Below, one piece after another: positions 1-64,000 of a stretch of 64,000 nt of DNA. The first letter of the stretch is position 1. Each line of letters starts with the position of its first letter. This DNA comes from an uncultured Cohaesibacter sp. GTDB lineage: Bacteria > Pseudomonadota > Alphaproteobacteria > Rhizobiales > Cohaesibacteraceae. Location of the stretch: NCBI RefSeq assembly GCF_963676485.1, contig NZ_OY781114.1, positions 2,868,501-2,932,500 on the forward strand, in the 5' to 3' direction. Position numbers and translations under genes: made by a program. The notes below the pieces were generated by a model. It made no database searches and was not told where the DNA came from. It saw nothing but the letters and a program-made list of their open reading frames with translations.

Positions 1-1300
1 TCTTGCCAAGGGCTGCCTTTGCGAGCAGCAGATAGACCCCGCGCATATCTTCGGGCAACTGGTCGGCAATAACACCTGCCTGTTTCCACTGATTCTCGTC
101 GAGGGTTTCTTCCTTGGCATCAACGCCTGCGCGGGCTACGGCCAAAAGCTGGCGGAATTCCTGCAAGTCTGGCGTTCTTTTGAGTGTTTTTTCGATGCGG
201 CAGCGAACCTGAAAATCCTGATAGAGAACAGAAACCGGCTGATAGGCGGCGTCCGGATCATCCAAAAGGTCGGTCAGGATCTGATGCAAAATGGCTTCGC
301 GCTCTTCGGCGCTGAGGCCGGGGTCGAGATCCAGCTGCGGTTCGGATTCACCGCCAAATTCCCGATCCAGCTTCAGATTGGCCAATTGCTGCATAACTTC
401 TGCTGTTGTCGGGGGTGGGGGCGCCATGGCCGGTCTGGGGTCTTCATCCGAGCCGGGCTTGAACAGAAGATCGTCGATAGTGTCGTGGGGCACGTCTGGC
501 AAGGGCATCAGCTTGGGGCTTGATGACCGGGCAGAGGTTTCCACCGCACCGATGGTCACTGTTTCCGAGCGACGGTAAAGAGCCGGTCCGAGGGCGACAA
601 ACTGGCCCCGATCTAGATTTCGGAAGGTCTCGGCCTGTCTGCGCTCGAGGCCAAGCAGATCGGCGGCACGCGCCATGTCGATATCAAGGAAGGTTCGGCC
701 CATCAGAAAGTTGGAGGCTTCGGCGGCGACATTCTTTGCCAGCTTGGCAAGGCGCTGTGTGGCGATGATGCCAGCAAGGCCACGCTTGCGGCCACGGCAC
801 ATGAGGTTGGTCATGGCACCAAGAGACGAGCGACGGGCTTCTTCACTGACTTCACCACCGGCTGCAGGGGCGAAAAGCTGGGCTTCGTCAACAATCACGA
901 TGGCCGGATACCAATATTGCCGGTCGATATCGAACAAGCCATTGAGGAAGGCCGAGGCGGCGCGCATCTGGCGATCTGCATCAAGGCCTTCCAGATTGAG
1001 TACGGCGGAGATGCGATGCTGGCGCACGCGGGCGGCGATCATGGTCAGGCCGGCTTCGGTGCCAACGGCATCCACCACTGCATGGCCGTATTTCTCGGCC
1101 AGCGTGACGAAATCCCCTTCCGGGTCAATGATGATCTGCTGAACCCATTTTGCGCTCTGTTCGAGAATGCGGCGCAACAGATGGGATTTGCCCGAACCGG
1201 AGTTGCCCTGCACCAGAAGGCGGGTTGCCAGCAGTTCTTCCAGATCCATTTGGGCCGGCTGGCCCAGTTTCATGGTCCCCAGATCAATGCTGACGGTCAT
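1..1300 (-). CDS. HerA-like P-loop ATPase (DUF87 type), 3' end cut by window
   Basis: A 433-codon open frame reads from ATG at 1300 off the left edge without a stop, so the C-terminus is missing. Residues 32-39 are a Walker A (GNSGSGKS), 58-64 IDPEGDF matches the HerA DPxGDY-type motif, 134-141 IVIVDEAQ is Walker B, and ATQR lies at 179-182. These are the hallmarks of HerA/FtsK-superfamily hexameric DNA-pumping ATPases. After about residue 270 the sequence is proline- and acid-rich and unfamiliar. The gene follows the exonuclease-sensor gene (stop at 1403) in the same direction with about 100 bp between them. HerA proteins usually partner a nuclease; no NurA is visible in the window. The family is secure; the substrate and role are not. 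Confidence 0.85.
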   Translation of the reverse strand, partial: MTVSIDLGTMKLGQPAQMDLEELLATRLLVQGNSGSGKSHLLRRILEQSAKWVQQIIIDPEGDFVTLAEKYGHAVVDAVGTEAGLTMIAARVRQHRISAVLNLEGLDADRQMRAASAFLNGLFDIDRQYWYPAIVIVDEAQLFAPAAGGEVSEEARRSSLGAMTNLMCRGRKRGLAGIIATQRLAKLAKNVAAEASNFLMGRTFLDIDMARAADLLGLERRQAETFRNLDRGQFVALGPALYRRSETVTIGAVETSARSSSPKLMPLPDVPHDTIDDLLFKPGSDEDPRPAMAPPPPTTAEVMQQLANLKLDREFGGESEPQLDLDPGLSAEEREAILHQILTDLLDDPDAAYQPVSVLYQDFQVRCRIEKTLKRTPDLQEFRQLLAVARAGVDAKEETLDENQWKQAGVIADQLPEDMRGVYLLLAKAALGK

Positions 1301-1402
1301 CGTGATACAATTATCCTGTGAGGAAAAAGAAAGAACGGCGGCGAACCTTTCAGATTCGGCGCTCCAGATCAATAGAGTTTCGCGCCATTGGGCCAAACAG
1401 AG

Positions 1403-3562
1403 TTAATAGCGAGCCTGTTGGCGGCGGATAGCCTCGGCTTTTTTCTCAGCGGCCACCGCATCGCGCAGGGTATGAATGCCAGAGGCTTCCAGAAGATCAA
1501 TCAGGCGAAGCAAAAGCTCAGCCGTTGCCAGCGAGTCGCCCAGTGCCGTATGGCGCATTTTTGCGGGGATCTCGATGCCAAATTGTTCGGCCAGCGCATC
1601 CAGCGTCAGGCTGCTGGTCTGACCCTGAAGATGGGCGGCAAGCAATACGGTGTCCAGCACCGGATTGGTGAAGCGGATGCCGACTTCATCCTGTTTCAGG
1701 GACAGGAATTTCATGTCGAAGGCCGCATTGTGCGCCACCAGCACCGCGTCGCTGACAAAGGCATGAAAGCGAGGCAGCACGGTTTGTACTGACGGCGCAT
1801 CGGCGACCATCTCGTTGGTGATATGATGGATCTTCGTAGAGGCGGGCGGGATGCTCCGGCCCGGATGGACATAGTGATCGAAAATCTCGCCATGCATGAT
1901 GCGTCCATTGACGATACGTACGCCCGCAATGGAAATGATCTCATCGCCGCCGGATGGGTCGAGCCCGGTGGTCTCGGTGTCAAAGACCACGAAATCCAGC
2001 TCCCGCAAGGGGCGGTCTTCCAGCGCGCCGAGATACTTTCGCTCCATCAGCTCGAAATCGTAAAATTCCAATCGCTCGGGCAGGAGCAGCATCTGCTCGC
2101 CCTGCTGTTGGGGCGTATGAGGATCGCGGGGAAGGTCGAGTGGCAGGCGTAGATGCGCTGTGCCGTCTGGGGCGATGGCGCTCCAGAAATCGGATTTATG
2201 GCGCTGCAATACATCTCGGCTGGTGATGTCTCCCAGATCGGGATCAAGCGGATCATCGAGCCATTCATTGATCGCGGCAACACTGAGCGGCGCGCCATGC
2301 CAATGAAGGTCGATATAGATCTTGTGATCCCGCTCACTGGCCCGCAGGAAAAAAGCCTGCTGTCCGGTGGCTGTGGCTACTTTGCGCAAGGCATATTCGA
2401 TCAGCTCGACTATGGAGATGGAATCACAGTGGAGCCAGACCGGATCGCCGATGAATTCGCAGGTGACGTGCAGATTTTCCGAGCTGTTGCGGCGCAGGAC
2501 CGAGTTGAAGAGGGATGAGGAATAGACATCGCTCATGGGCCAGGCGCTGGTCAGCATATCATGGGAGCGCTTGTCATATTGCTCAAGGCGGGTTGAGAGA
2601 CTGCTGGCCTCGTCTGCGATCATTCTTTCAAGGGTGTGTCGGGCTTCCGGAGCGAGGGCATAGTCTCCGGCCAGCATTTCGGCTGAAGCCAGAAGGTTGG
2701 CTGCCGGATGGCGCAAATCGCTGAGGGCGGCTTGCAAAAGCTTGTCTCGCTCCACATTGTCTGCAAGCTGGCGGGTCATGTCGTCAAAGGTGACGATGAA
2801 GCCGGACGGGCTCTGCCCTGCGTCATCGAGCAGCAGTGTGACGCGGCCTTGCAAGGTGTGTTTGCCATCGGCGGTGGCGCAGACGACAAGCTGGCTGAGC
2901 CCTTCCTTGTGATGTTTGTGGCGGCCTTCCTGCATGCGATAACTCAGGCGGTCCAGCGCGTGGCGGAAGGGAGCAGCCGAGACGATGGAGAATAAGGAAC
3001 GCCCAAGGCCCAGATCGCCCGACACATGCAGGATTTTCAGGGCGCGTTTGTTATAGAGCGTGATTTTGTGATCGAGTGAGCAGATCAACACGCCCTGTTC
3101 GAGATTGCTGATAACGCTTTCAAGGCGGGCGGTCTGTTTTTGTGTTTCCTGCGTGGCGTCGGCGATCTGTTTTTCTGTTTCGTCGCGGGCTTCGGTTAGC
3201 GCGGCTGCGATTTCGCGGATTGCAGGATTGAGAAGGCCTAGATATTTGCCGGTTTCCTGATCCATCCCGCGAGAGGCTCCAGCATGGACGAGGGACCGGA
3301 CATCCTTGGAGATATGCTCGATAGGCTGGGCGACATTAATGTCGAATTTCTGCCAGACCCAACCGGTGACAAAGAGGATGGCGAAGCTGGCAATGCCCCC
3401 AAATAGAACTAGATGCGGGGTGGCCTCGGGGCCTATGCGCTGAAGTGCGAAATAGAGGCACGCGGCAATAATGACAAAAGCACTTGCGGCAATGAGCGCG
3501 AAAAACAAAAAGATGCGAAGCCTCAGGCTCAGCCGTTCCGGTTTGTTTGTCGTTGGTGCCAT
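1403..3562 (-). CDS. Membrane PAS / degenerate histidine-kinase / DEDDh 3'-5' exonuclease fusion
   Basis: A 719-residue protein. ATG 3562 is chosen because it lies 18 bp after the response-regulator stop; an upstream in-frame start would overlap that gene. Two membrane segments (about 17-40 and 49-70) precede a coiled linker, a PAS-like region (about 145-265) and a HisKA-like helix containing LRHPAANLL. A poorly conserved HATPase-like part follows. From 521 comes a complete DnaQ-type exonuclease: DTET (D528, E530), HNAAFD (D616), and HTALGDS (H671, D676), so all DEDDh catalytic residues are present. It is unlikely to be the replicative epsilon subunit because it is membrane-anchored and fused to a sensor. 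Exonucleases of this kind are known beside VC_2705-type symporters and DUF294 genes; the biological role is unresolved. Confidence 0.85.
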   Translation of the reverse strand: MAPTTNKPERLSLRLRIFLFFALIAASAFVIIAACLYFALQRIGPEATPHLVLFGGIASFAILFVTGWVWQKFDINVAQPIEHISKDVRSLVHAGASRGMDQETGKYLGLLNPAIREIAAALTEARDETEKQIADATQETQKQTARLESVISNLEQGVLICSLDHKITLYNKRALKILHVSGDLGLGRSLFSIVSAAPFRHALDRLSYRMQEGRHKHHKEGLSQLVVCATADGKHTLQGRVTLLLDDAGQSPSGFIVTFDDMTRQLADNVERDKLLQAALSDLRHPAANLLASAEMLAGDYALAPEARHTLERMIADEASSLSTRLEQYDKRSHDMLTSAWPMSDVYSSSLFNSVLRRNSSENLHVTCEFIGDPVWLHCDSISIVELIEYALRKVATATGQQAFFLRASERDHKIYIDLHWHGAPLSVAAINEWLDDPLDPDLGDITSRDVLQRHKSDFWSAIAPDGTAHLRLPLDLPRDPHTPQQQGEQMLLLPERLEFYDFELMERKYLGALEDRPLRELDFVVFDTETTGLDPSGGDEIISIAGVRIVNGRIMHGEIFDHYVHPGRSIPPASTKIHHITNEMVADAPSVQTVLPRFHAFVSDAVLVAHNAAFDMKFLSLKQDEVGIRFTNPVLDTVLLAAHLQGQTSSLTLDALAEQFGIEIPAKMRHTALGDSLATAELLLRLIDLLEASGIHTLRDAVAAEKKAEAIRRQQARY

Positions 3563-3579
3563 GATTGTTTGTATCTTGC

Positions 3580-3945
3580 CTATTCGAGATGATCTTTGAT
3601 GGTTTTCGCTGCCGTGGCGAGGGAAAAAGGCTTGGTGAGGGCGCCGTTCGCTCCGCACGCACGCCCCTTTTCAAGTGCGATTGGGCGGCTGGATGTGTTC
3701 ATCATGATGATTGTGATATCCGCGCTGTTTGCTTGTTCGCGGATGGTCTGGCAGACGTCATAGCCATCTCGATCAGGCAGGGAGCTGTCGAGCAATATGA
3801 GGTTCGGATGGTCTGCAAGGGCGCAGTCCAGAGCATCCTGACCGTTGCTGGCGGTTGTTACCCTATAGCCTTCAGCCTTCATGAGCTGCGCAAGCGCAAA
3901 GACCATGGTAGGTTCGTCATCCACCACCAATATCGATTTCGTCAT
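3580..3945 (-). CDS. Single-domain response regulator (CheY-like receiver)
   Basis: The 121 residues form one receiver domain and nothing else. The acidic pocket is D9/D10, the phospho-acceptor is D53 in LLDSSLPD, the switch threonine is T84 and the conserved lysine is K105 in TKPF. There is no output domain, so it should act by protein contact or phosphotransfer. It sits 18 bp upstream of the exonuclease-sensor fusion, whose PAS and HisKA-like segments make it a plausible partner, although that kinase half looks degenerate. The kinase that phosphorylates it cannot be named from the sequence. Confidence 0.9.
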   Translation of the reverse strand: MTKSILVVDDEPTMVFALAQLMKAEGYRVTTASNGQDALDCALADHPNLILLDSSLPDRDGYDVCQTIREQANSADITIIMMNTSSRPIALEKGRACGANGALTKPFSLATAAKTIKDHLE

Positions 3946-3984
3946 GGTACTCCTCCGCGTTGCTTCCTTTCCAATGTCTCTGCC

Positions 3985-4506
3985 CTAGCTCTCGCAGGCG
4001 GCGGTGAACAGAGGATCATGCTCCTCCAGTGCGTACCATTTGGCCTGATCATTGAGATCGTGCATGGTCGGTGGCAAGACGCCGGTCCAATCGGCGCGGC
4101 GCTTGCCCGGACAATCGATCAACTGCCAGATAGAGGTGGTCGGGCCATCCTTTTCCGCTTGAAACAGCTCGGCCAGCTTGATGCCGGGCAGATTGTTGTT
4201 GCTCTTCATGGTGGCCTTGTTCAAGGCGAGGAAGCGGTCTGTGCGCGGGATGATATAGGAGAGCGGCTGCAGTAGGCTTTTGCCTTCAGCGGTTCTCAAT
4301 ACCACGACATCATCGCCAAAATCTGCTGTCGCGCGGGAATACCAGCCATAATCGAGTATGATCTGAAAAAGGATCATGGCGATACCGGCAGAAATGGGGA
4401 TGGCCCCCTTGGGGCGCGGGCGGCGCAGGATGAATTTGTAGACGACGATGGCTGCCCCTGCTGCACCGATACCGGCAATGAAGGTTCCTAGCAAAATGAA
4501 CAACAT
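3985..4506 (-). CDS. Small membrane protein of unknown function
   Basis: A 173-residue protein read from ATG 4506, preceded by AAGGAG 10 bp upstream; the longer open frame would overlap the upstream DUF294 gene. It begins with a hydrophobic helix (about 1-24), then a basic RRPRPK stretch, a second hydrophobic helix (about 36-53) and a soluble domain of about 120 residues ending in AACES. I do not recognise the family. It lies inside the symporter/DUF294/regulator/exonuclease gene string on the same strand, 40 bp before the response regulator, so it probably belongs to that functional unit. Confidence 0.7.
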   Translation of the reverse strand: MLFILLGTFIAGIGAAGAAIVVYKFILRRPRPKGAIPISAGIAMILFQIILDYGWYSRATADFGDDVVVLRTAEGKSLLQPLSYIIPRTDRFLALNKATMKSNNNLPGIKLAELFQAEKDGPTTSIWQLIDCPGKRRADWTGVLPPTMHDLNDQAKWYALEEHDPLFTAACES

Positions 4507-4666
4507 ACAGAAAAGGCTCCTTGCGGGTTGAACTGGTGGGCTTTTGCGTCGCCGATTTCGAGGGCGGTGCTCTTGCCTGACCATGCCTTTCTTGTGACAT
4601 GGAATGCGGGCCTTTGATAAGGCAGCATTTCGTAGTCCTCCCAATGGTTTAGGCGTAAGGGCAGGA

Positions 4667-6508
4667 CTAGATGTTGGCACCCTGCGCATGACCAAGGGCG
4701 GATTGCTGGGTCTTGATCATGATGAAGGCATCCTTGAGATGGTTGCGCTCCAATTCGCTAAGGCTGGCCGGTGCGAGAAAATTGTCCGGCTTCTTACCTT
4801 CGCGGATTTGGCGGGCCTGATGCGCCAACCGCATGGTGGCGATCAGATCGTAGGCATCAATCAGATCCTGCGCGCCAGAATGGCTAATGGTGCCCTGATC
4901 TCTTGCCTGAATGAGACGTTCGCGTGTGTTGGCAGCGGTAATCGCACCTTGCAGGGCATAAGCGCGGGCGAGATCCACAATAGGCACAACTCCATCGAGC
5001 TTGAGGTCGACGGTGTCCTTGTGTTCGCCCTTCTTGATCAGGGCAAAGCCGCGAAAGAAGCTGAGCGGCGGGGTGTGGCTCAAAGAATTGGAGATCATGT
5101 GCGCCCTGAAAATGCTGTTCCTTTTCGCCTTCTCCAGCGTTTCCTGATAAAGGCCCGCAAAGAGGCTCTCATCGCCAACAATAGGGCGCAAATCAAACAT
5201 GACACTGGCCAGCATCTGGGCCATGGGGTCGGGGCGGTCGATCCATTTGTCAAAATAGCTGCGCCAGACGGAGACGGGTTGCCGCCAGCGCGGATTGGTG
5301 GCCATCATCTCGCCGGGGCAATAGTAAAAGCCTGCCGCATCAAGACCATCGGAGACAAATTGGGCGAATTGCGTGAAATAGGCGCCGTGGTCGCTCTCGA
5401 TAAAGCTTTCATCCAGAATGAGGCAATTGTCCTGATCCGAGACGCCGGTCTGCTCCTGTCTCCCTTGAGAGCCACAGGCCAGCCAGAGATAGGGCACCGG
5501 GGCGGGGCCGAATTTTTTCTCAGCCAATTGCACCAGACGGCGGGTCAGGCTGTCGGTAACATTGGTGACGATGCGACCGATATTGTGGGCGTCCACGCCA
5601 GAGCCGACGAGCTGGGCCAGCATTTGCGGCACCTTGGCGACGATGGCCGCAAGGCTTTCGAAATCATCCTGACGTTGCAGGTCACGAATGAGAAATGGAG
5701 CGGAAACCGCCTGACGCTGTACCAGATTGGTGTTGGTCAGGATGCCGATCAGCTTGCCTTCTGTCACAACCGGCAGATGGGTGTGGGTGCGTTCCATCAT
5801 GGAAAGGAGGGCATCAAAACCCAGAGCATCAGGCCCCAGCGTAAAGGGGTCGGGCGTCATGATGGCGCGCACGGGGGTGTCCAGGCTATGGCCTGCGGCG
5901 ACAACCCGGTGGGCCATATCGCCTGTGGTCAGAATGCCGATCAGCCGCTCCTCTTCGGTGATCAAGAGGCAGGAAATATTCCTAGCCTGCATGAGCTTTG
6001 CTGCCTCAGTGACCGGCATATCCGGGCCGATGGTAATCGGGTCAGGGGTCATCAGCTCGCCGATGGTGATCGAGATGAGATCAGTGGTCGAATCGCTCTG
6101 CCCCGCAGCGGTTGTCCGCTTGATGAGAGAACTGTCAAAATAGGCGTGAAAGGACGGCAGATCTGTTGTCAGGGCCAGAAAATCTGCCTTCGGAATGAGG
6201 AAAAGGGTGCAATCCTGATTGGCTACGGCGCGATTGGGCGCATGGCCATCGCTCAGCATAGCCCGCTCGCCAAAGCTGTTGCCTACCGTCAGATGCAGAA
6301 GCAATGTGTCTTCGGGAGTGATGAGATCCACCTCGCCGGACTGGATGAGATAGAGCCCATCCACTTTCTGGCCGACGGATAGTATGACTTCTCCCTTGGC
6401 AACCTCGATTCGCAGGGTGTTTTGGGCGAGCGCAGCAAGTCGGCTCATTTCGATGAGGTCAAACGGATGCCTGTGGCTGGCGAATTCTGCAAAATCCGAT
6501 GTGCTCAT
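4667..6508 (-). CDS. Cyclic-nucleotide-binding / CBS-pair / DUF294 nucleotidyltransferase-like protein
   Basis: A 613-residue protein. ATG 6508 is chosen for its AGGAA ribosome site and because the cNMP domain starts just after it. Domains in order: a CAP_ED-like cyclic-nucleotide fold (about 20-125, with GEVDLITPE and NSFGERAML), two CBS motifs (about 150-275, each beginning with a MTPDP sequence), and a DUF294 nucleotidyltransferase-like domain with the signature GSQGRQEQTGVSDQDN, followed by the DUF294 C-terminal domain. This arrangement resembles GlnD-like uridylyltransferases and is regularly found beside sodium:solute symporters of the VC_2705 subfamily. It probably senses nucleotides and modifies or regulates the transporter module; the target is unknown. 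Confidence 0.88.
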   Translation of the reverse strand: MSTSDFAEFASHRHPFDLIEMSRLAALAQNTLRIEVAKGEVILSVGQKVDGLYLIQSGEVDLITPEDTLLLHLTVGNSFGERAMLSDGHAPNRAVANQDCTLFLIPKADFLALTTDLPSFHAYFDSSLIKRTTAAGQSDSTTDLISITIGELMTPDPITIGPDMPVTEAAKLMQARNISCLLITEEERLIGILTTGDMAHRVVAAGHSLDTPVRAIMTPDPFTLGPDALGFDALLSMMERTHTHLPVVTEGKLIGILTNTNLVQRQAVSAPFLIRDLQRQDDFESLAAIVAKVPQMLAQLVGSGVDAHNIGRIVTNVTDSLTRRLVQLAEKKFGPAPVPYLWLACGSQGRQEQTGVSDQDNCLILDESFIESDHGAYFTQFAQFVSDGLDAAGFYYCPGEMMATNPRWRQPVSVWRSYFDKWIDRPDPMAQMLASVMFDLRPIVGDESLFAGLYQETLEKAKRNSIFRAHMISNSLSHTPPLSFFRGFALIKKGEHKDTVDLKLDGVVPIVDLARAYALQGAITAANTRERLIQARDQGTISHSGAQDLIDAYDLIATMRLAHQARQIREGKKPDNFLAPASLSELERNHLKDAFIMIKTQQSALGHAQGANI

Positions 6509-6539
6509 GGTTCCTGTCTCCGGCTTGCTTACGGACAAA

Positions 6540-6566
6540 GATCCCACTGCGGTGTGCAGCGGGATC
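6540..6566 (-). terminator. Stem-loop between symporter and DUF294 genes (partial terminator or attenuator)
   Basis: Arms GATCCCACTGC (6540-6550) and GCAGCGGGATC (6556-6566) form an 11-bp stem with a GGTGT loop and one G-U type pair. Read on the minus strand it is followed only by a short TTTGT, so it is at best a leaky terminator. Alternatively it protects the 3' end of the symporter message. Confidence 0.5.
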
Positions 6567-6626
6567 TCCTTGAGTGCTTTGTCTCAGCTCGCAAGGATCC
6601 GGAAAAGACCCTTGCTGCCATAGACT

Positions 6627-8399
6627 TTAGTGATCGATTGCAGCGCCAGCGCCTTTCGGGATACGGATGCTCTCGACCAGTTCCTGAATTTCCTTGGGTG
6701 GTTCGGCGGACATGGAAGAGACCAGATAGGCAACGGCAAAGTTGATGATCGCTCCAATGGTGCCGAACGCTTCAGGCGCAATGCCCATGATGTGGTTCTC
6801 GGTGGTGTTCGCCAGCATGTTGGTGCCCGGAATGAAGAACCAGCCCTTATACATGAAGATATAGAGCAGGGTCGACAGGATACCGGCCAGCATGCCGAAG
6901 ATCGCGCCCTTGGAGTTTATGCGTTTGGAGAAGATCCCCATCATCAGGGCCGGGAAGATCGAGGAGGCTGCCAGACCGAAGGCCAGAGCCACAACCTGAG
7001 CGGCGAAGCCCGGAGGATTGAGGCCGAGATAGGCGGCAATCACGATGGCAACGGCCATAGCGACACGGGCATAGAGCAGTTCCTGCTTCTCGGTGATGTT
7101 CGGCGTGAAGGTGCCTTTCATCAAATCATGGGAGACAGCCGACGAAATGGCCATCAACAAACCGGCCGCAGTGGAGAGCGCGGCGGCAAGACCACCTGCT
7201 GCGACCAGCGCAATCACCCAGTTTGGCAATTTGGCGATTTCCGGATTGGCCAGAACCATGATGTCACGGTCCACGAACAACTCGTTCCCCTGCCAGCCGA
7301 ATTCTTCGGCTTTTGCCTGGAAGTCTGCGGATTTATCATTGTAATACTGGATGCGGCCGTCACCGTTTTTGTCTTCAAATTTGAGAAGGCCAGTGGTTTC
7401 CCAGTTCTTGAACCAGTCGGGACGGTTCTCATATTGCAGGTTGCCGTCTTCCGCTCCAATGGTGCCGGTCTGGATGGTGTCCATCAGATTCATGCGGGCC
7501 ATGGCACCAACGCCCGGTGCGGTGGTGTAGAGGATCGCGATGAAGACCAGCGACCAGCCAGCGGTCCAGCGTGCGTCGGAGACCTTAGGCACGGTGAAGA
7601 AGCGGATGATGACATGGGGCAAACCCGCGGTGCCGATCATCAGCGACATGGTGAACAGGAACATGTTGAGCGGATTGGAGGTATAGGCGGTATATTCCGC
7701 AAAGCCCAGATCCGTCACGATATTATCGAGCTTCACCAGCAGCGGCGTGCCGTCAACATGGTTGCCGAACAAGCCGATCTGGGGCAGGAAGCTGCCCGTC
7801 AGTTCCATGGAAATGAAGATGGCAGGAATGGTGTAGGCAAGGATCAGAACGCAATATTGGGCGATCTGGGTGTAGGTGATGCCTTTCATGCCGCCTTGCA
7901 CCGCATAGAGGAAGACGATTGCCGTGCCGATCAGCAGACCGGTGGATGCGTCCACTTCCAGGAAGCGTGAGAAGGCCACGCCAACGCCTTTCATCTGGCC
8001 TATAACATAGGTGATCGAGCAGATGATGAGGCATGCAACCGCCACGATGCGGGCTGTGGAGGAATAAAAACGGTCACCGATGAATTCAGGCACCGTGAAC
8101 TTGCCGAATTTACGCAGGTAAGGCGCAAGGAGCATGGCCAGCAGCACATAACCACCCGTCCAGCCCATCAGATAGACGGAGGCGTTGTAGCCGCTGAAAG
8201 AGATGATCCCGGCCATGGAGATGAAGGAGGCTGCCGACATCCAGTCCGCCGCCGTTGCCATGCCGTTGGCAACCGGGTGAATGCCGCGACCGGCGGCATA
8301 GAATTCACCGGTAGACCCGGCGCGCGCCCAGAAGGCAATCCCGATGTAAAGCGCAAAGGACGCGCCCACAACGATGTAGGTAAGAGTTTGAAGATCCAT
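6627..8399 (-). CDS. Sodium:solute symporter large subunit, VC_2705 (acetate permease-like) subfamily
   Basis: 590 residues with the multi-helix pattern of the SSS family (ActP/PutP relatives). ATG 8399 has a GAGAGGC ribosome site. The N-terminus contains GRGIHPVANGMATAADWMSAASFI, a typical SSS core passage, and pairs with the DUF4212 protein 20 bp upstream. The two-gene large/small-subunit arrangement is characteristic of this subfamily, which is associated with short-chain carboxylates such as acetate. Around residues 330-365 a hydrophilic loop carries DKNGDGRIQYYN, which looks like an EF-hand calcium loop with the last acidic position replaced by Asn. The substrate is inferred from the family and not proven. 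Confidence 0.9.
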   Translation of the reverse strand: MDLQTLTYIVVGASFALYIGIAFWARAGSTGEFYAAGRGIHPVANGMATAADWMSAASFISMAGIISFSGYNASVYLMGWTGGYVLLAMLLAPYLRKFGKFTVPEFIGDRFYSSTARIVAVACLIICSITYVIGQMKGVGVAFSRFLEVDASTGLLIGTAIVFLYAVQGGMKGITYTQIAQYCVLILAYTIPAIFISMELTGSFLPQIGLFGNHVDGTPLLVKLDNIVTDLGFAEYTAYTSNPLNMFLFTMSLMIGTAGLPHVIIRFFTVPKVSDARWTAGWSLVFIAILYTTAPGVGAMARMNLMDTIQTGTIGAEDGNLQYENRPDWFKNWETTGLLKFEDKNGDGRIQYYNDKSADFQAKAEEFGWQGNELFVDRDIMVLANPEIAKLPNWVIALVAAGGLAAALSTAAGLLMAISSAVSHDLMKGTFTPNITEKQELLYARVAMAVAIVIAAYLGLNPPGFAAQVVALAFGLAASSIFPALMMGIFSKRINSKGAIFGMLAGILSTLLYIFMYKGWFFIPGTNMLANTTENHIMGIAPEAFGTIGAIINFAVAYLVSSMSAEPPKEIQELVESIRIPKGAGAAIDH

Positions 8400-8419
8400 A
8401 GTCTAGCCTCTCGCGTTCC

Positions 8420-8680
8420 TTATTCTTCAACGCCGAATTTCTTGTCGATCGCATTCATGCGAATTGCATAGAAGAAGATGAGTCCTAAAAAGACCCAGAT
8501 TGAGCCCTGCTGGGCGAACCAGAATCCCAGATCGGATCCGCCGACTGCGATGCCTGACAGGACTGGACGAAGAAGCAGACCAAACCCGAAGGATGCGACG
8601 AACCAGATGACAAGGCAGATCGCGATCAGATTCAGGTTGGCTTTCCAATAGGCATGTCCGGAGTCATTATTCTCGGTCAT
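8420..8680 (-). CDS. DUF4212 symporter small subunit
   Basis: An 86-residue protein with two membrane helices (about 14-36 and 50-75), matching the DUF4212 family always found upstream of VC_2705-type symporters. Two in-frame ATGs exist; 8680 is preferred because a GGGGGGAA purine run immediately precedes it and the family usually begins shortly before the HWKANL-like motif (here YWKANLNLI). The alternative is 8692. It is the first gene of a minus-strand string that continues through the symporter, DUF294 protein, regulator and exonuclease. Confidence 0.88.
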   Translation of the reverse strand: MTENNDSGHAYWKANLNLIAICLVIWFVASFGFGLLLRPVLSGIAVGGSDLGFWFAQQGSIWVFLGLIFFYAIRMNAIDKKFGVEE

Positions 8681-8692
8681 ATTTCCCCCCAT

Positions 8693-9214
8693 GGTGCTGA
8701 ACCGCTCGGCGGCTCATATTCCATTCTGAAAGGTCTGTTTTGGACGGCTATGTCTGTTTCGGTATAGTTCCTTAGCTGCACCGCGACATTTTTATTCCGA
8801 CTTATGACAAGACCCTGTGAGTTGTAAGACACAGATAACCTGAATATAGGCATCTATCCTTGCAGTGATCTAAAATGAGAGAGGGGTCTAATTCAATTGA
8901 TGTTTCGTATAATTCCTTTATCCTTTAGTCTCTTGATGTGTAAAAGGGATTTATACTGAAGTATGCCGCCTAAGAGTTGTGTCTGTATTGGATTTTTACT
9001 TTAGTTTTATTTGTAGGAAAGTCTAATGCGGGCCGCTTGGCTCCTGCGCACAAATTGCTTTGGTCCGGGTTTGTTGCGATGCAGTATCACTTGCGTCTTA
9101 GGTGTTGTTCCGGACTGTTGCGGGAAGGAAATCCTGTCTTTTCAGATGCTGTGGGTGGTCTCTTGGGCCGCATGGGAGATTGACCTTGCCGCCTCTCTCA
9201 TGCATATGAGAGCC
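8693..9214. other. Divergent intergenic region, no gene recognised
   Basis: About 520 bp between the leftward symporter operon and the rightward rluA. Base composition drops to AT-rich between about 8780 and 9010, consistent with promoters for both directions, but I could not pair convincing -35/-10 boxes. An open frame starting at 9026 runs into rluA, but its first 63 codons do not look like protein and lack a ribosome site. Confidence 0.4.
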
Positions 9215-9898
9215 ATGTCACATCCTCCCAGCCTGACCCCGCCTCTGGTCAACTATCACCCGCCGAAAGAGCCCTATCTCGAGGTGCTCTATGAAGACGC
9301 GCATTTTGTCATCATCAATAAGCCATCTGGCTTATTGAGTGTGCCGGGCAAGGCTGAAGAGCATTGGGACTGTCTGGACCATCGCGCATGGCAGCATTTT
9401 GGTGATACGCGAATCGTTCACCGGCTGGATATGGATACGTCCGGCATCATGGTGCTGGCGCGCACCGATGATTGCCATCGCAATCTGGGGCGGCAATTTG
9501 AAAAGCGCAAGGTTGCGAAGAGTTACGTAGCGCGGGTCTGGGGCACAATGGCTGAGGAGCAAGGGACGGTGGATCTGCCGTTGATCTGTGACTGGCCCAA
9601 CCGGCCCAAGCAGATGGTGTGTTTTGAACGCGGCAAGAAGGCTGTTACCGACTGGCAGGTGATTGATCGTGATGCTGTCAGCACGCTGGTGCGCTTGTTT
9701 CCCCATACGGGGCGTTCCCATCAGCTACGCGTGCATATGCTCAGCCTGGGGCATGTGATCATGGGGGATCGCTTCTATGCAGAAGGCGAGGCGCTGGAGG
9801 CCGCTGACAGGCTGATGCTGCATGCCGAAACGCTGCGCTTCATTCATCCCGACAAGGGCGAATGGATGGATTTCGTCAGTCCCTGTCCGTTCCGCTAG
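9215..9898 (+). CDS. rluA: RluA-family 23S rRNA/tRNA pseudouridine synthase
   Basis: 227 residues from ATG 9215. The family normally begins close to the motif seen here as YHPPKEPYLEVLYED, so the upstream open frame is excluded; ATGs at 9200 and 9206 are possible alternatives. The catalytic signature HRLDMDTSG (catalytic Asp72) and the opening motif NKPSGLLSVPGK identify the RluA group that isomerises U746 of 23S rRNA and U32 of some tRNAs. Length and motif spacing match the short RluA form without an S4 domain. It ends 1 bp from the opposing YaiI-family gene, so the two genes converge with no separate terminator. Confidence 0.9.
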   Translation: MSHPPSLTPPLVNYHPPKEPYLEVLYEDAHFVIINKPSGLLSVPGKAEEHWDCLDHRAWQHFGDTRIVHRLDMDTSGIMVLARTDDCHRNLGRQFEKRKVAKSYVARVWGTMAEEQGTVDLPLICDWPNRPKQMVCFERGKKAVTDWQVIDRDAVSTLVRLFPHTGRSHQLRVHMLSLGHVIMGDRFYAEGEALEAADRLMLHAETLRFIHPDKGEWMDFVSPCPFR

Positions 9899-9899
9899 A

Positions 9900-10403
9900 T
9901 CAGCTGCTTTGCCGTTTCAGCTGTTCCAGCGTTTCATGCAGGCTTGAGAGAAAGCGGGAGCGATCTGCCTTGGAAAAGGGGGGAGGGCCGCCGCCTATGT
10001 CACTGGTCTCGCGCAAATCTGCCATCAGGTTGCGCATGGCGACCGCTGAGCCGATGGAATTTTCCGTAAAGGGCTTGCCGGTGTTGCCAATGACGCTGGC
10101 GCCCTTGGCGATGCAGCGCTGGGCGAGCAGGATATCTGCGGTGACGACCACCGCGCGCGGATGAGCAATTTCGGCGATATGATCGTCGGCCACATCCGGC
10201 CCATCCTCCACCTTGACGAAAGAGATGGGCACCGCCCATTCGTCTTTGCGCGGCAGGCGCATGAACTGGTTGGCCACCAGCGTAACCGGGACGCCATGGC
10301 GTTCGGCGACCTTGTAGACTTCTTCCTTGACGGGGCAAGCATCGGCGTCGACCAGAATTTCGACAGGGCGCACGCCTTCTTGTCTCGATTGTTCTTCACT
10401 CAT
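9900..10403 (-). CDS. YaiI/YqxD family protein (UPF0178)
   Basis: 167 residues. The N-terminal DADACPVK (19-26) and the internal VVTADILLA and GASVIGNTGKPFT motifs define the YaiI/YqxD family, a PIN-like fold of unknown biochemical function. Its ATG at 10401-10403 overlaps the TGA of the upstream glycerate kinase gene by four bases, so the two are translationally coupled. The C-terminal 30 residues are basic and variable, as in relatives. Confidence 0.9.
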   Translation of the reverse strand: MSEEQSRQEGVRPVEILVDADACPVKEEVYKVAERHGVPVTLVANQFMRLPRKDEWAVPISFVKVEDGPDVADDHIAEIAHPRAVVVTADILLAQRCIAKGASVIGNTGKPFTENSIGSAVAMRNLMADLRETSDIGGGPPPFSKADRSRFLSSLHETLEQLKRQSS

Positions 10404-11698
10404 TTGTCTTTGTCCACCAGACAGATCTGAATATCGGCGACGTTGGTGCCCGTTGCGCCAATCATCAGGTGATCGCCTGCAAGCTCAAGGGCCTTGTAGC
10501 TGTCATTGTTGGCCAAAAGGGCCTGCGGTCTTTCGCCGGTCTGTCGGATACGGTGGAGCGTTTCAGCATCTACCAACCCTCCGGCACTGTCCGTTGGGCC
10601 GTCGCGGCCATCCGTGCCGCCAGACAGGAAGACCCAGTCTCCTTCAATCGGGTTGCCCTCATTGGCGGCCGCAAAGCGCAGGGCCAGTTCCTGATTGCGT
10701 CCGCCTTTGCCATCGCCTTTCAGCATGACTGTGGTTTCGCCACCCCAGATATAAACGCTCTTCTGGTCTTCAGGCGCCTTCCTTGCGGCTTCGAGCAGTT
10801 GGGGAGCGATCTCTTCCACGTCGCCCTCAAGCAGATCATCCAGAATGAGCCCTCGCCAGCCAAGGGGCAGGGACTCCAATATGGCATCAAGGCTGAGCCG
10901 GTTGGAGCCGATGAGCAGATTGGTCGTATGGGAGAAATCGATCTCTGCCTCTTCCCCTTCAACTTCCAGCGCTTCTTTGACTGATGGTGGCAATTGATCC
11001 ACCAGCCCTTTGGATTCAAACAGGGCCATCGCGTCTTTCTTGCTGCCAAGCGGTGGATTGGTGGGGGCCGAAGCGATGACGCTCAAATCATCGCCGACCA
11101 CATCGGAAAGAATGTAGCTTTGAACAGGCGCGGGAGCTGCCAATCGGCTGAGGCCGCCGCCTTTGAGCCGGGACAGGCTCTGGCGGACCAGATTTATCTC
11201 TTGGATCGCATAGCCATGAGCGAGCAGCAGCTTGTTGACCGTGATCTTGTCTTCAAGGCTGAGGCCGGGGAGCGGTGCGGGCACCAGAGCCGAGCCCCCG
11301 CCGCTGATCAATACGATGACACGATCTTCAGGGGTGGTCGTTGCGAGCAGATCTATGACTGCCTTGCCAGCCTTCAATCCATTTTCGTCAGGTACCGGAT
11401 GGCCCGCTGCAAAGCAGGTTGCGCCCTCGATGGGGGCATCATTTTCATAGTTGGTGATGACAAGGCATTCGAAAGCGGTGTCCTCGGGCAGGGCCTTGAG
11501 GCAGGTTCGCGCCATGGCACCTGCCGCTTTGCCAAGGGCAATAACCAGATAGCGCCCTTCTTGCAGAGGGGCTAGTGGGGTTTGTGCGAATGTCTTTTCC
11601 AGAGCGAGACGTGGATCTGCTGCCGCAACGCCTGCCTCAAACAGGGCGGTTGCCAGATCGCGCAATTGTTCGATGTCATTTCCGGTGTCTGTCACCAT
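10400..11698 (-). CDS. Glycerate 2-kinase, GckA/MOFRL type
   Basis: 432 residues. The N-terminal domain contains ALGKAAGAMA and the phosphate-binding ISGGGSALVPAPLPGL, and the C-terminal MOFRL domain contains GGRNQELAL and SGGTDGRDGPTDSAGG. These mark the class II glycerate kinases that convert D-glycerate to 2-phosphoglycerate and feed the lower glycolytic pathway. It overlaps the next gene by ATGA. The GH63-like hydrolase at 23.6 kb belongs to a family in which some members release glycerate from glycosylglycerates, so this kinase could serve that route, but the genes are 12 kb apart and the link is speculative. Confidence 0.9.
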   Translation of the reverse strand: MVTDTGNDIEQLRDLATALFEAGVAAADPRLALEKTFAQTPLAPLQEGRYLVIALGKAAGAMARTCLKALPEDTAFECLVITNYENDAPIEGATCFAAGHPVPDENGLKAGKAVIDLLATTTPEDRVIVLISGGGSALVPAPLPGLSLEDKITVNKLLLAHGYAIQEINLVRQSLSRLKGGGLSRLAAPAPVQSYILSDVVGDDLSVIASAPTNPPLGSKKDAMALFESKGLVDQLPPSVKEALEVEGEEAEIDFSHTTNLLIGSNRLSLDAILESLPLGWRGLILDDLLEGDVEEIAPQLLEAARKAPEDQKSVYIWGGETTVMLKGDGKGGRNQELALRFAAANEGNPIEGDWVFLSGGTDGRDGPTDSAGGLVDAETLHRIRQTGERPQALLANNDSYKALELAGDHLMIGATGTNVADIQICLVDKDK

Positions 11699-11873
11699 CG
11701 CCTCCCGCGTTTGTTTGGTATGACTATAGGGGGGCTGTAGGCAAAGGACCAGTCATGTCTCTGTCTTGTAGTGGAGCGAGTGGTTGCTTGTGAAAAAGCA
11801 TGCCCGGTCTATCTGGTGGCTGTCTTGCTTTGTCTTGTATCTTGTTGTGGGGAGGTGGAAGAAGCGTTTGCCC

Positions 11874-11915
11874 AAAAAAAGATGCCCTGTCCCAGACGAG
11901 TCGGGGACAAGGCAT
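11874..11915 (-). terminator. Rho-independent terminator of the candidate small RNA
   Basis: Arms at 11882-11893 (ATGCCCTGTCCC) and 11904-11915 (GGGACAAGGCAT) pair over 12 positions with one mismatch and a 10-nt loop. On the minus strand they are followed directly by C and seven Ts (11880-11874). The orientation fits only a minus-strand transcript coming from above 11915, and no protein gene lies there. Confidence 0.85.
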
Positions 11916-12022
11916 GATTGCCACTTGGGCGGGGGGTCAAATCTCATGCAAAATCGGGGAGGAGGCAGCATGAGACTAGAGGGGGCCCCCGTCGCAAATG
12001 ACCTCGCCTCTTTGCAGAGGCT
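11874..12022 (-). ncRNA. Candidate small RNA with CCUCCUCCC hairpin loop (ar14/cuckoo-like)
   Basis: Read on the minus strand this stretch holds, in order, a perfect hairpin GCCTCT-GCAA-AGAGGC (12021-12006), a GGGGGCCCCC palindrome (11981-11990), a perfect 8-bp stem TCTCATGC/GCATGAGA (11975-11942) whose 18-nt loop contains CCTCCTCCCC (11965-11956), a C-rich single strand, and a rho-independent terminator with seven Us. There is no credible protein frame. Alphaproteobacterial ar14/CcsR 'cuckoo' RNAs are known for exactly this CCUCCUCCC anti-Shine-Dalgarno motif displayed in hairpin loops. The 5' end is a guess; a CTTGAT box at 12043-12048 could be part of a promoter. Confidence 0.65.
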
Positions 12023-12479
12023 TCGTTGGCTCACTTACAAGGATCAAGTTACGACTTTCGTCTTATTCGTAAAAGAGGTTTTATCGCCTATCAGCTTTGA
12101 TGGAGCCGCATGGCTAGGCGTTAAACTGCGGAATTTGTTAGATATTTTTACGTATTTTGGTTGTTTCTGTGGTCGTAGAAGGTCATGGCGTCCCATTCGC
12201 GCGGGTTTGGATGGATGCGCGGCTCGGAGTTTCCAAGATTCTGGAAAATCTTCAGGGCGAGGGAAAAAGGGTTGAAGCTTTTTTCGAACATGGGTTTCAC
12301 TTTCTCGTCATCATGCGTGGGCGTATATTTATGTGTCTTGAAGCTTATTTCTGCGGTTTTCCGCGGATTTTGAAGAGCCAAGTTTGCGACCCGTTTATGC
12401 GTTATATGCATGTCTTCAAATTTAATGATGCAAACATGTGAGGTTTAGGGGCGCTGACAAGGAGCATAAACCGTGGTAT
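12023..12479. other. Intergenic region, no gene supported
   Basis: About 455 bp between the small RNA and the SOS box of imuA. A 94-codon frame on the plus strand (12157-12441) and shorter frames on both strands resemble no family, lack ribosome sites and have erratic composition. I see no clear feature here apart from upstream sequence for the small RNA. Confidence 0.4.
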
Positions 12480-12494
12480 GTTCCCTCTATGTTC
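12480..12494 (+). promoter_or_regulatory. SOS box (LexA operator) of imuA-imuB-dnaE2
   Basis: GTTC-CCTCTAT-GTTC at 12480-12494 is an exact match to the alphaproteobacterial LexA consensus GTTC-N7-GTTC. It lies 16 bp upstream of the imuA ATG and overlaps the alternative upstream ATG at 12478, which argues for the later start. This places the mutasome operon under SOS control. Confidence 0.9.
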
Positions 12495-12510
12495 TTTCTT
12501 GGAGTGTGTC

Positions 12511-13179
12511 ATGTATGAGCGGTTTGATGAAGCCTTTCCTCTGAGGGGCGGGCGGGCACATGAGGTGACCGGGCAAGGCGCTGCAGTCTTTGCCGCAATT
12601 GCCTGTGGCGTTGGTGTGCGGCTGGATAAGCGGCCAGCTATGTGGCTGGTTGAAGAATGGCGGGCTGAGGGGCTTAATCCAGATGGCCTGGCGTTGTTTT
12701 GTGATCCGCGTCATGTGCTTTTGGTGCGGGTGCCGGATCAAAAGGCAATGCTGGCGTCTGCCGAAGAGGCCCTGCGGTCTGGCGCTGTTTCGACGGTGGT
12801 GGCCGAGGTGCCGCGAGAACTGACCTTCACGGCGGGGCGACGCCTGCAGTTGGCTGCAGAGGAAGGCAAGGCGACTGGCATTTTGAGTATCAACGAGGGA
12901 ATGGGCAATAATGCAGCTGAAAGCCGGTGGCATTGTACACCGCTTTTCTCCCCGAAATTCCGGCAAAATCAGGTTGCTATGCAGTCCCATCAGACTCCTG
13001 ACTCGACTCTTCAGCGCTGGCAGCTTATAAAGAACAAATCAGGAACATTAGGGTGTTGGGATCTTGTTTGGGATGCAGAGACGCGTCGTGTCATTGTGGT
13101 TTCCGAGGCTGGCGAGCGATCGCATTCTGCGGCGCGCGGTGGTGGCGACGCCTTTTGCCCTCATGTTGCAGCAGAGTAA
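12511..13179 (+). CDS. imuA: ImuA, SulA/RecA-like mutasome protein
   Basis: 222 residues from ATG 12511, preceded by TTGGAG at 6 bp; the in-frame ATG at 12478 falls in the SOS box. The sequence resembles ImuA: an N-terminal AHEVTGQGAAVFAAI stretch, the WLVEEW..GLNPDGL passage and a RecA-fold-like core ending in VVSEAG. It is always encoded before imuB and dnaE2 and is needed for damage-induced mutagenesis in alphaproteobacteria. The gene overlaps imuB by about 107 bp in another frame, a larger overlap than usual, so the two are tightly coupled. Confidence 0.88.
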   Translation: MYERFDEAFPLRGGRAHEVTGQGAAVFAAIACGVGVRLDKRPAMWLVEEWRAEGLNPDGLALFCDPRHVLLVRVPDQKAMLASAEEALRSGAVSTVVAEVPRELTFTAGRRLQLAAEEGKATGILSINEGMGNNAAESRWHCTPLFSPKFRQNQVAMQSHQTPDSTLQRWQLIKNKSGTLGCWDLVWDAETRRVIVVSEAGERSHSAARGGGDAFCPHVAAE

Positions 13180-14788
13180 TGCCGAGCGGCTCTATTGCCT
13201 TAATGAGAGCGCCGAGCAGGAAGGGCTGCAGCGTGGTATGGGGCTTGCCGATGCGCGCGCCCTGTGTCCGTCCTTGCAGACCATGCCAGCGGATCGTGAG
13301 GCGGATTCGCATTTCCTGCAATTGCTGGCACGCTGGGCTGGACGCTTCTGCCCCTGGGTGGGGCTGGATGGTGATGATGGCCTGTTGCTGGATGTGACGG
13401 GCTCTACCCATCTGTTCGGTGGTGAGCTGGCGCTCCTGGAGAGCATCGAGGAGCGCTTGGCGCGGGGTGGCCTTTTCGTGCAGCAGGGGCTCGCGGATAC
13501 GCGGGGCGCTGCTTGGGCGTTGGCCCATTATGGCGGCTGGGCACCCAATGAAGCCGGAGGGCATGCTGTTGGCGCGCGCGCCTCTGGCATAAGCGGGACG
13601 GGGCATGAAAACAGTCCTTCCGGTCTTGCTGCGCGGCTGGCTCTGCCGGGCAAGGCTCTGGATGCTATCGGGCCATTTCCTGTTGCCGCATTGCGGCTGG
13701 AAGAAAAGATCTGCACGGGGTTGATGCGCCTTGGCGTGCGCACCATTGAGGCACTTTATGCCCTGCCACGGGCGACGGTCACCCGACGCTTCGGGCTGGA
13801 GCCGTTAAAGCGGCTTGATCAGGCGCTGGGGCACAGGGAAGAAGCGATCTCTCCCCTGTCCGAAGCGCCACATTATGGGGTCCGGATGAGCCTGCCCGAG
13901 CCGATCGGGCTTTCTGATGATGTCATGGCGGTGACCGCCAAGTTGCTGGACCGGCTTTGCGACAAGCTGGACCGGCAAGGTGCGGGAGCGCGGGTGTTGC
14001 AACTGACCATGCGGCGCATGGATATGGAAGCCAGTCAGGTGGAGTTGCGGTTGGCCCGACCGATGCGGGAAGGCGCACGGATTCTGCCTCTGTTCGAGCG
14101 CAGCATAGGCGAGGTGGATGCCGGTTTCGGGATCGATATGGTGCGTCTTGAAGCAACCGTTGTGGAGCCCATGGCGGATGACCAGATGGCAAGTGTGGTG
14201 CTGAGCAATGGAGGCAGCGAGGCCAATCCCGAAGCTGCGTCGCGGGCAGAGGATCATGGGCTGGATGATCTGATCTCCCGGCTTGGCAGCCGCATAGGGC
14301 TTGAAAATATCCAGCGCTTTGTTCCTGCCGATAGCCACATTCCGGAGCGCAGTTTCTCCTTGCAGCCTGCCGCATGGACCAAGGCTGTAGCGATGTGGCC
14401 GGGGCTTGGCGGCAAGAGGAGGCATGATCAGAAAGCGCGTGAAGAGAGAGCATTGTGCGAAGGGACCGGCGGCCCCCGTTCACCGCGCCCTTTGCGTCTG
14501 TTTCCGCCAGAGCCCATTGTCTTGCCGCTTTCTCTGGAGCCCGATCCTGTGCGCCGTGAGCCGCCTGCGCATTTTCGCTGGCGGCGGATGCAGCTGTCGG
14601 TGGCCTATGCGCGCGGGCCGGAGCGGATCGCGCCTGAATGGTGGTGGGAGGATCCTGCATGGCGATCCGGCATTCGGGACTATTGGTGGGTGGAGACACG
14701 GCAGGGCTGGCGGCTTTGGCTGTTCCATACGCCACAAAACCGTCTGACTCATCTTTCCAGCTGGTTCGTGCAGGGTGAATTTGCATGA
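13073..14788 (+). CDS. imuB: ImuB, inactive Y-family polymerase-like mutasome hub
   Basis: 571 residues from ATG 13073 (a TTG nine bases earlier is possible). The N-terminus RRVVSLWFPRLASDRI replaces the DxDxFxAxVE catalytic motif of true Y-family polymerases, as in known ImuB proteins, which are catalytically dead and bridge the beta clamp, ImuA and DnaE2. The palm/finger and little-finger parts can be followed (ARWAGRFCPWVGLDGDDGLLLD; GVRTIEALYALPRATVTRRFG). A C-terminal W-rich segment (RDYWWVETRQGWRLWLF) is typical. Its TGA overlaps the dnaE2 ATG by four bases. Confidence 0.92.
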   Translation: MQRRVVSLWFPRLASDRILRRAVVATPFALMLQQSNAERLYCLNESAEQEGLQRGMGLADARALCPSLQTMPADREADSHFLQLLARWAGRFCPWVGLDGDDGLLLDVTGSTHLFGGELALLESIEERLARGGLFVQQGLADTRGAAWALAHYGGWAPNEAGGHAVGARASGISGTGHENSPSGLAARLALPGKALDAIGPFPVAALRLEEKICTGLMRLGVRTIEALYALPRATVTRRFGLEPLKRLDQALGHREEAISPLSEAPHYGVRMSLPEPIGLSDDVMAVTAKLLDRLCDKLDRQGAGARVLQLTMRRMDMEASQVELRLARPMREGARILPLFERSIGEVDAGFGIDMVRLEATVVEPMADDQMASVVLSNGGSEANPEAASRAEDHGLDDLISRLGSRIGLENIQRFVPADSHIPERSFSLQPAAWTKAVAMWPGLGGKRRHDQKAREERALCEGTGGPRSPRPLRLFPPEPIVLPLSLEPDPVRREPPAHFRWRRMQLSVAYARGPERIAPEWWWEDPAWRSGIRDYWWVETRQGWRLWLFHTPQNRLTHLSSWFVQGEFA

Positions 14789-17700
14789 TAAGCGGACCTT
14801 CTCGTGCGCAAGGCGCAGCGACGCCGCCAGCAAAGGGGCCGACGTCGAATGCCGGTGCTGTGTCGCCTGAGCAATTGGCCTTGATGCGTCCTGCCGCTTA
14901 TGCGGAATTGTGCGTGGCTTCCAATTTTACCTTTCTCACAGGCGCGTCCCATCCGGAAGAGCTGGTCATCCGGGCCGCAGAGCTTGGGTTGGATGCAATT
15001 GCGATCACGGACCGGAATTCTCTGGCTGGTGTGGTGCGGGCCTATTCCGCGCTCAAGGAACTAAAGCGGCAGATCGAGGAACAGGAAGACACACAGCTGG
15101 AAGCGATCAAGCTGCGCTCCAGCCAGCCGACCGACCCTTCCAGCCGCCAGCCGCGCGAGGCAGAAAGTACGGCAGACTTATCGACCGCCGCGGTGGCAAA
15201 GTTGCCTCGCCTCATTGTCGGGGCGCGTCTGGTACTCACCGACAGTTCACTTGATTGGGTGGCGCTGCCTACGGATCGGGCCGCTTATCAGGGGCTGACG
15301 CGGCTTCTGACCCTTGGCAAAAGGCGGGCCACCAAAGGGGAGTGCCTCCTTCATTTTTCAGATCTGCTGCAGGCTGGATCGGGGATGATGCTGATTGCCC
15401 TGCCGCAGGCGGGGCTGGACCATCCCGATGTCGAGGCGCAGATCAGGCAGGCGGTGGCCCAGTTTCCCGGGAGTGTTTTTCTGGGGGCTGCTCCTGCCTA
15501 TAATGGCTCGGACCAGGCATGGTTTGATGCCTGTGCTGCCCTTGCCTATCGGTTGGCTGCGCCCATGGTGGCTTTGGGGGATGTGTTGATGCACCACGGA
15601 CGGCGGCGACAGCTGGCTGATGTTTTGACCTGCTTGCGCGAGCATATCACCATCGACGATATCGGCTCCCGCGCCCTGCCCAATGCGGAACGGCGCCTCA
15701 AGGGAGCGGCGGATATGGTGCGGCTTTATCGGCGGCATCCGGCTGCCATCCGGCGGGCTTCAGAGATCGCCATGCGCTGTACTTTTACCCTTAGTGAGTT
15801 GAGCTACCAATATCCCGACGAGGTGTCAGGCCAAGAGAGCCCGCAGGCGCGGCTTGAGCGGCTGACCAATGAGGGGCTTGCCCGGCGCTATCCGCAAGGG
15901 GTGCCGGAGAAATCCCGCTCTCTGGCCGACAAGGAACTGGCGCTTGTCGGCAAGCTGGGATTTGCGGCCTATTTCCTTACGGTCCATGACATCGTGGCCT
16001 TTGCGCGCAGCAAGGATATTCTTTGTCAGGGGCGCGGTTCAGCTGCCAATTCGATCCTCTGTTTTGCCCTTGGCATCACCGATGTGGCTCCCGAAACCAT
16101 CACCATGGTGTTTGAGCGCTTTGTCTCGGAGCATCGCGGCGAGCCGCCCGATATTGATGTGGATTTCGAGCATGAACGGCGCGAAGAGGTGATCCAGCAT
16201 ATCTACAAGCGTTATGGCCGCCATCGTGCCGGTCTCTGCGCGACGGTGATTCATTTTCGCACGCGCTCGGCCATTCGCGAGGTGGGCAAGGTGATGGGGC
16301 TTTCCCAGGATGTGACAGCTGCACTTTCCGGCCAGATCTGGGGCTGGTCGAGCGATGGGGTGGACATGAAGCGCATGCGCGAGTTGGGGCTGGACCCGAG
16401 CGACCGGCGGCTGATGCAGACCATCGCCCTGATTGCCGAGATCATCGGCTTCCCGCGCCATCTCTCCCAACATGTGGGGGGATTTATCATCACGCGTGGG
16501 CGGTTGGACGAGCTGTGTCCCATCGAGAATGCGGCTATGGAAGACCGCACCATCATCGAGTGGGACAAGGATGATATCGATGCGCTGGGCATTCTCAAGG
16601 TGGATATCCTGAGCCTTGGCATGCTGACCTGCATTCGCAAGAGTTTTGACCTGCTCAAGGAGCATGAAGGTCTCAGTCATACCATCGGTTCGGTGCCGCA
16701 GGAGGACGGGGCGACCTACGATATGCTGTGCGTGGCCGATGCGATTGGGGTGTTTCAGGTGGAGAGCCGGGCACAGATGAATTTCCTGCCCCGTATGCGT
16801 CCGCGCACCTTCTATGATCTGGTGGTTGAGGTGGCCATCGTGCGGCCCGGTCCCATTCAGGGGGGCATGGTGCATCCCTATATCAACCGGCGGCAGGGGC
16901 GCGAGAAGGTCTGGTTTCCTTCCCGGGACTTGGAGGCGGTGCTGGGCAAGACGCTCGGGGTGCCACTGTTTCAGGAACAGGCGATGCAGATTGCCGTGGT
17001 GGCTGCCGGTTTCAGCCCCGAGGAGGCCGACCGGTTGCGGCGGTCGCTGGCGACGTTCCGGCGGATGGGTACCATTCACAGCTTCAAGGAACGCTTTGTC
17101 GGCGGTATGTTGGAAAGGGGCTATGAGAAGGACTTTGCCGAGCGCTGCTTTGCCCAGATCGAGGGCTTCGGCGAATATGGCTTTCCCGAAAGCCATGCTG
17201 CGGCCTTTGCCATGCTGGCTTATGTGTCGGCATGGCTCAAATGTCATCATCCGGCGGTTTTTGCCTGCGCTCTGCTCAATTCCCAGCCGATGGGCTTTTA
17301 TGCTCCCGCGCAGATCGTGCGGGATGCACGCGAGCATGGCATCGAGATCCGGCCCATTTGCGTCAATAACAGCGCCTGGGACAATCGGTTGGAGCGGCGC
17401 CTTGACGGGGCGCTGGCCATCCGGCTCGGGTTTCGCCAGATCAAGGGGTTTTCCGCCGAGGATGCCGACTGGATCGTGGCAGCGCGGGGCAATGGCTATC
17501 CTGATCCGCAAAGCGTGTGGCAGCGGGCGGGCCTCAAAGGCGGGGCGATGGAGCGGTTGGCCGAGGCAGATGCCTTTGTCAGCATGGAGATGGGGCGGCG
17601 CGAGGCGCTCTGGCAGGTCAAGGCGCTGTCCGGCCTCAAACCGCTGCCGCTATTCAACGATCCGATTGATGGCGAGTGCATCAACGAGCCCTCGGTGACC

Positions 17701-18252
17701 TTGGCGCAGATGCATCTGGGCGAGGAGGTGGTGGAGGATTATGTCTCCATGCGCCTTTCCTTGCGAGCCCACCCGATGGAATTGCTGCGTCCCTCCATGC
17801 CGGATTTGACTACCCATGGCGATCTGATGGTTTCTTCGCTCAAAAGGGTCTGCGTGTGCGGGCTGGTGATCACCCGACAGCGCCCCGGTACAGCATCGGG
17901 GGTCATTTTCGTGACGCTGGAAGATGAAACCGGCGTTGCCAATATTGTTGTCTGGCCCAAAATCTATAAAGCCTTCCGGCGAGCGGTCATTACGGGGCGA
18001 TTGCTGCGCGTGCATGGCTATTTGCAGAAGGAAGGTATCGTGGTGCATCTGATTGCCGAGCGGGTGGAAGATCTTTCGTATCGGCTTTCGGAATTGGGTC
18101 ATCCGTTGGATGATGCTGTCGGCATCACCAATCCGCAGGCAGATGAAGCCCCTCGGGGCCGTCCGGCCAAGGGGCCGGAGCGGGTTCCCTCTCGGGCACG
18201 GCACCCGCGCGAGCAGGCCAAGAAACTGTTTCCCAGCCGCGATTTTCACTAG
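14785..18252 (+). CDS. dnaE2: DnaE2 (ImuC), error-prone DNA polymerase III alpha subunit
   Basis: 1155 residues. A PHP domain opens the protein (ELCVASNFTFLTGASHPEEL, then AITDRNSL), followed by the C-family polymerase core with GRGSAANS, the catalytic PDIDVDFEHERREEV (aspartates near residues 455-459) and HAAAFAMLAY. An OB-fold lies near the C-terminus (VCGLVITRQRPGTASGVIF..). DnaE2 carries out translesion synthesis with ImuA and ImuB. The first 30 residues are low-complexity, and about residues 95-130 hold an extra polar insertion inside the PHP region. It is last in the operon. Confidence 0.95.
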   Translation: MISGPSRAQGAATPPAKGPTSNAGAVSPEQLALMRPAAYAELCVASNFTFLTGASHPEELVIRAAELGLDAIAITDRNSLAGVVRAYSALKELKRQIEEQEDTQLEAIKLRSSQPTDPSSRQPREAESTADLSTAAVAKLPRLIVGARLVLTDSSLDWVALPTDRAAYQGLTRLLTLGKRRATKGECLLHFSDLLQAGSGMMLIALPQAGLDHPDVEAQIRQAVAQFPGSVFLGAAPAYNGSDQAWFDACAALAYRLAAPMVALGDVLMHHGRRRQLADVLTCLREHITIDDIGSRALPNAERRLKGAADMVRLYRRHPAAIRRASEIAMRCTFTLSELSYQYPDEVSGQESPQARLERLTNEGLARRYPQGVPEKSRSLADKELALVGKLGFAAYFLTVHDIVAFARSKDILCQGRGSAANSILCFALGITDVAPETITMVFERFVSEHRGEPPDIDVDFEHERREEVIQHIYKRYGRHRAGLCATVIHFRTRSAIREVGKVMGLSQDVTAALSGQIWGWSSDGVDMKRMRELGLDPSDRRLMQTIALIAEIIGFPRHLSQHVGGFIITRGRLDELCPIENAAMEDRTIIEWDKDDIDALGILKVDILSLGMLTCIRKSFDLLKEHEGLSHTIGSVPQEDGATYDMLCVADAIGVFQVESRAQMNFLPRMRPRTFYDLVVEVAIVRPGPIQGGMVHPYINRRQGREKVWFPSRDLEAVLGKTLGVPLFQEQAMQIAVVAAGFSPEEADRLRRSLATFRRMGTIHSFKERFVGGMLERGYEKDFAERCFAQIEGFGEYGFPESHAAAFAMLAYVSAWLKCHHPAVFACALLNSQPMGFYAPAQIVRDAREHGIEIRPICVNNSAWDNRLERRLDGALAIRLGFRQIKGFSAEDADWIVAARGNGYPDPQSVWQRAGLKGGAMERLAEADAFVSMEMGRREALWQVKALSGLKPLPLFNDPIDGECINEPSVTLAQMHLGEEVVEDYVSMRLSLRAHPMELLRPSMPDLTTHGDLMVSSLKRVCVCGLVITRQRPGTASGVIFVTLEDETGVANIVVWPKIYKAFRRAVITGRLLRVHGYLQKEGIVVHLIAERVEDLSYRLSELGHPLDDAVGITNPQADEAPRGRPAKGPERVPSRARHPREQAKKLFPSRDFH

Positions 18253-18572
18253 TGCCTTTTGCGTACAAATGGTCGCCGGATTGGCGTTTCTGGCAGAAGA
18301 AAAACAGGTTTTCCCCAAGGGTGAATAGTTTGCGTCACAGGCTTGTGCATGTGCGAAAGAAAGCCTGTGGGGATTTCGTGGGCAATTGCTAATTTTTTGA
18401 GCAAGCTAGCAAATTTGGATTGCGCAGGCGCAGTGTCTGAACCTTTTCGTGAAATCGATTTCGGTCCTTTTCTTTCAATGAGATGCCTGATTTCGATACT
18501 TAGCCAAAAGGTGAATATACTGGTGGTTGCCGAAACCGGTTTCGGAAAGCAGACTCGGCGCGGGAGGATGCC
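18253..18572 (+). promoter_or_regulatory. Regulatory region upstream of the LacI regulator, two palindromic operators
   Basis: Two LacI-type palindromes flank a TATACT -10-like box (18516-18521): GAAATCGATTTC at 18451-18462 and the perfect 16-mer CCGAAACCGGTTTCGG at 18530-18545. Their centres are 81 bp apart. The downstream site lies just after the expected transcription start, where a bound repressor would block elongation. The first 120 bp also hold a 9-bp inverted repeat CACAGGCTT/AAGCCTGTG (18336-18369) without a T-run. The likely reading is autoregulation of the LacI gene and the ABC operon behind it. Confidence 0.7.
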
Positions 18573-19649
18573 GTGCACAAGTCAAAAGAACATAATGGCA
18601 AGGGGCGTCAGAGCAAAAAATCTCGCGTAACCATCAAGGAAGTGGCCTATGCCTTGGGCATTTCCAAGAGCACTGTTTCCAGAGCGCTGAATGGCTATTC
18701 AGATATCGCGGAACACACGCGGCTGAAGGTCCAGCGCACGGCGCAGGAGCTTGGTTACAAGCCGATGATTCATGCGCAGGCTATTCGCACTGGTCTGGTG
18801 CGTTCGCTCGGCATGGTGCTCAATGCGGATAGCCATGACGGGCACCGGCCATTTCTTGCCAGTTTCATTGACGGCATTTCCCGGCGGGCCAGCCAAGACA
18901 ACTGGACCCTGACTGTGGCGACAGCAAGCCATGCGCTGGGTGTGCTGACGACAATAAAACGTCTGAGCGATGAACATACGGTGGACGGTTTCATATTGCC
19001 ACGCACACGTATTGACGATCCGCGAGTGCGTTATCTGGTCAAGGCACATGTTCCCTTCATCATGTTCGGCCGCACCGGCGATGAAACGGATTGCGGCTGG
19101 TATGACATTGATGCGGCCAAGGCCATGCAGGAGGCGGTTCTGCGGCTGGTGGGTATGGGGCATGTGCGCATTGCCTTCATCAACGGGCTGGAGCGCTACA
19201 TGTATGCCAAGGTGCGCTATGAGGGCTATTGCGACGGGCTGAAGAAGGCTGGGATTCCTTATGAGGATTGTCTGGTGCGCCATGATGCGGTGACCCGCAA
19301 GGATGGTGCACTTGAAGGGGCTGCCTTGCTGGATCTACCCGAGCGACCAACAGCCATTATCTGCGCGGTGGATCTCGCCGCGCTTGGAGTTTATCGGGCT
19401 GCGCAAGATCGGCAGCTCATGATCGGCAGTGATCTGTCGATCATTTCCTACGACGGTATCGCTGAGGGGGAATATGCATCCCCGCCACTCACCAGCTATT
19501 TCGTCGACAACAGGGAAGCGGGGGAACGCCTTGCTGACCTTCTCATCAGGCGTATCCAGGGGGACGCGCCTGAAACGCTTCGCCAACTGGGGGAGGCGCA
19601 CTTGATTGTGCGAGCATCCGATGGCCCGCCGGTCATTCGATCCGCTTGA
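18573..19649 (+). CDS. LacI-family transcriptional repressor of the downstream sugar-uptake operon
   Basis: 358 residues from GTG 18573, which has GGGAGG five bases upstream; no ATG in frame fits. The helix-turn-helix VTIKEVAYALGISKSTVSRALNG and hinge LGYKPMIHAQAIRTG are classic LacI, followed by a periplasmic-binding-protein-like sensor (GMVLNADSHDGHRPF; LSIISYDGIAEG; PPLTSYFVDNREAG). The gene ends 35 bp before the solute-binding protein and is transcribed with it. Relatives such as AglR or GntR-type LacI proteins bind AACCGGTT-centred palindromes, which agrees with the CCGAAACCGGTTTCGG site upstream. The inducer is probably the imported sugar. Confidence 0.92.
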   Translation: MHKSKEHNGKGRQSKKSRVTIKEVAYALGISKSTVSRALNGYSDIAEHTRLKVQRTAQELGYKPMIHAQAIRTGLVRSLGMVLNADSHDGHRPFLASFIDGISRRASQDNWTLTVATASHALGVLTTIKRLSDEHTVDGFILPRTRIDDPRVRYLVKAHVPFIMFGRTGDETDCGWYDIDAAKAMQEAVLRLVGMGHVRIAFINGLERYMYAKVRYEGYCDGLKKAGIPYEDCLVRHDAVTRKDGALEGAALLDLPERPTAIICAVDLAALGVYRAAQDRQLMIGSDLSIISYDGIAEGEYASPPLTSYFVDNREAGERLADLLIRRIQGDAPETLRQLGEAHLIVRASDGPPVIRSA

Positions 19650-19684
19650 TCTTATTTTCAGTGTTGCAATTTGGGAGGTTTGAA

Positions 19685-21049
19685 ATGAAATTATCTTTAA
19701 GTAGCAGACGTTTGACCAGTCTGATGGTCGGAACAGCACTTGCCCTTGGATGTTCCATGGTGACGGCATCTGCTGACGGGATCCGCTTCTGGACGACCGA
19801 AGAACAGACGCCGCGTCTGGCGCGTCAGCAGGCCATGGCCAAGGATTTCGAGGCTGAAACAGGTATCTCTGTGGAAGTGATCCCGGTAACGGAAAAAGAT
19901 CTCGGGACGCGGGCAACGGCCGCCTATGCTGCCGGTGACCTGCCGGATGTCATCTATCATCCGCTGCAATATGCGCTGCCTTGGGTGGATGCGGGCATTC
20001 TGGATGCCGATGCAGCAACCGAGGTGATCGACAATCTTGGCAAAGACACCTATGCACCCGGTGCGCTCTCCATGGCGGCAACTGAAAATGGCTATGCCTC
20101 CGTGCCGGTAGATGGCTGGACGCAGATGATTGTCTATCGCAAGGATCTGTTCGATGCCAAGGGACTGAAAGCACCCAACACCTATGCGGATGTGGAAGCG
20201 GCCATCAAGGCGCTGCACAATCCGCCGGAAATGTATGGTTTCGTGGCTGCGACCAAGGTGGACGAAAACTTCATGAGCCAGGTGCTTGAGCATGTGTTCC
20301 TGGCCAACGGCGTCTCGCCGGTAGACAAAGACGGCTTCAAGCCGCTTGATGTGAAGAAAACCACTGAAGTGCTCGACTTCTACAAGGAAATCGTGAAGGC
20401 CTCTCCTCCGGGCGAGCTCTATTGGAAACAGTCCCGCGAGCTTTATTTTGCTGGCAAGGCTGCAATGATCATCTGGTCGCCGTTCATTCTTGATGAACTG
20501 GCAGGCCTGAGGGATTCTGCTCCGCCGACCATCAATGATGATCCGACCAGCCCTGAACTGGCTTCCAAAACCGGTATTGTCACCAACTTCGCCGGACCAT
20601 CCAACCCGGGTGGCGCAGCATGGGGCGATGTCCGCTATTTCGGCATCACCTCGGATGCAGATATTGAAGCGGCTGAAAAATTCGTCGAATATTCCATGAA
20701 TGAAGGCTACATGCAGACCCTTGCCATTGCTCCGGAAGGCAAGTTCCCGGTCCGCCGTGGGGATGCCGAGAACGCAACCAAATTCATCGATGCATGGTCC
20801 AAGCTGCCCGTCGGCGTGGATCGCAAGAAACCGCTCGCCGATCTTTATCCGCCTGAGATGATCAATGAGATTGTTGCCGGTCTGGATGTTGCCCAGCGCT
20901 GGGGTGTCAAGGAAGGACAGTTGGCTCTGGCTTCCAAGATGATCAACGCTCAGGTCTTTAACCAGATTGTCCGCAAATACACCGACGGTGTCATGGACGC
21001 GGAAGAAGCTGTTGCCTCGTTGAATGAGGAACTGGCGAAGATCCAATAA
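19685..21049 (+). CDS. ABC sugar transporter periplasmic solute-binding protein
   Basis: 454 residues from ATG 19685 with GGGAGG seven bases upstream. A signal peptide (about 1-30, ending near TASADG) leads into a family-1 extracellular solute-binding protein: IRFWTTEEQTPRLARQQAMAKDFEAETGI, DLPDVIYHP and VDGWTQMIVYRKDLF are typical of MalE/UgpB-like carbohydrate receptors. It is first of the five-gene transport and hydrolase string after lacI. The ligand cannot be read from the sequence; the downstream GH63-like hydrolase suggests a glucoside or mannosyl/glucosylglycerate. Confidence 0.9.
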   Translation: MKLSLSSRRLTSLMVGTALALGCSMVTASADGIRFWTTEEQTPRLARQQAMAKDFEAETGISVEVIPVTEKDLGTRATAAYAAGDLPDVIYHPLQYALPWVDAGILDADAATEVIDNLGKDTYAPGALSMAATENGYASVPVDGWTQMIVYRKDLFDAKGLKAPNTYADVEAAIKALHNPPEMYGFVAATKVDENFMSQVLEHVFLANGVSPVDKDGFKPLDVKKTTEVLDFYKEIVKASPPGELYWKQSRELYFAGKAAMIIWSPFILDELAGLRDSAPPTINDDPTSPELASKTGIVTNFAGPSNPGGAAWGDVRYFGITSDADIEAAEKFVEYSMNEGYMQTLAIAPEGKFPVRRGDAENATKFIDAWSKLPVGVDRKKPLADLYPPEMINEIVAGLDVAQRWGVKEGQLALASKMINAQVFNQIVRKYTDGVMDAEEAVASLNEELAKIQ

Positions 21050-21070
21050 GGTATTGATTTGAAACTGTTT

Positions 21071-21099
21071 GCACCGGGCGGCTTATGGCAGCCCGGTGC
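21071..21099 (+). other. Intercistronic stem-loop after the solute-binding-protein gene
   Basis: GCACCGGGC (21071-21079) and GCCCGGTGC (21091-21099) form a perfect 9-bp stem with an 11-nt loop and no T-run. Stems in this place are known to stabilise the abundant binding-protein message relative to the permease genes. Confidence 0.6.
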
Positions 21100-21119
21100 G
21101 ACAAGCGGAGCCTCTTCTC

Positions 21120-22409
21120 ATGTCGACAACTGACTATCCAAACAGGTCTGCGGGGGCAGGGCACAAGCCTGCTGTGCTCGCACCACCACGATCCGGGCCT
21201 CTGGCCAAGAGAGAAGCACGCCTTGCTTGGGGGCTGCTGACACCAACGCTTTTGAGCGTCGCAATTGTCATCATTCTCCCTTTGCTGGCGATCTTCTGGA
21301 TCAGTGCCAAACCGATTGGTTTGAGTGACCTCAGGCCTACAACGCCAAATGTCTATGAGCGTATGCGCGGCAAGGCGACCACTGTGGGCGATAAGGTGAC
21401 GATTGAATATCGTCTGACAAACTCATCGCGTGAGAAGCCGATTGCCAATGTCACCATGTCGGATGCTTGGCCTGCAGGCCTTGCGCCCGTCTCGCTGGAT
21501 GAGCGCTGCACGCTCGCTGCGGGGCGTCTTGCTTGCGATCTGGGCGACTGGGAGCCGGGGCATCGGGAAAGACTGCGCATCGAGGCTGTGGCCCAGGAGG
21601 TGTTTGTTACTGGCGGGGTCAATATACGCGATACAGAACCGGTCATGCAGGGAGAGGCGAGTTCTGATCTGTTCAACCTGACTTTCACCTGGGACAACTT
21701 CCGGGCCGTGTTTGATAGCGGCGAGTTTCTCGAAGTGCTCTGGGTGACCCTGTTCTACACCGTGGTTGGGACCATTGGAGCCCTTGTGGTTGGCATGCTG
21801 GCCGCCCTGATGCTCAACAAGAGCTTTACCGGACAAGGTGTCTTGCGCGGACTGTTTCTCTTCCCCTATGTGGCGCCGGTGATCGCTGTTGCCTTTACAT
21901 GGGTGACACTGCTTGATCCCTTCTCGGGCTCGTTCAATGCACTTCTGGTGCAAATGGGGCTGATCGACACGCCGATCAATTTTTTCGGGCAGCGCCCACT
22001 GGCTCTATTCACCGTGACTGCATTTGAAATCTGGCGTTATTTCCCGCTGTCCTTCCTGTTCATTCTGGCGCGGATGCAGTCGATTGATCATGACATCTAC
22101 GAGGCGGCTGATATGGATGGCGCATCGCCGTTCCAGAAATTCTACTATCTTTCGCTGCCGCAATTGATGGGCATTCTGTCCGTTCTGTTCCTGTTGCGCT
22201 TCATCTGGACGTTCAACAAGTTCGACGACATCTTCCTGATGACAGGCGGAAACGCGGGCACGCGGACGCTGACAGTGAATGTGTATGAGCAGGCTTTTGC
22301 TGTTTCCAATATCGGGGCAGGGGCTGCTGTGGCCGTGGTCATCTTCGGATGTCTTCTGGCCTTCTCATTCTTCTTCTTCCGGTTCATCTCAAGGGAGGAA
22401 GGGCTATGA
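21120..22409 (+). CDS. ABC sugar permease (MalF type) with a DUF11-like periplasmic insert
   Basis: 429 residues from ATG 21120 (GGAG upstream). TM1 (about 37-62) is followed not by TM2 but by a soluble block of roughly 120 residues (about 75-190). That block contains GDKVTIEYRLTNSS, ANVTMSDAWPAGL, a Cys pair (C130, C139) and LGDWEPGHRERLRIEAVA. This is the pattern of the Ig-like DUF11 'conserved repeat' domain normally found in cell-surface proteins. The remaining transmembrane part is ordinary, with the EAA loop at YEAADMDGASPFQKFYYLSLP. The insert should face the periplasm near the binding protein. Its TGA overlaps the next gene's ATG. Confidence 0.88.
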   Translation: MSTTDYPNRSAGAGHKPAVLAPPRSGPLAKREARLAWGLLTPTLLSVAIVIILPLLAIFWISAKPIGLSDLRPTTPNVYERMRGKATTVGDKVTIEYRLTNSSREKPIANVTMSDAWPAGLAPVSLDERCTLAAGRLACDLGDWEPGHRERLRIEAVAQEVFVTGGVNIRDTEPVMQGEASSDLFNLTFTWDNFRAVFDSGEFLEVLWVTLFYTVVGTIGALVVGMLAALMLNKSFTGQGVLRGLFLFPYVAPVIAVAFTWVTLLDPFSGSFNALLVQMGLIDTPINFFGQRPLALFTVTAFEIWRYFPLSFLFILARMQSIDHDIYEAADMDGASPFQKFYYLSLPQLMGILSVLFLLRFIWTFNKFDDIFLMTGGNAGTRTLTVNVYEQAFAVSNIGAGAAVAVVIFGCLLAFSFFFFRFISREEGL

Positions 22410-23605
22410 AAAAGGGATATCTGCTTGCTGCCGTTGTCGGCATGCTATGGAGCCTTACTATCATCGTATGCCTGACCATCGTTATGGCCTTTTCTACCGG
22501 ACTGTCTGTACATCCGGTCTGGTTGGCGTCCATTTTGCAAGGGGCTGCTGTGGGGCTGGTGGCGCTTTATGTGCCCAACCGGTTGCTGGGCATAATACTC
22601 AGCTTTGCTCTGGTGCTCGGCATCAGCCTCATGCAGCCCTTCGGCATCAGTCTGGCCGAAAAGAGCTTTGCGCAGGGTATCGGTGTTCTGGTTCTGGGCC
22701 TGGGGCTTTATATCCCGCTTGGTGTCATGGTGAAGGGCATGCCTGCGGGGCAGTTGACGCGTCACCAGTTTGAAGAGGGAATCGTGCGGTTTCTCACCGG
22801 CTTTGGGTATGTCTTCTTTACTGCCATCGTTGTGGTTCCCTTCTATGTCATGTTGATGACCTCGGTGAAGGGCCAGCAGTCCTTGCTGCTCAATCCGCTG
22901 GACTTCTCCATCGAATGGGACAAGGGCTGGGGGCTGTTCCGCTCCTATAAAGAGCTCTTTCTTGAGCATAATTTCGGCCGCTATCTGAGCATTTCCTTCT
23001 TCGTGTCCGTTGCGACGGTGTTTGTGACGCTGCTCTTCAGTGTGCCCGGGGCCTATGCCGTGGCGCGGCTGCGCTTCAAGGGGCAGGCGATGATGTCCCG
23101 TTCGATCCTGCTCATCTATATGGTGCCGATGATCGTGCTGGCGCTGCCGATCTATGTGGGTTTTTCCATGTTCGGATTGCGCAACTCGCTATTTGGCTTG
23201 TTGCTGATCTATCCGGTTACGACCATTCCGGTCGCCCTTTATATGCTGCAAGGCTATTTCCGCGGGCTTCCTGCTGAGATCGAGGAAGCCGGGCTGATGG
23301 ACGGGCTTTCGCGGCTCGGGGTGATCTGGAAGATCACATTGCCGTTATCTCTGCCCGCTTTGGCATCAGTTTCGCTTTATGTCTTCATGATTGCGTGGAA
23401 CGAGTTCCTGCTTGCTTTCATGCTGCTTGATGACCCGAGCAAATTCACGCTAACGCGCGGCGTTACAATGCTCAATTCTTCCGAGGTGCCCCGACAGCAT
23501 CTTATGGCAGGGGCGGTGATTGCAACATTGCCGATTCTCGTGCTGTTCCTTGGGCTTGAGCGCTTCATGACCAAAGGCCTGACCGCAGGCTCTGTTAAAG
23601 GATAA
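22406..23605 (+). CDS. ABC sugar permease (MalG type) with extra N-terminal membrane helices
   Basis: 399 residues from ATG 22406 (GGGAGGAAGGGCT upstream, ATGA overlap with the first permease). MalG-type permeases are about 280 residues long. Here roughly 120 extra residues at the N-terminus form about four hydrophobic helices (7-30, 38-56, 58-75, 86-105) before the usual first helix at about 127. The core has the EAA motif EIEEAGLMDGLSRLGVIWKITLP and the MalG-like C-terminus. The extra helices match no domain I know, and both permeases of this system are therefore enlarged. Confidence 0.88.
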   Translation: MKKGYLLAAVVGMLWSLTIIVCLTIVMAFSTGLSVHPVWLASILQGAAVGLVALYVPNRLLGIILSFALVLGISLMQPFGISLAEKSFAQGIGVLVLGLGLYIPLGVMVKGMPAGQLTRHQFEEGIVRFLTGFGYVFFTAIVVVPFYVMLMTSVKGQQSLLLNPLDFSIEWDKGWGLFRSYKELFLEHNFGRYLSISFFVSVATVFVTLLFSVPGAYAVARLRFKGQAMMSRSILLIYMVPMIVLALPIYVGFSMFGLRNSLFGLLLIYPVTTIPVALYMLQGYFRGLPAEIEEAGLMDGLSRLGVIWKITLPLSLPALASVSLYVFMIAWNEFLLAFMLLDDPSKFTLTRGVTMLNSSEVPRQHLMAGAVIATLPILVLFLGLERFMTKGLTAGSVKG

Positions 23606-23613
23606 TAGGATTA

Positions 23614-24873
23614 ATGGCTATCTCAGACGATAAACTGGACCGGCTAGCGCGCCGGATCCTGCGACAAAACGATCGCGGGGGATACACGGTGCCTACGGCG
23701 GGGTTGTATCCTTATCAATGGAACTGGGATTCCTGCTTTGCAGCATGGGGCTTCTCCTCTTTTGATGTCAAACGGGCCTGGTTCGAGATCCACACGCTCT
23801 TCACCGGGCAATGGGATACGGGCATGGTGCCGCACATCATCTTTCACAAGAGAGCTGATGGCTACTTCCCCGGACCGGATGTCTGGGGCGTGGATCGCGT
23901 GCCGCATACGTCAGGTATTACGCAGCCCCCTGTTGCTGCAACGCTCATTCGCTCAATCTATGAGCAGGATAAGCGTTACGGGCGGGTGCATATGGAGTTG
24001 ATTTATGGCCGCCTTGTCAGTTGGCATCGCTGGTTCATGAAAAACCGGGTCGAGCGGGGCATGGTGGCCATCACCCACCCTTGGGAAAGTGGACGGGATA
24101 ATGCTGTCGATTGGGATAGCGCCATGGCAGCGGTTTCCACCGAAGGGGTCGGGGACTATACGCGACGGGACACCAGTCATGTCGATCCTTCCATGCGCCC
24201 CAAAAAGGAAGATTATGATCGCTATCTCAAGATGGTCTATTACGGGCGCGATAGCGGCTGGGATGAAGAGAAGATCCGCGAGGGGTCTCCTTTCCGCGTG
24301 GCCGATGTGGGGATGACCTTCATCTTCCTGCGGGCCTGTCGTGATCTGTTGCAGATCGCTATGGATCTTGATCATTTGACGCCGGAAATCGAAAGCTGGA
24401 TTGCGGAGCTGGAAGAAGGGGTGCGCAATCATTGGAACCCTGCGGGCTACTATGACAGCATCGACCTCAGGAGCGGCGAGTTTACCGGTTCGCTCAGCTC
24501 GGCTTCATTCCTTTGCTGGTATGCTGGCATCGATAATGAAACGATGAAGGCGCATCTTGAGGATATTCTGCAGAAAGTGACCTTCGGCGTGCCATCCTAT
24601 GATCCGCGCAATGAGAAATTCGAGCATCTGCGCTATTGGCGTGGCCCTGCCTGGGGCGTCATGAATGCGCTGATCGGGATCGGGCTCAATGAACGCGGGC
24701 TGACGCAGCTGGCGGACCGGTTGCGCAAGGATACGCGCAATCTGATTACCGAACATGGTTTTTATGAATATTTCAGTCCTGTCGACGGGACACCGGCGGG
24801 CGGTGACAAATTCACCTGGACGGCTTCGATCTGGCTGACCTGGGCGGGCCCGCATGCAAAGGGGAGGTTCTAG
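23614..24873 (+). CDS. GH63-like (MGH1-type) alpha-glycosidase, probably cytoplasmic
   Basis: 419 residues and no signal peptide. The (alpha/alpha)6-barrel motifs of GH63/MGH1-type enzymes are visible: YPYQWNWDSCFAAWGF near residue 29, GMVPHIIFH, HPWESGRDNAVDWD near residue 150, RYWRGPAWGVMN near 340 and YEYFSPVDGTPAGG near 388. This group includes bacterial mannosylglycerate/glucosylglycerate hydrolases and alpha-glucosidases. It lies between the permease and ATPase genes of the ABC importer (8 bp after one, 1 bp before the other), so it most likely cleaves the imported compound in the cytoplasm. Whether that is a glycosylglycerate or another alpha-glycoside is not decided by the sequence. 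Confidence 0.8.
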   Translation: MAISDDKLDRLARRILRQNDRGGYTVPTAGLYPYQWNWDSCFAAWGFSSFDVKRAWFEIHTLFTGQWDTGMVPHIIFHKRADGYFPGPDVWGVDRVPHTSGITQPPVAATLIRSIYEQDKRYGRVHMELIYGRLVSWHRWFMKNRVERGMVAITHPWESGRDNAVDWDSAMAAVSTEGVGDYTRRDTSHVDPSMRPKKEDYDRYLKMVYYGRDSGWDEEKIREGSPFRVADVGMTFIFLRACRDLLQIAMDLDHLTPEIESWIAELEEGVRNHWNPAGYYDSIDLRSGEFTGSLSSASFLCWYAGIDNETMKAHLEDILQKVTFGVPSYDPRNEKFEHLRYWRGPAWGVMNALIGIGLNERGLTQLADRLRKDTRNLITEHGFYEYFSPVDGTPAGGDKFTWTASIWLTWAGPHAKGRF

Positions 24874-24874
24874 C

Positions 24875-25930
24875 ATGGCATCGATTGAACTCAAGGCGGT
24901 AGAGAAATGGTTTGGTGAGTTGCAAGTCATCAAGGGCGTTGATCTGTCGATTGAGGAGGGGGAGTTCATCATTTTTGTCGGGCCGTCCGGCTGTGGCAAA
25001 TCCACCTTGCTCAGAACCATCGCGGGACTGGAGGAATGTTCTCGTGGCGAGATTCTGATCGAGGGGCGCAATGTCACCGCAGATCCCCCCGCCTCCCGCG
25101 GATTGGCCATGGTGTTCCAATCCTATGCGCTCTATCCGCATATGAATGTGCGCGACAATATGGGCTTCGGCCTCAAAACCGCGGGAACGCCCAAGGCCGA
25201 GATCGAGGAAAAGGTCAATGAAGCGGCGCGTGCGCTGAAGCTGGAAAGCTATCTGGACCGCAAGCCCAAAGAGCTTTCCGGTGGCCAGCGCCAGCGGGTT
25301 GCCATTGGGCGGTCCATCGTGCGCAATCCCACGGCCTTCATGTTTGACGAACCTCTGTCAAACCTTGATGCCGCCTTGCGGGTGGAAATGCGCTACGAAT
25401 TGGCCAAACTGCATCGCGAGCTGAAGTCGACGATGATCTATGTGACCCACGATCAGGTGGAGGCCATGACGCTGGCCGACCGCATCGTGGTGTTGCGGGA
25501 CGGCATTATCGAGCAGGTCGGCTCTCCGCGCGATCTGTATGAACGCCCCGGGAACCTGTTTGTGGCTCAGTTCATTGGCTCCCCGAAGATGAATATTCTT
25601 CCCTGCAAAACCCAAGGGGAGGATTATATGCTGGAAGGGGCGCGTGGTGGCTTGCAGACTCGTCCCGGTGTGGCCAGCCATTTGGGGGTGCGGCCTGAAG
25701 CCATCACGATAGGCAAGAAGGGCGAGGGTCAATGCGATGGTCTGGTTGATATCGTCGAGTATCTGGGCTCAGACACCCATCTTCTTGTCGATTGTGGCGG
25801 GCTTGGTGCTGTTGGTGTGCGCCTTGATGGAGACGCCATCCTTGAGCCCGGCGATGAAGTCGGTCTGATTTTCAACCCTGACAAGCTGCATTTCTTTGAT
25901 GAGGCAGGGCTGGCTTTGCCGCACGCGTGA
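24875..25930 (+). CDS. ABC transporter ATPase, MalK/UgpC type
   Basis: 351 residues from ATG 24875 (GGGGAGG upstream). Walker A GPSGCGKST (about 37-45), Q-loop VFQSYALYPHM, signature LSGGQRQRVAIGRS, Walker B FMFDEPLSNLD and switch VTHDQVEAM are all intact, followed by the C-terminal OB/TOBE regulatory domain (HLGVRPEAITIG). It energises the two enlarged permeases upstream and closes the operon, which ends at the strong terminator at 25994. Confidence 0.93.
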   Translation: MASIELKAVEKWFGELQVIKGVDLSIEEGEFIIFVGPSGCGKSTLLRTIAGLEECSRGEILIEGRNVTADPPASRGLAMVFQSYALYPHMNVRDNMGFGLKTAGTPKAEIEEKVNEAARALKLESYLDRKPKELSGGQRQRVAIGRSIVRNPTAFMFDEPLSNLDAALRVEMRYELAKLHRELKSTMIYVTHDQVEAMTLADRIVVLRDGIIEQVGSPRDLYERPGNLFVAQFIGSPKMNILPCKTQGEDYMLEGARGGLQTRPGVASHLGVRPEAITIGKKGEGQCDGLVDIVEYLGSDTHLLVDCGGLGAVGVRLDGDAILEPGDEVGLIFNPDKLHFFDEAGLALPHA

Positions 25931-25993
25931 TGCCGTCTGTCATATGGCAGAATTGCACTGTGCTGACTGGTCGCAGGACGAAATCGTGAGATG

Positions 25994-26041
25994 TGAGCAC
26001 TTTCTCTTGTTGAAGCAAGAAGAAAGTGCTCATATTTTTTT
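25994..26041 (+). terminator. Strong rho-independent terminator of the lacI-ABC-hydrolase operon
   Basis: TGAGCACTTTCT (25994-26005) pairs perfectly with AGAAAGTGCTCA (26021-26032), extended inward by CTTG/CAAG, and is followed by six Ts (26036-26041). Confidence 0.92.
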
Positions 26042-26134
26042 GTCTATCTTTTGAGGTCTTCTGACGTCTTTTGACGGTCCAATATTGGAAAGCCCCATTC
26101 TTGTCTGGAAAGAAAAAATGCAGGAATAAAGCTG

Positions 26135-27910
26135 ATGACACTCTCTCAGGTTGTTGTTTTTATTCTCCTTATTGCGGTTTTTATTTGCTTTTTCAAAGAA
26201 TGGTATCCGCCAGAGGTAACGGCTCTGGGGGCCTCTGCTGCGCTTTTGATGTTTGGAATCATCAGCACAAAGGATTTTCTGGGCGTCTTCAGCTCCAGTG
26301 CGCCGATCACCATTGCCATGATGTTCATCATTTCTGGCGCTCTTGAAAGAACGGGGGTGCTTTCCCTATTGGGGAGTTGGCTAAAGAAGCAGGCGCGTGG
26401 CTCCATGCTGCGTGCCATGCTGATGATGATGGTCTGCACGATCATTGTCTCGGCTTTCATGAATAACACGCCCGTTGTCATTCTGCTGACCCCGGTGATG
26501 ATTTCGGTGGCGCGCAGCGTTGGTGTTTCTTCCTCGAAATTCCTTATTCCGCTTTCTTTCTCGGCGATCTTCGGAGGAACCCTGACGCTGGTGGGAACCT
26601 CGACCAACATCCTTGTCAGCTCAGTTGCGCTTGATGCCGGGCAACCTGCCATTTCCATGTTCGAGATGACCCCTTTGGGCATTGTGTATGCGCTTGTGGG
26701 TATGACTTACATGCTTCTTGTGGGCCGTTATCTGTTGCCGGATCGCATCTCGCTGGCGGGGATCTTGGGGCAGTCCAGCAAGCGGCGCTTTATGGCGCGC
26801 ATGCTCATTCCGTCCAGATCGCGCTATGTCGGCAGAAAACTGGCCAGCCTTCCCTTCAACAATGAGCAAACAACGATTGTTGACGTGATCCGCGGTGAAA
26901 TTTCCATGCGCAGCAAGCTGTCTGATTTGAGCCTGCAAGCGGGTGATCGCATCGTATTGAAGACCGATACCGGTGAAATACTGGGCTTGCGCCATGACGG
27001 GCAGGTGAGCTTTCAGGATGTATCAAGCCATGAGCTGGAGCCTGTAACCGCCAGCCAGACGATCCAGGTGGAAGCCAGCATTGGCCCGGAATCCCCTTTG
27101 CGGGGCAAGCTGCTGAGTGATCTGCCTTTACGCCGGGCCTATGGTGTCTATGTCATGGCTGTGCATCGGGCGAACGAAAATCTGGCTGACCGAGGTAAAG
27201 ATGCGCGATTGCAGTTTGCCGATACGCTTCTGCTTGAAGGGGCACCGGAAGGGATCCAGTCTCTGATCGAGGAAGGGGCTATCATCAATCTTACCACGCC
27301 AACGGTGAAGGCCATTCGCAGGAGCAAGGCCCCTATAGCGCTTCTGACCATCTTGGCGGTGATGGTGTTGGCAGCCTTCAAGGTCATGCCGATTGCGGGA
27401 TTGTCGGTGATTGGTGCAGTGGTTGTCATGATGACCCGCTGCCTTGAGCCTGAGGAAGCTTTCAACGCGATCGACTGGCGGATCCTGTTTCTCATTTTCG
27501 GTATGCTCGGATTAAGCATTGGTCTTGAACAAACGGGTGCTGCGCGACTGATCGTGGAAACGGCCGTACGGCTGGTGGGAGATGCCGGGCCGGTGGTCAT
27601 TCTAGCGATTGTCTATATCTTGACCTCCACGCTAACCGAGATGGTGAGCAACAATGCGGTGGCGGTGTTGATCGGTCCAATCGTGATCGGGCTTGCCGAG
27701 CAGATGGGGCTTGATCCTCGCCCCTTCATCATGGCGGTCATGTTTGCTGCTTCGGCCAGTTTTGCAACGCCCATAGGCTATCAGACCAACACATTTGTCT
27801 ATAGCGCAGGTGGCTACAAGTTTCGGGATTTCCTGCTTGTCGGGCTGCCGCTCAATCTGTTGTTCGCCGGCGTTGCAGTGTTGCTCATTCCGGTGTTCTT
27901 TCCATTCTGA
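26135..27910 (+). CDS. SLC13/DASS-family permease with two RCK_C (TrkA_C) domains
   Basis: 591 residues. Membrane blocks at about 1-200 and 395-590 hold the paired SLC13 signatures, FMNNTPVVILLTPVM with GTLTLVGTSTNILVS in the first half and MVSNNAVAVLIGPI with SFATPIGYQTNTFV in the second. Between them a soluble section carries two TrkA_C-like folds (about 215-290 and 310-385). This layout matches the SAC1-like sodium/sulfate or anion carriers. It stands alone between two terminators and no neighbour indicates a substrate; sulfate, other oxyanions or dicarboxylates are possible. Confidence 0.88.
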   Translation: MTLSQVVVFILLIAVFICFFKEWYPPEVTALGASAALLMFGIISTKDFLGVFSSSAPITIAMMFIISGALERTGVLSLLGSWLKKQARGSMLRAMLMMMVCTIIVSAFMNNTPVVILLTPVMISVARSVGVSSSKFLIPLSFSAIFGGTLTLVGTSTNILVSSVALDAGQPAISMFEMTPLGIVYALVGMTYMLLVGRYLLPDRISLAGILGQSSKRRFMARMLIPSRSRYVGRKLASLPFNNEQTTIVDVIRGEISMRSKLSDLSLQAGDRIVLKTDTGEILGLRHDGQVSFQDVSSHELEPVTASQTIQVEASIGPESPLRGKLLSDLPLRRAYGVYVMAVHRANENLADRGKDARLQFADTLLLEGAPEGIQSLIEEGAIINLTTPTVKAIRRSKAPIALLTILAVMVLAAFKVMPIAGLSVIGAVVVMMTRCLEPEEAFNAIDWRILFLIFGMLGLSIGLEQTGAARLIVETAVRLVGDAGPVVILAIVYILTSTLTEMVSNNAVAVLIGPIVIGLAEQMGLDPRPFIMAVMFAASASFATPIGYQTNTFVYSAGGYKFRDFLLVGLPLNLLFAGVAVLLIPVFFPF

Positions 27911-27948
27911 TGCGGATGCGTTGAAGAGATAAAGGGCACAAGAGGTTC

Positions 27949-27980
27949 AAAAAAACGGGGCGGCATGGCCGCTCCGTTTT
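27949..27980 (-). terminator. Terminator at the end of xylBA, possibly bidirectional
   Basis: AACGGGGCGGC (27954-27964) and GCCGCTCCGTT (27968-27978) form an 11-position stem with one mismatch around a 3-nt loop. On the minus strand it is followed by a run of Ts (seven As at 27949-27955 on the plus strand), and on the plus strand by TTTT. It can end both xylA and the SLC13 gene. Confidence 0.85.
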
Positions 27981-28009
27981 CAGTTTTCGGGAGGAGGACT
28001 GGATTTGTA

Positions 28010-29314
28010 TCAAACGAACCGGTTGACCAGATTTTCCAGTTTTTCTTGTTTACCCGAGCGAGGTTCAGGATTGATGTCGTCTTTGAGAACGCGCTCGGAA
28101 ATGCTTTCCAGCGTCCCGTTTGCCAGCATGTCCTTGTTGACGTCTTTGTCCCAGTCGGCATAGCGCTCTTTGAGTGCGCTTTCCAGGCCGCCATCTTCCA
28201 ACATGGCAGCCGCTGCCTTGAGACCGCGCGCACAGATGTCCATGCCGCCGATGTGACCTGCCACCAGATCTTCCGGATCAAGGGACTGACGACGCAGCTT
28301 GGCATCGAAGTTGGTGCCGCCGGTTGTGAAACCACCTGATTTGAGGATGTGGTAATAAGCCAGAGCCACTTCAGGGGTGTTGTTCGGGAACTGGTCGGTA
28401 TCCCAGCCGGACTGGTAGTCGTTGCGGTTCATGTCGATGGAGCCGAGCATGTTGTCCGCTGCAGCAACGGCGATTTCATGCTCGAAGCTATGACCGGCAA
28501 GAATGGCGTGGCCCTGTTCGAGGTTCAGTTTGACTTCGCCTTCCAGACCATATTTGCGCAGGAAGCCGATGCAGGTTGCCGCATCGAAATCATACTGATG
28601 CTTGCTTGGTTCCTGAGGTTTCGGCTCAACGAGGATGGTGCCTTTGAAGCCGATCTTGTGCTTGTAGTCCACGACCATGTTGAGGAAACGGCCCATATGG
28701 TCCAGTTCCTGCCCAATGTCGGTGTTCAACAGGGTTTCGTAGCCTTCACGACCGCCCCAAAGCACATAGTTCTGGCCGCCCAGACGATGTGTGGCATCCA
28801 TGCAGCTTTTGACCGTTGCGGCTGCATAGGCGAAGACATCCGGATCGGGGTTGGTGGATGCGCCGGACATGAAGCGACGCTGGCTAAACATGTTGGCTGT
28901 GCCCCAGAGTAGCTTGGTCTCGGAGCTTTCCATTTTCTCTTCAAAATAATCAACGATTTCGTTGAGATTTGAGAGGCTTTCGGCGAAATTCTTGCCTTCA
29001 GGGCGGACGTCAGCGTCATGGAAGCAGAAGAATGGCGCGCTCAGCAGGTCGAACAGTTCAAACGCCACGTCGGCCTTCAGTTTGGCCTTGGACATTTCAT
29101 CGCCAAACCAAGGGCGATCAAAGGTGCGTCCACCAAACGGGTCGCCGCCTTCCCATGCAAAGCTGTGCCAGTAAGCAACGGCAAAACGCAGATGCTCTTT
29201 GAGGCTTTTGCCCATCACGATCTCATCGGGATTGTAATGGTGGAAGGCAAGCGGATTGTCGCTTTCCGGGCCTTCATATTTGATCTTGGATAGGGAACCG
29301 AAAAAGTCTGTCAT
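28010..29314 (-). CDS. xylA: Xylose isomerase
   Basis: 434 residues, the length of class II xylose isomerases. The metal and substrate motifs [34 protein letters not shown] and [15 protein letters not shown] are intact, as is the N-terminal FHHYNPDE. It converts D-xylose to D-xylulose in the cytoplasm. The start lies 2 bp after the xylB stop, so xylB-xylA is one transcript in the order opposite to E. coli. The transcript ends at the terminator at 27949. Confidence 0.96.
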
Positions 29315-29316
29315 GG

Positions 29317-30765
29317 TCAGAGATCCTTCAGGGATGAATAGGCGGCTGCGTAACGGGCATAGACATTTTCAAACCTGTCTTGCAGGGCCTTGTTTGGATA
29401 GAAGCTTTTTTCAATGGTGGGCATCGTGCACAGAACCGAAGGATCGCCCTTCTGGTCAGCGACAAGGCCCATTCGGGCGGCACCGAAGGCTCCGCCAAAA
29501 TCTCCGGCAGTCGGCCGGTCAATCTGCTTGTCCAGAATGGTGGCGAGTAGAGACAGCCAATAGTCCGATGATGATCCGCCGCCCACCGCGATGAGACGGC
29601 TCAGGCTTGTGCCTGCTGCTTCAAGCGCCTTGATGCCGTCTTTGAAAGCGTAGGAGATGCCTTCAAGGACTGTGCGGGTGAGGACAAGTTTGTCATCCGG
29701 GTGGGAGAGGCCGATAAAGCCGCCCCGAATATTGGCGTCATTGTGCGGCGTGCGTTCACCGCCAAGATAGGGGAAGAACAAAGCTGAACCGGGGGCGATC
29801 ACCTCATCACCAAGAGCCTTGGTCAGGTCCGCGGCGCCCGAGCCGACCAGCTTGGCGTACCAGTTGAGCGCGTCGGTCGCAGCCAGAATAACGGCCATAT
29901 GGCACCAGTGATTGGCGGTGGAATGACAGAAGGTGTGCACAGCGCTTTCTGGCAGGGGGCGATAGCTGTCAATGGCGGCATAGATAACGCCACTGGTGCC
30001 CAACGAGATAAAGGCATCGCCTTCGCCGACAATGCCGGTTGCGATCGCGGATGCGGCGTTGTCGCCAGCTCCGCCAGCAACAATGGTATCAGCGGAGAAG
30101 CCCCAGCGTTCAACCAGTTCCTTGCGCAATGTGCCGGTGCTCTCGGTGCTTTCTGCGAGGGCAGGCATGTGTGATTTGTCAAGGCCGGTGGCAGCCAGCA
30201 GATCAGAGGACCATTCTCGCTTTCCGACATCCAGCCAGGATGTGCCTGCGCTGTCGGAATAGTCCGAGACATAGTCGCCGGTCAGCCAGAGGCGCAGATA
30301 ATCCTTGGGAAGCAGCACCTTCTTGATCTTTTCGAAGAGGTCGGGCTTGTTGGCCTGCATCCATGCCAGTTTCGGCGCGGTGAACCCGGGAAAGACGATG
30401 TTGCCGGTTAGCTCGCGAAAACCAGGCGTCGCGTCAAGCCTTGCGGCTTCTTGGTGGCTGCGGGTGTCATTCCAGAGAATGCATGGCGCGATCGGTGTGT
30501 CCTTTGCATCCAGCATGGTAGCCCCATGCATCTGGCCGGACAGCCCGATGGCGCGAACCTGCTTGATGGCTTCCGGGTGAGATGCGACCAGATCATCAAA
30601 GGCTGCAGCTGTGGCCAGAATCCAGCTTTGCGGCTCCTGTTCGCTCCAGCCCGAAGAAGGGCGTGACACCGAAAGAGATTGGTTTGTCGAAGCGATGATC
30701 TGCTGATTTTCAGACATGACCACCACCTTGACCCCGGACGTGCCCAGGTCAATTCCCAAATACAT
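29317..30765 (-). CDS. xylB: Xylulokinase
   Basis: 482 residues of the FGGY carbohydrate kinase family. The N-terminal phosphate-binding loop is [16 protein letters not shown], the xylulokinase-type motif is [13 protein letters not shown], and the C-terminal FGGY element appears as [16 protein letters not shown]. It phosphorylates D-xylulose to xylulose-5-phosphate for the pentose phosphate pathway. It is the first gene of xylBA; its promoter and operators lie in the 177 bp below the ROK regulator gene. Confidence 0.95.
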
Positions 30766-30840
30766 TTTTTCCTCCCGCCTTGAGACACGTATTTATGATC
30801 ATACGACTGGATCTGAAGGGTTGTTCGTTGGGAGGGATAT

Positions 30841-30908
30841 TATTTTAGTATGTAAAATAAATCAAGATGAGCGCGTTCAAATCCACCGGTAATGATAACA
30901 TTACCGGT
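30841..30908 (-). promoter_or_regulatory. Two inverted repeats in the xylBA promoter region
   Basis: A perfect repeat with arms ACCGGTAATG (30885-30894) and CATTACCGGT (30899-30908) around ATAA lies 120 bp upstream of xylB. A second, TATTTTA/TAAAATA (30841-30847, 30853-30859), lies 76 bp upstream in AT-rich sequence. The first contains TTACCGGTAA, a LacI/GntR-like core; the second is A/T-rich, as ROK repressors often prefer. They are candidate sites for the ROK repressor encoded just upstream and for a second regulator. Confidence 0.6.
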
Positions 30909-30942
30909 AACGTGGTGCAGTCTGAGCAGAGGGCGCTGATTG

Positions 30943-32181
30943 TCAGGCGTTTGCTTCAGAGCTTCCCAGCTGATCCAGAGAAATGCGGACAACCTCTTCC
31001 AAAGCAAAGGCAGCTGCGCCTTTTGCCCACATCATGTCGCCCCATTTGTGGATGCGGATTTCCGGTTCGTGATGCCCTTTGAGGATGGTCGAGGAGCGGA
31101 CCATATCGAACACCTGTTGTGCATAGAGATAGTCAAACTGCATCTGTTCACCCGACAGGATCACCATGGCGGGGTCGAATATATTGACCAGATTGGCCAG
31201 ACCCATGGAGAACATGCGGCTGGCGCGATCAAAAATGGATTTGGCCATCCGGTCGCCTTCCTTGGCTGCGGCGAAAAGTTGGATGAGGCGGTCTTCTTCG
31301 CTGGTTCCTTCCTCCCAATGCTTGAAGAGATTGGCTTCGCGCAGGAGAGCATAATCAGCGACATAGGCTTCCAGGCATCCGCGCTGCCCGCAGCGGCAAA
31401 GGGCCCCTTCCGACTGCACCTTGGTGTGGCCGAATTCTGCGCCAAATCCTTGCGTTCCACGGAAGATTTTCCCGTCCAGAACGATGCCCAGACCAACACC
31501 CTGTTCGATGGTCACAACCAGAAAATCAGGAACATCCCGACCAAATCCGAACCAGAGTTCAGCGATGGCAACTGAGTTGGCGTCGTTTTCAACGAACACC
31601 GGCATCGGCATGATGTCTTCCATCAATTGCTTGAGGCTGAATTCCTGCTCTTGAAACAGAGGGCACCAGTCAACAAAGCCTTCCGTGGCCTGAATGGTGC
31701 CGGGCAAACCGATCCCCACAGCCGAAAGATCTTCAGGTTTGATGCCAGCCGCAGCAGAAACGGTCTCCACAACTTCGGGAATGAGCTTGCAAAGGGCGGC
31801 GCGATCAATGGGAGGGCGGGGCATGGGCAATTGTGCCTTGCCCAGCTGCTTGCCTTCCAGATCAAGCACCACCGCGCTGATGCTGCGGCCCGTCAGCTTC
31901 ATGCCCGCCACAATGTGGGATTCCCCACGCAGCTTGAGGTCCACTCTGGGGCGGCCCCGCTTGGATTGGCCCGGTTCGACTTCTCTTTGCACTTCTTCAA
32001 TCAGGCCCGCTGCGATCAGCTCCGCCGTGATAGAGGTCACAGTGGCCGGGCTCATGCCTGTGGTGTTGGCGATATCAATGCGCGCGACTTGAAAGTTGTT
32101 GCGTATATGAGAAAAAACCAGATTCCGCCCCTGACTCCTTTGTTCCGTGATCTGCGACGCTTTTTTGACTGGATTTCTCAT
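30943..32181 (-). CDS. ROK-family transcriptional repressor, XylR-like
   Basis: 412 residues. An N-terminal winged helix (IRNNFQVARIDIANTTGMSPATVTSITAELIAAGLI) precedes a ROK sugar-kinase-like domain with the ATP-site-like AGMKLTGRSISAVVLDLEG and the zinc motif GHTKVQSEGALCRCGQRGCLEAY (GH..CxCGxxGCLE). Such proteins repress xylose genes and respond to xylose or glucose. It lies directly upstream of xylBA in the same direction, with paired inverted repeats in between, so it most probably controls xylBA and itself. ATG 32181 has only a weak AAGAAAG ribosome site, so the start is moderately sure. Confidence 0.88.
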   Translation of the reverse strand: MRNPVKKASQITEQRSQGRNLVFSHIRNNFQVARIDIANTTGMSPATVTSITAELIAAGLIEEVQREVEPGQSKRGRPRVDLKLRGESHIVAGMKLTGRSISAVVLDLEGKQLGKAQLPMPRPPIDRAALCKLIPEVVETVSAAAGIKPEDLSAVGIGLPGTIQATEGFVDWCPLFQEQEFSLKQLMEDIMPMPVFVENDANSVAIAELWFGFGRDVPDFLVVTIEQGVGLGIVLDGKIFRGTQGFGAEFGHTKVQSEGALCRCGQRGCLEAYVADYALLREANLFKHWEEGTSEEDRLIQLFAAAKEGDRMAKSIFDRASRMFSMGLANLVNIFDPAMVILSGEQMQFDYLYAQQVFDMVRSSTILKGHHEPEIRIHKWGDMMWAKGAAAFALEEVVRISLDQLGSSEANA

Positions 32182-32771
32182 TGCGGCTTTCTTTGCTGGT
32201 TTTGCATTGGCGGTTGCTTTTGGGGCTTTGCCTCTTTTGGCTTTGTTAAAAGCAGTGCCCGAATTGATCTTTGCTATCCATCATGCGTCATTTAAAACTG
32301 GCGTTCAAATTCAATGGATGGCGTTTTAGCCGGTTGCTTTCTATCGGTGTTTCCTTGCCTTGGGGCAAAATAATACTCTGGCAAGTCCTGAGGTGATATC
32401 CGTTCTATGCATAATTATGCGGGATATCCAGAAATACGGTGGAAAACCGGACTTTTGGCCAGACTTGCTGTATTTTGCGGTTATGGCGGGCGGCGCATTT
32501 GCAGCAACACATCGGGTGTGTGGTGCGCGAGGGGCTTCGGTGTGCTCGGTATGCTTGCGCATTGTGCAATAACCGTTTTGCAAAATGGCTTTTTCTTCAT
32601 ATTGTGATGTGGATTTGTGCAAGCTCTGCACTTGAACACCCTCGATCCGGTTTGCGTCGTCCAAAGTTTGGGCTACGCTTTTCCTTCTGATTGTCATTTT
32701 GCCTGTTTGGCAGAACAGGCCCCGATGACAATTCGTTCGCCTGGCAAAAATAAAAAAGAAAGCTCGCCTGT
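32182..32771. other. Divergent intergenic region with an extended stem-loop
   Basis: 590 bp between the ROK gene and the rightward lipid-recycling fusion. I see no credible gene; the short frames are unlike proteins. Near the right end the arms TTGTCAT (32691-32697) and ATGACAA (32725-32731) enclose a second stem CCTGTT/AACAGG (32702-32719), placing a structured element in the 5' leader about 40 bp before the start codon. It has no T-run. Confidence 0.45.
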
Positions 32772-35700
32772 ATGCGTCGCCATCTGATGATATCGAAACG
32801 GTTTGCGCCTCTGTTCTGGACGCAATTCCTATCTGCGTTCAATGATAATTTCCTTCGTTATTCTCTTGTTTTTCTTATCCTTGTGCAATTGCAGGGGGAC
32901 GAAGCCGCGTCGCTGATTACGCTGGCAAGCGCCATTTTCATGCTTCCTTTTCTGATCTTGTCCGCCCTTGGGGGCGAACTGGCGGATAAATATGACAAAG
33001 GGTGGCTCGCCGAGCGTTTGAAGCTTTTCGAGATCGGGGCAGCTTTTGTTGCCGTTGCCGGAATCATCTTGGCTTCGGTGCCCGTGTCCATGGTAGCGCT
33101 GTTTCTTTTCGGGGTCATTTCAGCCCTGTTCGGACCCATCAAATACGGCATTTTGCCTGACTTGATGGGGCGGAGGGATCTCCCCGGGGCCAACGCATGG
33201 GTGGAAGGGGCAACTTTCATTGCCATATTGGGGGGCACCATTGCAGCCGGTTTCGTGGCCGATGATGGGCTCGACCCGCGGGTTTTTGCGCCGGTGATGC
33301 TGATTCTGGCCTTGGCCTGCTGGCTGATCAGTCGGCACATTCCCAAGACAGGCTTCAGCAATCCCGATCTGCGGGTGTCTGCCAATATTCTTGCCTCCAC
33401 GGTGCGCTTGGTGAGGGAATTGCACGAAGACAAGCGGCTCTGGACGACGGCGCTTTTTATCTCCTGGTTCTGGATGATGGGCGCGGTGTTGACCGCTCTT
33501 GTTCCCAGCTTCGTGGATCAGATCATGGGGGGCAGCCCGCTGGTGGTGACCATCTATTCTGTGGTCTTTGCTGTGTCTGTTGCTATCGGCTCGGCCATTG
33601 CCGCATGGCTCTGCGCTGGGCGTGTGGTGTTGTTGCCTGCGCCGTTCGGGGCTGCGTTGCTGGCTTTTTTCTGCATGCAATTGGCCTGGAATCTCTCCCA
33701 GATCAGTGAGCCGATTGTTGCCGATAATGTGTTTGATTTCTTTAGCCACACGGTGGCCATTCGGGTGGCAATCGATCTGGGGGGGCTCGCCGTTTCGGGG
33801 GCCTTGCTTGTTGTGCCAAGCTTTACCGCCTTGCAGAGCTGGGCGCGGCGCGATCACAGGGCGCGGGTTGTGGCCGGTGCCAATATTCTCAATGCCGCTT
33901 TCATTTTCTTCTCGGGCATTGCTGTCGCTGCTTTTCAGGCCGTTGGGCTGAGCGCATCCCATGTCTTTACCACTCTGGCAGTTGCCAACATTGTCGTTGC
34001 CTGGCTGATGGTGCGCTATATGCCCACCAACGCCCTGTGGGATCTGGTCAATATCCTGTTTCGCACCTTTTCGCGCCTTGAGGTGGAAGGGCGCGAAAAT
34101 CTGGAGAAGGCGGGCAAATCGCCTATTCTTGCCTTCAACCATGTGAGCTTTCTGGACGGGCCGCTGGCCATGGCCATCACCGAGGAAGAGCCGATTTTTG
34201 CTATCGATGCCAAAACGGCCAAGACCTGGTGGATGCATCCCTTTATGCGCTTCTTCAAATATCTCGTGCTGGAGCCTTCCCAGCCCATTGCGACAGAAGC
34301 CGTCGTCGATGCCCTGCAGAGCGGCAATTCTCTTGTCATCTTTCCTGAGGGGCGCGTTTCGGCGACCGGTGGCTTGATGAAGGTCTATGATGTGGCCGCG
34401 ATGGCTGCGGAAATGACCGGCTCCAAGGTTGTGCCCATTCGCATCGAGGGGTTGGAGCGAAGCTATTCGACTGCGATCGAACCGGGCAATGTGCGCCGCC
34501 AGTTCTTCCCCAAGGTCAAGGTGACGATCCTTGAGCCGGTCAAGCTGCAGGTGCCGCCAAGCTTCAAGGGGCGCAGGCGACGTATGGCAGCGGGTGCCTC
34601 CTTGCAGCGGGTGATGTCCGAGCTTGTCTTGCGCACCACCAATGTGGATATGACGGTGCTTGAAAATGTCATCAAGGTGGCGCATGGCGTAGGGATGCGG
34701 CGGGTCACGCTTGAAGATCCCTTCGCTGGCAAGATGACCTATGGACGTTTGCTGACGGCTGCCCGTGTGCTCGGAACCCATTTTCAGCGGGACTTCGCCG
34801 GTGAAGAAAGGGTTGGCGTGTTGCTGCCCAATGCCAATGGTACAGCGGCAGTGATCCTTGGCCTCATGTCTGCGGGCAAGGTCCCCGCGATGCTCAATTT
34901 CTCGACGGGCGTCGCCAACATGATCTCATCCTGTAAGACGGCTCAGCTCAAATCTGTTCTGACATCGCGTACATTTGTTGAGCAGGGCAAAATGGAGGAC
35001 ATGATCGCCAAACTGGGCGAGCATGTGGAGATCATCTGGGTGGATGACCTCAAGGGCAAGACCGGCACACAAGAAAAACTGTCCGGCTTGCTTCATCGTT
35101 CCAAGCCTCTGGTCGTGCGCAAGGCCGATGACCCCGCCTTCATTCTCTTCACCTCGGGCTCGGAAGGCTTTCCCAAGGGCGTTGTTCTTACCCATAGGAA
35201 TCTGTTGGCCAATATTGCTCAGGCAGCCGCTGCCATCGACTTCAATATGGGCGATGTGGCCTTCAATGTGCTGCCGATGTTCCACTGCTTCGGGTTGACT
35301 GTTGGCACGATCCTGCCGCTGATCCATGCCATTCCGGTCTATCTTTATCCCTCACCACTGCATTATCGTGTCATCCCTGAGCTGGTGTATGGCACCAACG
35401 CGACGCTCTTCTTTGGCACGGATACCTTCCTGAATGGGTATGCCCGCACGGCGCATCCATTTGATTTCCGCAGCGTGCGTTATTGCATTTCAGGTGCAGA
35501 GGCGGTCAAGGCACCGACGCGGGAGTTGTTCATGCAGCGCTTTGGAGTGCGGATACTGGAAGGGTATGGCGTGACGGAAACCGCACCGGTGATTGCCGTC
35601 AACACGCCGATCTTCAACAAGGTTGGTACCGTGGGCAAGGCGCTGCCGGGCATCCAGACTAAGCTCAGCCCAGTGCCGGGCCTGAAAGAGGGGGGACGGC

Positions 35701-36167
35701 TGCTGATCAAGGGCGACAATGTCATGGTTGGCTATTTGAGTGCCGATAAGCCCGGCGAGGTGATCCCGCCACCTGATGGTTGGCATGACACCGGTGATAT
35801 CGTCACCATTGATGAAGAGGGCTATATCAAGATTATCGGGCGCGCCAAACGCTTTGCAGATATCGCCGGTGAGAAGGTGTCCCTCGCGTCGGTTGAGGTG
35901 TTGGCCTTTGACCTGTGGCCAGATTTTCTCTCGGCCGCGGCGCGCTTGCCCGATGCCAAGAAGGGGGAAAAGATCATTCTGGTGACCAACAAACCCGACG
36001 CGGATCTGTTCGAATTTTCCCGCCATGCCAAGGCCATGGGGGCCGCTGATATTCTGGTGCCTGCCGAACTGATCATTGATGAGGTGCCGGTTCTGGCGAC
36101 CGGCAAGGTCGATCTGGCTTCTGTGCAGAAACGGGTGGAAGAAATCAAAGGGGTGAAATGTCACTAG
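32772..36167 (+). CDS. LplT-PlsC-acyl-ACP synthetase fusion (lysophospholipid import and reacylation)
   Basis: 1131 residues in three parts. Residues about 10-420 are a 12-helix MFS transporter of the LplT type (FWTQFLSAFNDNFLRYSLVFL). Residues about 430-630 are a PlsC-type acyltransferase with NHVSFLDG (about 456) and FPEGR (about 524). The rest is an AMP-dependent acyl-ACP synthetase with FTSGSEGFPKGVVLTH (about 794), EGYGVTETAPV and HDTGDIVTIDEEGYIKIIGR. In E. coli the flippase LplT and the bifunctional Aas are separate; together they import lysophosphatidylethanolamine and reacylate it. Here the whole route is one inner-membrane polypeptide. ATG 32787 is an alternative start. Confidence 0.92.
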   Translation: MRRHLMISKRFAPLFWTQFLSAFNDNFLRYSLVFLILVQLQGDEAASLITLASAIFMLPFLILSALGGELADKYDKGWLAERLKLFEIGAAFVAVAGIILASVPVSMVALFLFGVISALFGPIKYGILPDLMGRRDLPGANAWVEGATFIAILGGTIAAGFVADDGLDPRVFAPVMLILALACWLISRHIPKTGFSNPDLRVSANILASTVRLVRELHEDKRLWTTALFISWFWMMGAVLTALVPSFVDQIMGGSPLVVTIYSVVFAVSVAIGSAIAAWLCAGRVVLLPAPFGAALLAFFCMQLAWNLSQISEPIVADNVFDFFSHTVAIRVAIDLGGLAVSGALLVVPSFTALQSWARRDHRARVVAGANILNAAFIFFSGIAVAAFQAVGLSASHVFTTLAVANIVVAWLMVRYMPTNALWDLVNILFRTFSRLEVEGRENLEKAGKSPILAFNHVSFLDGPLAMAITEEEPIFAIDAKTAKTWWMHPFMRFFKYLVLEPSQPIATEAVVDALQSGNSLVIFPEGRVSATGGLMKVYDVAAMAAEMTGSKVVPIRIEGLERSYSTAIEPGNVRRQFFPKVKVTILEPVKLQVPPSFKGRRRRMAAGASLQRVMSELVLRTTNVDMTVLENVIKVAHGVGMRRVTLEDPFAGKMTYGRLLTAARVLGTHFQRDFAGEERVGVLLPNANGTAAVILGLMSAGKVPAMLNFSTGVANMISSCKTAQLKSVLTSRTFVEQGKMEDMIAKLGEHVEIIWVDDLKGKTGTQEKLSGLLHRSKPLVVRKADDPAFILFTSGSEGFPKGVVLTHRNLLANIAQAAAAIDFNMGDVAFNVLPMFHCFGLTVGTILPLIHAIPVYLYPSPLHYRVIPELVYGTNATLFFGTDTFLNGYARTAHPFDFRSVRYCISGAEAVKAPTRELFMQRFGVRILEGYGVTETAPVIAVNTPIFNKVGTVGKALPGIQTKLSPVPGLKEGGRLLIKGDNVMVGYLSADKPGEVIPPPDGWHDTGDIVTIDEEGYIKIIGRAKRFADIAGEKVSLASVEVLAFDLWPDFLSAAARLPDAKKGEKIILVTNKPDADLFEFSRHAKAMGAADILVPAELIIDEVPVLATGKVDLASVQKRVEEIKGVKCH

Positions 36168-36369
36168 GGCAGAGATGCCTTGCGCCTTCATTCTTGACGT
36201 GAAGCGCTTAAAGTGGTGGGGATGCAGAATGCAATTTTGCCGATCTTTGCTCTGAAGCAAATTTCCTGTCGCGAAGTCTGATAGGCTTTCGCTAGATTTT
36301 CAAAAGGCGCTCCGTCTGGTGGTTGTCAGCAGCAAGGGCGCCTGTCTTACTGTTTAGAGGAACTCACTT

Positions 36370-37374
36370 ATGTCTGTTGAGCAATTTGGTGTCATGCCGG
36401 ATGGTACGCCGGTGCAGCGTGCGACCATTCGCGGCGGTGGTCTGACCGCCAAGGTCTTGTCTTATGGAACGGTCATTCAGGATTTGCGCCTTGATGGGCA
36501 TGACAAGCCGTTGGTTTGCGGTTTCGAGACATTGGATGATTATCTCACCTATGGCTCCCATTTTGGTGCAACGGCAGGCCGTGTTGGCAATCGCATTCGC
36601 GATGGGCATCTGGAACTGGAAGGCAAGATCTATCAGTTGGACACCAACTTTCTGGGCAAACACACCCTGCATGGCGGCTCAAAGGGCATGGGCGTCCAGG
36701 TCTGGTCTTTCGACAAGGTGGAAGAGAATGCGGTGCATATGTCCATCACCCTGCCTGACGGCGAAATGGGCTTTCCGGGCAATCTGACCATCAAGATTGT
36801 CTATTCCCTTCTGGAAGGCGGTGTTTTGGACATGGCTATGTCTGCAAGGACGGACGCCACTACGCTTTGCAATCTGGCCCACCACTCCTATTTCAACCTT
36901 GATGGTGATCCAACCGTCATGGATCATATGCTGCAGGTGGATGCCGAGCAGTATCTGGATGTCAATGACGAGTTGATCCCGACGGGCAAGCTTTTGTCTG
37001 TGGAAGGCACGAGCCTTGATTTCCGCACCACCAAGCGGGTGGGCGAGGCAACAAGCGTCGCAGCGATCGACAACAATTATTGCCTTGCTGATGCTGGCGG
37101 TGCTCTGCGTCGGGTTGCAACTCTTTCCAGCCCGAAATCGGGCATCAGTATGGATGTAACAACCACAGAGCCGGGCGTGCAGGCCTATGATGGTGTGAAT
37201 ATGAAAGAGGGTATGCCGGGGCTTGAAGGCATCACGATGGGCCAGCATGGCGGTTTCTGTCTTGAACCGCAGATCTGGCCGGATGCCATTCACAATCCTG
37301 ACTTCCCGTCTGCCATTCTGAAGCCGGGCGAGACCTATTCGCAGCATACCCAATATATCTTCAAAAAGGGCTGA
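36370..37374 (+). CDS. galM: Aldose 1-epimerase (mutarotase)
   Basis: 334 residues, AGAGGAA ribosome site. Family motifs are present: GATAGRVGNRI, GKHTLHGG with the first catalytic His, NLAHHSYFNL with the second, and CLEPQIWPDAIHNPDF with the catalytic Glu. It interconverts the alpha and beta anomers of aldoses so that kinases and isomerases receive the right form, which suits a region rich in xylose, arabinose and uronate enzymes. It has its own terminator downstream and no close operon partner. Confidence 0.93.
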   Translation: MSVEQFGVMPDGTPVQRATIRGGGLTAKVLSYGTVIQDLRLDGHDKPLVCGFETLDDYLTYGSHFGATAGRVGNRIRDGHLELEGKIYQLDTNFLGKHTLHGGSKGMGVQVWSFDKVEENAVHMSITLPDGEMGFPGNLTIKIVYSLLEGGVLDMAMSARTDATTLCNLAHHSYFNLDGDPTVMDHMLQVDAEQYLDVNDELIPTGKLLSVEGTSLDFRTTKRVGEATSVAAIDNNYCLADAGGALRRVATLSSPKSGISMDVTTTEPGVQAYDGVNMKEGMPGLEGITMGQHGGFCLEPQIWPDAIHNPDFPSAILKPGETYSQHTQYIFKKG

Positions 37375-37438
37375 GTGCTGCTTTCCCTTGCTGTGGCCTA
37401 GTGCTTGGCGGGGGAAGATTGGGAAGGGCGAGAATAGA

Positions 37439-37476
37439 GAAAACCGTGCGGGCGAGGTCCTGCACGGTTTTCTTTT
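37439..37476 (+). terminator. Terminator after galM
   Basis: GAAAACCGTGC (37439-37449) and GCACGGTTTTC (37462-37472) form a perfect 11-bp stem followed by TTTT. It separates galM from the convergent chemoreceptor gene and may end both. Confidence 0.85.
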
Positions 37477-37500
37477 ATGGTCTGGTTCGATCCAGCGAGG

Positions 37501-39561
37501 TCAGGCTGCGGCGACTTTTTTTAGGAAATCATCGATGATGTTGCGCATGTCCGTGGCGACGGCGGCAACGGTGGCCGAAGCGGCCTGAACTTCATCGGCA
37601 GAACTTTTGGTTTCCTCGGTAGAAGAAGCGACCTCGGAAATATTCTGGACGATTTCCTTGGTTCCTTCGGCTGCCTGCTGGATATTGAGGGAAATTTCGT
37701 TGGTTGATGCATTCTGCTCTTGCACCGCAGCGCTGATGGCTGTGGTATATTGGCTTATTTCTCCCATCTTGGCCGCGATGGAGCGGATTGCCTCTACCGA
37801 ATCGCCCGTAGATTCCTGGATGGTCTGAACCCGGCTGGTGATGTCTTCGGTGGCTTTGCCTGTTTGGGAAGCCAGATCCTTGACTTCGGCTGCGACGACA
37901 GCAAAGCCGCGGCCTGCTTCTCCGGCGCGGGCAGCTTCGATGGTTGCGTTGAGCGCCAGCATGTTGGTCTGCTCGGAGATAGCTTTGATGAGCGAGACGA
38001 CTTCGCCGATTTTCTCGGCGGCAGATGCCAGGCCAGCCACTTTCCTGTCTGTTTCCTTGGCTTCATCGGAAGCTGTCATCACAAGATCGTTGGTGCGGAT
38101 GACCTGCTGACCGATTTCCTCAATCGATGAGGTCATCTCGGTGCTCGCCGCCGCCATCATCTGCACATTCTCGGAAGAATGGCTTGAAGCCTTATTGACG
38201 GAATGGGCGCGATCCGAGGTGGCCGAGGAAATATGATTGAGCGAGGCGGCTGACTGCTGCATGCTTTCAGCGCTATTGGAAACGGTATGCAGCGAATCCT
38301 GAATACGGGTGCGGAATTCCTGCAGGAGGGCATCGATCTGCTGCTGCCGCTCTTTTTGCGCGCGCATGTGGTCTTGCGCTTCCCGCTCCAGTTTTTGCCG
38401 CTCGATGGCATTTTCCTTGAAGGTTCCGATGGCCTTGCTCATGGTGCCGATTTCGTCGGTGCGATGGGCGTCGGATGCCTCCACGCTCAGATCGTTCTGG
38501 GCAAGACGGAGCATTGAAGAGGTCAGGCGGCGCAAGGGAATGGTTAGCAGTTTGCGCAAGGCAAGGACTAACAGCAGGATCGTGAGGAAGAAGAAGAAGA
38601 TCTTGGACCCCATGCTCATCATGGACGCTTCCTTGCGGGTCTCTTCGATGGCCTGTGTGGATTCATTCAGCTCGGCGGTGTAGCGCACGGTTTGCTGGGC
38701 GACCTTGTCCTTCTCGCTCTGGCTCGCCTTGACGAGTGCGGTCTTTTCTTCTGCCGCCTGCGCGTCCAATTGCTTGATAAGGGAATTTGACTTTTCAAAC
38801 AGGGCGATGAGTTCGCTGCTATCTACCGCGACTTCCAGAACACCCCGGTTTGGCACACTGGCATCATGGCAGCTTTGGCAGTCTTCGCTGTTTTTGAGAA
38901 TGAAGTAGGAATAGGTGACCGGCCTCTCGTTTCCATCTTCATCTTCCAGACGGGCATCAAAGCTTTCCTTGTTGGAGAGGGTTTCCAGCGCCTTGTCGAA
39001 GGTGGCCCGTCGCTCTGCTGGTATCGTCACAGCGGGGTCTGGCTGCCGCGATTCAAAAACATCCGCATCCACATAACTATTGACCGCTTCGATGGTCACA
39101 TTGTCTCTGAAGGCAAGAGTGCCATCGGTGCGCCAGAGATTGATCGCCGCGATCTGTTTGTCTTCCAACATCGCTTCGATCCGCTCTTCTGCAAGAGCGG
39201 CTTCTCCGGCCATCATGGCGTTGCTGACAAGCGAGGCGACCGATAGCGAGATCCCTTGTCGCGTGCCTTCCAGATAGGCCTGTTTTTGCTGGCTTTCGGC
39301 TGAAAGCTCGCTCTTGGCCAGCGTATGGCTTAGTGTCTGCGCATGCTCTTTGGATGCCAGAAGTCCACCAAGCAACTGTTTTATCTGGGTGTCTTTCTGG
39401 TCGACAATTGCATGCATCTGCCCCGTCAGTTGCTCTGTGCGGTCATAAACGCGGCTGCTGATGGATTGCGTTAGGATAGTATCTGCGACGAAAGTCAAAG
39501 CAACCAGAGTAAAAACAGCAGCGACAATTTTTGCGCTCAATGATTTCAGGTGGTTAAACAT
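37501..39561 (-). CDS. Methyl-accepting chemotaxis protein with a periplasmic c-type heme motif
   Basis: 686 residues. TM1 (about 10-30) is followed by a periplasmic domain to about 330, TM2 (about 333-352), a HAMP segment with [15 protein letters not shown], and the signalling domain with the hairpin tip [37 protein letters not shown] split across about 545-590. In the periplasmic part, residues 228-232 are CQSCH, a CxxCH heme-attachment motif after [12 protein letters not shown], as in Tll0287/DUF3365-type heme sensors. The protein probably senses redox state, oxygen or nitric oxide and steers motility. No che genes are in the window. Confidence 0.9.
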
Positions 39562-39998
39562 TTAACTTGCCCCTCAGATATTATTATGTTCTTGGCTATG
39601 TATTATGAGAGCCGCAGTTCCTTATAGTTTCTCCCTAATTTAGTGCGTCAAAATATAATATTACATTAACTGAATAGAATAGATCAGAGGAGGTTATGCT
39701 CTGTGATGAATAATATTCGTAATACTAAAGTTGTTTCCATATAAATATTTCGAGTGAAGTGAAAATTTTGCAACCGCAAATGAATTTCTGCCAATGTTGG
39801 TTGAATTTCTTTCGGGAACGGAATTTTTTGATTTCTGAAAGATATCGGTTTGAACTTGTCGGAAAGACTGGCGTTTGGGATGGATTTTCCATCGCTTCCT
39901 TTTTCTTTTGATTTATTTCAAGTTCAACGCCTTTTGTTACATAAGTGTCATCAAGCACTCCTAGGTTGCGGCCATTACCTTGATCGGGAGTTTTCATA
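39562..39998 (+). promoter_or_regulatory. Intergenic region with PHO box upstream of phoA
   Basis: About 440 AT-rich bases between the divergent chemoreceptor and phoA. At 39934-39951 the direct repeat TTGTTAC-ATAA-GTGTCAT matches the PhoB box layout (two 7-bp repeats spaced by 4). It ends 47 bp upstream of the phoA ATG, the right place for activation under phosphate starvation. Nothing else is recognisable; small open frames here are not protein-like. Confidence 0.75.
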
Positions 39999-41474
39999 AT
40001 GAGAAAATCTATTCTTGTGGCGGCATCCCTGCTGCTCACATCCTCTGTCGCTTTTGCGGCGGATTTCAAACAGGCTGACAATCAGTGGTTCAAAGATGCT
40101 CAAGCATCCATCAAAGCCCGCATGGCTGTTCAACCAATCACTAAAAAAGCCAAGAATATCATTCTGTTGATTGCGGATGGCAATGGCGTTGGCTCCAACT
40201 ATGCAACCCGCCTTTATGCCGGACAGCAGGCTGGCAAGCTGGGCAGTGAACATGTTCTGCCCCAGGACGCTTTGCCGCATGTTGCTCTGGTGAAAACCTA
40301 CAACACCAACGCCCAGACTCCTGATTCCGCTGGTACCGGCACCGCGTTTCATACCGGTGTGAAAACCAAGGCCGGTGTGCTCGGCGTTGATGAGACGCTG
40401 GCTCGCGGCGATTGCTCAGAGGTTGAAGGGGCAACGGTTACCAACGCTGTCGAGACCTTCTCTGCCATGGGCAAGCAGATCGGTGTTATCTCCACCGCTC
40501 GCCTGACCCACGCCACGCCAGCTTCTGCTTATGCTCATTCAGCAGATCGTAACTGGGAAGCGGATTCCTACCTGCCGGAAGGGTGCGGCCAGAAGGACAT
40601 CGCGGTCCAGCTTATTGACGTGATGAAATCCGGTGCCGTCGATATCGCCATGGGTGGTGGCCGTCGTAACTTCATCACCAAGGATACCAAAGGTGAAGAA
40701 GGCAAAAGCGGCAAGCGCACCGACGGCAAGAACCTGATCGAAGACGCCAAGGCGGCTGGCATCCAGTATATCTGGGATGACAAGACTTTCGCATCTGCCG
40801 ATTGGAGCAAGCCGGTTCTTGGCCTGTTTGAATCCTCGCATATGAAATATGAAGCAGACCGCACCGGCGAACCGTCTCTGGCCGAAATGACCGAAGCCAG
40901 CATCAAGGCTCTATCCGGGTCTGAAAATGGTTACTTCCTGACTATCGAAGCCGGTCGTGTTGATCATGCCAACCATGCCGGTAACGCCGCACGTACAGTG
41001 ACCGATGGTGTGGCTTTCGCTGATGCGATTGCCAAGGCTGTCGAACTGACGGACCCGCAGGAAACCCTGATTGTTGTGACCGCCGACCATGAACATGCGA
41101 TTGCTTTCAACGGCTATTGCGGCCGTGGCTCCGACATTCTGGGCCTCTGCTACGATATCGATCCTGCTGGCACCAAGCATTCCGACAAACCACTGATGGG
41201 CAAAGACGGCAAGCCTTACACGGTTGTCGGGTTCCTGAATGGTCCAGGGTCCATTCTCGGTGAAGATGGCTCCGGGTCTCGTCCGGAAGTGACGCAGGAA
41301 CAGGCAATGGACATCGATTATGTTCAACAGTCCCTGATCCCGCTGTCTTCTGAATCCCACTCTGGTGAAGACGTGGCTGTTTATGGCCGTGGTCCTTGGT
41401 CTCACCTGTTCGATTCGACCATTGAGCAGAATGAGATCTTCCACGTCATGCTGCAGGCAGCAACGGCTAAGTAG
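39999..41474 (+). CDS. phoA: Alkaline phosphatase, periplasmic
   Basis: 491 residues. A clean signal peptide (1-20, cleavage after AFA) leads into the alkaline phosphatase fold. The metal ligand is D60 in LLIADGNGVG, the nucleophile S110 lies in TPDSAGTGTA, and the later ligands lie in GRVDHANHAGNA and TADHEHA. It hydrolyses phosphate monoesters in the periplasm. The PHO box upstream puts it under PhoBR control. Downstream lies a GC-rich terminator, so it is monocistronic. Confidence 0.95.
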   Translation: MRKSILVAASLLLTSSVAFAADFKQADNQWFKDAQASIKARMAVQPITKKAKNIILLIADGNGVGSNYATRLYAGQQAGKLGSEHVLPQDALPHVALVKTYNTNAQTPDSAGTGTAFHTGVKTKAGVLGVDETLARGDCSEVEGATVTNAVETFSAMGKQIGVISTARLTHATPASAYAHSADRNWEADSYLPEGCGQKDIAVQLIDVMKSGAVDIAMGGGRRNFITKDTKGEEGKSGKRTDGKNLIEDAKAAGIQYIWDDKTFASADWSKPVLGLFESSHMKYEADRTGEPSLAEMTEASIKALSGSENGYFLTIEAGRVDHANHAGNAARTVTDGVAFADAIAKAVELTDPQETLIVVTADHEHAIAFNGYCGRGSDILGLCYDIDPAGTKHSDKPLMGKDGKPYTVVGFLNGPGSILGEDGSGSRPEVTQEQAMDIDYVQQSLIPLSSESHSGEDVAVYGRGPWSHLFDSTIEQNEIFHVMLQAATAK

Positions 41475-41501
41475 GGTCGGGTTTGCGCCTGAAGGAAAAG
41501 A

Positions 41502-41524
41502 AGAGGGGCATCGGCCCCTCTTTG
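41502..41524 (+). terminator. Terminator after phoA
   Basis: AGAGGGGC (41502-41509) and GCCCCTCT (41514-41521) make a perfect 8-bp stem with an ATCG tetraloop and a short T-run. Confidence 0.75.
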
Positions 41525-41611
41525 CTTGCTTTGCTGGCGCCTTCTCGGAGAGGGAGGTGCGAAACCTCCCGCATGGACAGGGGCAAAAGTCGTTTGAAGG
41601 AGAGGGATATC

Positions 41612-42061
41612 ATGTTGGATCGTCGTGCATGTCTTAAAGGCTCGATCGCCGTTGCCGGAGCCGGTTTGCTGGGATTGTCGCTGACGTCGTCTGTGCTCGC
41701 CGCCCCAAAGGCCATCAAAATGCGTGCGCTATACAACAAGGATCTGTCATTTTCCGATTATGCCAAAGAGCATGAAGGCAAAGTCATTTCCGTGAATGGC
41801 TTTATGGCGCCGCCCCTCAAGGCGGAATCGAAATTTTTTGTCCTGACGAAAATGCCCATGGCGGTTTGCCCCTTCTGTGAACCGGAGGCGGACTGGCCTG
41901 ATGATATTCTGGCGATCTATGCGCGCCGGATAGTGGATGTCATCCCTTTCAACAAGCGCATCGTCGTAGACGGACGGCTCCAACTGGGCGGATATACCGA
42001 TCCGGAGACTGGTTTCTACAGCATGGTGCGCCTAGAGAACGCGCAATATCGGCGGGTATAG
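41612..42061 (+). CDS. DUF3299-like exported protein with CPFC motif and Tat-like signal
   Basis: 149 residues from ATG 41612 (GAAGGAGAGGG upstream); the longer open frame overlaps the phoA terminator. The N-terminus MLDRRACLKG followed by a hydrophobic stretch ending SVLAAPK looks like a Tat signal. The core passage GKVISVNGFMAPPL..FFVLTKMPM resembles DUF3299 proteins (a small OB-like fold), here with a CPFC pair at 86-89 that could bind metal or be redox active. It is first of four codirectional genes with an ABC ATPase, FtsX-type permease and PCuAC-like protein, a grouping reminiscent of the Vibrio zinc-responsive zrg genes. The function is inferred from context. Confidence 0.7.
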   Translation: MLDRRACLKGSIAVAGAGLLGLSLTSSVLAAPKAIKMRALYNKDLSFSDYAKEHEGKVISVNGFMAPPLKAESKFFVLTKMPMAVCPFCEPEADWPDDILAIYARRIVDVIPFNKRIVVDGRLQLGGYTDPETGFYSMVRLENAQYRRV

Positions 42062-42065
42062 AGGC

Positions 42066-42752
42066 ATGGATTCACTGGAATTGTCTGTTGAGGGCCTGCT
42101 GGTCTCGGGCGAGAGAGGGCGCACTTTGCTGACCATTGAGCGGTTGGTCGTTCATCCCGGAGAGACCATCGGGATCAGAGGGCCATCCGGAGCCGGTAAG
42201 TCGACCATGCTCTATGCGCTGGCCGGATTGGCTGATGTGAAGCAAGGGCAGGTGCGCTGGGGCGAGGATGAGCTCTCCGCCATGGGCGAAGAAGCCCGCG
42301 CCCGATTTCGGCGCTCTAGCGTTGGTATGATATTTCAAGATTTCCTGCTTTTTGAAGAACTTGACGCCATTTCCAATGCAGCCATTGCCACAGGCTACCT
42401 GCATGGCTTACAGCATGCCGCGCTCATGGAACGAGCGCAGAGCATGCTTGAGAAACTCAATATCAAGGAAACGGCGCACCGCACGATTGCCAGCTTTTCA
42501 GGCGGGGAACGCCAGCGCGTGGCGATTGCCAGAGCCTTGGCGCATGATCCGGCCGTCATTCTGGCCGATGAACCAACCGCGAGCCTTGATCGCAAGGTTG
42601 CGGATCAGCTTATCGATGATCTGGTGGCCGTTGTTCGTCAGGAGAAGAAAACGCTGATTGCTGTCAGTCATGATCATCATTTGCATGATCGCATGGACCG
42701 GATTATCGACATCGAAGATGGGCGCATGGTCGGGGAAATGCATAATGGCTGA
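42066..42752 (+). CDS. ABC ATPase, LolD/MacB type
   Basis: 228 residues. Walker A GPSGAGKSTMLYALAG, Q-loop MIFQDFLLF, signature FSGGERQRVAIARA and Walker B VILADEPTASLD are complete. The length and lack of extra domains match LolD/FtsE-type ATPases, which power mechanotransmission rather than solute import. It starts 4 bp after the DUF3299-like gene and its stop overlaps the permease start by 8 bp, so the three are coupled. Confidence 0.9.
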   Translation: MDSLELSVEGLLVSGERGRTLLTIERLVVHPGETIGIRGPSGAGKSTMLYALAGLADVKQGQVRWGEDELSAMGEEARARFRRSSVGMIFQDFLLFEELDAISNAAIATGYLHGLQHAALMERAQSMLEKLNIKETAHRTIASFSGGERQRVAIARALAHDPAVILADEPTASLDRKVADQLIDDLVAVVRQEKKTLIAVSHDHHLHDRMDRIIDIEDGRMVGEMHNG

Positions 42753-44079
42753 TCTCTATTATGACTATATCGCGCCATGGTGGGGCTTGCTTTCGCCGAA
42801 CATGCAGGACGGCGCGTTGCTCATTCTCTATCTTCTGCCTTGCCTGATTGTCGGCTTTCTGGTGGTGCGTGGCTTGCGCCCCTATGCGCTGGTCAGGGCC
42901 ATGCTCTGGCAGTTCCGCTGGTCCAATCTTGTGTTTGTGCTGTTGATCGCTGTTTCCGTTGCATTGGGCGTCGGGCTTATCGCGCAGGAGCGGGGGGTGA
43001 GAAAAGGCACGGCGCGCGCAGCCGAGAAGTTCGATCTCGTGATTGCCGCTCCGGGCAGTGAAGTAACCAACGTGTTGGCTACGGTCTATTTGCATCCTGC
43101 CGATATGCCGCTGCTTGATGGGGCACTCTATAACCGGATCGCCACTCACGAGCAGGTTGATTTTGCCGCTCCCATTGCCTTTGGCGATAGCTTCAAGGGC
43201 TCCCCTGTCGTAGGCACGACGGTTACCTTCATTGATCACTTGAGTGGGGCGCTTGATGAGGGAAAGCTATTTGGTTCCTATTTCGAGGCTGTGATTGGTG
43301 CCGATGTGCCGCTGTCTCTGGGCGAGCACTTCACTCCGGCTCATGGCCATGGTGATGGGGCTGATGCCAAGGCGCATGAAGGATCGGACTTCATCGCGGC
43401 GGGGCGCATGAAAAAGACCGGCAGCCCTTGGGATCAGGCAATACTGGTGCCGGTCGAGGCGGTCTGGATGGTGCATGGCCTTGGCAATGGCCACGGGCTG
43501 GATGAGCCGGAAAAGCTCGGACCTCCGTTTGATCCGTCCACTTTCCCCGGAACACCGTCCATTCTGGTGCATGCCAAACAGCTTTGGGCGAATTATGCCC
43601 TCAAGAATGCATTCACCGATAAGGAAAGTATGGCCTATTTTCCGGGCGCGGTTCTATCCCAGTTGCATAGTGTTTTGGGAGATGTGCGTGAGGTGATGTC
43701 TGTGATGGCGATTGTGACACAGATCCTTGTGACAGCGGGTGTTCTGACGGGGCTGGTCATTCTGACTAAGCTTTTCTCGCGTCGGTTGGCATTGCTGAGA
43801 GCCATCGGTGCACCGCGACGGTTTCTGTTTTCGATCGTCTGGAGCTTTGCAGCAGTGCTTATTCTGGCAGGCTCGGCGCTGGGCATCCTTCTTGGCTTTG
43901 CAACAACGCGTGTCATTTCCGGTATCGTCAGCGCAAGAACCAATATTCTTGTCGAAGTGAGCCTGAGCTGGCCGGAGTTTCATCTGGTGGCAGCTTTCGT
44001 CAGCCTGACGGTATGCCTTGCGATGATTCCGGCCTTTTTGGCGCTGCGCCGACCCGTGGTGGCTGACTTGCGCGGATAG
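42745..44079 (+). CDS. FtsX/MacB-type ABC permease
   Basis: 444 residues from ATG 42745, overlapping the ATPase stop. An N-terminal extra helix (about 24-45) precedes the usual MacB-like plan: TM at about 57-77, a periplasmic domain of about 250 residues, then three C-terminal helices. The periplasmic domain contains a short His/Asp-rich stretch, HFTPAHGHGDGADAKAHEG near residue 195, that looks like a metal-binding loop. The C-terminal helices carry LLRAIGAPRRFLFSIVWSF, a MacB/FtsX signature. With LolD-like ATPase it would move or release a periplasmic substrate; metal-related work is suggested by the His-rich loop and neighbours. Confidence 0.88.
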   Translation: MADLYYDYIAPWWGLLSPNMQDGALLILYLLPCLIVGFLVVRGLRPYALVRAMLWQFRWSNLVFVLLIAVSVALGVGLIAQERGVRKGTARAAEKFDLVIAAPGSEVTNVLATVYLHPADMPLLDGALYNRIATHEQVDFAAPIAFGDSFKGSPVVGTTVTFIDHLSGALDEGKLFGSYFEAVIGADVPLSLGEHFTPAHGHGDGADAKAHEGSDFIAAGRMKKTGSPWDQAILVPVEAVWMVHGLGNGHGLDEPEKLGPPFDPSTFPGTPSILVHAKQLWANYALKNAFTDKESMAYFPGAVLSQLHSVLGDVREVMSVMAIVTQILVTAGVLTGLVILTKLFSRRLALLRAIGAPRRFLFSIVWSFAAVLILAGSALGILLGFATTRVISGIVSARTNILVEVSLSWPEFHLVAAFVSLTVCLAMIPAFLALRRPVVADLRG

Positions 44080-44187
44080 GAAACCATCTATGTCTGATGG
44101 TGCGGTGGCAGTTTCGTCGGCTTCTGAGAAGCCGCGGCTATTCGAGACAGAATGCTCGTCTGGGCATTCGACTTTTCCGATGAAGGT

Positions 44188-44201
44188 AACGATATATCGT
44201 T
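44188..44201 (+). promoter_or_regulatory. Perfect 14-bp palindrome upstream of the PCuAC-like gene
   Basis: AACGATATATCGTT at 44188-44201 is a perfect palindrome 29 bp before the start codon of the His-rich protein gene, in a 150-bp gap after the permease. It is a candidate operator, perhaps for a metal-responsive regulator; it does not match a consensus I can name. Confidence 0.5.
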
Positions 44202-44229
44202 GCTTAATAATGTTTTTATGGAGAGACCC

Positions 44230-44790
44230 ATGATTAAGCCTATCATTCTGGCCATGTTATTTGCCCTTTCAATACCTGTTCTGCTGGCAGCAGGCCCCTC
44301 AATGAAGGCTGTTGCGCAGGAAGCCGGACATGACCAAGCTCATGAAGAACACCATCATGAGGAAGATGCGCATGCTGAGCATGTGAGCGAGCTTAACGGG
44401 ATGCGCTCGGTTCATGCCTGGACGCGGGCCAGCCACAAGGGAGATGATGCGCTGGTCTTTGTGTCGCTTGAAAATGAATCCAACAAGACGATCCTGTTCA
44501 AGGGAGGCGAGTTCGATCATGCGAAGTCTGTCGAGCTGGTTGGCTTTACTATGCAGGATGGCAAGGATCTCTATGTACCCATCGCGCAAATGCCAATCGA
44601 AGCCGGACAGACGATGGTGCTTGCGCCCAAGTCTCTCGCGCTTCGCCTTAACCGGATTGATGAGGACCTGCATGAAGGGGAGATGGTTGAAATGCATCTG
44701 TTGTTTGATGTCGGGGAAATGCATGTGAGCGTGAATGTTGAGACGGAGAATGCCATGCATCACAGCCATGCGGGCCATATTCACAAATAA
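44230..44790 (+). CDS. His-rich periplasmic protein with PCuAC (DUF461)-like fold
   Basis: 186 residues from ATG 44230 with GGAGAG upstream. A signal peptide (about 1-30) is followed by a His/Glu tract, HEEHHHEEDAHAEH (38-51), and a domain following the copper chaperone PCuAC pattern: VELVGFTMQDGKDLYVPIAQ, MPIEAGQTMVLAPKSLALRL and HEGEMVEMHLLFDVGEM. The positions that hold the Cu-binding His and Met in canonical PCuAC are mostly replaced, for example the GxHxM-like site reads KSLALRL. The C-terminus is again His-rich (HHSHAGHIHK). It probably binds zinc or copper through the His tails in service of the ABC system upstream. Confidence 0.78.
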   Translation: MIKPIILAMLFALSIPVLLAAGPSMKAVAQEAGHDQAHEEHHHEEDAHAEHVSELNGMRSVHAWTRASHKGDDALVFVSLENESNKTILFKGGEFDHAKSVELVGFTMQDGKDLYVPIAQMPIEAGQTMVLAPKSLALRLNRIDEDLHEGEMVEMHLLFDVGEMHVSVNVETENAMHHSHAGHIHK

Positions 44791-44862
44791 GGCATCGACG
44801 ACGGTAGGCGCTGAGGCTATTTTGCCCTCAACGAACAAAACCAACCGATTGAGGATGCTTTA

Positions 44863-45642
44863 ATGGCTGTAGTTGATCTGAATTCCGATATGGGGGAAAG
44901 CTTCGGGGCTTATGAAATTGGGGATGATGCATCGATGCTGTCCATCGTCAGCTCTGCCAATGTGGCATGTGGGTTTCATGGGGGCGATGCCTTGGTGATG
45001 CATGAAACCCTGCGGCTGGCAAAGGAAAATGGCGTCGGTGTGGGGGCTCATCCCGGTTTCAATGATCTTTGGGGCTTTGGTCGCCGCCCGATACAGGGGG
45101 ATAGGCCCGAGGATATCGAAAAGCAGATGATCTATCAGATTGGGGCCATTCAGGGCATGGCCGCCGCGCTTGATATGCGTGTTGGCCATTTCAAGGCGCA
45201 TGGGGCACTGAATAATATGGCGGCGGTTGACTATGATCTCGCTCTGGCCACGGCGCGGGCGGTAAAGGCGGTCGATCCGCAGATGATCTATGTTGCGTTG
45301 CCGGGTAGCGCCATGGAAAGAGCGGCTGAAAAGCTTGGGCTCTGCGTGGCTCGCGAGATCTTTGCCGACCGGGCCTATGAAGATGACGGTATGCTGGTCT
45401 CCCGCAAGAAACCTGGGGCCATGATCGAGGATGCCGATGAAGCTGCCAGACGTATGGTGGATTTTGTGACGTCCGGCGAGATCGAAAGCGTGAGTGGCAA
45501 GCGCATTCCTGTCGCCATTGATACGATCTGCGTGCATGGGGATAGCCCCAAGGCGGTTGCCATGGCCAGCAAGATACAGGCCGCTTTGATAGAGGCTGGT
45601 GTTACCATCAAGTCTATGGCCGAGACCATGAAAGCGGGCTGA
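44863..45642 (+). CDS. pxpA: LamB/YcsF family, 5-oxoprolinase subunit A (PxpA)
   Basis: 259 residues. The N-terminal DLNSDMGESFGAYEIGDD, the metal-site motifs ANVACGFHGGD and GAHPGFND, and VGHFKAHGALNN are diagnostic of PxpA. With PxpB and PxpC it forms the ATP-dependent 5-oxoprolinase that opens pyroglutamate to glutamate. The usual pxpB/pxpC genes are not adjacent: metal-handling genes lie on one side and a GntR regulator on the other. A terminator follows. Confidence 0.93.
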   Translation: MAVVDLNSDMGESFGAYEIGDDASMLSIVSSANVACGFHGGDALVMHETLRLAKENGVGVGAHPGFNDLWGFGRRPIQGDRPEDIEKQMIYQIGAIQGMAAALDMRVGHFKAHGALNNMAAVDYDLALATARAVKAVDPQMIYVALPGSAMERAAEKLGLCVAREIFADRAYEDDGMLVSRKKPGAMIEDADEAARRMVDFVTSGEIESVSGKRIPVAIDTICVHGDSPKAVAMASKIQAALIEAGVTIKSMAETMKAG

Positions 45643-45984
45643 TCATTCTCTGGGGATCAAGTCAAATGGGCAGGGCTCATGGTCCTGTCTTTTTTGTTTG
45701 TGTGTTACGCGCCTATCCCGCTTTCGGGGAAAGGTGCGAGCAATGCGTGACGTTTGCGCTTTTGTGGATTGAGTCGCTGACCACTGCTTTGTTGAATGGG
45801 CGTTCGACTATGTGCTGAAGAGTGGTGTCGACATCAGTGGATAGTTTGTTGAATAAGTATGACTTATCGTCACAGGCTGCGCGGTTCCGGCTCGATTGGA
45901 GAGTGCTTTTGGACCTGACGATCACACAACTGATATGCCAGTATATGGGAAACTGCGTTCTACAAAAGATGTAGGGAGAGTGCG
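45643..45984. other. Intergenic region with pxpA terminator and a stray GntR operator
   Basis: About 340 bp. A terminator for pxpA is formed by GGCAGG (45669-45674) and CCTGTC (45684-45689) followed by six Ts (45690-45695). At 45928-45942 AACTGATATGCCAGT is the exact reverse complement of the operator-like site found in front of the GntR gene, here placed behind its stop codon. No gene is supported; the frames present are short and unlike proteins. Confidence 0.65.
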
Positions 45985-46686
45985 TCATTCTTCGTCGATG
46001 GCGAAGTAATCCGGATGCTCTTCGCGTATTCTTGGTATGATGAGCAAAATCTCTCCCAGATGTTTGTTGATCTCAGCTGAGGCCGCGGCCGGGTCATTGG
46101 ATTCGATGGCGCTCAATATGCGTTTGTGCGCGGCAAAGGCGGTGTCGATGGCGAAGGTCAGCGACAGGAAACGCACACGGTCCATATGGGCCTTGTTGTC
46201 CTTGATGAGCTGCCAGGCGAAGTCCACACCACACCGGTCGCAGATCTCTTTGTGGAACTGGTCATCAAGCGCATGAAACAACTCAGCATCACGTGCGACG
46301 ACGGTTTTCCTTTGTTGTTCAATGAGATCGCGCAAAGCTTCAAGATCATCTGGTGTGAGTTTTTCGCACGCAGTGACCACGGTCTTGGTTTCCAGAGCGC
46401 AGCGGATGAAGCGAGCCTGCTCAACCGATTTCTTGGAAATCAGCGACACTGTGGTTGCGACTTGCGGGCGCATGGACAGAAAGCCGAGTTTGGATAGGCG
46501 ATAAAAGGCATCGCGCACCGGTTGGCGAGAAACGCCAAGGGCCTTGGCGACATCCGATTCCGATATTTTGGCTCCGGGCTGGAGTTCGAGCGTGAGAATC
46601 TGCCTATGCAGTTCGTCGAAAACAGAATCGGCGACTGATAAGCGGTTCAAGGGGGACAGGACTGTATCGATATTCTTTTTGGTCAT
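45985..46686 (-). CDS. GntR-family regulator, FCD domain, probably controlling hexuronate genes
   Basis: 233 residues. The winged helix is at about 15-80 (DELHRQILTLELQPGAKISESDVAKALGVSRQPVRDAFYRL), followed by an all-helical FCD ligand domain with metal/ligand His and Asp residues (ELFHALDDQFHKEICD; FAAHKRILSAI). FCD regulators of this kind include UxuR, ExuR and KdgR-type repressors. It is divergent from uxaC with 116 bp between the starts, containing two copies of an ACTGGYATAT-type site, with a third copy beyond its 3' end. It most likely represses the uronate genes and itself. Confidence 0.88.
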   Translation of the reverse strand: MTKKNIDTVLSPLNRLSVADSVFDELHRQILTLELQPGAKISESDVAKALGVSRQPVRDAFYRLSKLGFLSMRPQVATTVSLISKKSVEQARFIRCALETKTVVTACEKLTPDDLEALRDLIEQQRKTVVARDAELFHALDDQFHKEICDRCGVDFAWQLIKDNKAHMDRVRFLSLTFAIDTAFAAHKRILSAIESNDPAAASAEINKHLGEILLIIPRIREEHPDYFAIDEE

Positions 46687-46709
46687 TTGTTGCTCCGTGT
46701 CCGGATATT

Positions 46710-46759
46710 ACTGGCATATCAGTTTACAAGCAAGAAGAGCTGGTATATTAGTTGACAAG
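46710..46759. promoter_or_regulatory. Two operator copies between gntR and uxaC
   Basis: ACTGGCATATCAGT (46710-46723) and GCTGGTATATTAGT (46739-46752) are near-palindromes and lie within a longer direct repeat, CTGGYATATYAGTTKACAAG, with a period of 29 bp. TTTACA and TATATT elements overlap them, so bound repressor would cover the uxaC promoter and probably the divergent gntR promoter. Confidence 0.75.
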
Positions 46760-46802
46760 AGATTAGAGATTTCCTCTGAAGCCGACAATAGGGAGGCTCG
46801 CC

Positions 46803-48203
46803 ATGTTGGATCCGGATAGACTCTTTCCCATAGAAGATAAAGCCCGCTCGATTGCTCGCTCTCTTTATGAGGGTGTGCGATCCATGCCGATCATAAGTCC
46901 GCATGGGCATACGGATCCGAGCTGGTTTGCCAAAAACGAACGCTTTCCAAACCCGGCTCAACTGTTCATCACCCCTGATCATTATGTGTTCAGAATGCTT
47001 TGTTCTCAGGGCGTAAGGCTTGAGGATGTCGGGGTGCCGCGCATTGATGGCGGCTGGACCGAGACTGATGGCCGCAAGATCTGGCGGATTTTTGCCAAAC
47101 ATGCCTATCTTTTCCGTGCGACACCGTCGCGCATGTGGCTCGGCCATGCCTTCGAGGATGTGTTCGGCTGGACCGAATGGCTAAATGAAGACAATGCCGA
47201 TCGTGCTTATGATCATATTGCCGAATGCCTTGAAAAACCGGAATTCCTGCCGCGCGCCTTGTATGAGCGCTTCAATATCGAAGCGTTGGCAACCACGGAA
47301 TCGCCGCTGGATGACCTGAAATGGCATCGCGCGATCAGGGAAAGTGGCTGGAAGGGCCGCGTTGTGACCGCGTATCGTCCGGATCCTGTGGTGGATCCGC
47401 ATTATAAGGGCTTTATAGAGAATATCGAAAAATTCGGCGCAATTGCCGGTGTCGATGCGACGAAATGGGAGGGCTATCTTGAAGCCCATCGCATTCGCCG
47501 CGCTTATTTCAAAGACTTCGGGGCGACCTCATCTGATCATGGTCATTTGACCGCCCGAACGGAAAATCTGCCGCAGGAAGAAGCTGCAGCCCTTTTCCAG
47601 AAGGCTTTGAGAGGAGAGTGTTCAGCTGAGGAGGCTGATGCTTTCCGCGGTCACATGTTGACCGAAATGGCTCGTATGAGCCTGGAAGACGGATTGGTGT
47701 TGCAGATACATCCAGGCAGCAACCGCAACCACTCCAATCCTGTTTTCGAAACCTTCGGGCTGGATAAGGGGGTCGATATCCCCACCCGGACCGATTATGT
47801 GCATGCGCTCAAGCCGCTGCTTGATGCTGTCGGCATGGAGAGGGAGCTCAAGATCATTCTCTTCACGCTCGATGAAACGAGCTATGCACGCGAGTTGGCG
47901 CCCCTTGCGGGTGTCTATCCGGCTCTTCGCCTCGGACCTGCATGGTGGTTCCATGACAGTCCCGAAGGGATGCGTCGGTTTAGGGAGATGACAACAGAAA
48001 CCGCCGGTTTCTACAACACCGTCGGTTTCAATGATGACACAAGAGCATTCTGCTCGATCCCGGCACGGCACGATGTGGCGCGCCGGGTGGATTGTGCATT
48101 CCTCGCCACGCTGGTCGCAACTGGGCGGCTCGGTGAAGACGAGGCTACTGAGGTCGCTGCTGACCTTACCTATCGGCTTGTGAAACAAGCCTATCGGCTC
48201 TGA
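46803..48203 (+). CDS. uxaC: Glucuronate/uronate isomerase
   Basis: 466 residues. The N-terminal metal motif [14 protein letters not shown] and later motifs [25 protein letters not shown] and [16 protein letters not shown] identify UxaC of the amidohydrolase superfamily. It converts D-glucuronate to D-fructuronate and D-galacturonate to D-tagaturonate. It opens the rightward uronate operon, immediately followed by a TRAP transporter. The next enzyme of the classical route, a fructuronate or tagaturonate reductase, is absent from the window. Confidence 0.95.
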
Positions 48204-48232
48204 AAAGAGCTACTTCATGGAGGAACAAACTA

Positions 48233-49207
48233 ATGCTTAAGACTTTGACCACTGCGCTGGTTGCCAGCGTTGCAATGATCGCAACAGCATCTGCCTGTGA
48301 GATTACCCTCAAGTCTTCCGATACCCATCCTGATGGTTATCCGACTGTTGAGGCTGTAAAATACATGGGCGAATTGCTCAAAGAGCGTTCTGACGGCCGC
48401 ATCTGTGTTGAAGTTTTCCATTCTGCTCAGCTGGGGGAGGAAAAAGATTCAATTGAGCAGACCAAATTTGGTGTGATTGACCTGAACCGCGTATCGACCG
48501 GTCCTTTCAACAACATCGTGGAAGAAACCAAAGTGGTTTCCTTGCCTTATATTTTCAAGAATGTTGAACACATGCATCGTGTTGTTGATGGCCCGATCGG
48601 TGAAGACATTCTCAAGGGCTTCGAACCTCAAGGCTTTATCGGTCTGACCTATTATGATGGCGGCGCACGCAGCTTCTACAACAGCGTCAAGCCGATCAAG
48701 AGCATTGATGATCTCAAAGGCATGAAAATCCGCGTCATGCAGTCCGATATCTTCGTGGACATGATGACCGCTCTTGGTGCCAACGCAACGCCGCTGCCTT
48801 ATGGTGAAGTTTACTCTTCCATCCAGACCGGTGTGATTGACGGCGCTGAGAATAACTGGCCTTCCTATGAGTCTTCAGGTCACTATGAAGTGGCTCCGAA
48901 CTACACGCTTGATCAACATCTGATCGTGCCGGAAGTGCTCGTCATGTCCAAGATTTCCTGGGACAAGCTGAGCCCTGAAGATCAGGCTCTGGTGAAGCAG
49001 GCTGCCAAGGATTCCACGCCCAAAATGCGTGAACTTTGGTCGGCCCGTGAGAAGGTTTCCGAGGAAAAAGTCCGTGCGGCTGGCGTGAAAGTCGTGACCG
49101 AAATCGACAAGCAGCCATTCATGGATGCCATGGATTCGGTTTACGAAAAGCATGTCACCTCTGACAAACTCAAAGACCTCGTAAAACGCATTCGCGCAAC
49201 CGACTAA
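48233..49207 (+). CDS. TRAP transporter solute receptor (DctP), probably hexuronate
   Basis: 324 residues, GGAGG ribosome site. The signal peptide ends near TASA with Cys next; that Cys probably forms a disulfide with the Cys in GRICVEVF rather than being lipidated. Family signatures are [21 protein letters not shown] and the substrate-binding Arg in [16 protein letters not shown], then [20 protein letters not shown]. The position between uxaC and the membrane subunits indicates uptake of glucuronate, galacturonate or related uronates driven by a sodium gradient. Confidence 0.92.
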
Positions 49208-49219
49208 TTCTTGATGACG

Positions 49220-49244
49220 GCTCATGGCGCTTGGCGCCGTGAGC
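49220..49244 (+). other. Intercistronic stem-loop after the TRAP receptor gene
   Basis: GCTCATGGCGC (49220-49230) and GCGCCGTGAGC (49234-49244) pair over 11 positions (one G-U) with a 3-nt loop and no T-run. It contains the upstream in-frame ATG of the next gene, arguing for the later GTG start, and may protect the receptor message. Confidence 0.65.
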
Positions 49245-49262
49245 TGCTTCGCGGAGAATAAA

Positions 49263-49784
49263 GTGCAAGATCAACTCAAAAAAATAGCCAGAATAATGGG
49301 CAGTTTGTCCACTGGAGCACTTTGGTTGGCGAGCCTGGGACTGGTCATGATGACCGTCTTTACTGCTGCTCAGGTATTCGTGCGCTACGTGCTGAATGAC
49401 TCCATCATCTGGAGCGAGCCGGTGTCCATCGTGTTGATGGCATGGTTCATCTTTCTTGGTGCCGCGGTCGGTATTCGCGAGGGTAATCACCTCAGTTTCG
49501 ACGTTCTGCTCATTTTCGTTCCCGATAAAGTCAAAACCATTTTCTTTACGCTCTCCGATTTGGTGGTGATCGGCTTTGGTGTCGGTATGGTCTGGTTTGG
49601 CGGGCAGCTGATGAATGCTGGCTGGCACATAAAGATCCCGACGCTGGGGCTGCCGCGTGCGATTGATTACATGCCGCTTGTTGTTGGCGGCTTTCTGGTG
49701 GTTCTTTTCTCGCTAGAGCGCCTTGCGCGCCGCGCTGCCGGTCTTCCGACTGCTCGTTTCGGCGAAACGGAAATTGAGGAGTAG
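49263..49784 (+). CDS. TRAP transporter small membrane subunit (DctQ)
   Basis: 173 residues from GTG 49263, with GGAG six bases upstream; the ATG at 49224 lies inside a stem-loop. Four hydrophobic helices and the DctQ motif FVRYVLNDSIIWSEPVSIVLMAWFIFLGAA (split at about 35-65) are clear, with REGNHLSFDVL following. It is the non-catalytic membrane partner of the large subunit 4 bp downstream. Confidence 0.9.
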   Translation: MQDQLKKIARIMGSLSTGALWLASLGLVMMTVFTAAQVFVRYVLNDSIIWSEPVSIVLMAWFIFLGAAVGIREGNHLSFDVLLIFVPDKVKTIFFTLSDLVVIGFGVGMVWFGGQLMNAGWHIKIPTLGLPRAIDYMPLVVGGFLVVLFSLERLARRAAGLPTARFGETEIEE

Positions 49785-49788
49785 TTGG

Positions 49789-51069
49789 ATGGAAACCTGG
49801 ATTCTTTTCGGCTCTTTCGTGGTGTTGCTGCTTATCGGTACCCCCGTTGCTTTTTGTCTCGGTGTCGCATCCTTTGCGACCATTATTTACCTCGGCATTC
49901 CCCCGGTCGTGGTTTTTCAGCGCTTGACTGCCGGTGTCTCCGTGCTCGCGCTGATGGCAATACCCTTCTTTATTTTTGCCGGTGAAATCATGGTGCGTGG
50001 GGATATCGCGCGAAGGCTGGTCGATCTGGCCGGTGGCATGGTGGGGCACATACGTGGCGGTCTTGGTCAGGTGAATATTCTGGCGTCCGTGATGTTTGGT
50101 GGTATCTCCGGCTCTGCTGCCGCGGACGCGACCGCGATTGGCGGTATCATGGTGCCGCAGATGAAGAAACGTGGTTATGACGTTTCTTACGGTGTGAATG
50201 TGACGGTGCTTGCTGCATTGATTGCCTTGATGCTGCCGCCGTCCCACAACCTGATCATCTATTCCATCTCGGCAGGCGGCAAACTCTCCATTGCGGACCT
50301 CTTTACCGCAGGCATTCTGCCCGGGCTGTTGTTGGCTCTTGGCTTGATGATCACGGCCTATTTCGTCGCCAAGAAAAAAGGCTATCCCACCGAGCCATTT
50401 GCTGGCTGGGGAGCTCTTGGGCGCATGTTTATCAATGCCTTCCCAGGTATTCTGCTGATTGTTATCATCTTTGGCGGCGTCCGGTCCGGTATCTTTACCG
50501 CCTCCGAGAGCTCCTGTATTGCAGCTGTTTATGCTGTGCTGGTCACCGTGTTTGCCTATCGCACAATGAGATTTCGGGAGTTCGTCGAAACCTGTAAATC
50601 CGCCGTGCGTACCACGGCTATGGTGCTGCTGGTTATTGGCTGTGCGGCATCGTTTGGTTGGTTGCTCGCCTATCTGCGCATTCCTGCCCAGTTGGTCGAA
50701 ACTCTCAAACATATCTCTGACAATCCGCTTGTCATTCTGCTGCTGATCAACTTGCTGCTGCTGATGCTGGGAACTTTCATGGATATGTCTCCGTTGATCG
50801 TGATCACCACGCCGATCTTCCTGCCGGTTGCCACGGCCTTTGGTGTGGATCCGATCCATTTCGGTGTGATCCTGATCCTCAATCTGGGTATCGGCCTGTG
50901 CACACCTCCGGTTGGTACGGTGCTGTTTGTTGGCTGTGCGGTGGGCAAGATACCGGTTTGGGAGGTCATTCGCACCATCTGGCCATTTTATGGCGCTGCT
51001 TTTGCCGTGTTGATGCTGGTGACCTATGTCCCGTTCCTTTCTCTATGGCTGCCAAGCCTGTTCCACTAG
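49789..51069 (+). CDS. TRAP transporter large membrane subunit (DctM)
   Basis: 426 residues from ATG 49789 (GAGGAG upstream). About 12 helices with the DctM signatures IPFFIFAGEIMVRGDIARRL, MFGGISGSAAADATAIGGIMVPQM, LLMLGTFMDMSPLIVITTPIFLP and LNLGIGLCTPPVGTVLFVG. It forms the sodium-coupled channel of the hexuronate TRAP system with the DctQ and DctP genes upstream. Confidence 0.94.
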   Translation: METWILFGSFVVLLLIGTPVAFCLGVASFATIIYLGIPPVVVFQRLTAGVSVLALMAIPFFIFAGEIMVRGDIARRLVDLAGGMVGHIRGGLGQVNILASVMFGGISGSAAADATAIGGIMVPQMKKRGYDVSYGVNVTVLAALIALMLPPSHNLIIYSISAGGKLSIADLFTAGILPGLLLALGLMITAYFVAKKKGYPTEPFAGWGALGRMFINAFPGILLIVIIFGGVRSGIFTASESSCIAAVYAVLVTVFAYRTMRFREFVETCKSAVRTTAMVLLVIGCAASFGWLLAYLRIPAQLVETLKHISDNPLVILLLINLLLLMLGTFMDMSPLIVITTPIFLPVATAFGVDPIHFGVILILNLGIGLCTPPVGTVLFVGCAVGKIPVWEVIRTIWPFYGAAFAVLMLVTYVPFLSLWLPSLFH

Positions 51070-51078
51070 GAGAGCAAA

Positions 51079-51396
51079 ATGTATGTAAAGTCATTTCCCG
51101 TTGTTGGTGAAGACACCGCGACCCCAAGACAGGTTCTTGCGGATAGTCCGGATCTGATGATGGTGGCTTTCCAATTCAAAGAGGTGGGCGCCGAAGGTGC
51201 CCTCCACAACCATCCCCATGTCCAGTCCACCTTTGTGAAAGAGGGCCGATTCCGTTTCACGATCGGTGAGGACAGCTTTGAAGTCGGGCCGGGTGACAGC
51301 TTTGTCATTCCTTCAAACGCGACGCACGGATGTGTCTGCCTTGAGCCGGGGACGCTCATTGATTGTTTCACCCCGCGCCGGGACGACTTTCTCTGA
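51079..51396 (+). CDS. kdgF: KdgF-like cupin (unsaturated uronate linearisation)
   Basis: 105 residues forming one small cupin. The metal-site motif is HNHPHVQSTFVKEGRF (about 43-58), with the second cupin motif GPGDSFVIPSNATHGC. Size and motifs match KdgF, which converts 4,5-unsaturated monouronates from pectin or alginate breakdown into the linear ketone used by KduI. The next gene is kduI, and it starts 9 bp after the TRAP subunit, so the operon handles both saturated and unsaturated uronates. A general small cupin cannot be fully excluded. Confidence 0.8.
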   Translation: MYVKSFPVVGEDTATPRQVLADSPDLMMVAFQFKEVGAEGALHNHPHVQSTFVKEGRFRFTIGEDSFEVGPGDSFVIPSNATHGCVCLEPGTLIDCFTPRRDDFL

Positions 51397-51513
51397 CCAA
51401 AATCGCCTCTCCAGCATATTTTCCATGACCAGGTTTGCCGGAGAGGCTTCCCTTTGAACGACCGGGCTTTGCGCTCTTGAGGTGCTTTGCCCAGACAATA
51501 AGGAAAGAATTCA

Positions 51514-52338
51514 ATGCTTACAGTGAAAACCGTTCATGCCGTCAATGCAGACCATGCAAAGGGTATGGACACTCAGGCCCTGCGCGATAATTTCCTCTCT
51601 GAAGGCCTTTTCTCAGAGGGTGAAATTCGCCTTACCTATACCCACTATGATCGCATGATCATGGGGGGAGCAGTGCCCAATGGGGACACTCTGCTGTTGG
51701 ACGAGGTCAAGGAATGTGGCACGCCAAGCATTCTGGATCGGCGCGAAATGGGCATTGTCAATATCGGCGATAGCGGCAGTGTTTCCTGCGCTGGCGTTGA
51801 TTATACGCTCGACCATGGCGATGTGCTTTATCTGCCCAAGGGAGCAGGCGCAGTGACCTTCTCCGGTCAGGGCCGCTTCTATATCACCTCGGCTCCGGCG
51901 CATAAAGAGCTGGAAGCCAAGCTGATCAAGATCGAAGACGCCAAAAGTGTGCATATGGGCGCTCCGGAAACCTCCAATGAGCGCACGATCTATCAGTTCA
52001 TCCATCCGCTGGTCATGGAATCCTGCCAGTTGATCCTTGGCTATACCAAGCTGCATCAGGGGTCTGTCTGGAACACCATGCCTGCCCATGTGCATGATCG
52101 TCGTATGGAGGCCTATTGCTATTTCGGCATGGAGGAAAGCACCCGCGTGATGCATTTCATGGGTGAACCGAATGAAACGCGCCACATGGTTCTGAAAAAT
52201 GAAGATGTGGTTGTGTCTCCGCCCTGGTCCATTCATGCCGGTGCCGGGGTTGGCAGTTATACCTTTATTTGGGCGATGGCTGGCGACAATGTCGATTATA
52301 CCGACATGGATTTCATTGCCATGGAAGACCTGCGCTAG
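51514..52338 (+). CDS. kduI: 5-keto-4-deoxyuronate isomerase
   Basis: 274 residues. Typical KduI motifs: YTHYDRMIMGGAVP, LDRREMGIVNIG, the metal-binding stretch TMPAHVHDRRMEAYCYF, and PPWSIHAGAGVGSYTFIWAMAGDN. It converts 5-keto-4-deoxyuronate to 2,5-diketo-3-deoxygluconate, which KduD (encoded at 53966) reduces to 2-keto-3-deoxygluconate. It follows kdgF with a gap of 117 bp and is followed by a perfect 10-bp stem. Confidence 0.95.
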   Translation: MLTVKTVHAVNADHAKGMDTQALRDNFLSEGLFSEGEIRLTYTHYDRMIMGGAVPNGDTLLLDEVKECGTPSILDRREMGIVNIGDSGSVSCAGVDYTLDHGDVLYLPKGAGAVTFSGQGRFYITSAPAHKELEAKLIKIEDAKSVHMGAPETSNERTIYQFIHPLVMESCQLILGYTKLHQGSVWNTMPAHVHDRRMEAYCYFGMEESTRVMHFMGEPNETRHMVLKNEDVVVSPPWSIHAGAGVGSYTFIWAMAGDNVDYTDMDFIAMEDLR

Positions 52339-52362
52339 GGCTCAGTCGTCTTTTTGCAAAGG

Positions 52363-52386
52363 AGTTGGCCGGTGCCCCGGCCAACT
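52363..52386 (+). other. Stem-loop between kduI and uxuA
   Basis: AGTTGGCCGG (52363-52372) and CCGGCCAACT (52377-52386) form a perfect 10-bp stem with a TGCC loop. No T-run follows, so it is a pause, processing or stability element rather than a normal terminator. Confidence 0.6.
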
Positions 52387-52542
52387 GAGGCAAATGAAGG
52401 GCAGCCATTTGGATGAAACCATATGATGGGCCTTTTCATTTGCGCAGTCTTTTCCCTGCGGATTGCTGTTTCGAGCGCTCTTCGAATCTTCCAAAAAATA
52501 GCCCAAAAGAGGCTATGATTTTATCTATGTCAGGACGTTGAA

Positions 52543-53727
52543 ATGAGAGAAGGGTGGCGCTGGTATGGCTCGTTTGATCGCATCTCGTTGGCCGAGATTG
52601 CGCAGACTGGAGCCTTTGAGATCGTCTCTGCTCTCTATGACGTTCCCTATGGCGAAGTTTGGCCAAGGGAGAGCATCGCCAAGATGCGCAAGAGCATCGC
52701 GCTGGCCGGATTTCGCTGGTCGGTGGTGGAGAGCCTGCCTATCCATGAGCGGATCAAGAGAGGCGAGGGCGATCTTTCACAGCTGTTTGCCAATTATCGC
52801 CAGTCGATGGCCAATCTGGCAGCCGAAGGCGTGAAGGTCGTCTGCTATAATTTCATGCCGCTTCTGGACTGGACGCGGACCGACCTGAAAGCGCCGGTGG
52901 ATGGGGGCGGAACCTGCTTGCGCTTTGATGCGGCGCGCATGTCCGCGCTCGAGGTTTACACGCTTGAACGCGCAGGCGCTGAAGCGGACTATTGCGAAGA
53001 TGCGCTGGAGCGCGGGCGGGTCTGGTTTTCCTTGTCGGACGAGGCTAAGCGGGAGCGCTTGATGACCTCGGTCATGGCTGGTTTGCCGGGGGCGTATGAT
53101 CGCTACACGATCAAGCAGCTTAAGGAAGCTTTGAAAGGCTATGCGGGCATAGACCGGGATGTCTTGCGGGCCAATTACAAGCGCTTTCTTGACGAAGTCA
53201 TTCCTGCGGCCGAGGAGCTTGGTCTCCGCTTCGCGGTGCACCCTGATGATCCTCCGCGCAACATTCTTGGGTTGCCGCGCATTGTTTCAACCCAAGAGGA
53301 TATTGCATGGGTTCTTTCAGCGTATGAAAGCCGGGCCAATGGCTTGACGCTCTGCTCGGGGTCTCTTGGCGCGCATCCGGATAATGACATTCCGGCGATT
53401 GCGAAGCGCTTTGCCGACAAGATCCATTTTGCCCATTTGCGCAATGTGAGAAAATTTGCCGACGGCTCCTTCGAGGAAGCCGCGCATCTGGGAGGCGATA
53501 CCGATATGGCTCTGCTTGTCGGACATCTCCTTGATGAAGAAAGCCGGCGTCGGGAAGAAGGCAGAGCCGATGCCGATATCGTTTTCCGGCCTGATCACGG
53601 TCACGAGCTGCTCGATGATGATCATCGCGATACCCATCCGGGCTATCCCTTGATCGGGCGCATGCGTGGTTTGGCCGAACTCCGCGGATTAATGGCTGGT
53701 ATCAGCCATGAGAGGGCCACTGCATGA
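52543..53727 (+). CDS. uxuA: Mannonate dehydratase
   Basis: 394 residues. UxuA motifs are visible: WRWYGSFDRISLAEI, VCYNFMPLLDWTRTDL, RFAVHPDDPPRNILGLPRIV, LCSGSLGAHPDND, HLRNVRKF and the C-terminal FRPDHGHELLDD. It dehydrates D-mannonate to 2-keto-3-deoxygluconate. The substrate would normally come from fructuronate by UxuB, which is missing here. After the stop codon the reading frame carries on for about 50 sense codons (see next entry). Confidence 0.95.
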   Translation: MREGWRWYGSFDRISLAEIAQTGAFEIVSALYDVPYGEVWPRESIAKMRKSIALAGFRWSVVESLPIHERIKRGEGDLSQLFANYRQSMANLAAEGVKVVCYNFMPLLDWTRTDLKAPVDGGGTCLRFDAARMSALEVYTLERAGAEADYCEDALERGRVWFSLSDEAKRERLMTSVMAGLPGAYDRYTIKQLKEALKGYAGIDRDVLRANYKRFLDEVIPAAEELGLRFAVHPDDPPRNILGLPRIVSTQEDIAWVLSAYESRANGLTLCSGSLGAHPDNDIPAIAKRFADKIHFAHLRNVRKFADGSFEEAAHLGGDTDMALLVGHLLDEESRRREEGRADADIVFRPDHGHELLDDDHRDTHPGYPLIGRMRGLAELRGLMAGISHERATA

Positions 53728-53941
53728 GCAAAGCTGCACCCACTTGGGCTCAATCCGGCGGATGTGATCGCGGTCCTGCCTCAAGTCGGCGGACCAAGCT
53801 TGAAACACTTTGCCTTGGCGAAGAAAGCAACCGGGGAAATCTCTGGCAAGCGACATATTGGTCGCTGCCGAATCTGAAGCTTATGCGTTCCTGACCGACT
53901 GGTCTTTTTCTCTGGGTCGTCTGGTTCAGTGGATGGATGCA
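53728..53941 (+). pseudogene. Possible broken coding sequence after uxuA
   Basis: Directly after the uxuA stop, the same frame is open for about 50 codons and reads protein-like (HPLGLNPADVIAVLPQVGG, then KHFALAKKATGEISGK). At about 53845 the protein-like text moves to another frame (DILVAAESEAYAFLTDWSFS, then LGRLVQWMDA and TAA at 53942). A separate 60-codon frame starts at ATG 53724, overlapping the uxuA stop as a coupled gene would. This looks like the decayed remains of a gene that once followed uxuA. I cannot match it to UxuB or any other family, and it could be chance. Confidence 0.35.
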
Positions 53942-53965
53942 TAACGAATACCAAATGGAGTTACT

Positions 53966-54727
53966 ATGATGAAAGAACAATTTGATCTCTCAGGTAAAAT
54001 AGCCATCGTCACCGGCTGCGACACTGGCCTCGGACAGGGCATGGCTGTAGGCCTTGCCAAAGCGGGCTGTGACATCGCTGGCGTCAACATCGTTGAGCCA
54101 TCCGATACCAAGGACATGATTGAAGGTCTTGGACGGAAATTCCTCGATATCCGCGCCAACCTGATGAAAATGGATGATATTCCCGACATCGTTGCCAAGA
54201 CAGTCGCCGAGTATGGCCGCATCGACATTCTGGTCAATAATGCGGGCATCATTCGTCGTGAAGATGCAATCGAATTCACCGAGAAGGACTGGGATGATGT
54301 AATGAATATCAACATCAAATCTGTGTTCTTCCTCTCTCAGGCTGTTGCAAAACAGTTTGTGGCGCAGGGGAAAGGCGGCAACATCGTCAATGTTGCTTCC
54401 ATGTTGTCCTTCCAGGGCGGCATCCGCGTGCCTTCTTACACCGCCTCCAAATCGGGCGTTATGGGCATCACCCGTCTGCTGGCCAATGAATGGGCCAAAC
54501 ACGACATCAATGTGAATGCCATCGCGCCGGGCTACATGGCCACGAACAACACGCAGGCCCTGCGCGAAGATGCGGCACGCGGCAAGGAAATCCTTGATCG
54601 TATTCCGGCTGGCCGTTGGGGGCTGCCGTCCGATCTGGCCGGACCGGTCGTATTCCTGTCCTCTCCTGCTTCTTCCTATATCAATGGCTACACCATTGCT
54701 GTTGATGGCGGTTGGTTGGCGCGCTAG
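53966..54727 (+). CDS. kduD: 2-dehydro-3-deoxy-D-gluconate 5-dehydrogenase (SDR family)
   Basis: 253 residues, GGAG at 5 bp. Short-chain dehydrogenase motifs: NAD-binding VTGCDTGLGQGMA, DILVNNAGIIRREDA and the catalytic S-Y-K (MLSFQGG and YTASKSG). The residues around the active site and the length fit KduD, which reduces 2,5-diketo-3-deoxygluconate to 2-keto-3-deoxygluconate. It completes the KdgF-KduI-KduD branch for unsaturated uronates in this cluster. Confidence 0.92.
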   Translation: MMKEQFDLSGKIAIVTGCDTGLGQGMAVGLAKAGCDIAGVNIVEPSDTKDMIEGLGRKFLDIRANLMKMDDIPDIVAKTVAEYGRIDILVNNAGIIRREDAIEFTEKDWDDVMNINIKSVFFLSQAVAKQFVAQGKGGNIVNVASMLSFQGGIRVPSYTASKSGVMGITRLLANEWAKHDINVNAIAPGYMATNNTQALREDAARGKEILDRIPAGRWGLPSDLAGPVVFLSSPASSYINGYTIAVDGGWLAR

Positions 54728-54790
54728 GACTTTTTCTGACGAAAAGTTGTCGGCTTTTCTGAAGAAAAGAGTCGCGATTGCGTAAACTTT

Positions 54791-54906
54791 AGTCTAGTTC
54801 TTCTATTGCAAGAACTGGACTTGGTCTTGCGGGGCCGCGTGTTCAGCGCGGCCTCGTTTGACTTGGGCATTTTGTGGGATGCTTGCATTGCGCAAAGTGT
54901 TATAAT
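54791..54906 (+). promoter_or_regulatory. Hairpins and extended -10 promoter upstream of kdgK
   Basis: The 264-bp gap after kduD holds a near-perfect inverted repeat AGTCTAGTTCTT/AAGAACTGGACT (54791-54821, 11 of 12 pairs), then a GC-rich hairpin GGCCGCG/CGCGGCC (54833-54853), then TGTTATAAT (54898-54906), an extended -10 with no clear -35. Together they suggest that upstream transcription stops here and kdgK-eda has its own promoter 86 bp before the start codon. Confidence 0.6.
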
Positions 54907-54991
54907 CACTGAAACAAGGCGTGCCCGCCTGCTTGAGCAAGACGGTGAGGGACACGTTCGAGGAGGCCCGGAGTTCCTCCGGCGCTTGTAT

Positions 54992-55921
54992 ATGACGAAA
55001 GCTGTCAGAATCGCCTGTATCGGCGAATGTATGATTGAATTGGCTCCCGCCGGTGATGGTCTGTTCAAACAGGGTTTTGCTGGTGACACCTTCAATACCG
55101 CCGCCTACCTTACCCGGCAATTCGCTCCCGAGATCGAGGTTTCCTATATCACCGGGCTCGGTGTCGATCCAATGAGCGAAGGCATCCGCAAGGCGCTGGA
55201 AGCTGAAGGCGTCAAGACGGATTCGGTCACCATAGTGGACGACAAGAATCCTGGTCTCTACATGATCGAAAATGATGACACGGGCGAGCGCTTCTTTACC
55301 TATTGGCGCAATGATGCTGCAGCAAAAAAGATGTTTGCCGGCTGGTCTGTTGACAAGATTGCAGCATTGCTTGAGCAGTTTGATGTCATCTATTTCTCTG
55401 GAATAACCTTGGCCATTCTTGATGATGCACAACGGTCTGCGCTGTTTGATGCGATCAGCAAGGTCAAGGATAAGGTCAAAGTGGGCTTCGATCCCAACTA
55501 TCGCCCGAAGCTGTGGCCGGATTCAGCTGTCTGCTGCGCTGCTTTCGAGCGCGCTGCGTCGCTCAGCGATTTTGCGCTGGTAACAGCGGACGACCATGTC
55601 GCGCTTTGGGGCGAAGCTGAAGGTCTGGACATTGCCAAGCAATGGAAGGGCTACGGCGCTGGTGAAGTCGTGGTCAAGGAAGGCGCGTCCAGCTGCCTTC
55701 TGTTCACCGGTGAAGACGTCAAGAATGTGCCGCCTGCAGCGAAGCTGAAGCCGAAAGATACAACGGGCGCAGGGGATTCCTTTGCTGCTGGATATCTGGG
55801 CCAGCGTGCTCTGGGAGGATCGCAAGAAGAAGCCGCCAAAACGGCTCACGGTGTTGCGGGGCAGGTCATCATGCACCCGGGCGCCATCATCGATAAATCA
55901 GTTTGGACCCGCGTTAAGTAA
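54992..55921 (+). CDS. kdgK: 2-keto-3-deoxygluconate kinase
   Basis: 309 residues from ATG 54992, the normal KdgK length; upstream frame extension covers promoter sequence and is not coding. PfkB-family motifs: IACIGECMIELAP at the start, FAGDTFNTAAYL, and the C-terminal DTTGAGDSFAAGYLG with the catalytic Asp. It phosphorylates 2-keto-3-deoxygluconate to KDPG, joining the UxuA and KduD branches. It is followed after 10 bp by the KDPG aldolase gene. Confidence 0.93.
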   Translation: MTKAVRIACIGECMIELAPAGDGLFKQGFAGDTFNTAAYLTRQFAPEIEVSYITGLGVDPMSEGIRKALEAEGVKTDSVTIVDDKNPGLYMIENDDTGERFFTYWRNDAAAKKMFAGWSVDKIAALLEQFDVIYFSGITLAILDDAQRSALFDAISKVKDKVKVGFDPNYRPKLWPDSAVCCAAFERAASLSDFALVTADDHVALWGEAEGLDIAKQWKGYGAGEVVVKEGASSCLLFTGEDVKNVPPAAKLKPKDTTGAGDSFAAGYLGQRALGGSQEEAAKTAHGVAGQVIMHPGAIIDKSVWTRVK

Positions 55922-55931
55922 AGGATCGATC

Positions 55932-56558
55932 ATGCGTGATCTGGTTTCCAGCATCTGTAAAGGTGCCAAAGTTATCCCTGTTGTTGTCATCGAGAATGTC
56001 GAGGACGCTGTGCCTCTGGCGCGCTGCCTCGTTGACAATGGCCTGCCTGCCGTTGAAGTGACCCTGCGCACTCCGGCCGCTCTTGATGCCATCAAGGCGA
56101 TTGTGAACGAAGTGAAGGATTGCGTCGTTGGCGTTGGTTCTATTCTCTCTGAAGAGCAGCTCAAGGCTTCCATCGATGCTGGCGCGCATTTTGGTGTGTC
56201 TCCTGGTACATCGGAAACCCTGCTGGGTGCTCTCAAGGCAACTGACTGGCCGTTTCTGCCAGGGTCTGGCACCGTCAGCGAAATGATGACGCTGCGTGAA
56301 GCGGGCTTCAAGGAGCTGAAAATGTTCCCGGCAAGCATCGTTGGTGGCGTTGGCATGCTCAAGGCTGTTTCCGGCCCGGTTGGCGACATCAGCTTCTGCC
56401 CGACCGGTGGTGTGAAGCCTGAGAATGCTGAAGAGTATCTTTCGCAGAAAAATTGCTTCGCTGTAGGCGGCACCTGGATTGCCCCTCTGGCGGATGTCAA
56501 TGCCAAGAACTGGGACGCGATTGCTGAACGCGCCAAAGCTGCGAGCAAGCTCGGGTAG
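55932..56558 (+). CDS. eda: KDPG aldolase (Entner-Doudoroff)
   Basis: 208 residues from ATG 55932 (AAAGGA upstream). Motifs: VIPVVVIENVEDAVPLA, the Glu in AVEVTLRTPAAL, FGVSPGTSETLL, FLPGSGTVSEM and the Schiff-base Lys in ELKMFPASIVGG. It cleaves KDPG to pyruvate and glyceraldehyde-3-phosphate, ending the uronate route. The terminator at 56598 follows. Confidence 0.95.
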   Translation: MRDLVSSICKGAKVIPVVVIENVEDAVPLARCLVDNGLPAVEVTLRTPAALDAIKAIVNEVKDCVVGVGSILSEEQLKASIDAGAHFGVSPGTSETLLGALKATDWPFLPGSGTVSEMMTLREAGFKELKMFPASIVGGVGMLKAVSGPVGDISFCPTGGVKPENAEEYLSQKNCFAVGGTWIAPLADVNAKNWDAIAERAKAASKLG

Positions 56559-56597
56559 GCAGAAAAGCCTCCTATATTTCAGTCGTTTGTATTTTCT

Positions 56598-56633
56598 AGC
56601 CATCCGGATGCAATCATTCCGGGTGGCTTTTTT
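56598..56633 (+). terminator. Rho-independent terminator after eda
   Basis: AGCCATCCGGAT (56598-56609) pairs with ATTCCGGGTGGCT (56616-56628; one G-T pair) and is followed by a T-run to 56633. It closes the uronate operon. Confidence 0.9.
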
Positions 56634-57442
56634 GTTTCATTTTGTAACATCGCAAGGTCTGCAACTTGCCATGATATTTAATTCATGTTACGAAAAAAAT
56701 TGACCTATCAGGGCCAATTGTCAGGGCTATCTATTGTGCATGTCAGCCATGTGCGCCATTTTTGTGCATGTCTCAGGCCGGTATTTTCCTATTCAATCGG
56801 CATTTGGCCCGTCTTGCGGAGAGAAAACGAGAAGTTTCTGCTGCCCAAAATAGGATGTTCTATTAGAATTAAATCGTCTAACTAGGTCATTTATCTCGGT
56901 TTTGTTGTATTGAAACAGAATTATAGTGGCGCTTCCGTCATCTATTATGTGGGCCGAGTATGTTCTTATATTTGATTTATTTTCTCTGTTCATTGAATTT
57001 CCCCAAATGGGATCATTCTCCTTACATTGGAGCGGCTTAAACATGGCTTCTACCATCATACTATTGGATGCTTGACTTTGTGATGAGAGGAGACGCGAAA
57101 CATTGTAAAATGTTGCTGCGGGCTGGCAATTGCATAAAAAAGCTAAATCGTCCATGTTTTTGACCAAATGCCTCCTTTCCAAATTTGGCTTTTCATTGAA
57201 CTATAGGTCTCGGAGGATTGAAGGAATTTAGGTTACCGGAATGGTGCCTGAATTGGGAGGAGATCTGGCACGCTTGTGCCGGGTGCGGGGTTTTATGCCC
57301 GAAATTTGCTCGGGCAACTCTAGGCTGCTTTTCCTGGTGCTTTCTGTATACGCTTTGTTTCCCTCGATCCGATCGATTTGCGCCTCGCTCAATGCTTGGC
57401 GCGGATTTGCACGTTATGTGTTTTCAAGCAAGGGAGGACAAC
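56634..57442. other. AT-rich intergenic stretch upstream of chvE
   Basis: About 800 bp containing the doubtful small gene above. At 56643-56649 and 56685-56691 GTAACAT and ATGTTAC form a spaced inverted repeat. Nearer chvE two small leader hairpins occur, GGCAC-GCTT-GTGCC (57267-57280) and GCCCGA/TCGGGC (57297-57315). In Agrobacterium chvE is controlled by the LysR-type GbpR; no such gene is here. Confidence 0.45.
56793..57155 (-). CDS. Hypothetical AT-rich small protein
   Basis: A minus-strand frame of 120 codons from ATG 57155, with a possible TTG start at 57167. A near-perfect AAAGGAGG lies at 57178-57171, 15 bp before the ATG or 3 bp before the TTG. The sequence has protein-like stretches such as TYSAHIIDDGSATIILFQYN and TEINDLVRRFNS but no family I recognise. 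Base composition is much more AT-rich than its neighbours, which suggests a recent arrival or a fast-evolving gene. It lies alone between the uronate operon and chvE. Real-gene status is about even. Confidence 0.4.
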   Translation of the reverse strand: MDDLAFLCNCQPAATFYNVSRLLSSQSQASNSMMVEAMFKPLQCKENDPIWGNSMNRENKSNIRTYSAHIIDDGSATIILFQYNKTEINDLVRRFNSNRTSYFGQQKLLVFSPQDGPNAD

Positions 57443-58531
57443 ATGCTTGGACTTGGAAAACTCTTCAATACAGTGACGATGGGGGCCATGGCATTGGCTC
57501 TGGGCGCTTCGTTTGCGTCTTCTCCATCTGTGGCTGCAGATAAGGGGTTTGTTGGTATCGCTATGCCTACTCAGTCATCCGCACGCTGGATTACTGATGG
57601 CAACAGCATGAAAAAACAGTTTGAAGAAGCTGGCTATCAGACTGACCTGCAATATGCAGAGGATGACATTGCCAACCAGCTGCGTCAGATCGAAACCATG
57701 ATCCTGAAGGGCGTCAACGTTCTCGTTATCGCCTCTATCGATGGTACGACCCTGTCTGGCGCTCTGGAACTGGCCGCTGACTCCGACATCAAAGTGATCG
57801 CTTATGATCGCCTGATCCGTGATTCCGGCAATGTTGACTATTACGCAACCTTCGATAACTTCCAGGTTGGCGTGCAGCAGGCTACCAGCCTGGTGAAAGG
57901 TCTGAAAGAACGCTTCCCGGATGCAAAACCATGGAACGTAGAGCTCTTTGGTGGGTCTCCGGACGACAACAATGCTTACTTCTTCTATGACGGCGCAATG
58001 TCTGTGCTGCAGCCATTGATCGACGATGGCAGCGTTGCTGTTCCTTCCGAACAGTTCGGCATGGATAAAGTTGGTACCCTGCGTTGGGACGGTGCTGTTG
58101 CACAGGCTCGCATGGATAACCTGCTTTCCGCTTTCTACACTGACAAAACCGTACACGGCGTATTGGCTCCGTATGATGGTCTGTCCATTGGTATCCTGTC
58201 CTCGCTCAAGGGCGTTGGCTACGGCTCTGGCGACATGAAAATGCCGATCGTAACCGGACAGGACGCAGAAGTTCAGTCAATCAAATCCATTTTGGCTGGC
58301 GAACAATATTCCACCATCTTTAAAGACACCCGTGAGCTTGCTCGCGTGACTGTTGGCATGGTGAATGCTCTGCTCGAAGGTGGCGAACCAGAAATCAATG
58401 ACACCACAACTTACGACAACGGTGTCAAAGTGGTTCCTTCCTACCTTCTGAAACCGGTTCCGGTCGATGCTTCCAACTGGGAGAAAATCGTGATCGATAG
58501 CGGTTACTACACCATGGATCAGATCAAGTAA
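57443..58531 (+). CDS. chvE: ChvE, multiple-sugar periplasmic binding protein
   Basis: 362 residues from ATG 57443 with AAGGGAGG ten bases upstream; the longer open frame covers the leader. The signal peptide ends near SVAADKG. The mature protein follows Chv[65 protein letters not shown] and [20 protein letters not shown]. ChvE binds galactose, arabinose, xylose, glucose and related sugars, feeds the GguAB transporter and, in plant-associated relatives, also signals to chemotaxis and virulence systems. gguA and gguB follow directly. Confidence 0.93.
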
Positions 58532-58535
58532 GGGT

Positions 58536-58573
58536 CCTCCCGGGGGAGGGAGGTGGAAAGTCTCACCCCCTCC
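58536..58573 (+). other. Intercistronic stem-loops between chvE and gguA
   Basis: CCTCC-CGGG-GGAGG (58536-58549) and an alternative longer pairing of GGAGGGAGGTG (58545-58555) with CACCCCCTCC (58564-58573) are mutually exclusive. No T-run follows. As after the other two binding-protein genes, this probably favours the receptor message. Confidence 0.5.
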
Positions 58574-58619
58574 ATCCGTTCTTCAAGAACAATAAAGAGA
58601 CTGTTTGCTTGAGGCTGAC

Positions 58620-60146
58620 ATGAACACCATCTTAGAAATGCGAGGAATCACCAAGACCTTTCCGGGTGTAAAGGCCTTGAGTGATGTGAATCTGACGGTC
58701 GGCGAAGGTGAAATTCATGCCTTGGTCGGTGAGAATGGCGCAGGCAAGTCAACCCTGATGAAGGTTCTCTCTGGCGTATATCCCTATGGCACCTATGAAG
58801 GGGATATCATCTATAACGGAGAGACCCAGAAATATGCCACGATCTCCGACAGCGAAGAAAAAGGCATTATCATCATTCACCAGGAACTGGCTCTGGTTCC
58901 CCTTCTGTCGATCGCCGAGAATATCTTCTTGGGCAACGAGCGGGCTACCAAAGGGGTCATCAACTGGCCAGTAGCGCACTCCGAAGCGGAAATGCTGCTC
59001 AAGATTGTCGGGCTGGACAAGCCGACTGGCACATTGGTTACGAACCTGGGGACGGGGCAGCAGCAACTGGTCGAGATCGCCAAGGCTCTTTCCAAGGAAG
59101 TGAAGTTGCTTATTCTCGACGAGCCAACGTCTTCCCTGAACGAGCGGGACAGTGAGGCTCTGCTTCAGCTGCTGCTTGAGTTCAAAAGCAAAGGCATTTC
59201 CTCGATTCTGATCTCCCACAAGCTCAACGAGGTTGTGAGGGTTGCGGACAAAATCACTGTGCTGCGCGACGGTCAGACCGTTAGCACGCTGGACTGTGAC
59301 AAGTCCGAGGAAATGGAAAACAGAATTATCAAGGACATGGTCGGGCGTGAGCTGACCAACCGCTTCCCCCAGCGGACTCCGGACATCGGCGATATGCTGC
59401 TCGATGTGAAAGGCTGGAATGTCTATCATCAGGTGCATGCAGATCGTCACTTGATCCGCGATGTCAATTTCAATGTACATGCAGGCGAGATCGTCGGTAT
59501 TTCCGGCTTGATGGGCGCTGGGCGAACCGAGCTTGCCATGAGCCTGTTTGGGCGAGCTTATGGCCAGAAAATTTCAGGACAAGTCGAGCTGCGTGGTAAG
59601 CCGATTGACGTCAGTACGATCAACAAGGCTGTTGCCAACGGTTTGGCTTATGTGACCGAGGACCGCAAGGAATATGGTCTGGTTCTTGAAAACAGTATCA
59701 AGGTCAATACAACACTCTCCAATCTGGAAGGTGTTTCCAAGGGCATTGTCATTGATGACAATGCGGAAACCCGTGTTGGTCTTGAATATAAGAAGAAGCT
59801 GAACACCAAATGCTCCAGTTTGATGCAACAGGTGGTCAACTTGTCTGGTGGGAACCAGCAGAAGGTCGTTTTGAGTAAATGGCTGTTTGCGAACCCGGAT
59901 GTGCTCATTCTGGATGAGCCGACACGCGGGATCGACGTGAACGCCAAATATGAAATTTACGCGATCATCAACCAGCTCGCTCAAGAGGGCAAGGGTATCA
60001 TTTTCATTTCTTCGGAATTGCCAGAACTGCTGGGCATGACAGACAGGATCTATGTCATGAATGAGGGCAGAATGGTTGGCGAAATGCCTACGAAGGAAGC
60101 TTCGCAAGAAAAAATCATGCGGATGATCATCAAGGACAAAGGCTGA
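58620..60146 (+). CDS. gguA: GguA, sugar ABC transporter double-ATPase
   Basis: 508 residues from ATG 58620 (GAGG upstream). Two fused ABC domains as in XylG/MglA: the first with [35 protein letters not shown] and [12 protein letters not shown], the second with [45 protein letters not shown] and [12 protein letters not shown]. With ChvE and GguB it forms the multiple-sugar importer. Confidence 0.94.
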
Positions 60147-60150
60147 AACA

Positions 60151-61362
60151 ATGTCACAGGTGGAAAACCCGTCTCCGGCAAACTCTGACGCAGGTACAAC
60201 TGTCAGCGTCGCCAGTTATCTGAAGTCAAACGTACGCGAATACGGCCTTTTGATTGCCCTGATCGCTGTTATGATCTTCTTCCAGGTTGTTACAAACGGT
60301 ATTCTCATGAAGCCGCTCAACCTGACAAACCTTATTCTCCAGAACAGCTATATCGTCATCATGGCGATTGGTATGCTGCTTATCATTGTTGCGGGCCATA
60401 TCGACCTCTCGGTCGGTTCGGTCATGGGATTTATCGGCGCTCTCGCTGCCGTGATGATCGTAAACTATGATATCAACTATGTGGTCACGATCATTGTCTG
60501 CCTGGTTGTTGGTACTGCAATTGGTGCGCTTCAGGGCTTCTGGGTTGCTTATTACAAGATCCCGGCCTTCATCGTGACGCTGGCCGGCATGCTCAGCTTC
60601 CGTGGTCTTACCCTGGCGCTGCTCAATGGTCAGTCCATTGGCCCGTTCCCGACCGGTTTCCAGAAACTGAGCTCGGGTTTCATTCCTGACCTGTTCGGTG
60701 TTGGTCGTCCTCATATGCTGACGATCGTTCTGGGCATCATTTTGAGTGTCTTCCTGATTTATGCAGCCTGGAAAGATCGCAAGGAACGCGCCAAGTTTGG
60801 GAACCTCGATGAGCCGTTCGCCTTCTTTGTGCTGAAGAATCTTCTCATCGTCTTTGCCATCAACTATCTCTCCTATGTTATGGCTGGCTATAGAGGCTAT
60901 CCGAACGTTCTGATCGTTATCGCTGTGCTGGTTGCCGCTTATGGCTTCCTTACATCCTCTTCCACGGTTGGTCGCCGGATCTATGCTCTGGGTGGCAACG
61001 TGAAAGCCGCCAAGCTCTCTGGCGTGAATACGGAACGACTGACCTTCCTGACCTTTGCGAATATGGGCCTTCTGGCTGCCTTTGCTGGGATGGTCTTTGC
61101 GGCTCGTCTGAACACGGCTACTCCGAAAGCCGGTTATGGCTACGAGCTCGACGTGATCGCGGCTGTCTTCATCGGTGGTGCATCGACCACAGGTGGTGTC
61201 GGTACGGTTACCGGTGCGATAATCGGCGCCTTCCTGATGGGTGTGATGAACAACGGTATGTCCATTCTGTCCATCGGCATCGACTGGCAGCAGGTCATTA
61301 AGGGTGTTGTTCTGCTCGCCGCCGTTATCTTCGATGTCTACAACAAGAAGAAGGCTGGCTAA
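60151..61362 (+). CDS. gguB: GguB, sugar ABC transporter permease
   Basis: 403 residues, starting 4 bp after gguA. A XylH/MglC-type permease with about ten helices and the motifs AGHIDLSVGSVMGFIGALAAV, IPAFIVTLAGMLSFRGL, GRRIYALGGNVKAAKLSGVN and VIAAVFIGGASTTGGVGTVTGA. It is about 60 residues longer than MglC because of extra helices near 205-265, as in XylH/GguB. It ends the chvE operon before a stem at 61382-61404. Confidence 0.93.
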   Translation: MSQVENPSPANSDAGTTVSVASYLKSNVREYGLLIALIAVMIFFQVVTNGILMKPLNLTNLILQNSYIVIMAIGMLLIIVAGHIDLSVGSVMGFIGALAAVMIVNYDINYVVTIIVCLVVGTAIGALQGFWVAYYKIPAFIVTLAGMLSFRGLTLALLNGQSIGPFPTGFQKLSSGFIPDLFGVGRPHMLTIVLGIILSVFLIYAAWKDRKERAKFGNLDEPFAFFVLKNLLIVFAINYLSYVMAGYRGYPNVLIVIAVLVAAYGFLTSSSTVGRRIYALGGNVKAAKLSGVNTERLTFLTFANMGLLAAFAGMVFAARLNTATPKAGYGYELDVIAAVFIGGASTTGGVGTVTGAIIGAFLMGVMNNGMSILSIGIDWQQVIKGVVLLAAVIFDVYNKKKAG

Positions 61363-61742
61363 GCTTTCAAGTAAACCAATGGGTGGGCTGGTCTCTAGCC
61401 CACCTCCTTTCCTGAATGGTCGGACATTTGGGATGGCTGACCCGATTGTATATAGGACATGTCTGGTCTGGCCCTTTGTGCAAGCGTTTTAGCCATGTCC
61501 GGCTTGCAGTCGAAAAATGCTTGTTTCAGACAATCGCCTCATTGGTGCGGATAGCAAGATAATCCATAAGTATAACCTTATAGCCTCTAACCGTATGCCG
61601 GGGATCTGTCCATATTTTTAAGGTGGATTGATCAAGAGGTGTGGCCAGCATGATGTTCCGGTTGCTGTGACATTTCGAAAATAAGCCCAGGCTCATTTGA
61701 AGCCACTTTTTGCGAATAGGGCGGTTTGAGGAGGACATTCAA
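61363..61742. other. Intergenic region between gguB and araD
   Basis: 380 bp. GGTGGGCT (61382-61389) and AGCCCACC (61397-61404) form a perfect 8-bp stem followed by a T/C-rich stretch, a probable weak terminator for chvE-gguAB. GGACATG/CATGTCC (61455-61461, 61494-61500) is a spaced inverted repeat that might be an operator. The last 150 bp must carry the araD promoter, but I see no clear boxes or gene. Confidence 0.5.
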
Positions 61743-62432
61743 ATGCTGAAAGAACTGAGGGAAGAGGTTTTTCGCGCCAATATCGAGCTGAATGACCGTG
61801 GAGTCGTGATCTACACATGGGGCAATGTCAGTGCGATTAATCGCGAAAAGGGGCTGGTTGTTATCAAGCCGTCGGGCGTGCCTTATGAAACGATGACCGC
61901 TGACGACATGGTGGTTGTTGATCTCGACAACACTGTTGTCTGGGGCAGCAAGAAGCCATCATCGGATACAAAAACCCATACCACTCTTTACAAGGCTTTC
62001 CCGCAAATTGGCGGTGTGGTGCATACCCATTCCCGCCATGCTGTCGCCTGGGCTCAGGCGCGCCGGGAGATTCCGTGCCTTGGAACAACGCAGGCCGACT
62101 ATTGTGCCGGTCCGGTGCCATGCACCAAGCCGCTCAGCGAAGAGCAGGTCAATCGCGATTATGAAACAACGACTGGCGAGGCCATTGTTGAACGCTTTGC
62201 AGGGCTTGATCCTGCGGCCGTCCCGATGGTTCTGGTGGCCGGTCATGGACCTTTTGCCTGGGGCAAGAATGCCGACGACGCTGTACACAATGCTGTTGTG
62301 CTCGAAGAAGTCGCCCATATGGCAACAATCACTGCAACTATTTCCAACCCCATACCGCCATTGGAGCAGTATGTGCTCGATTATCACTATGAGCGCAAAC
62401 ATGGCAAAAACGCTTGGTATGGGCAGAAATAG
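61743..62432 (+). CDS. araD: L-ribulose-5-phosphate 4-epimerase
   Basis: 229 residues from ATG 61743 with GAGGAGG ten bases upstream. Class II aldolase/epimerase motifs: TWGNVSAINREKGLVVIKPSG, the metal-binding HTHSRHAVAWAQA and GHGPFAWGK. It converts L-ribulose-5-phosphate to D-xylulose-5-phosphate. It precedes araA with a hairpin terminator between them; the kinase araB is not in the window. Confidence 0.94.
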   Translation: MLKELREEVFRANIELNDRGVVIYTWGNVSAINREKGLVVIKPSGVPYETMTADDMVVVDLDNTVVWGSKKPSSDTKTHTTLYKAFPQIGGVVHTHSRHAVAWAQARREIPCLGTTQADYCAGPVPCTKPLSEEQVNRDYETTTGEAIVERFAGLDPAAVPMVLVAGHGPFAWGKNADDAVHNAVVLEEVAHMATITATISNPIPPLEQYVLDYHYERKHGKNAWYGQK

Positions 62433-62442
62433 CCACCGTCTT

Positions 62443-62488
62443 GCGGTTCCGAGGGGGGAATGCTTAAGCATCTCGGGACCGCTTTTTT
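62443..62488 (+). terminator. Hairpin terminator between araD and araA
   Basis: GCGGTTCCGAG (62443-62453) and CTCGGGACCGC (62472-62482) pair over 11 positions with one mismatch, enclose a second stem ATGC-TTAA-GCAT (62460-62471), and are followed by six Ts (62483-62488). This has the full form of an intrinsic terminator although araA lies only 96 bp further on. Confidence 0.85.
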
Positions 62489-62584
62489 GCGCAAAGGGGA
62501 GGGAATAAGGCTTTGCATCCTTCGCGCAAACATATCCAGACCATAGCGCAACTGACGCCGGTCGAAAATTGAAAGGGCATGGAA

Positions 62585-64000
62585 ATGTTTGGTTTGAAAC
62601 CTTTGAAATTCTGGTTTGTGTGCGGCTCGCAGCACCTTTATGGCCCGGAAACACTGGCCGAAGTGGCGGATGGTGCCCGTAAGGTTGTTGAAGGGTTGTC
62701 CAAAGACGGGCGCCTTGTGCTGCCGCTTGAATTTGCGACAGTTGCGACCACCGGGGAGGAAATTGCAGATGTTTGCCGCCGGGCTTCAGCTGACCCTGAA
62801 TGTGGCGGTATCATCTTGTGGATGCATACCTTTTCGCCTTCGAAAATGTGGATTCGCGGCCTTAATGCTCTGACCAAGCCGATGTTGCATCTGCATACCC
62901 AGCTCAATGCTGCATTGCCTTGGGATTCCATCGATATGGACTATATGAACCTGCACCAGTCTGCCCATGGCGACCGGGAAGCGGGCTTCTTGCATACGCG
63001 CATGCGTATCGGGCGCAAGGTGGTTGTCGGCCACTGGAGCGACCCCGATGTTCAGGGTCGGATCGATAGCTGGATGCGTGCTGCACGCGCATGGGATGAT
63101 TGGCAGGGGTCTGGTGTTTGCCGCTTTGGCGACAATATGCGCAATGTGGCCGTTACCGATGGTGACAAAGTGTCTGCCGAGATGGCTTTTGGCTTCAAGG
63201 TTGATTATTGGCCGGTTGGTGATCTGGTTGCCAAGATGGCTGATTTCTCCGATGCAGATGTAGAAGCGCTGGTTGCTGAATATGACAAGACCTATGAGCT
63301 GGTGCCGGAATTGCAGGCTGGCGGCGCCAAACGGGCGTCCCTGCTAGATGCGGCCCGTCAGGAATTGGCGATCTCTTACTTCCTGAAAGAGGGCGGATAT
63401 AAGGGCTTTACTCATACCTTTGAAGATTTGCATGGCCTCAATCAGCTGCCTGGTCTGGCACCTCAGCGCATGATGGAGCAGGGCTTCGGTTTTGCCGGTG
63501 AAGGGGACTGGAAGACGCCTGCGCTTGTTCGCGCCATGAAAGTTATGGGCCATGGCAAGAGCGGCGCTTGCTCCTTCATGGAAGATTATACCTATGATGT
63601 TTCCAAGCCGGGCGAAGAGCTGGTCCTCGGGGCTCATATGCTCGAGGTCTGCCCGACCATCGCGGAAAGCAAGCCTCGCCTTGAGATTCATGAGCTGGGC
63701 ATTGGCGGCAAACCAGATCCGGTGCGTATGGTCTTTGATTCCATCAAGGGCAATGCGATCAACGCCTGCCTCATTGATATGGGCAACCGCTTCCGCCTGA
63801 TTGCCAACGAAGTTACCTCGGTTGAGCATCCGGATCTGCCGAAATTGCCTGTAGCGCGTGCTGTGTGGCAGTGCAAGCCAGACTTCAAAACTGCATGTGA
63901 GGCATGGATCTTGGCCGGTGGCGCCCATCATACCGCATACAGCTATGATGTGACCGCTGAAATGCTGGAAGACTTTGCGACGATTGCCGGTATCGAGCTG
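62585..64000 (+). CDS. araA: L-arabinose isomerase, 3' end beyond window
   Basis: 472 codons are visible and the frame is open at the right edge; full-length AraA is about 500 residues. ATG 62585 is preferred (AAAGGG seven bases upstream); an in-frame ATG at 62579 is too close to it. Motifs: [18 protein letters not shown] at the start, [28 protein letters not shown], and the metal-site [18 protein letters not shown] and HMLEVCPTI. It converts L-arabinose to L-ribulose. Confidence 0.95.

Follow-up and report, generated by a model that had tools for sequence, protein, structure and literature searches.

A candidate single-loop anti-Shine-Dalgarno small RNA downstream of a conserved small open reading frame in Cohaesibacter

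On the minus strand of the window (the whole 64-kb stretch of DNA analysed here, from an uncultured Cohaesibacter species), we found a locus that reads from its sequence as a small regulatory RNA gene with conserved structure, for which we infer transcription and the start site. A small open reading frame (ORF) lies upstream of it on the same strand, followed by a divergent imuA gene. The features of the locus, in window coordinates, are as follows.

11874..12040, minus: putative small RNA gene of about 167 nt, with a predicted 5' end and a 3' end set by the U-run of the terminator
11874..11915, minus: intrinsic terminator, a stem-loop followed by seven T (helix 4 of the consensus, 97.8% of cells paired)
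11920..11927, minus: 3' strand CAAGUGGC of the outer helix, pairing with 11995-12002
11942..11975, minus: anti-Shine-Dalgarno (aSD) hairpin, with a perfect 8-bp stem in the window genome (fold and consensus)
11954..11966, minus: apical loop GCCUCCUCCCCGA, 12 of 13 columns invariant in 14 rows
11987..11991, minus: CGGGG strand of the inner rod helix, with its partner CCCCG at 11930-11934 (consensus fold)
11995..12002, minus: middle strand GUCAUUUG, pairing with the leader or with 11920-11927
12006..12021, minus: hairpin 1, GCCUCU-GCAA-AGAGGC, 6 pairs, 100% of cells paired in 13 distinct rows
12019..12038, minus: leader GUAAGUGAGCCAACGAAGCC, 20 of 20 columns identical in 14 rows
12050..12065, minus: conserved DNA element TANNACNAAAGTNNTA, 12-27 nt before the leader, with dyad-like symmetry
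12148..12291, minus: small ORF of 47 aa (43-44 aa in relatives), in 14 of 14 homologous loci
12480..12494, plus: GTTC-N7-GTTC box between the small ORF and imuA, in 14 of 14 loci
12511..13179, plus: imuA, divergent neighbour, in 14 of 14 loci

A preliminary description of this DNA had proposed a structured small RNA with an exposed aSD loop and a terminator, and these elements are present on the minus strand, as it had named. The 175-nt stretch folds at -71 kcal/mol (z -4.85; none of 200 shuffles is as good), and a first-order Markov estimate gives 0.0003 expected occurrences of the 10-mer in 175 nt of the minus strand. The perfect 8-bp stem is formed by UCUCAUGC (11968-11975) and GCAUGAGA (11942-11949) on the minus strand, and its loop holds GCCUCCUCCCCGA. 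Other details of that description held in part. The helix of the GCAA-tetraloop hairpin (hairpin 1) is kept among homologues, but the GCAA letters vary; the GC palindrome GGGGGCCCCC at 11981-11990 (minus) is present in the window but is not conserved, occurring in 1 of 14 homologous rows, the window's own. The terminator has its stem, which contains internal mismatches in the window genome, at 11882-11915 and its seven T at 11874-11880. A simple consensus terminator scan listed three sites nearby, all on the plus strand, and not this one, and a promoter scan returned no sigma-70 match on the minus strand here. Conservation falls off after the terminator, with 0 of 40 columns invariant past the U-run (14 rows). 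The region had also been described as free of protein frames; ORFs called mechanically do run across the RNA (for example, one of 93 aa at 11753-12034, minus), but the 1-nt insertions and deletions that separate homologues, and the covariation of the pairs, weigh against a coding role. The invariant leader, a long-range helix, and the upstream small ORF did not figure in the preliminary description. The window's own genome holds one copy of the RNA.

We counted paired positions over 14 homologues, which comprise 13 distinct sequences. The automatic consensus contained 45 pairs; we omitted two inside the aSD loop, and the remaining 43-pair structure was the one counted and modelled. It consists of four helices: hairpin 1, a rod made of an outer helix (GUCAUYUG...CRRRUGRY) and an inner helix (CGGG...CCCG), the aSD hairpin, and the terminator. 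Across the 13 distinct rows, 97.1% of 556 cells are paired (99.4% for helix 2, the outer plus inner helix), compared to 32.5 to 50.3% in a control with the partners slid. Double changes occur in 27 cells, against a shuffled mean of 9.9, and no shuffle out of 500 is as high. Of the five covariation measures, two differ little or not at all from the shuffles: the number of pairs with double changes (8) is reached by 23 of 500 shuffles, and further pair types are not raised, with 393 of 500 shuffles reaching the same number. The rows are relatives of one another and were themselves the source of the structure, so these controls lean in its favour.

The aSD stem varies among homologues, with 90.6% of cells paired over its nine pairs and double changes at four of the nine (13 distinct rows). 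The loop is one base shorter in two of the 14 rows (G013 and G008), which carry CCUCUCCCC. It is apical and mostly unpaired in all 14 single-sequence folds, where its mean unpaired probability is 0.63 to 0.81; the lowest single-base values, 0.01 to 0.33, are due to the two pairs predicted inside the loop. In the consensus fold, the RNA has one CCUCCUCCC and one aSD hairpin; the motif is absent from the terminator, which forms a hairpin of its own.

The leader is a candidate second seed, protein site, or switch strand. When we looked for long complementary targets, no other match with 3 or fewer mismatches in 19 was found on either strand, and a pattern tolerant of G-U pairs matched 14 places in seven genomes; seven of these places are the gene itself, and the other seven share no target across genomes. 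Within the RNA, the leader could pair through GUAAGUGA with the strand UCAUYUGC, forming a leader helix in which 94.2% of cells are paired; 5 of 13 rows lose one A-U pair, and no compensatory change is seen. In the outer helix, 100% of cells are paired, and 5 of 13 rows carry a double change at one pair. The two helices share the middle strand and are mutually exclusive; the lowest-energy folds of the 14 rows contain the leader helix in eight (including the window), the outer helix in four, and neither in two. Given its complete pairing and its covariation, as against 94.2% and no covariation for the leader helix, we prefer the outer helix as the conserved one on these sequence grounds and keep the leader pairing as a possible alternative state. 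A structural switch by competing helices is a possibility in the modelled folds.

In all 14 loci, the stop codon of the small ORF lies 109 to 200 nt before the leader, on the same strand. The ORF is very likely a real protein gene, given a pooled pN/pS of 0.35 and the distribution of variable columns over the three codon positions (22, 19, and 37 of 44). Its product had no match in Pfam (three versions, E ≤ 10), NCBIfam (two versions, E ≤ 10), or PHROGs (two versions, E ≤ 1), and hhalign gave a probability of 0.6% against eight DUF1127 proteins of the genus, with thin profiles. The AlphaFold2 model consists of two short helices, and its mean pLDDT of 67 and pTM of 0.26 are too low to support a fold search. 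Over 199 genomes, the small protein had six strong matches, all in Cohaesibacter, and three weak partial matches elsewhere (E 0.001 to 0.009), which we judged to be chance. Among the four Cohaesibacter genomes that lack the RNA, matches to the protein were weak in three (E 0.06 in G005, 0.02 in G009, and 0.4 in G011) and absent in G017; none of the four has a credible full-length match to the small ORF or to the RNA, and the two co-occur.

The stretch between the small ORF and the RNA is poorly conserved and varies in length. Within it, 9 of 22 columns are invariant in the block from -36 to -14 before the leader; three blocks lying further upstream have one or two invariant columns apiece, and the block that follows has 3 of 12. 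The element at 12050-12065 is perhaps a promoter or activator site of the RNA. Upstream of the small ORF, we also noted ATGCATATAACGCAT at 12397-12411 (minus), a conserved ATGCAT...GCAT palindrome followed by a conserved GCAAACTTGTCTCTTC-like stretch; the palindrome is a possible promoter or regulator site.

The setting next to a glycerate kinase and an SOS operon, as previously described, recurs among the homologous loci: a glycerate kinase gene lies downstream in 12 of 14 and the divergent imuA in all 14, the imuA product scoring 34.7 bits against the NCBIfam ImuA model, below its cutoff of 150. We rejected cis-regulation of the glycerate kinase by the RNA, since the downstream gene is of the YaiI type in the remaining 2 of 14 loci. 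The GTTC-N7-GTTC box, which we take to be LexA-type, probably belongs to imuA. SOS control of the RNA was not adopted because the box is on the imuA side, with 203 to 339 bp between it and the start of the small ORF downstream.

By BLAST over 61 genomes, 14 of 18 Cohaesibacter genomes have a homologue of the RNA, and none of 43 others of the order does; two of these 43 belong to the same family. We then built a covariance model, R1 (166 positions, 43 pairs), from the 14 homologues; it scores 189 bits at the window locus, by construction, since the window row is one of the 14 it was built from. When R1 was run over 297 genomes of the order, it matched 10, all Cohaesibacter, nine of them at 149 to 199 bits, in a search with stricter filters that may therefore miss weak distant relatives. 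The tenth match, in G011, is weak (32.3 bits, E 1e-4). We did not count this genome as a carrier, because the match is a similar terminator hairpin alone, with no leader and no C-rich loop, and because R1 also scores the opposite strand of the true terminator at 26 to 31 bits in four genomes. G011 has imuA (47% identity) and the LexA-type box, with a cytochrome-c-like gene beyond, and lacks the small ORF and the RNA there. The four Cohaesibacter genomes without the RNA are 64% (G005), 90% (G009), 94% (G017), and 99% (G011) complete; a search for imuA at E ≤ 0.001 gave nothing in G005, G009, and G017, which may therefore lack the entire neighbourhood. Plasmid and phage collections gave no match to the RNA. 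A scan of genome contigs for the leader-plus-loop pattern returned four loci, three in Cohaesibacter and one in a Pedosphaera metagenome-assembled genome, which is probably a chance match. A literature search, in which most subscription papers were out of reach, returned no paper on this RNA by title or abstract start and none on small RNAs in Cohaesibacter.

The preliminary description had assigned the RNA to the ar14/cuckoo type, which our comparisons did not bear out. The founder of ar14 is NfeR1 of Sinorhizobium meliloti, and the accessible part of its description gives ar14 three aSD hairpins, each with CCUCCUCCC (PMC10746234); the window RNA has one. Scored over 601 bases, the Rfam ar14 model (RF02344) gave no match at its cutoff: the window RNA reached 18.4 bits (E 0.37), 40 bits under the gathering score of 58.8. 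Of six sub-threshold Rfam matches, the one to ar14 was the best. The whole window had no Rfam match at gathering scores, and a search of the window's own genome with ar14 (E ≤ 10) returned five matches, the window locus not among them. Three of the five are over the cutoff (91.8, 88.8, and 77.2 bits), each behind a DUF1127 ORF, and two are weaker (31.7 and 21.5 bits). The 31.7-bit match is a two-loop CCTCCTCCC/CTCCTCCC locus (L019, 1501-1602) with no DUF1127-like frame in the 420 bases upstream, and similar sub-threshold ar14 matches occur in five relatives. Within the window, the only other minus-strand CCTCCTCCC is at 27989-27997.

Over the whole genus, ar14 exceeds its cutoff in 18 of 18 genomes, with 37 such matches and six below. 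We examined motifs and ORFs in 23 ar14 loci, the three own-genome copies and 20 of the 34 in relatives. A text-pattern search found a DUF1127-type ORF in 22 of them. Exact copies of CCTCCTCCC number three in 14 loci, two in six, and one in three, so the exact count is not a strict membership test, nine of the 23 having fewer than three. The leader of the window RNA shares an 11-nt sequence, CCAACGAAGCC, with the last hairpin of one own-genome ar14 copy (L016); the same sequence begins that hairpin in nine of the 23 copies (L016 and L077-L084, eight of them in relatives). This identity hints at common descent, though it arose in 31 of 2,000 Markov shuffles.

We favour the reading, with a probability of about 0.65, that the locus encodes a trans-acting aSD small RNA that would be cuckoo-like in mechanism and locus plan and would belong to a family of its own, found in our searches in Cohaesibacter alone. 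The computations show that the RNA structure is conserved, that the loop is conserved and mostly unpaired, that the small ORF is conserved, and that ORF and RNA occur together; pairing with targets, their repression, and whatever role the small protein may have are what we infer. The hairpin rod would hold out the single C-rich loop, which would pair with the Shine-Dalgarno region of target mRNAs and block ribosome loading. The 5' end of the RNA would probably arise by cutting from the 3' end of the small ORF mRNA or by a start from the element at 12050-12065, and the invariant leader would probably be a second contact site. Blocking of Shine-Dalgarno sequences by the single loop appears the most likely action and is proposed by analogy with NfeR1. 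In the part of the NfeR1 report available to us, that RNA lowers ntrB expression via CCUCCUCCC, a variant mutated in three motifs does not, and the three motifs redundantly silence mRNAs at ribosome sites (PMC10746234). Our search for strict Shine-Dalgarno targets in the window's own genome, with the pattern GGGGAGGAG-N4-10-ATG, gave none that is convincing: the pattern occurs in three places, one inside the RNA gene on the opposite strand and two that open frames of 25 and 12 codons.

Alternatively, the locus may be a genuine ar14/cuckoo RNA left with one hairpin after the loss of the other two, its partner gene having been replaced or having changed too far to be recognised. The rank of ar14 among the sub-threshold Rfam matches, the same loop motif, and the plan of a small ORF followed by an RNA are all in keeping with such descent, as are the CCAACGAAGCC shared with one own and eight relatives' last hairpins and the loose number of exact CCTCCTCCC within ar14 itself (14, 6, and 3 of 23 loci). 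Yet those ar14 loci pass the Rfam cutoff over the full model, whereas the window RNA falls far below that cutoff, and the small protein does not resemble DUF1127 (hhalign 0.6% with thin profiles, and no Pfam match). Together with the chance rate of the 11-nt match and the ar14 copies over the cutoff already carried by every genome of the genus, these points make ar14 descent unlikely. It is also conceivable that the locus amounts to no more than the end of the small ORF mRNA, a structured 3' untranslated region with its terminator, and has no function in trans, as its position on the same strand past the ORF stop in all 14 loci and the co-occurrence of ORF and RNA would fit. A terminator, however, needs neither a nearly invariant C-rich loop nor a 20-nt invariant leader, and the spacer between ORF and RNA differs in length among loci and is poorly conserved apart from the element shortly before the leader; we consider this explanation quite improbable.

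Least probable of all, in our estimate, is that the C-rich loop acts as a sponge or decoy for GGAGG-bearing RNAs or for an RNA-binding protein rather than as a direct mRNA repressor. Such a role would suit a C-rich loop that is short, nearly invariant, and carried on a hairpin rod, and an RNA sponge reportedly described in Caulobacter provides a precedent; the experimental precedent for the motif itself, NfeR1, is mRNA silencing, as far as the accessible text goes (PMC10746234). A further version, which we regard as doubtful, though less so than these three alternatives, treats the locus as a new type of small-protein/small RNA unit divergent from SOS mutagenesis genes, composed of an uncharacterised 44-aa protein and a bistable single-loop aSD RNA. 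The leader and the 3' strand would compete for the middle strand, leaving the leader either free, as a second seed, or locked, and the aSD loop would stay exposed.

If the favoured reading of a distinct single-loop aSD RNA is true, the combination of an aSD loop with a small-protein partner arose more than once, or diverged strongly, in Alphaproteobacteria, and the partner protein of such an RNA need not be DUF1127. With one loop rather than three, the RNA would offer a simple case for testing whether one aSD loop is sufficient, and for learning what is contributed by an invariant leader and by a competing helix.

CcsR RNAs carry the aSD loop motif, and co-transcription with the small ORF and processing by RNase E are among the marks of a cuckoo/CIN1 locus. 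At the CIN1 locus of Rhodobacter sphaeroides (ccaF1-CcsR1-4), a small-protein gene is followed by the RNAs on the same strand, according to the accessible part of its description (PMC10253847). The window locus, as far as that description reaches, resembles CcsR/cuckoo in having a small-protein gene directly upstream of an aSD-loop RNA on the same strand (14 of 14 loci), and differs in that its small protein does not match DUF1127 in Pfam or by hhalign. The DUF1127 ORFs before ar14 loci imply that the CIN1 arrangement, as so described, is present in Cohaesibacter and that the window locus is a different, parallel unit. AbcR1 and AbcR2 have partial aSD loops, in the accessible portions of two papers (PMC3927594, PMC10746234); on that account, the window RNA shares an aSD loop with them and differs in that no Rfam family matches the window at its gathering score. 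Compared to ar14, the window RNA carries a single aSD hairpin, set on a long rod, together with a 20-nt leader that is invariant and a separate terminator, whereas the last aSD hairpin of the ar14 copies examined seems to double as the terminator. The window RNA thus falls short of the Rfam cutoff and lacks the three hairpins and the DUF1127 partner, but shares two ar14 features: CCUCCUCCC lies exposed and unpaired in a hairpin loop, and the RNA stands behind a small ORF, as the Cohaesibacter ar14 copies do.
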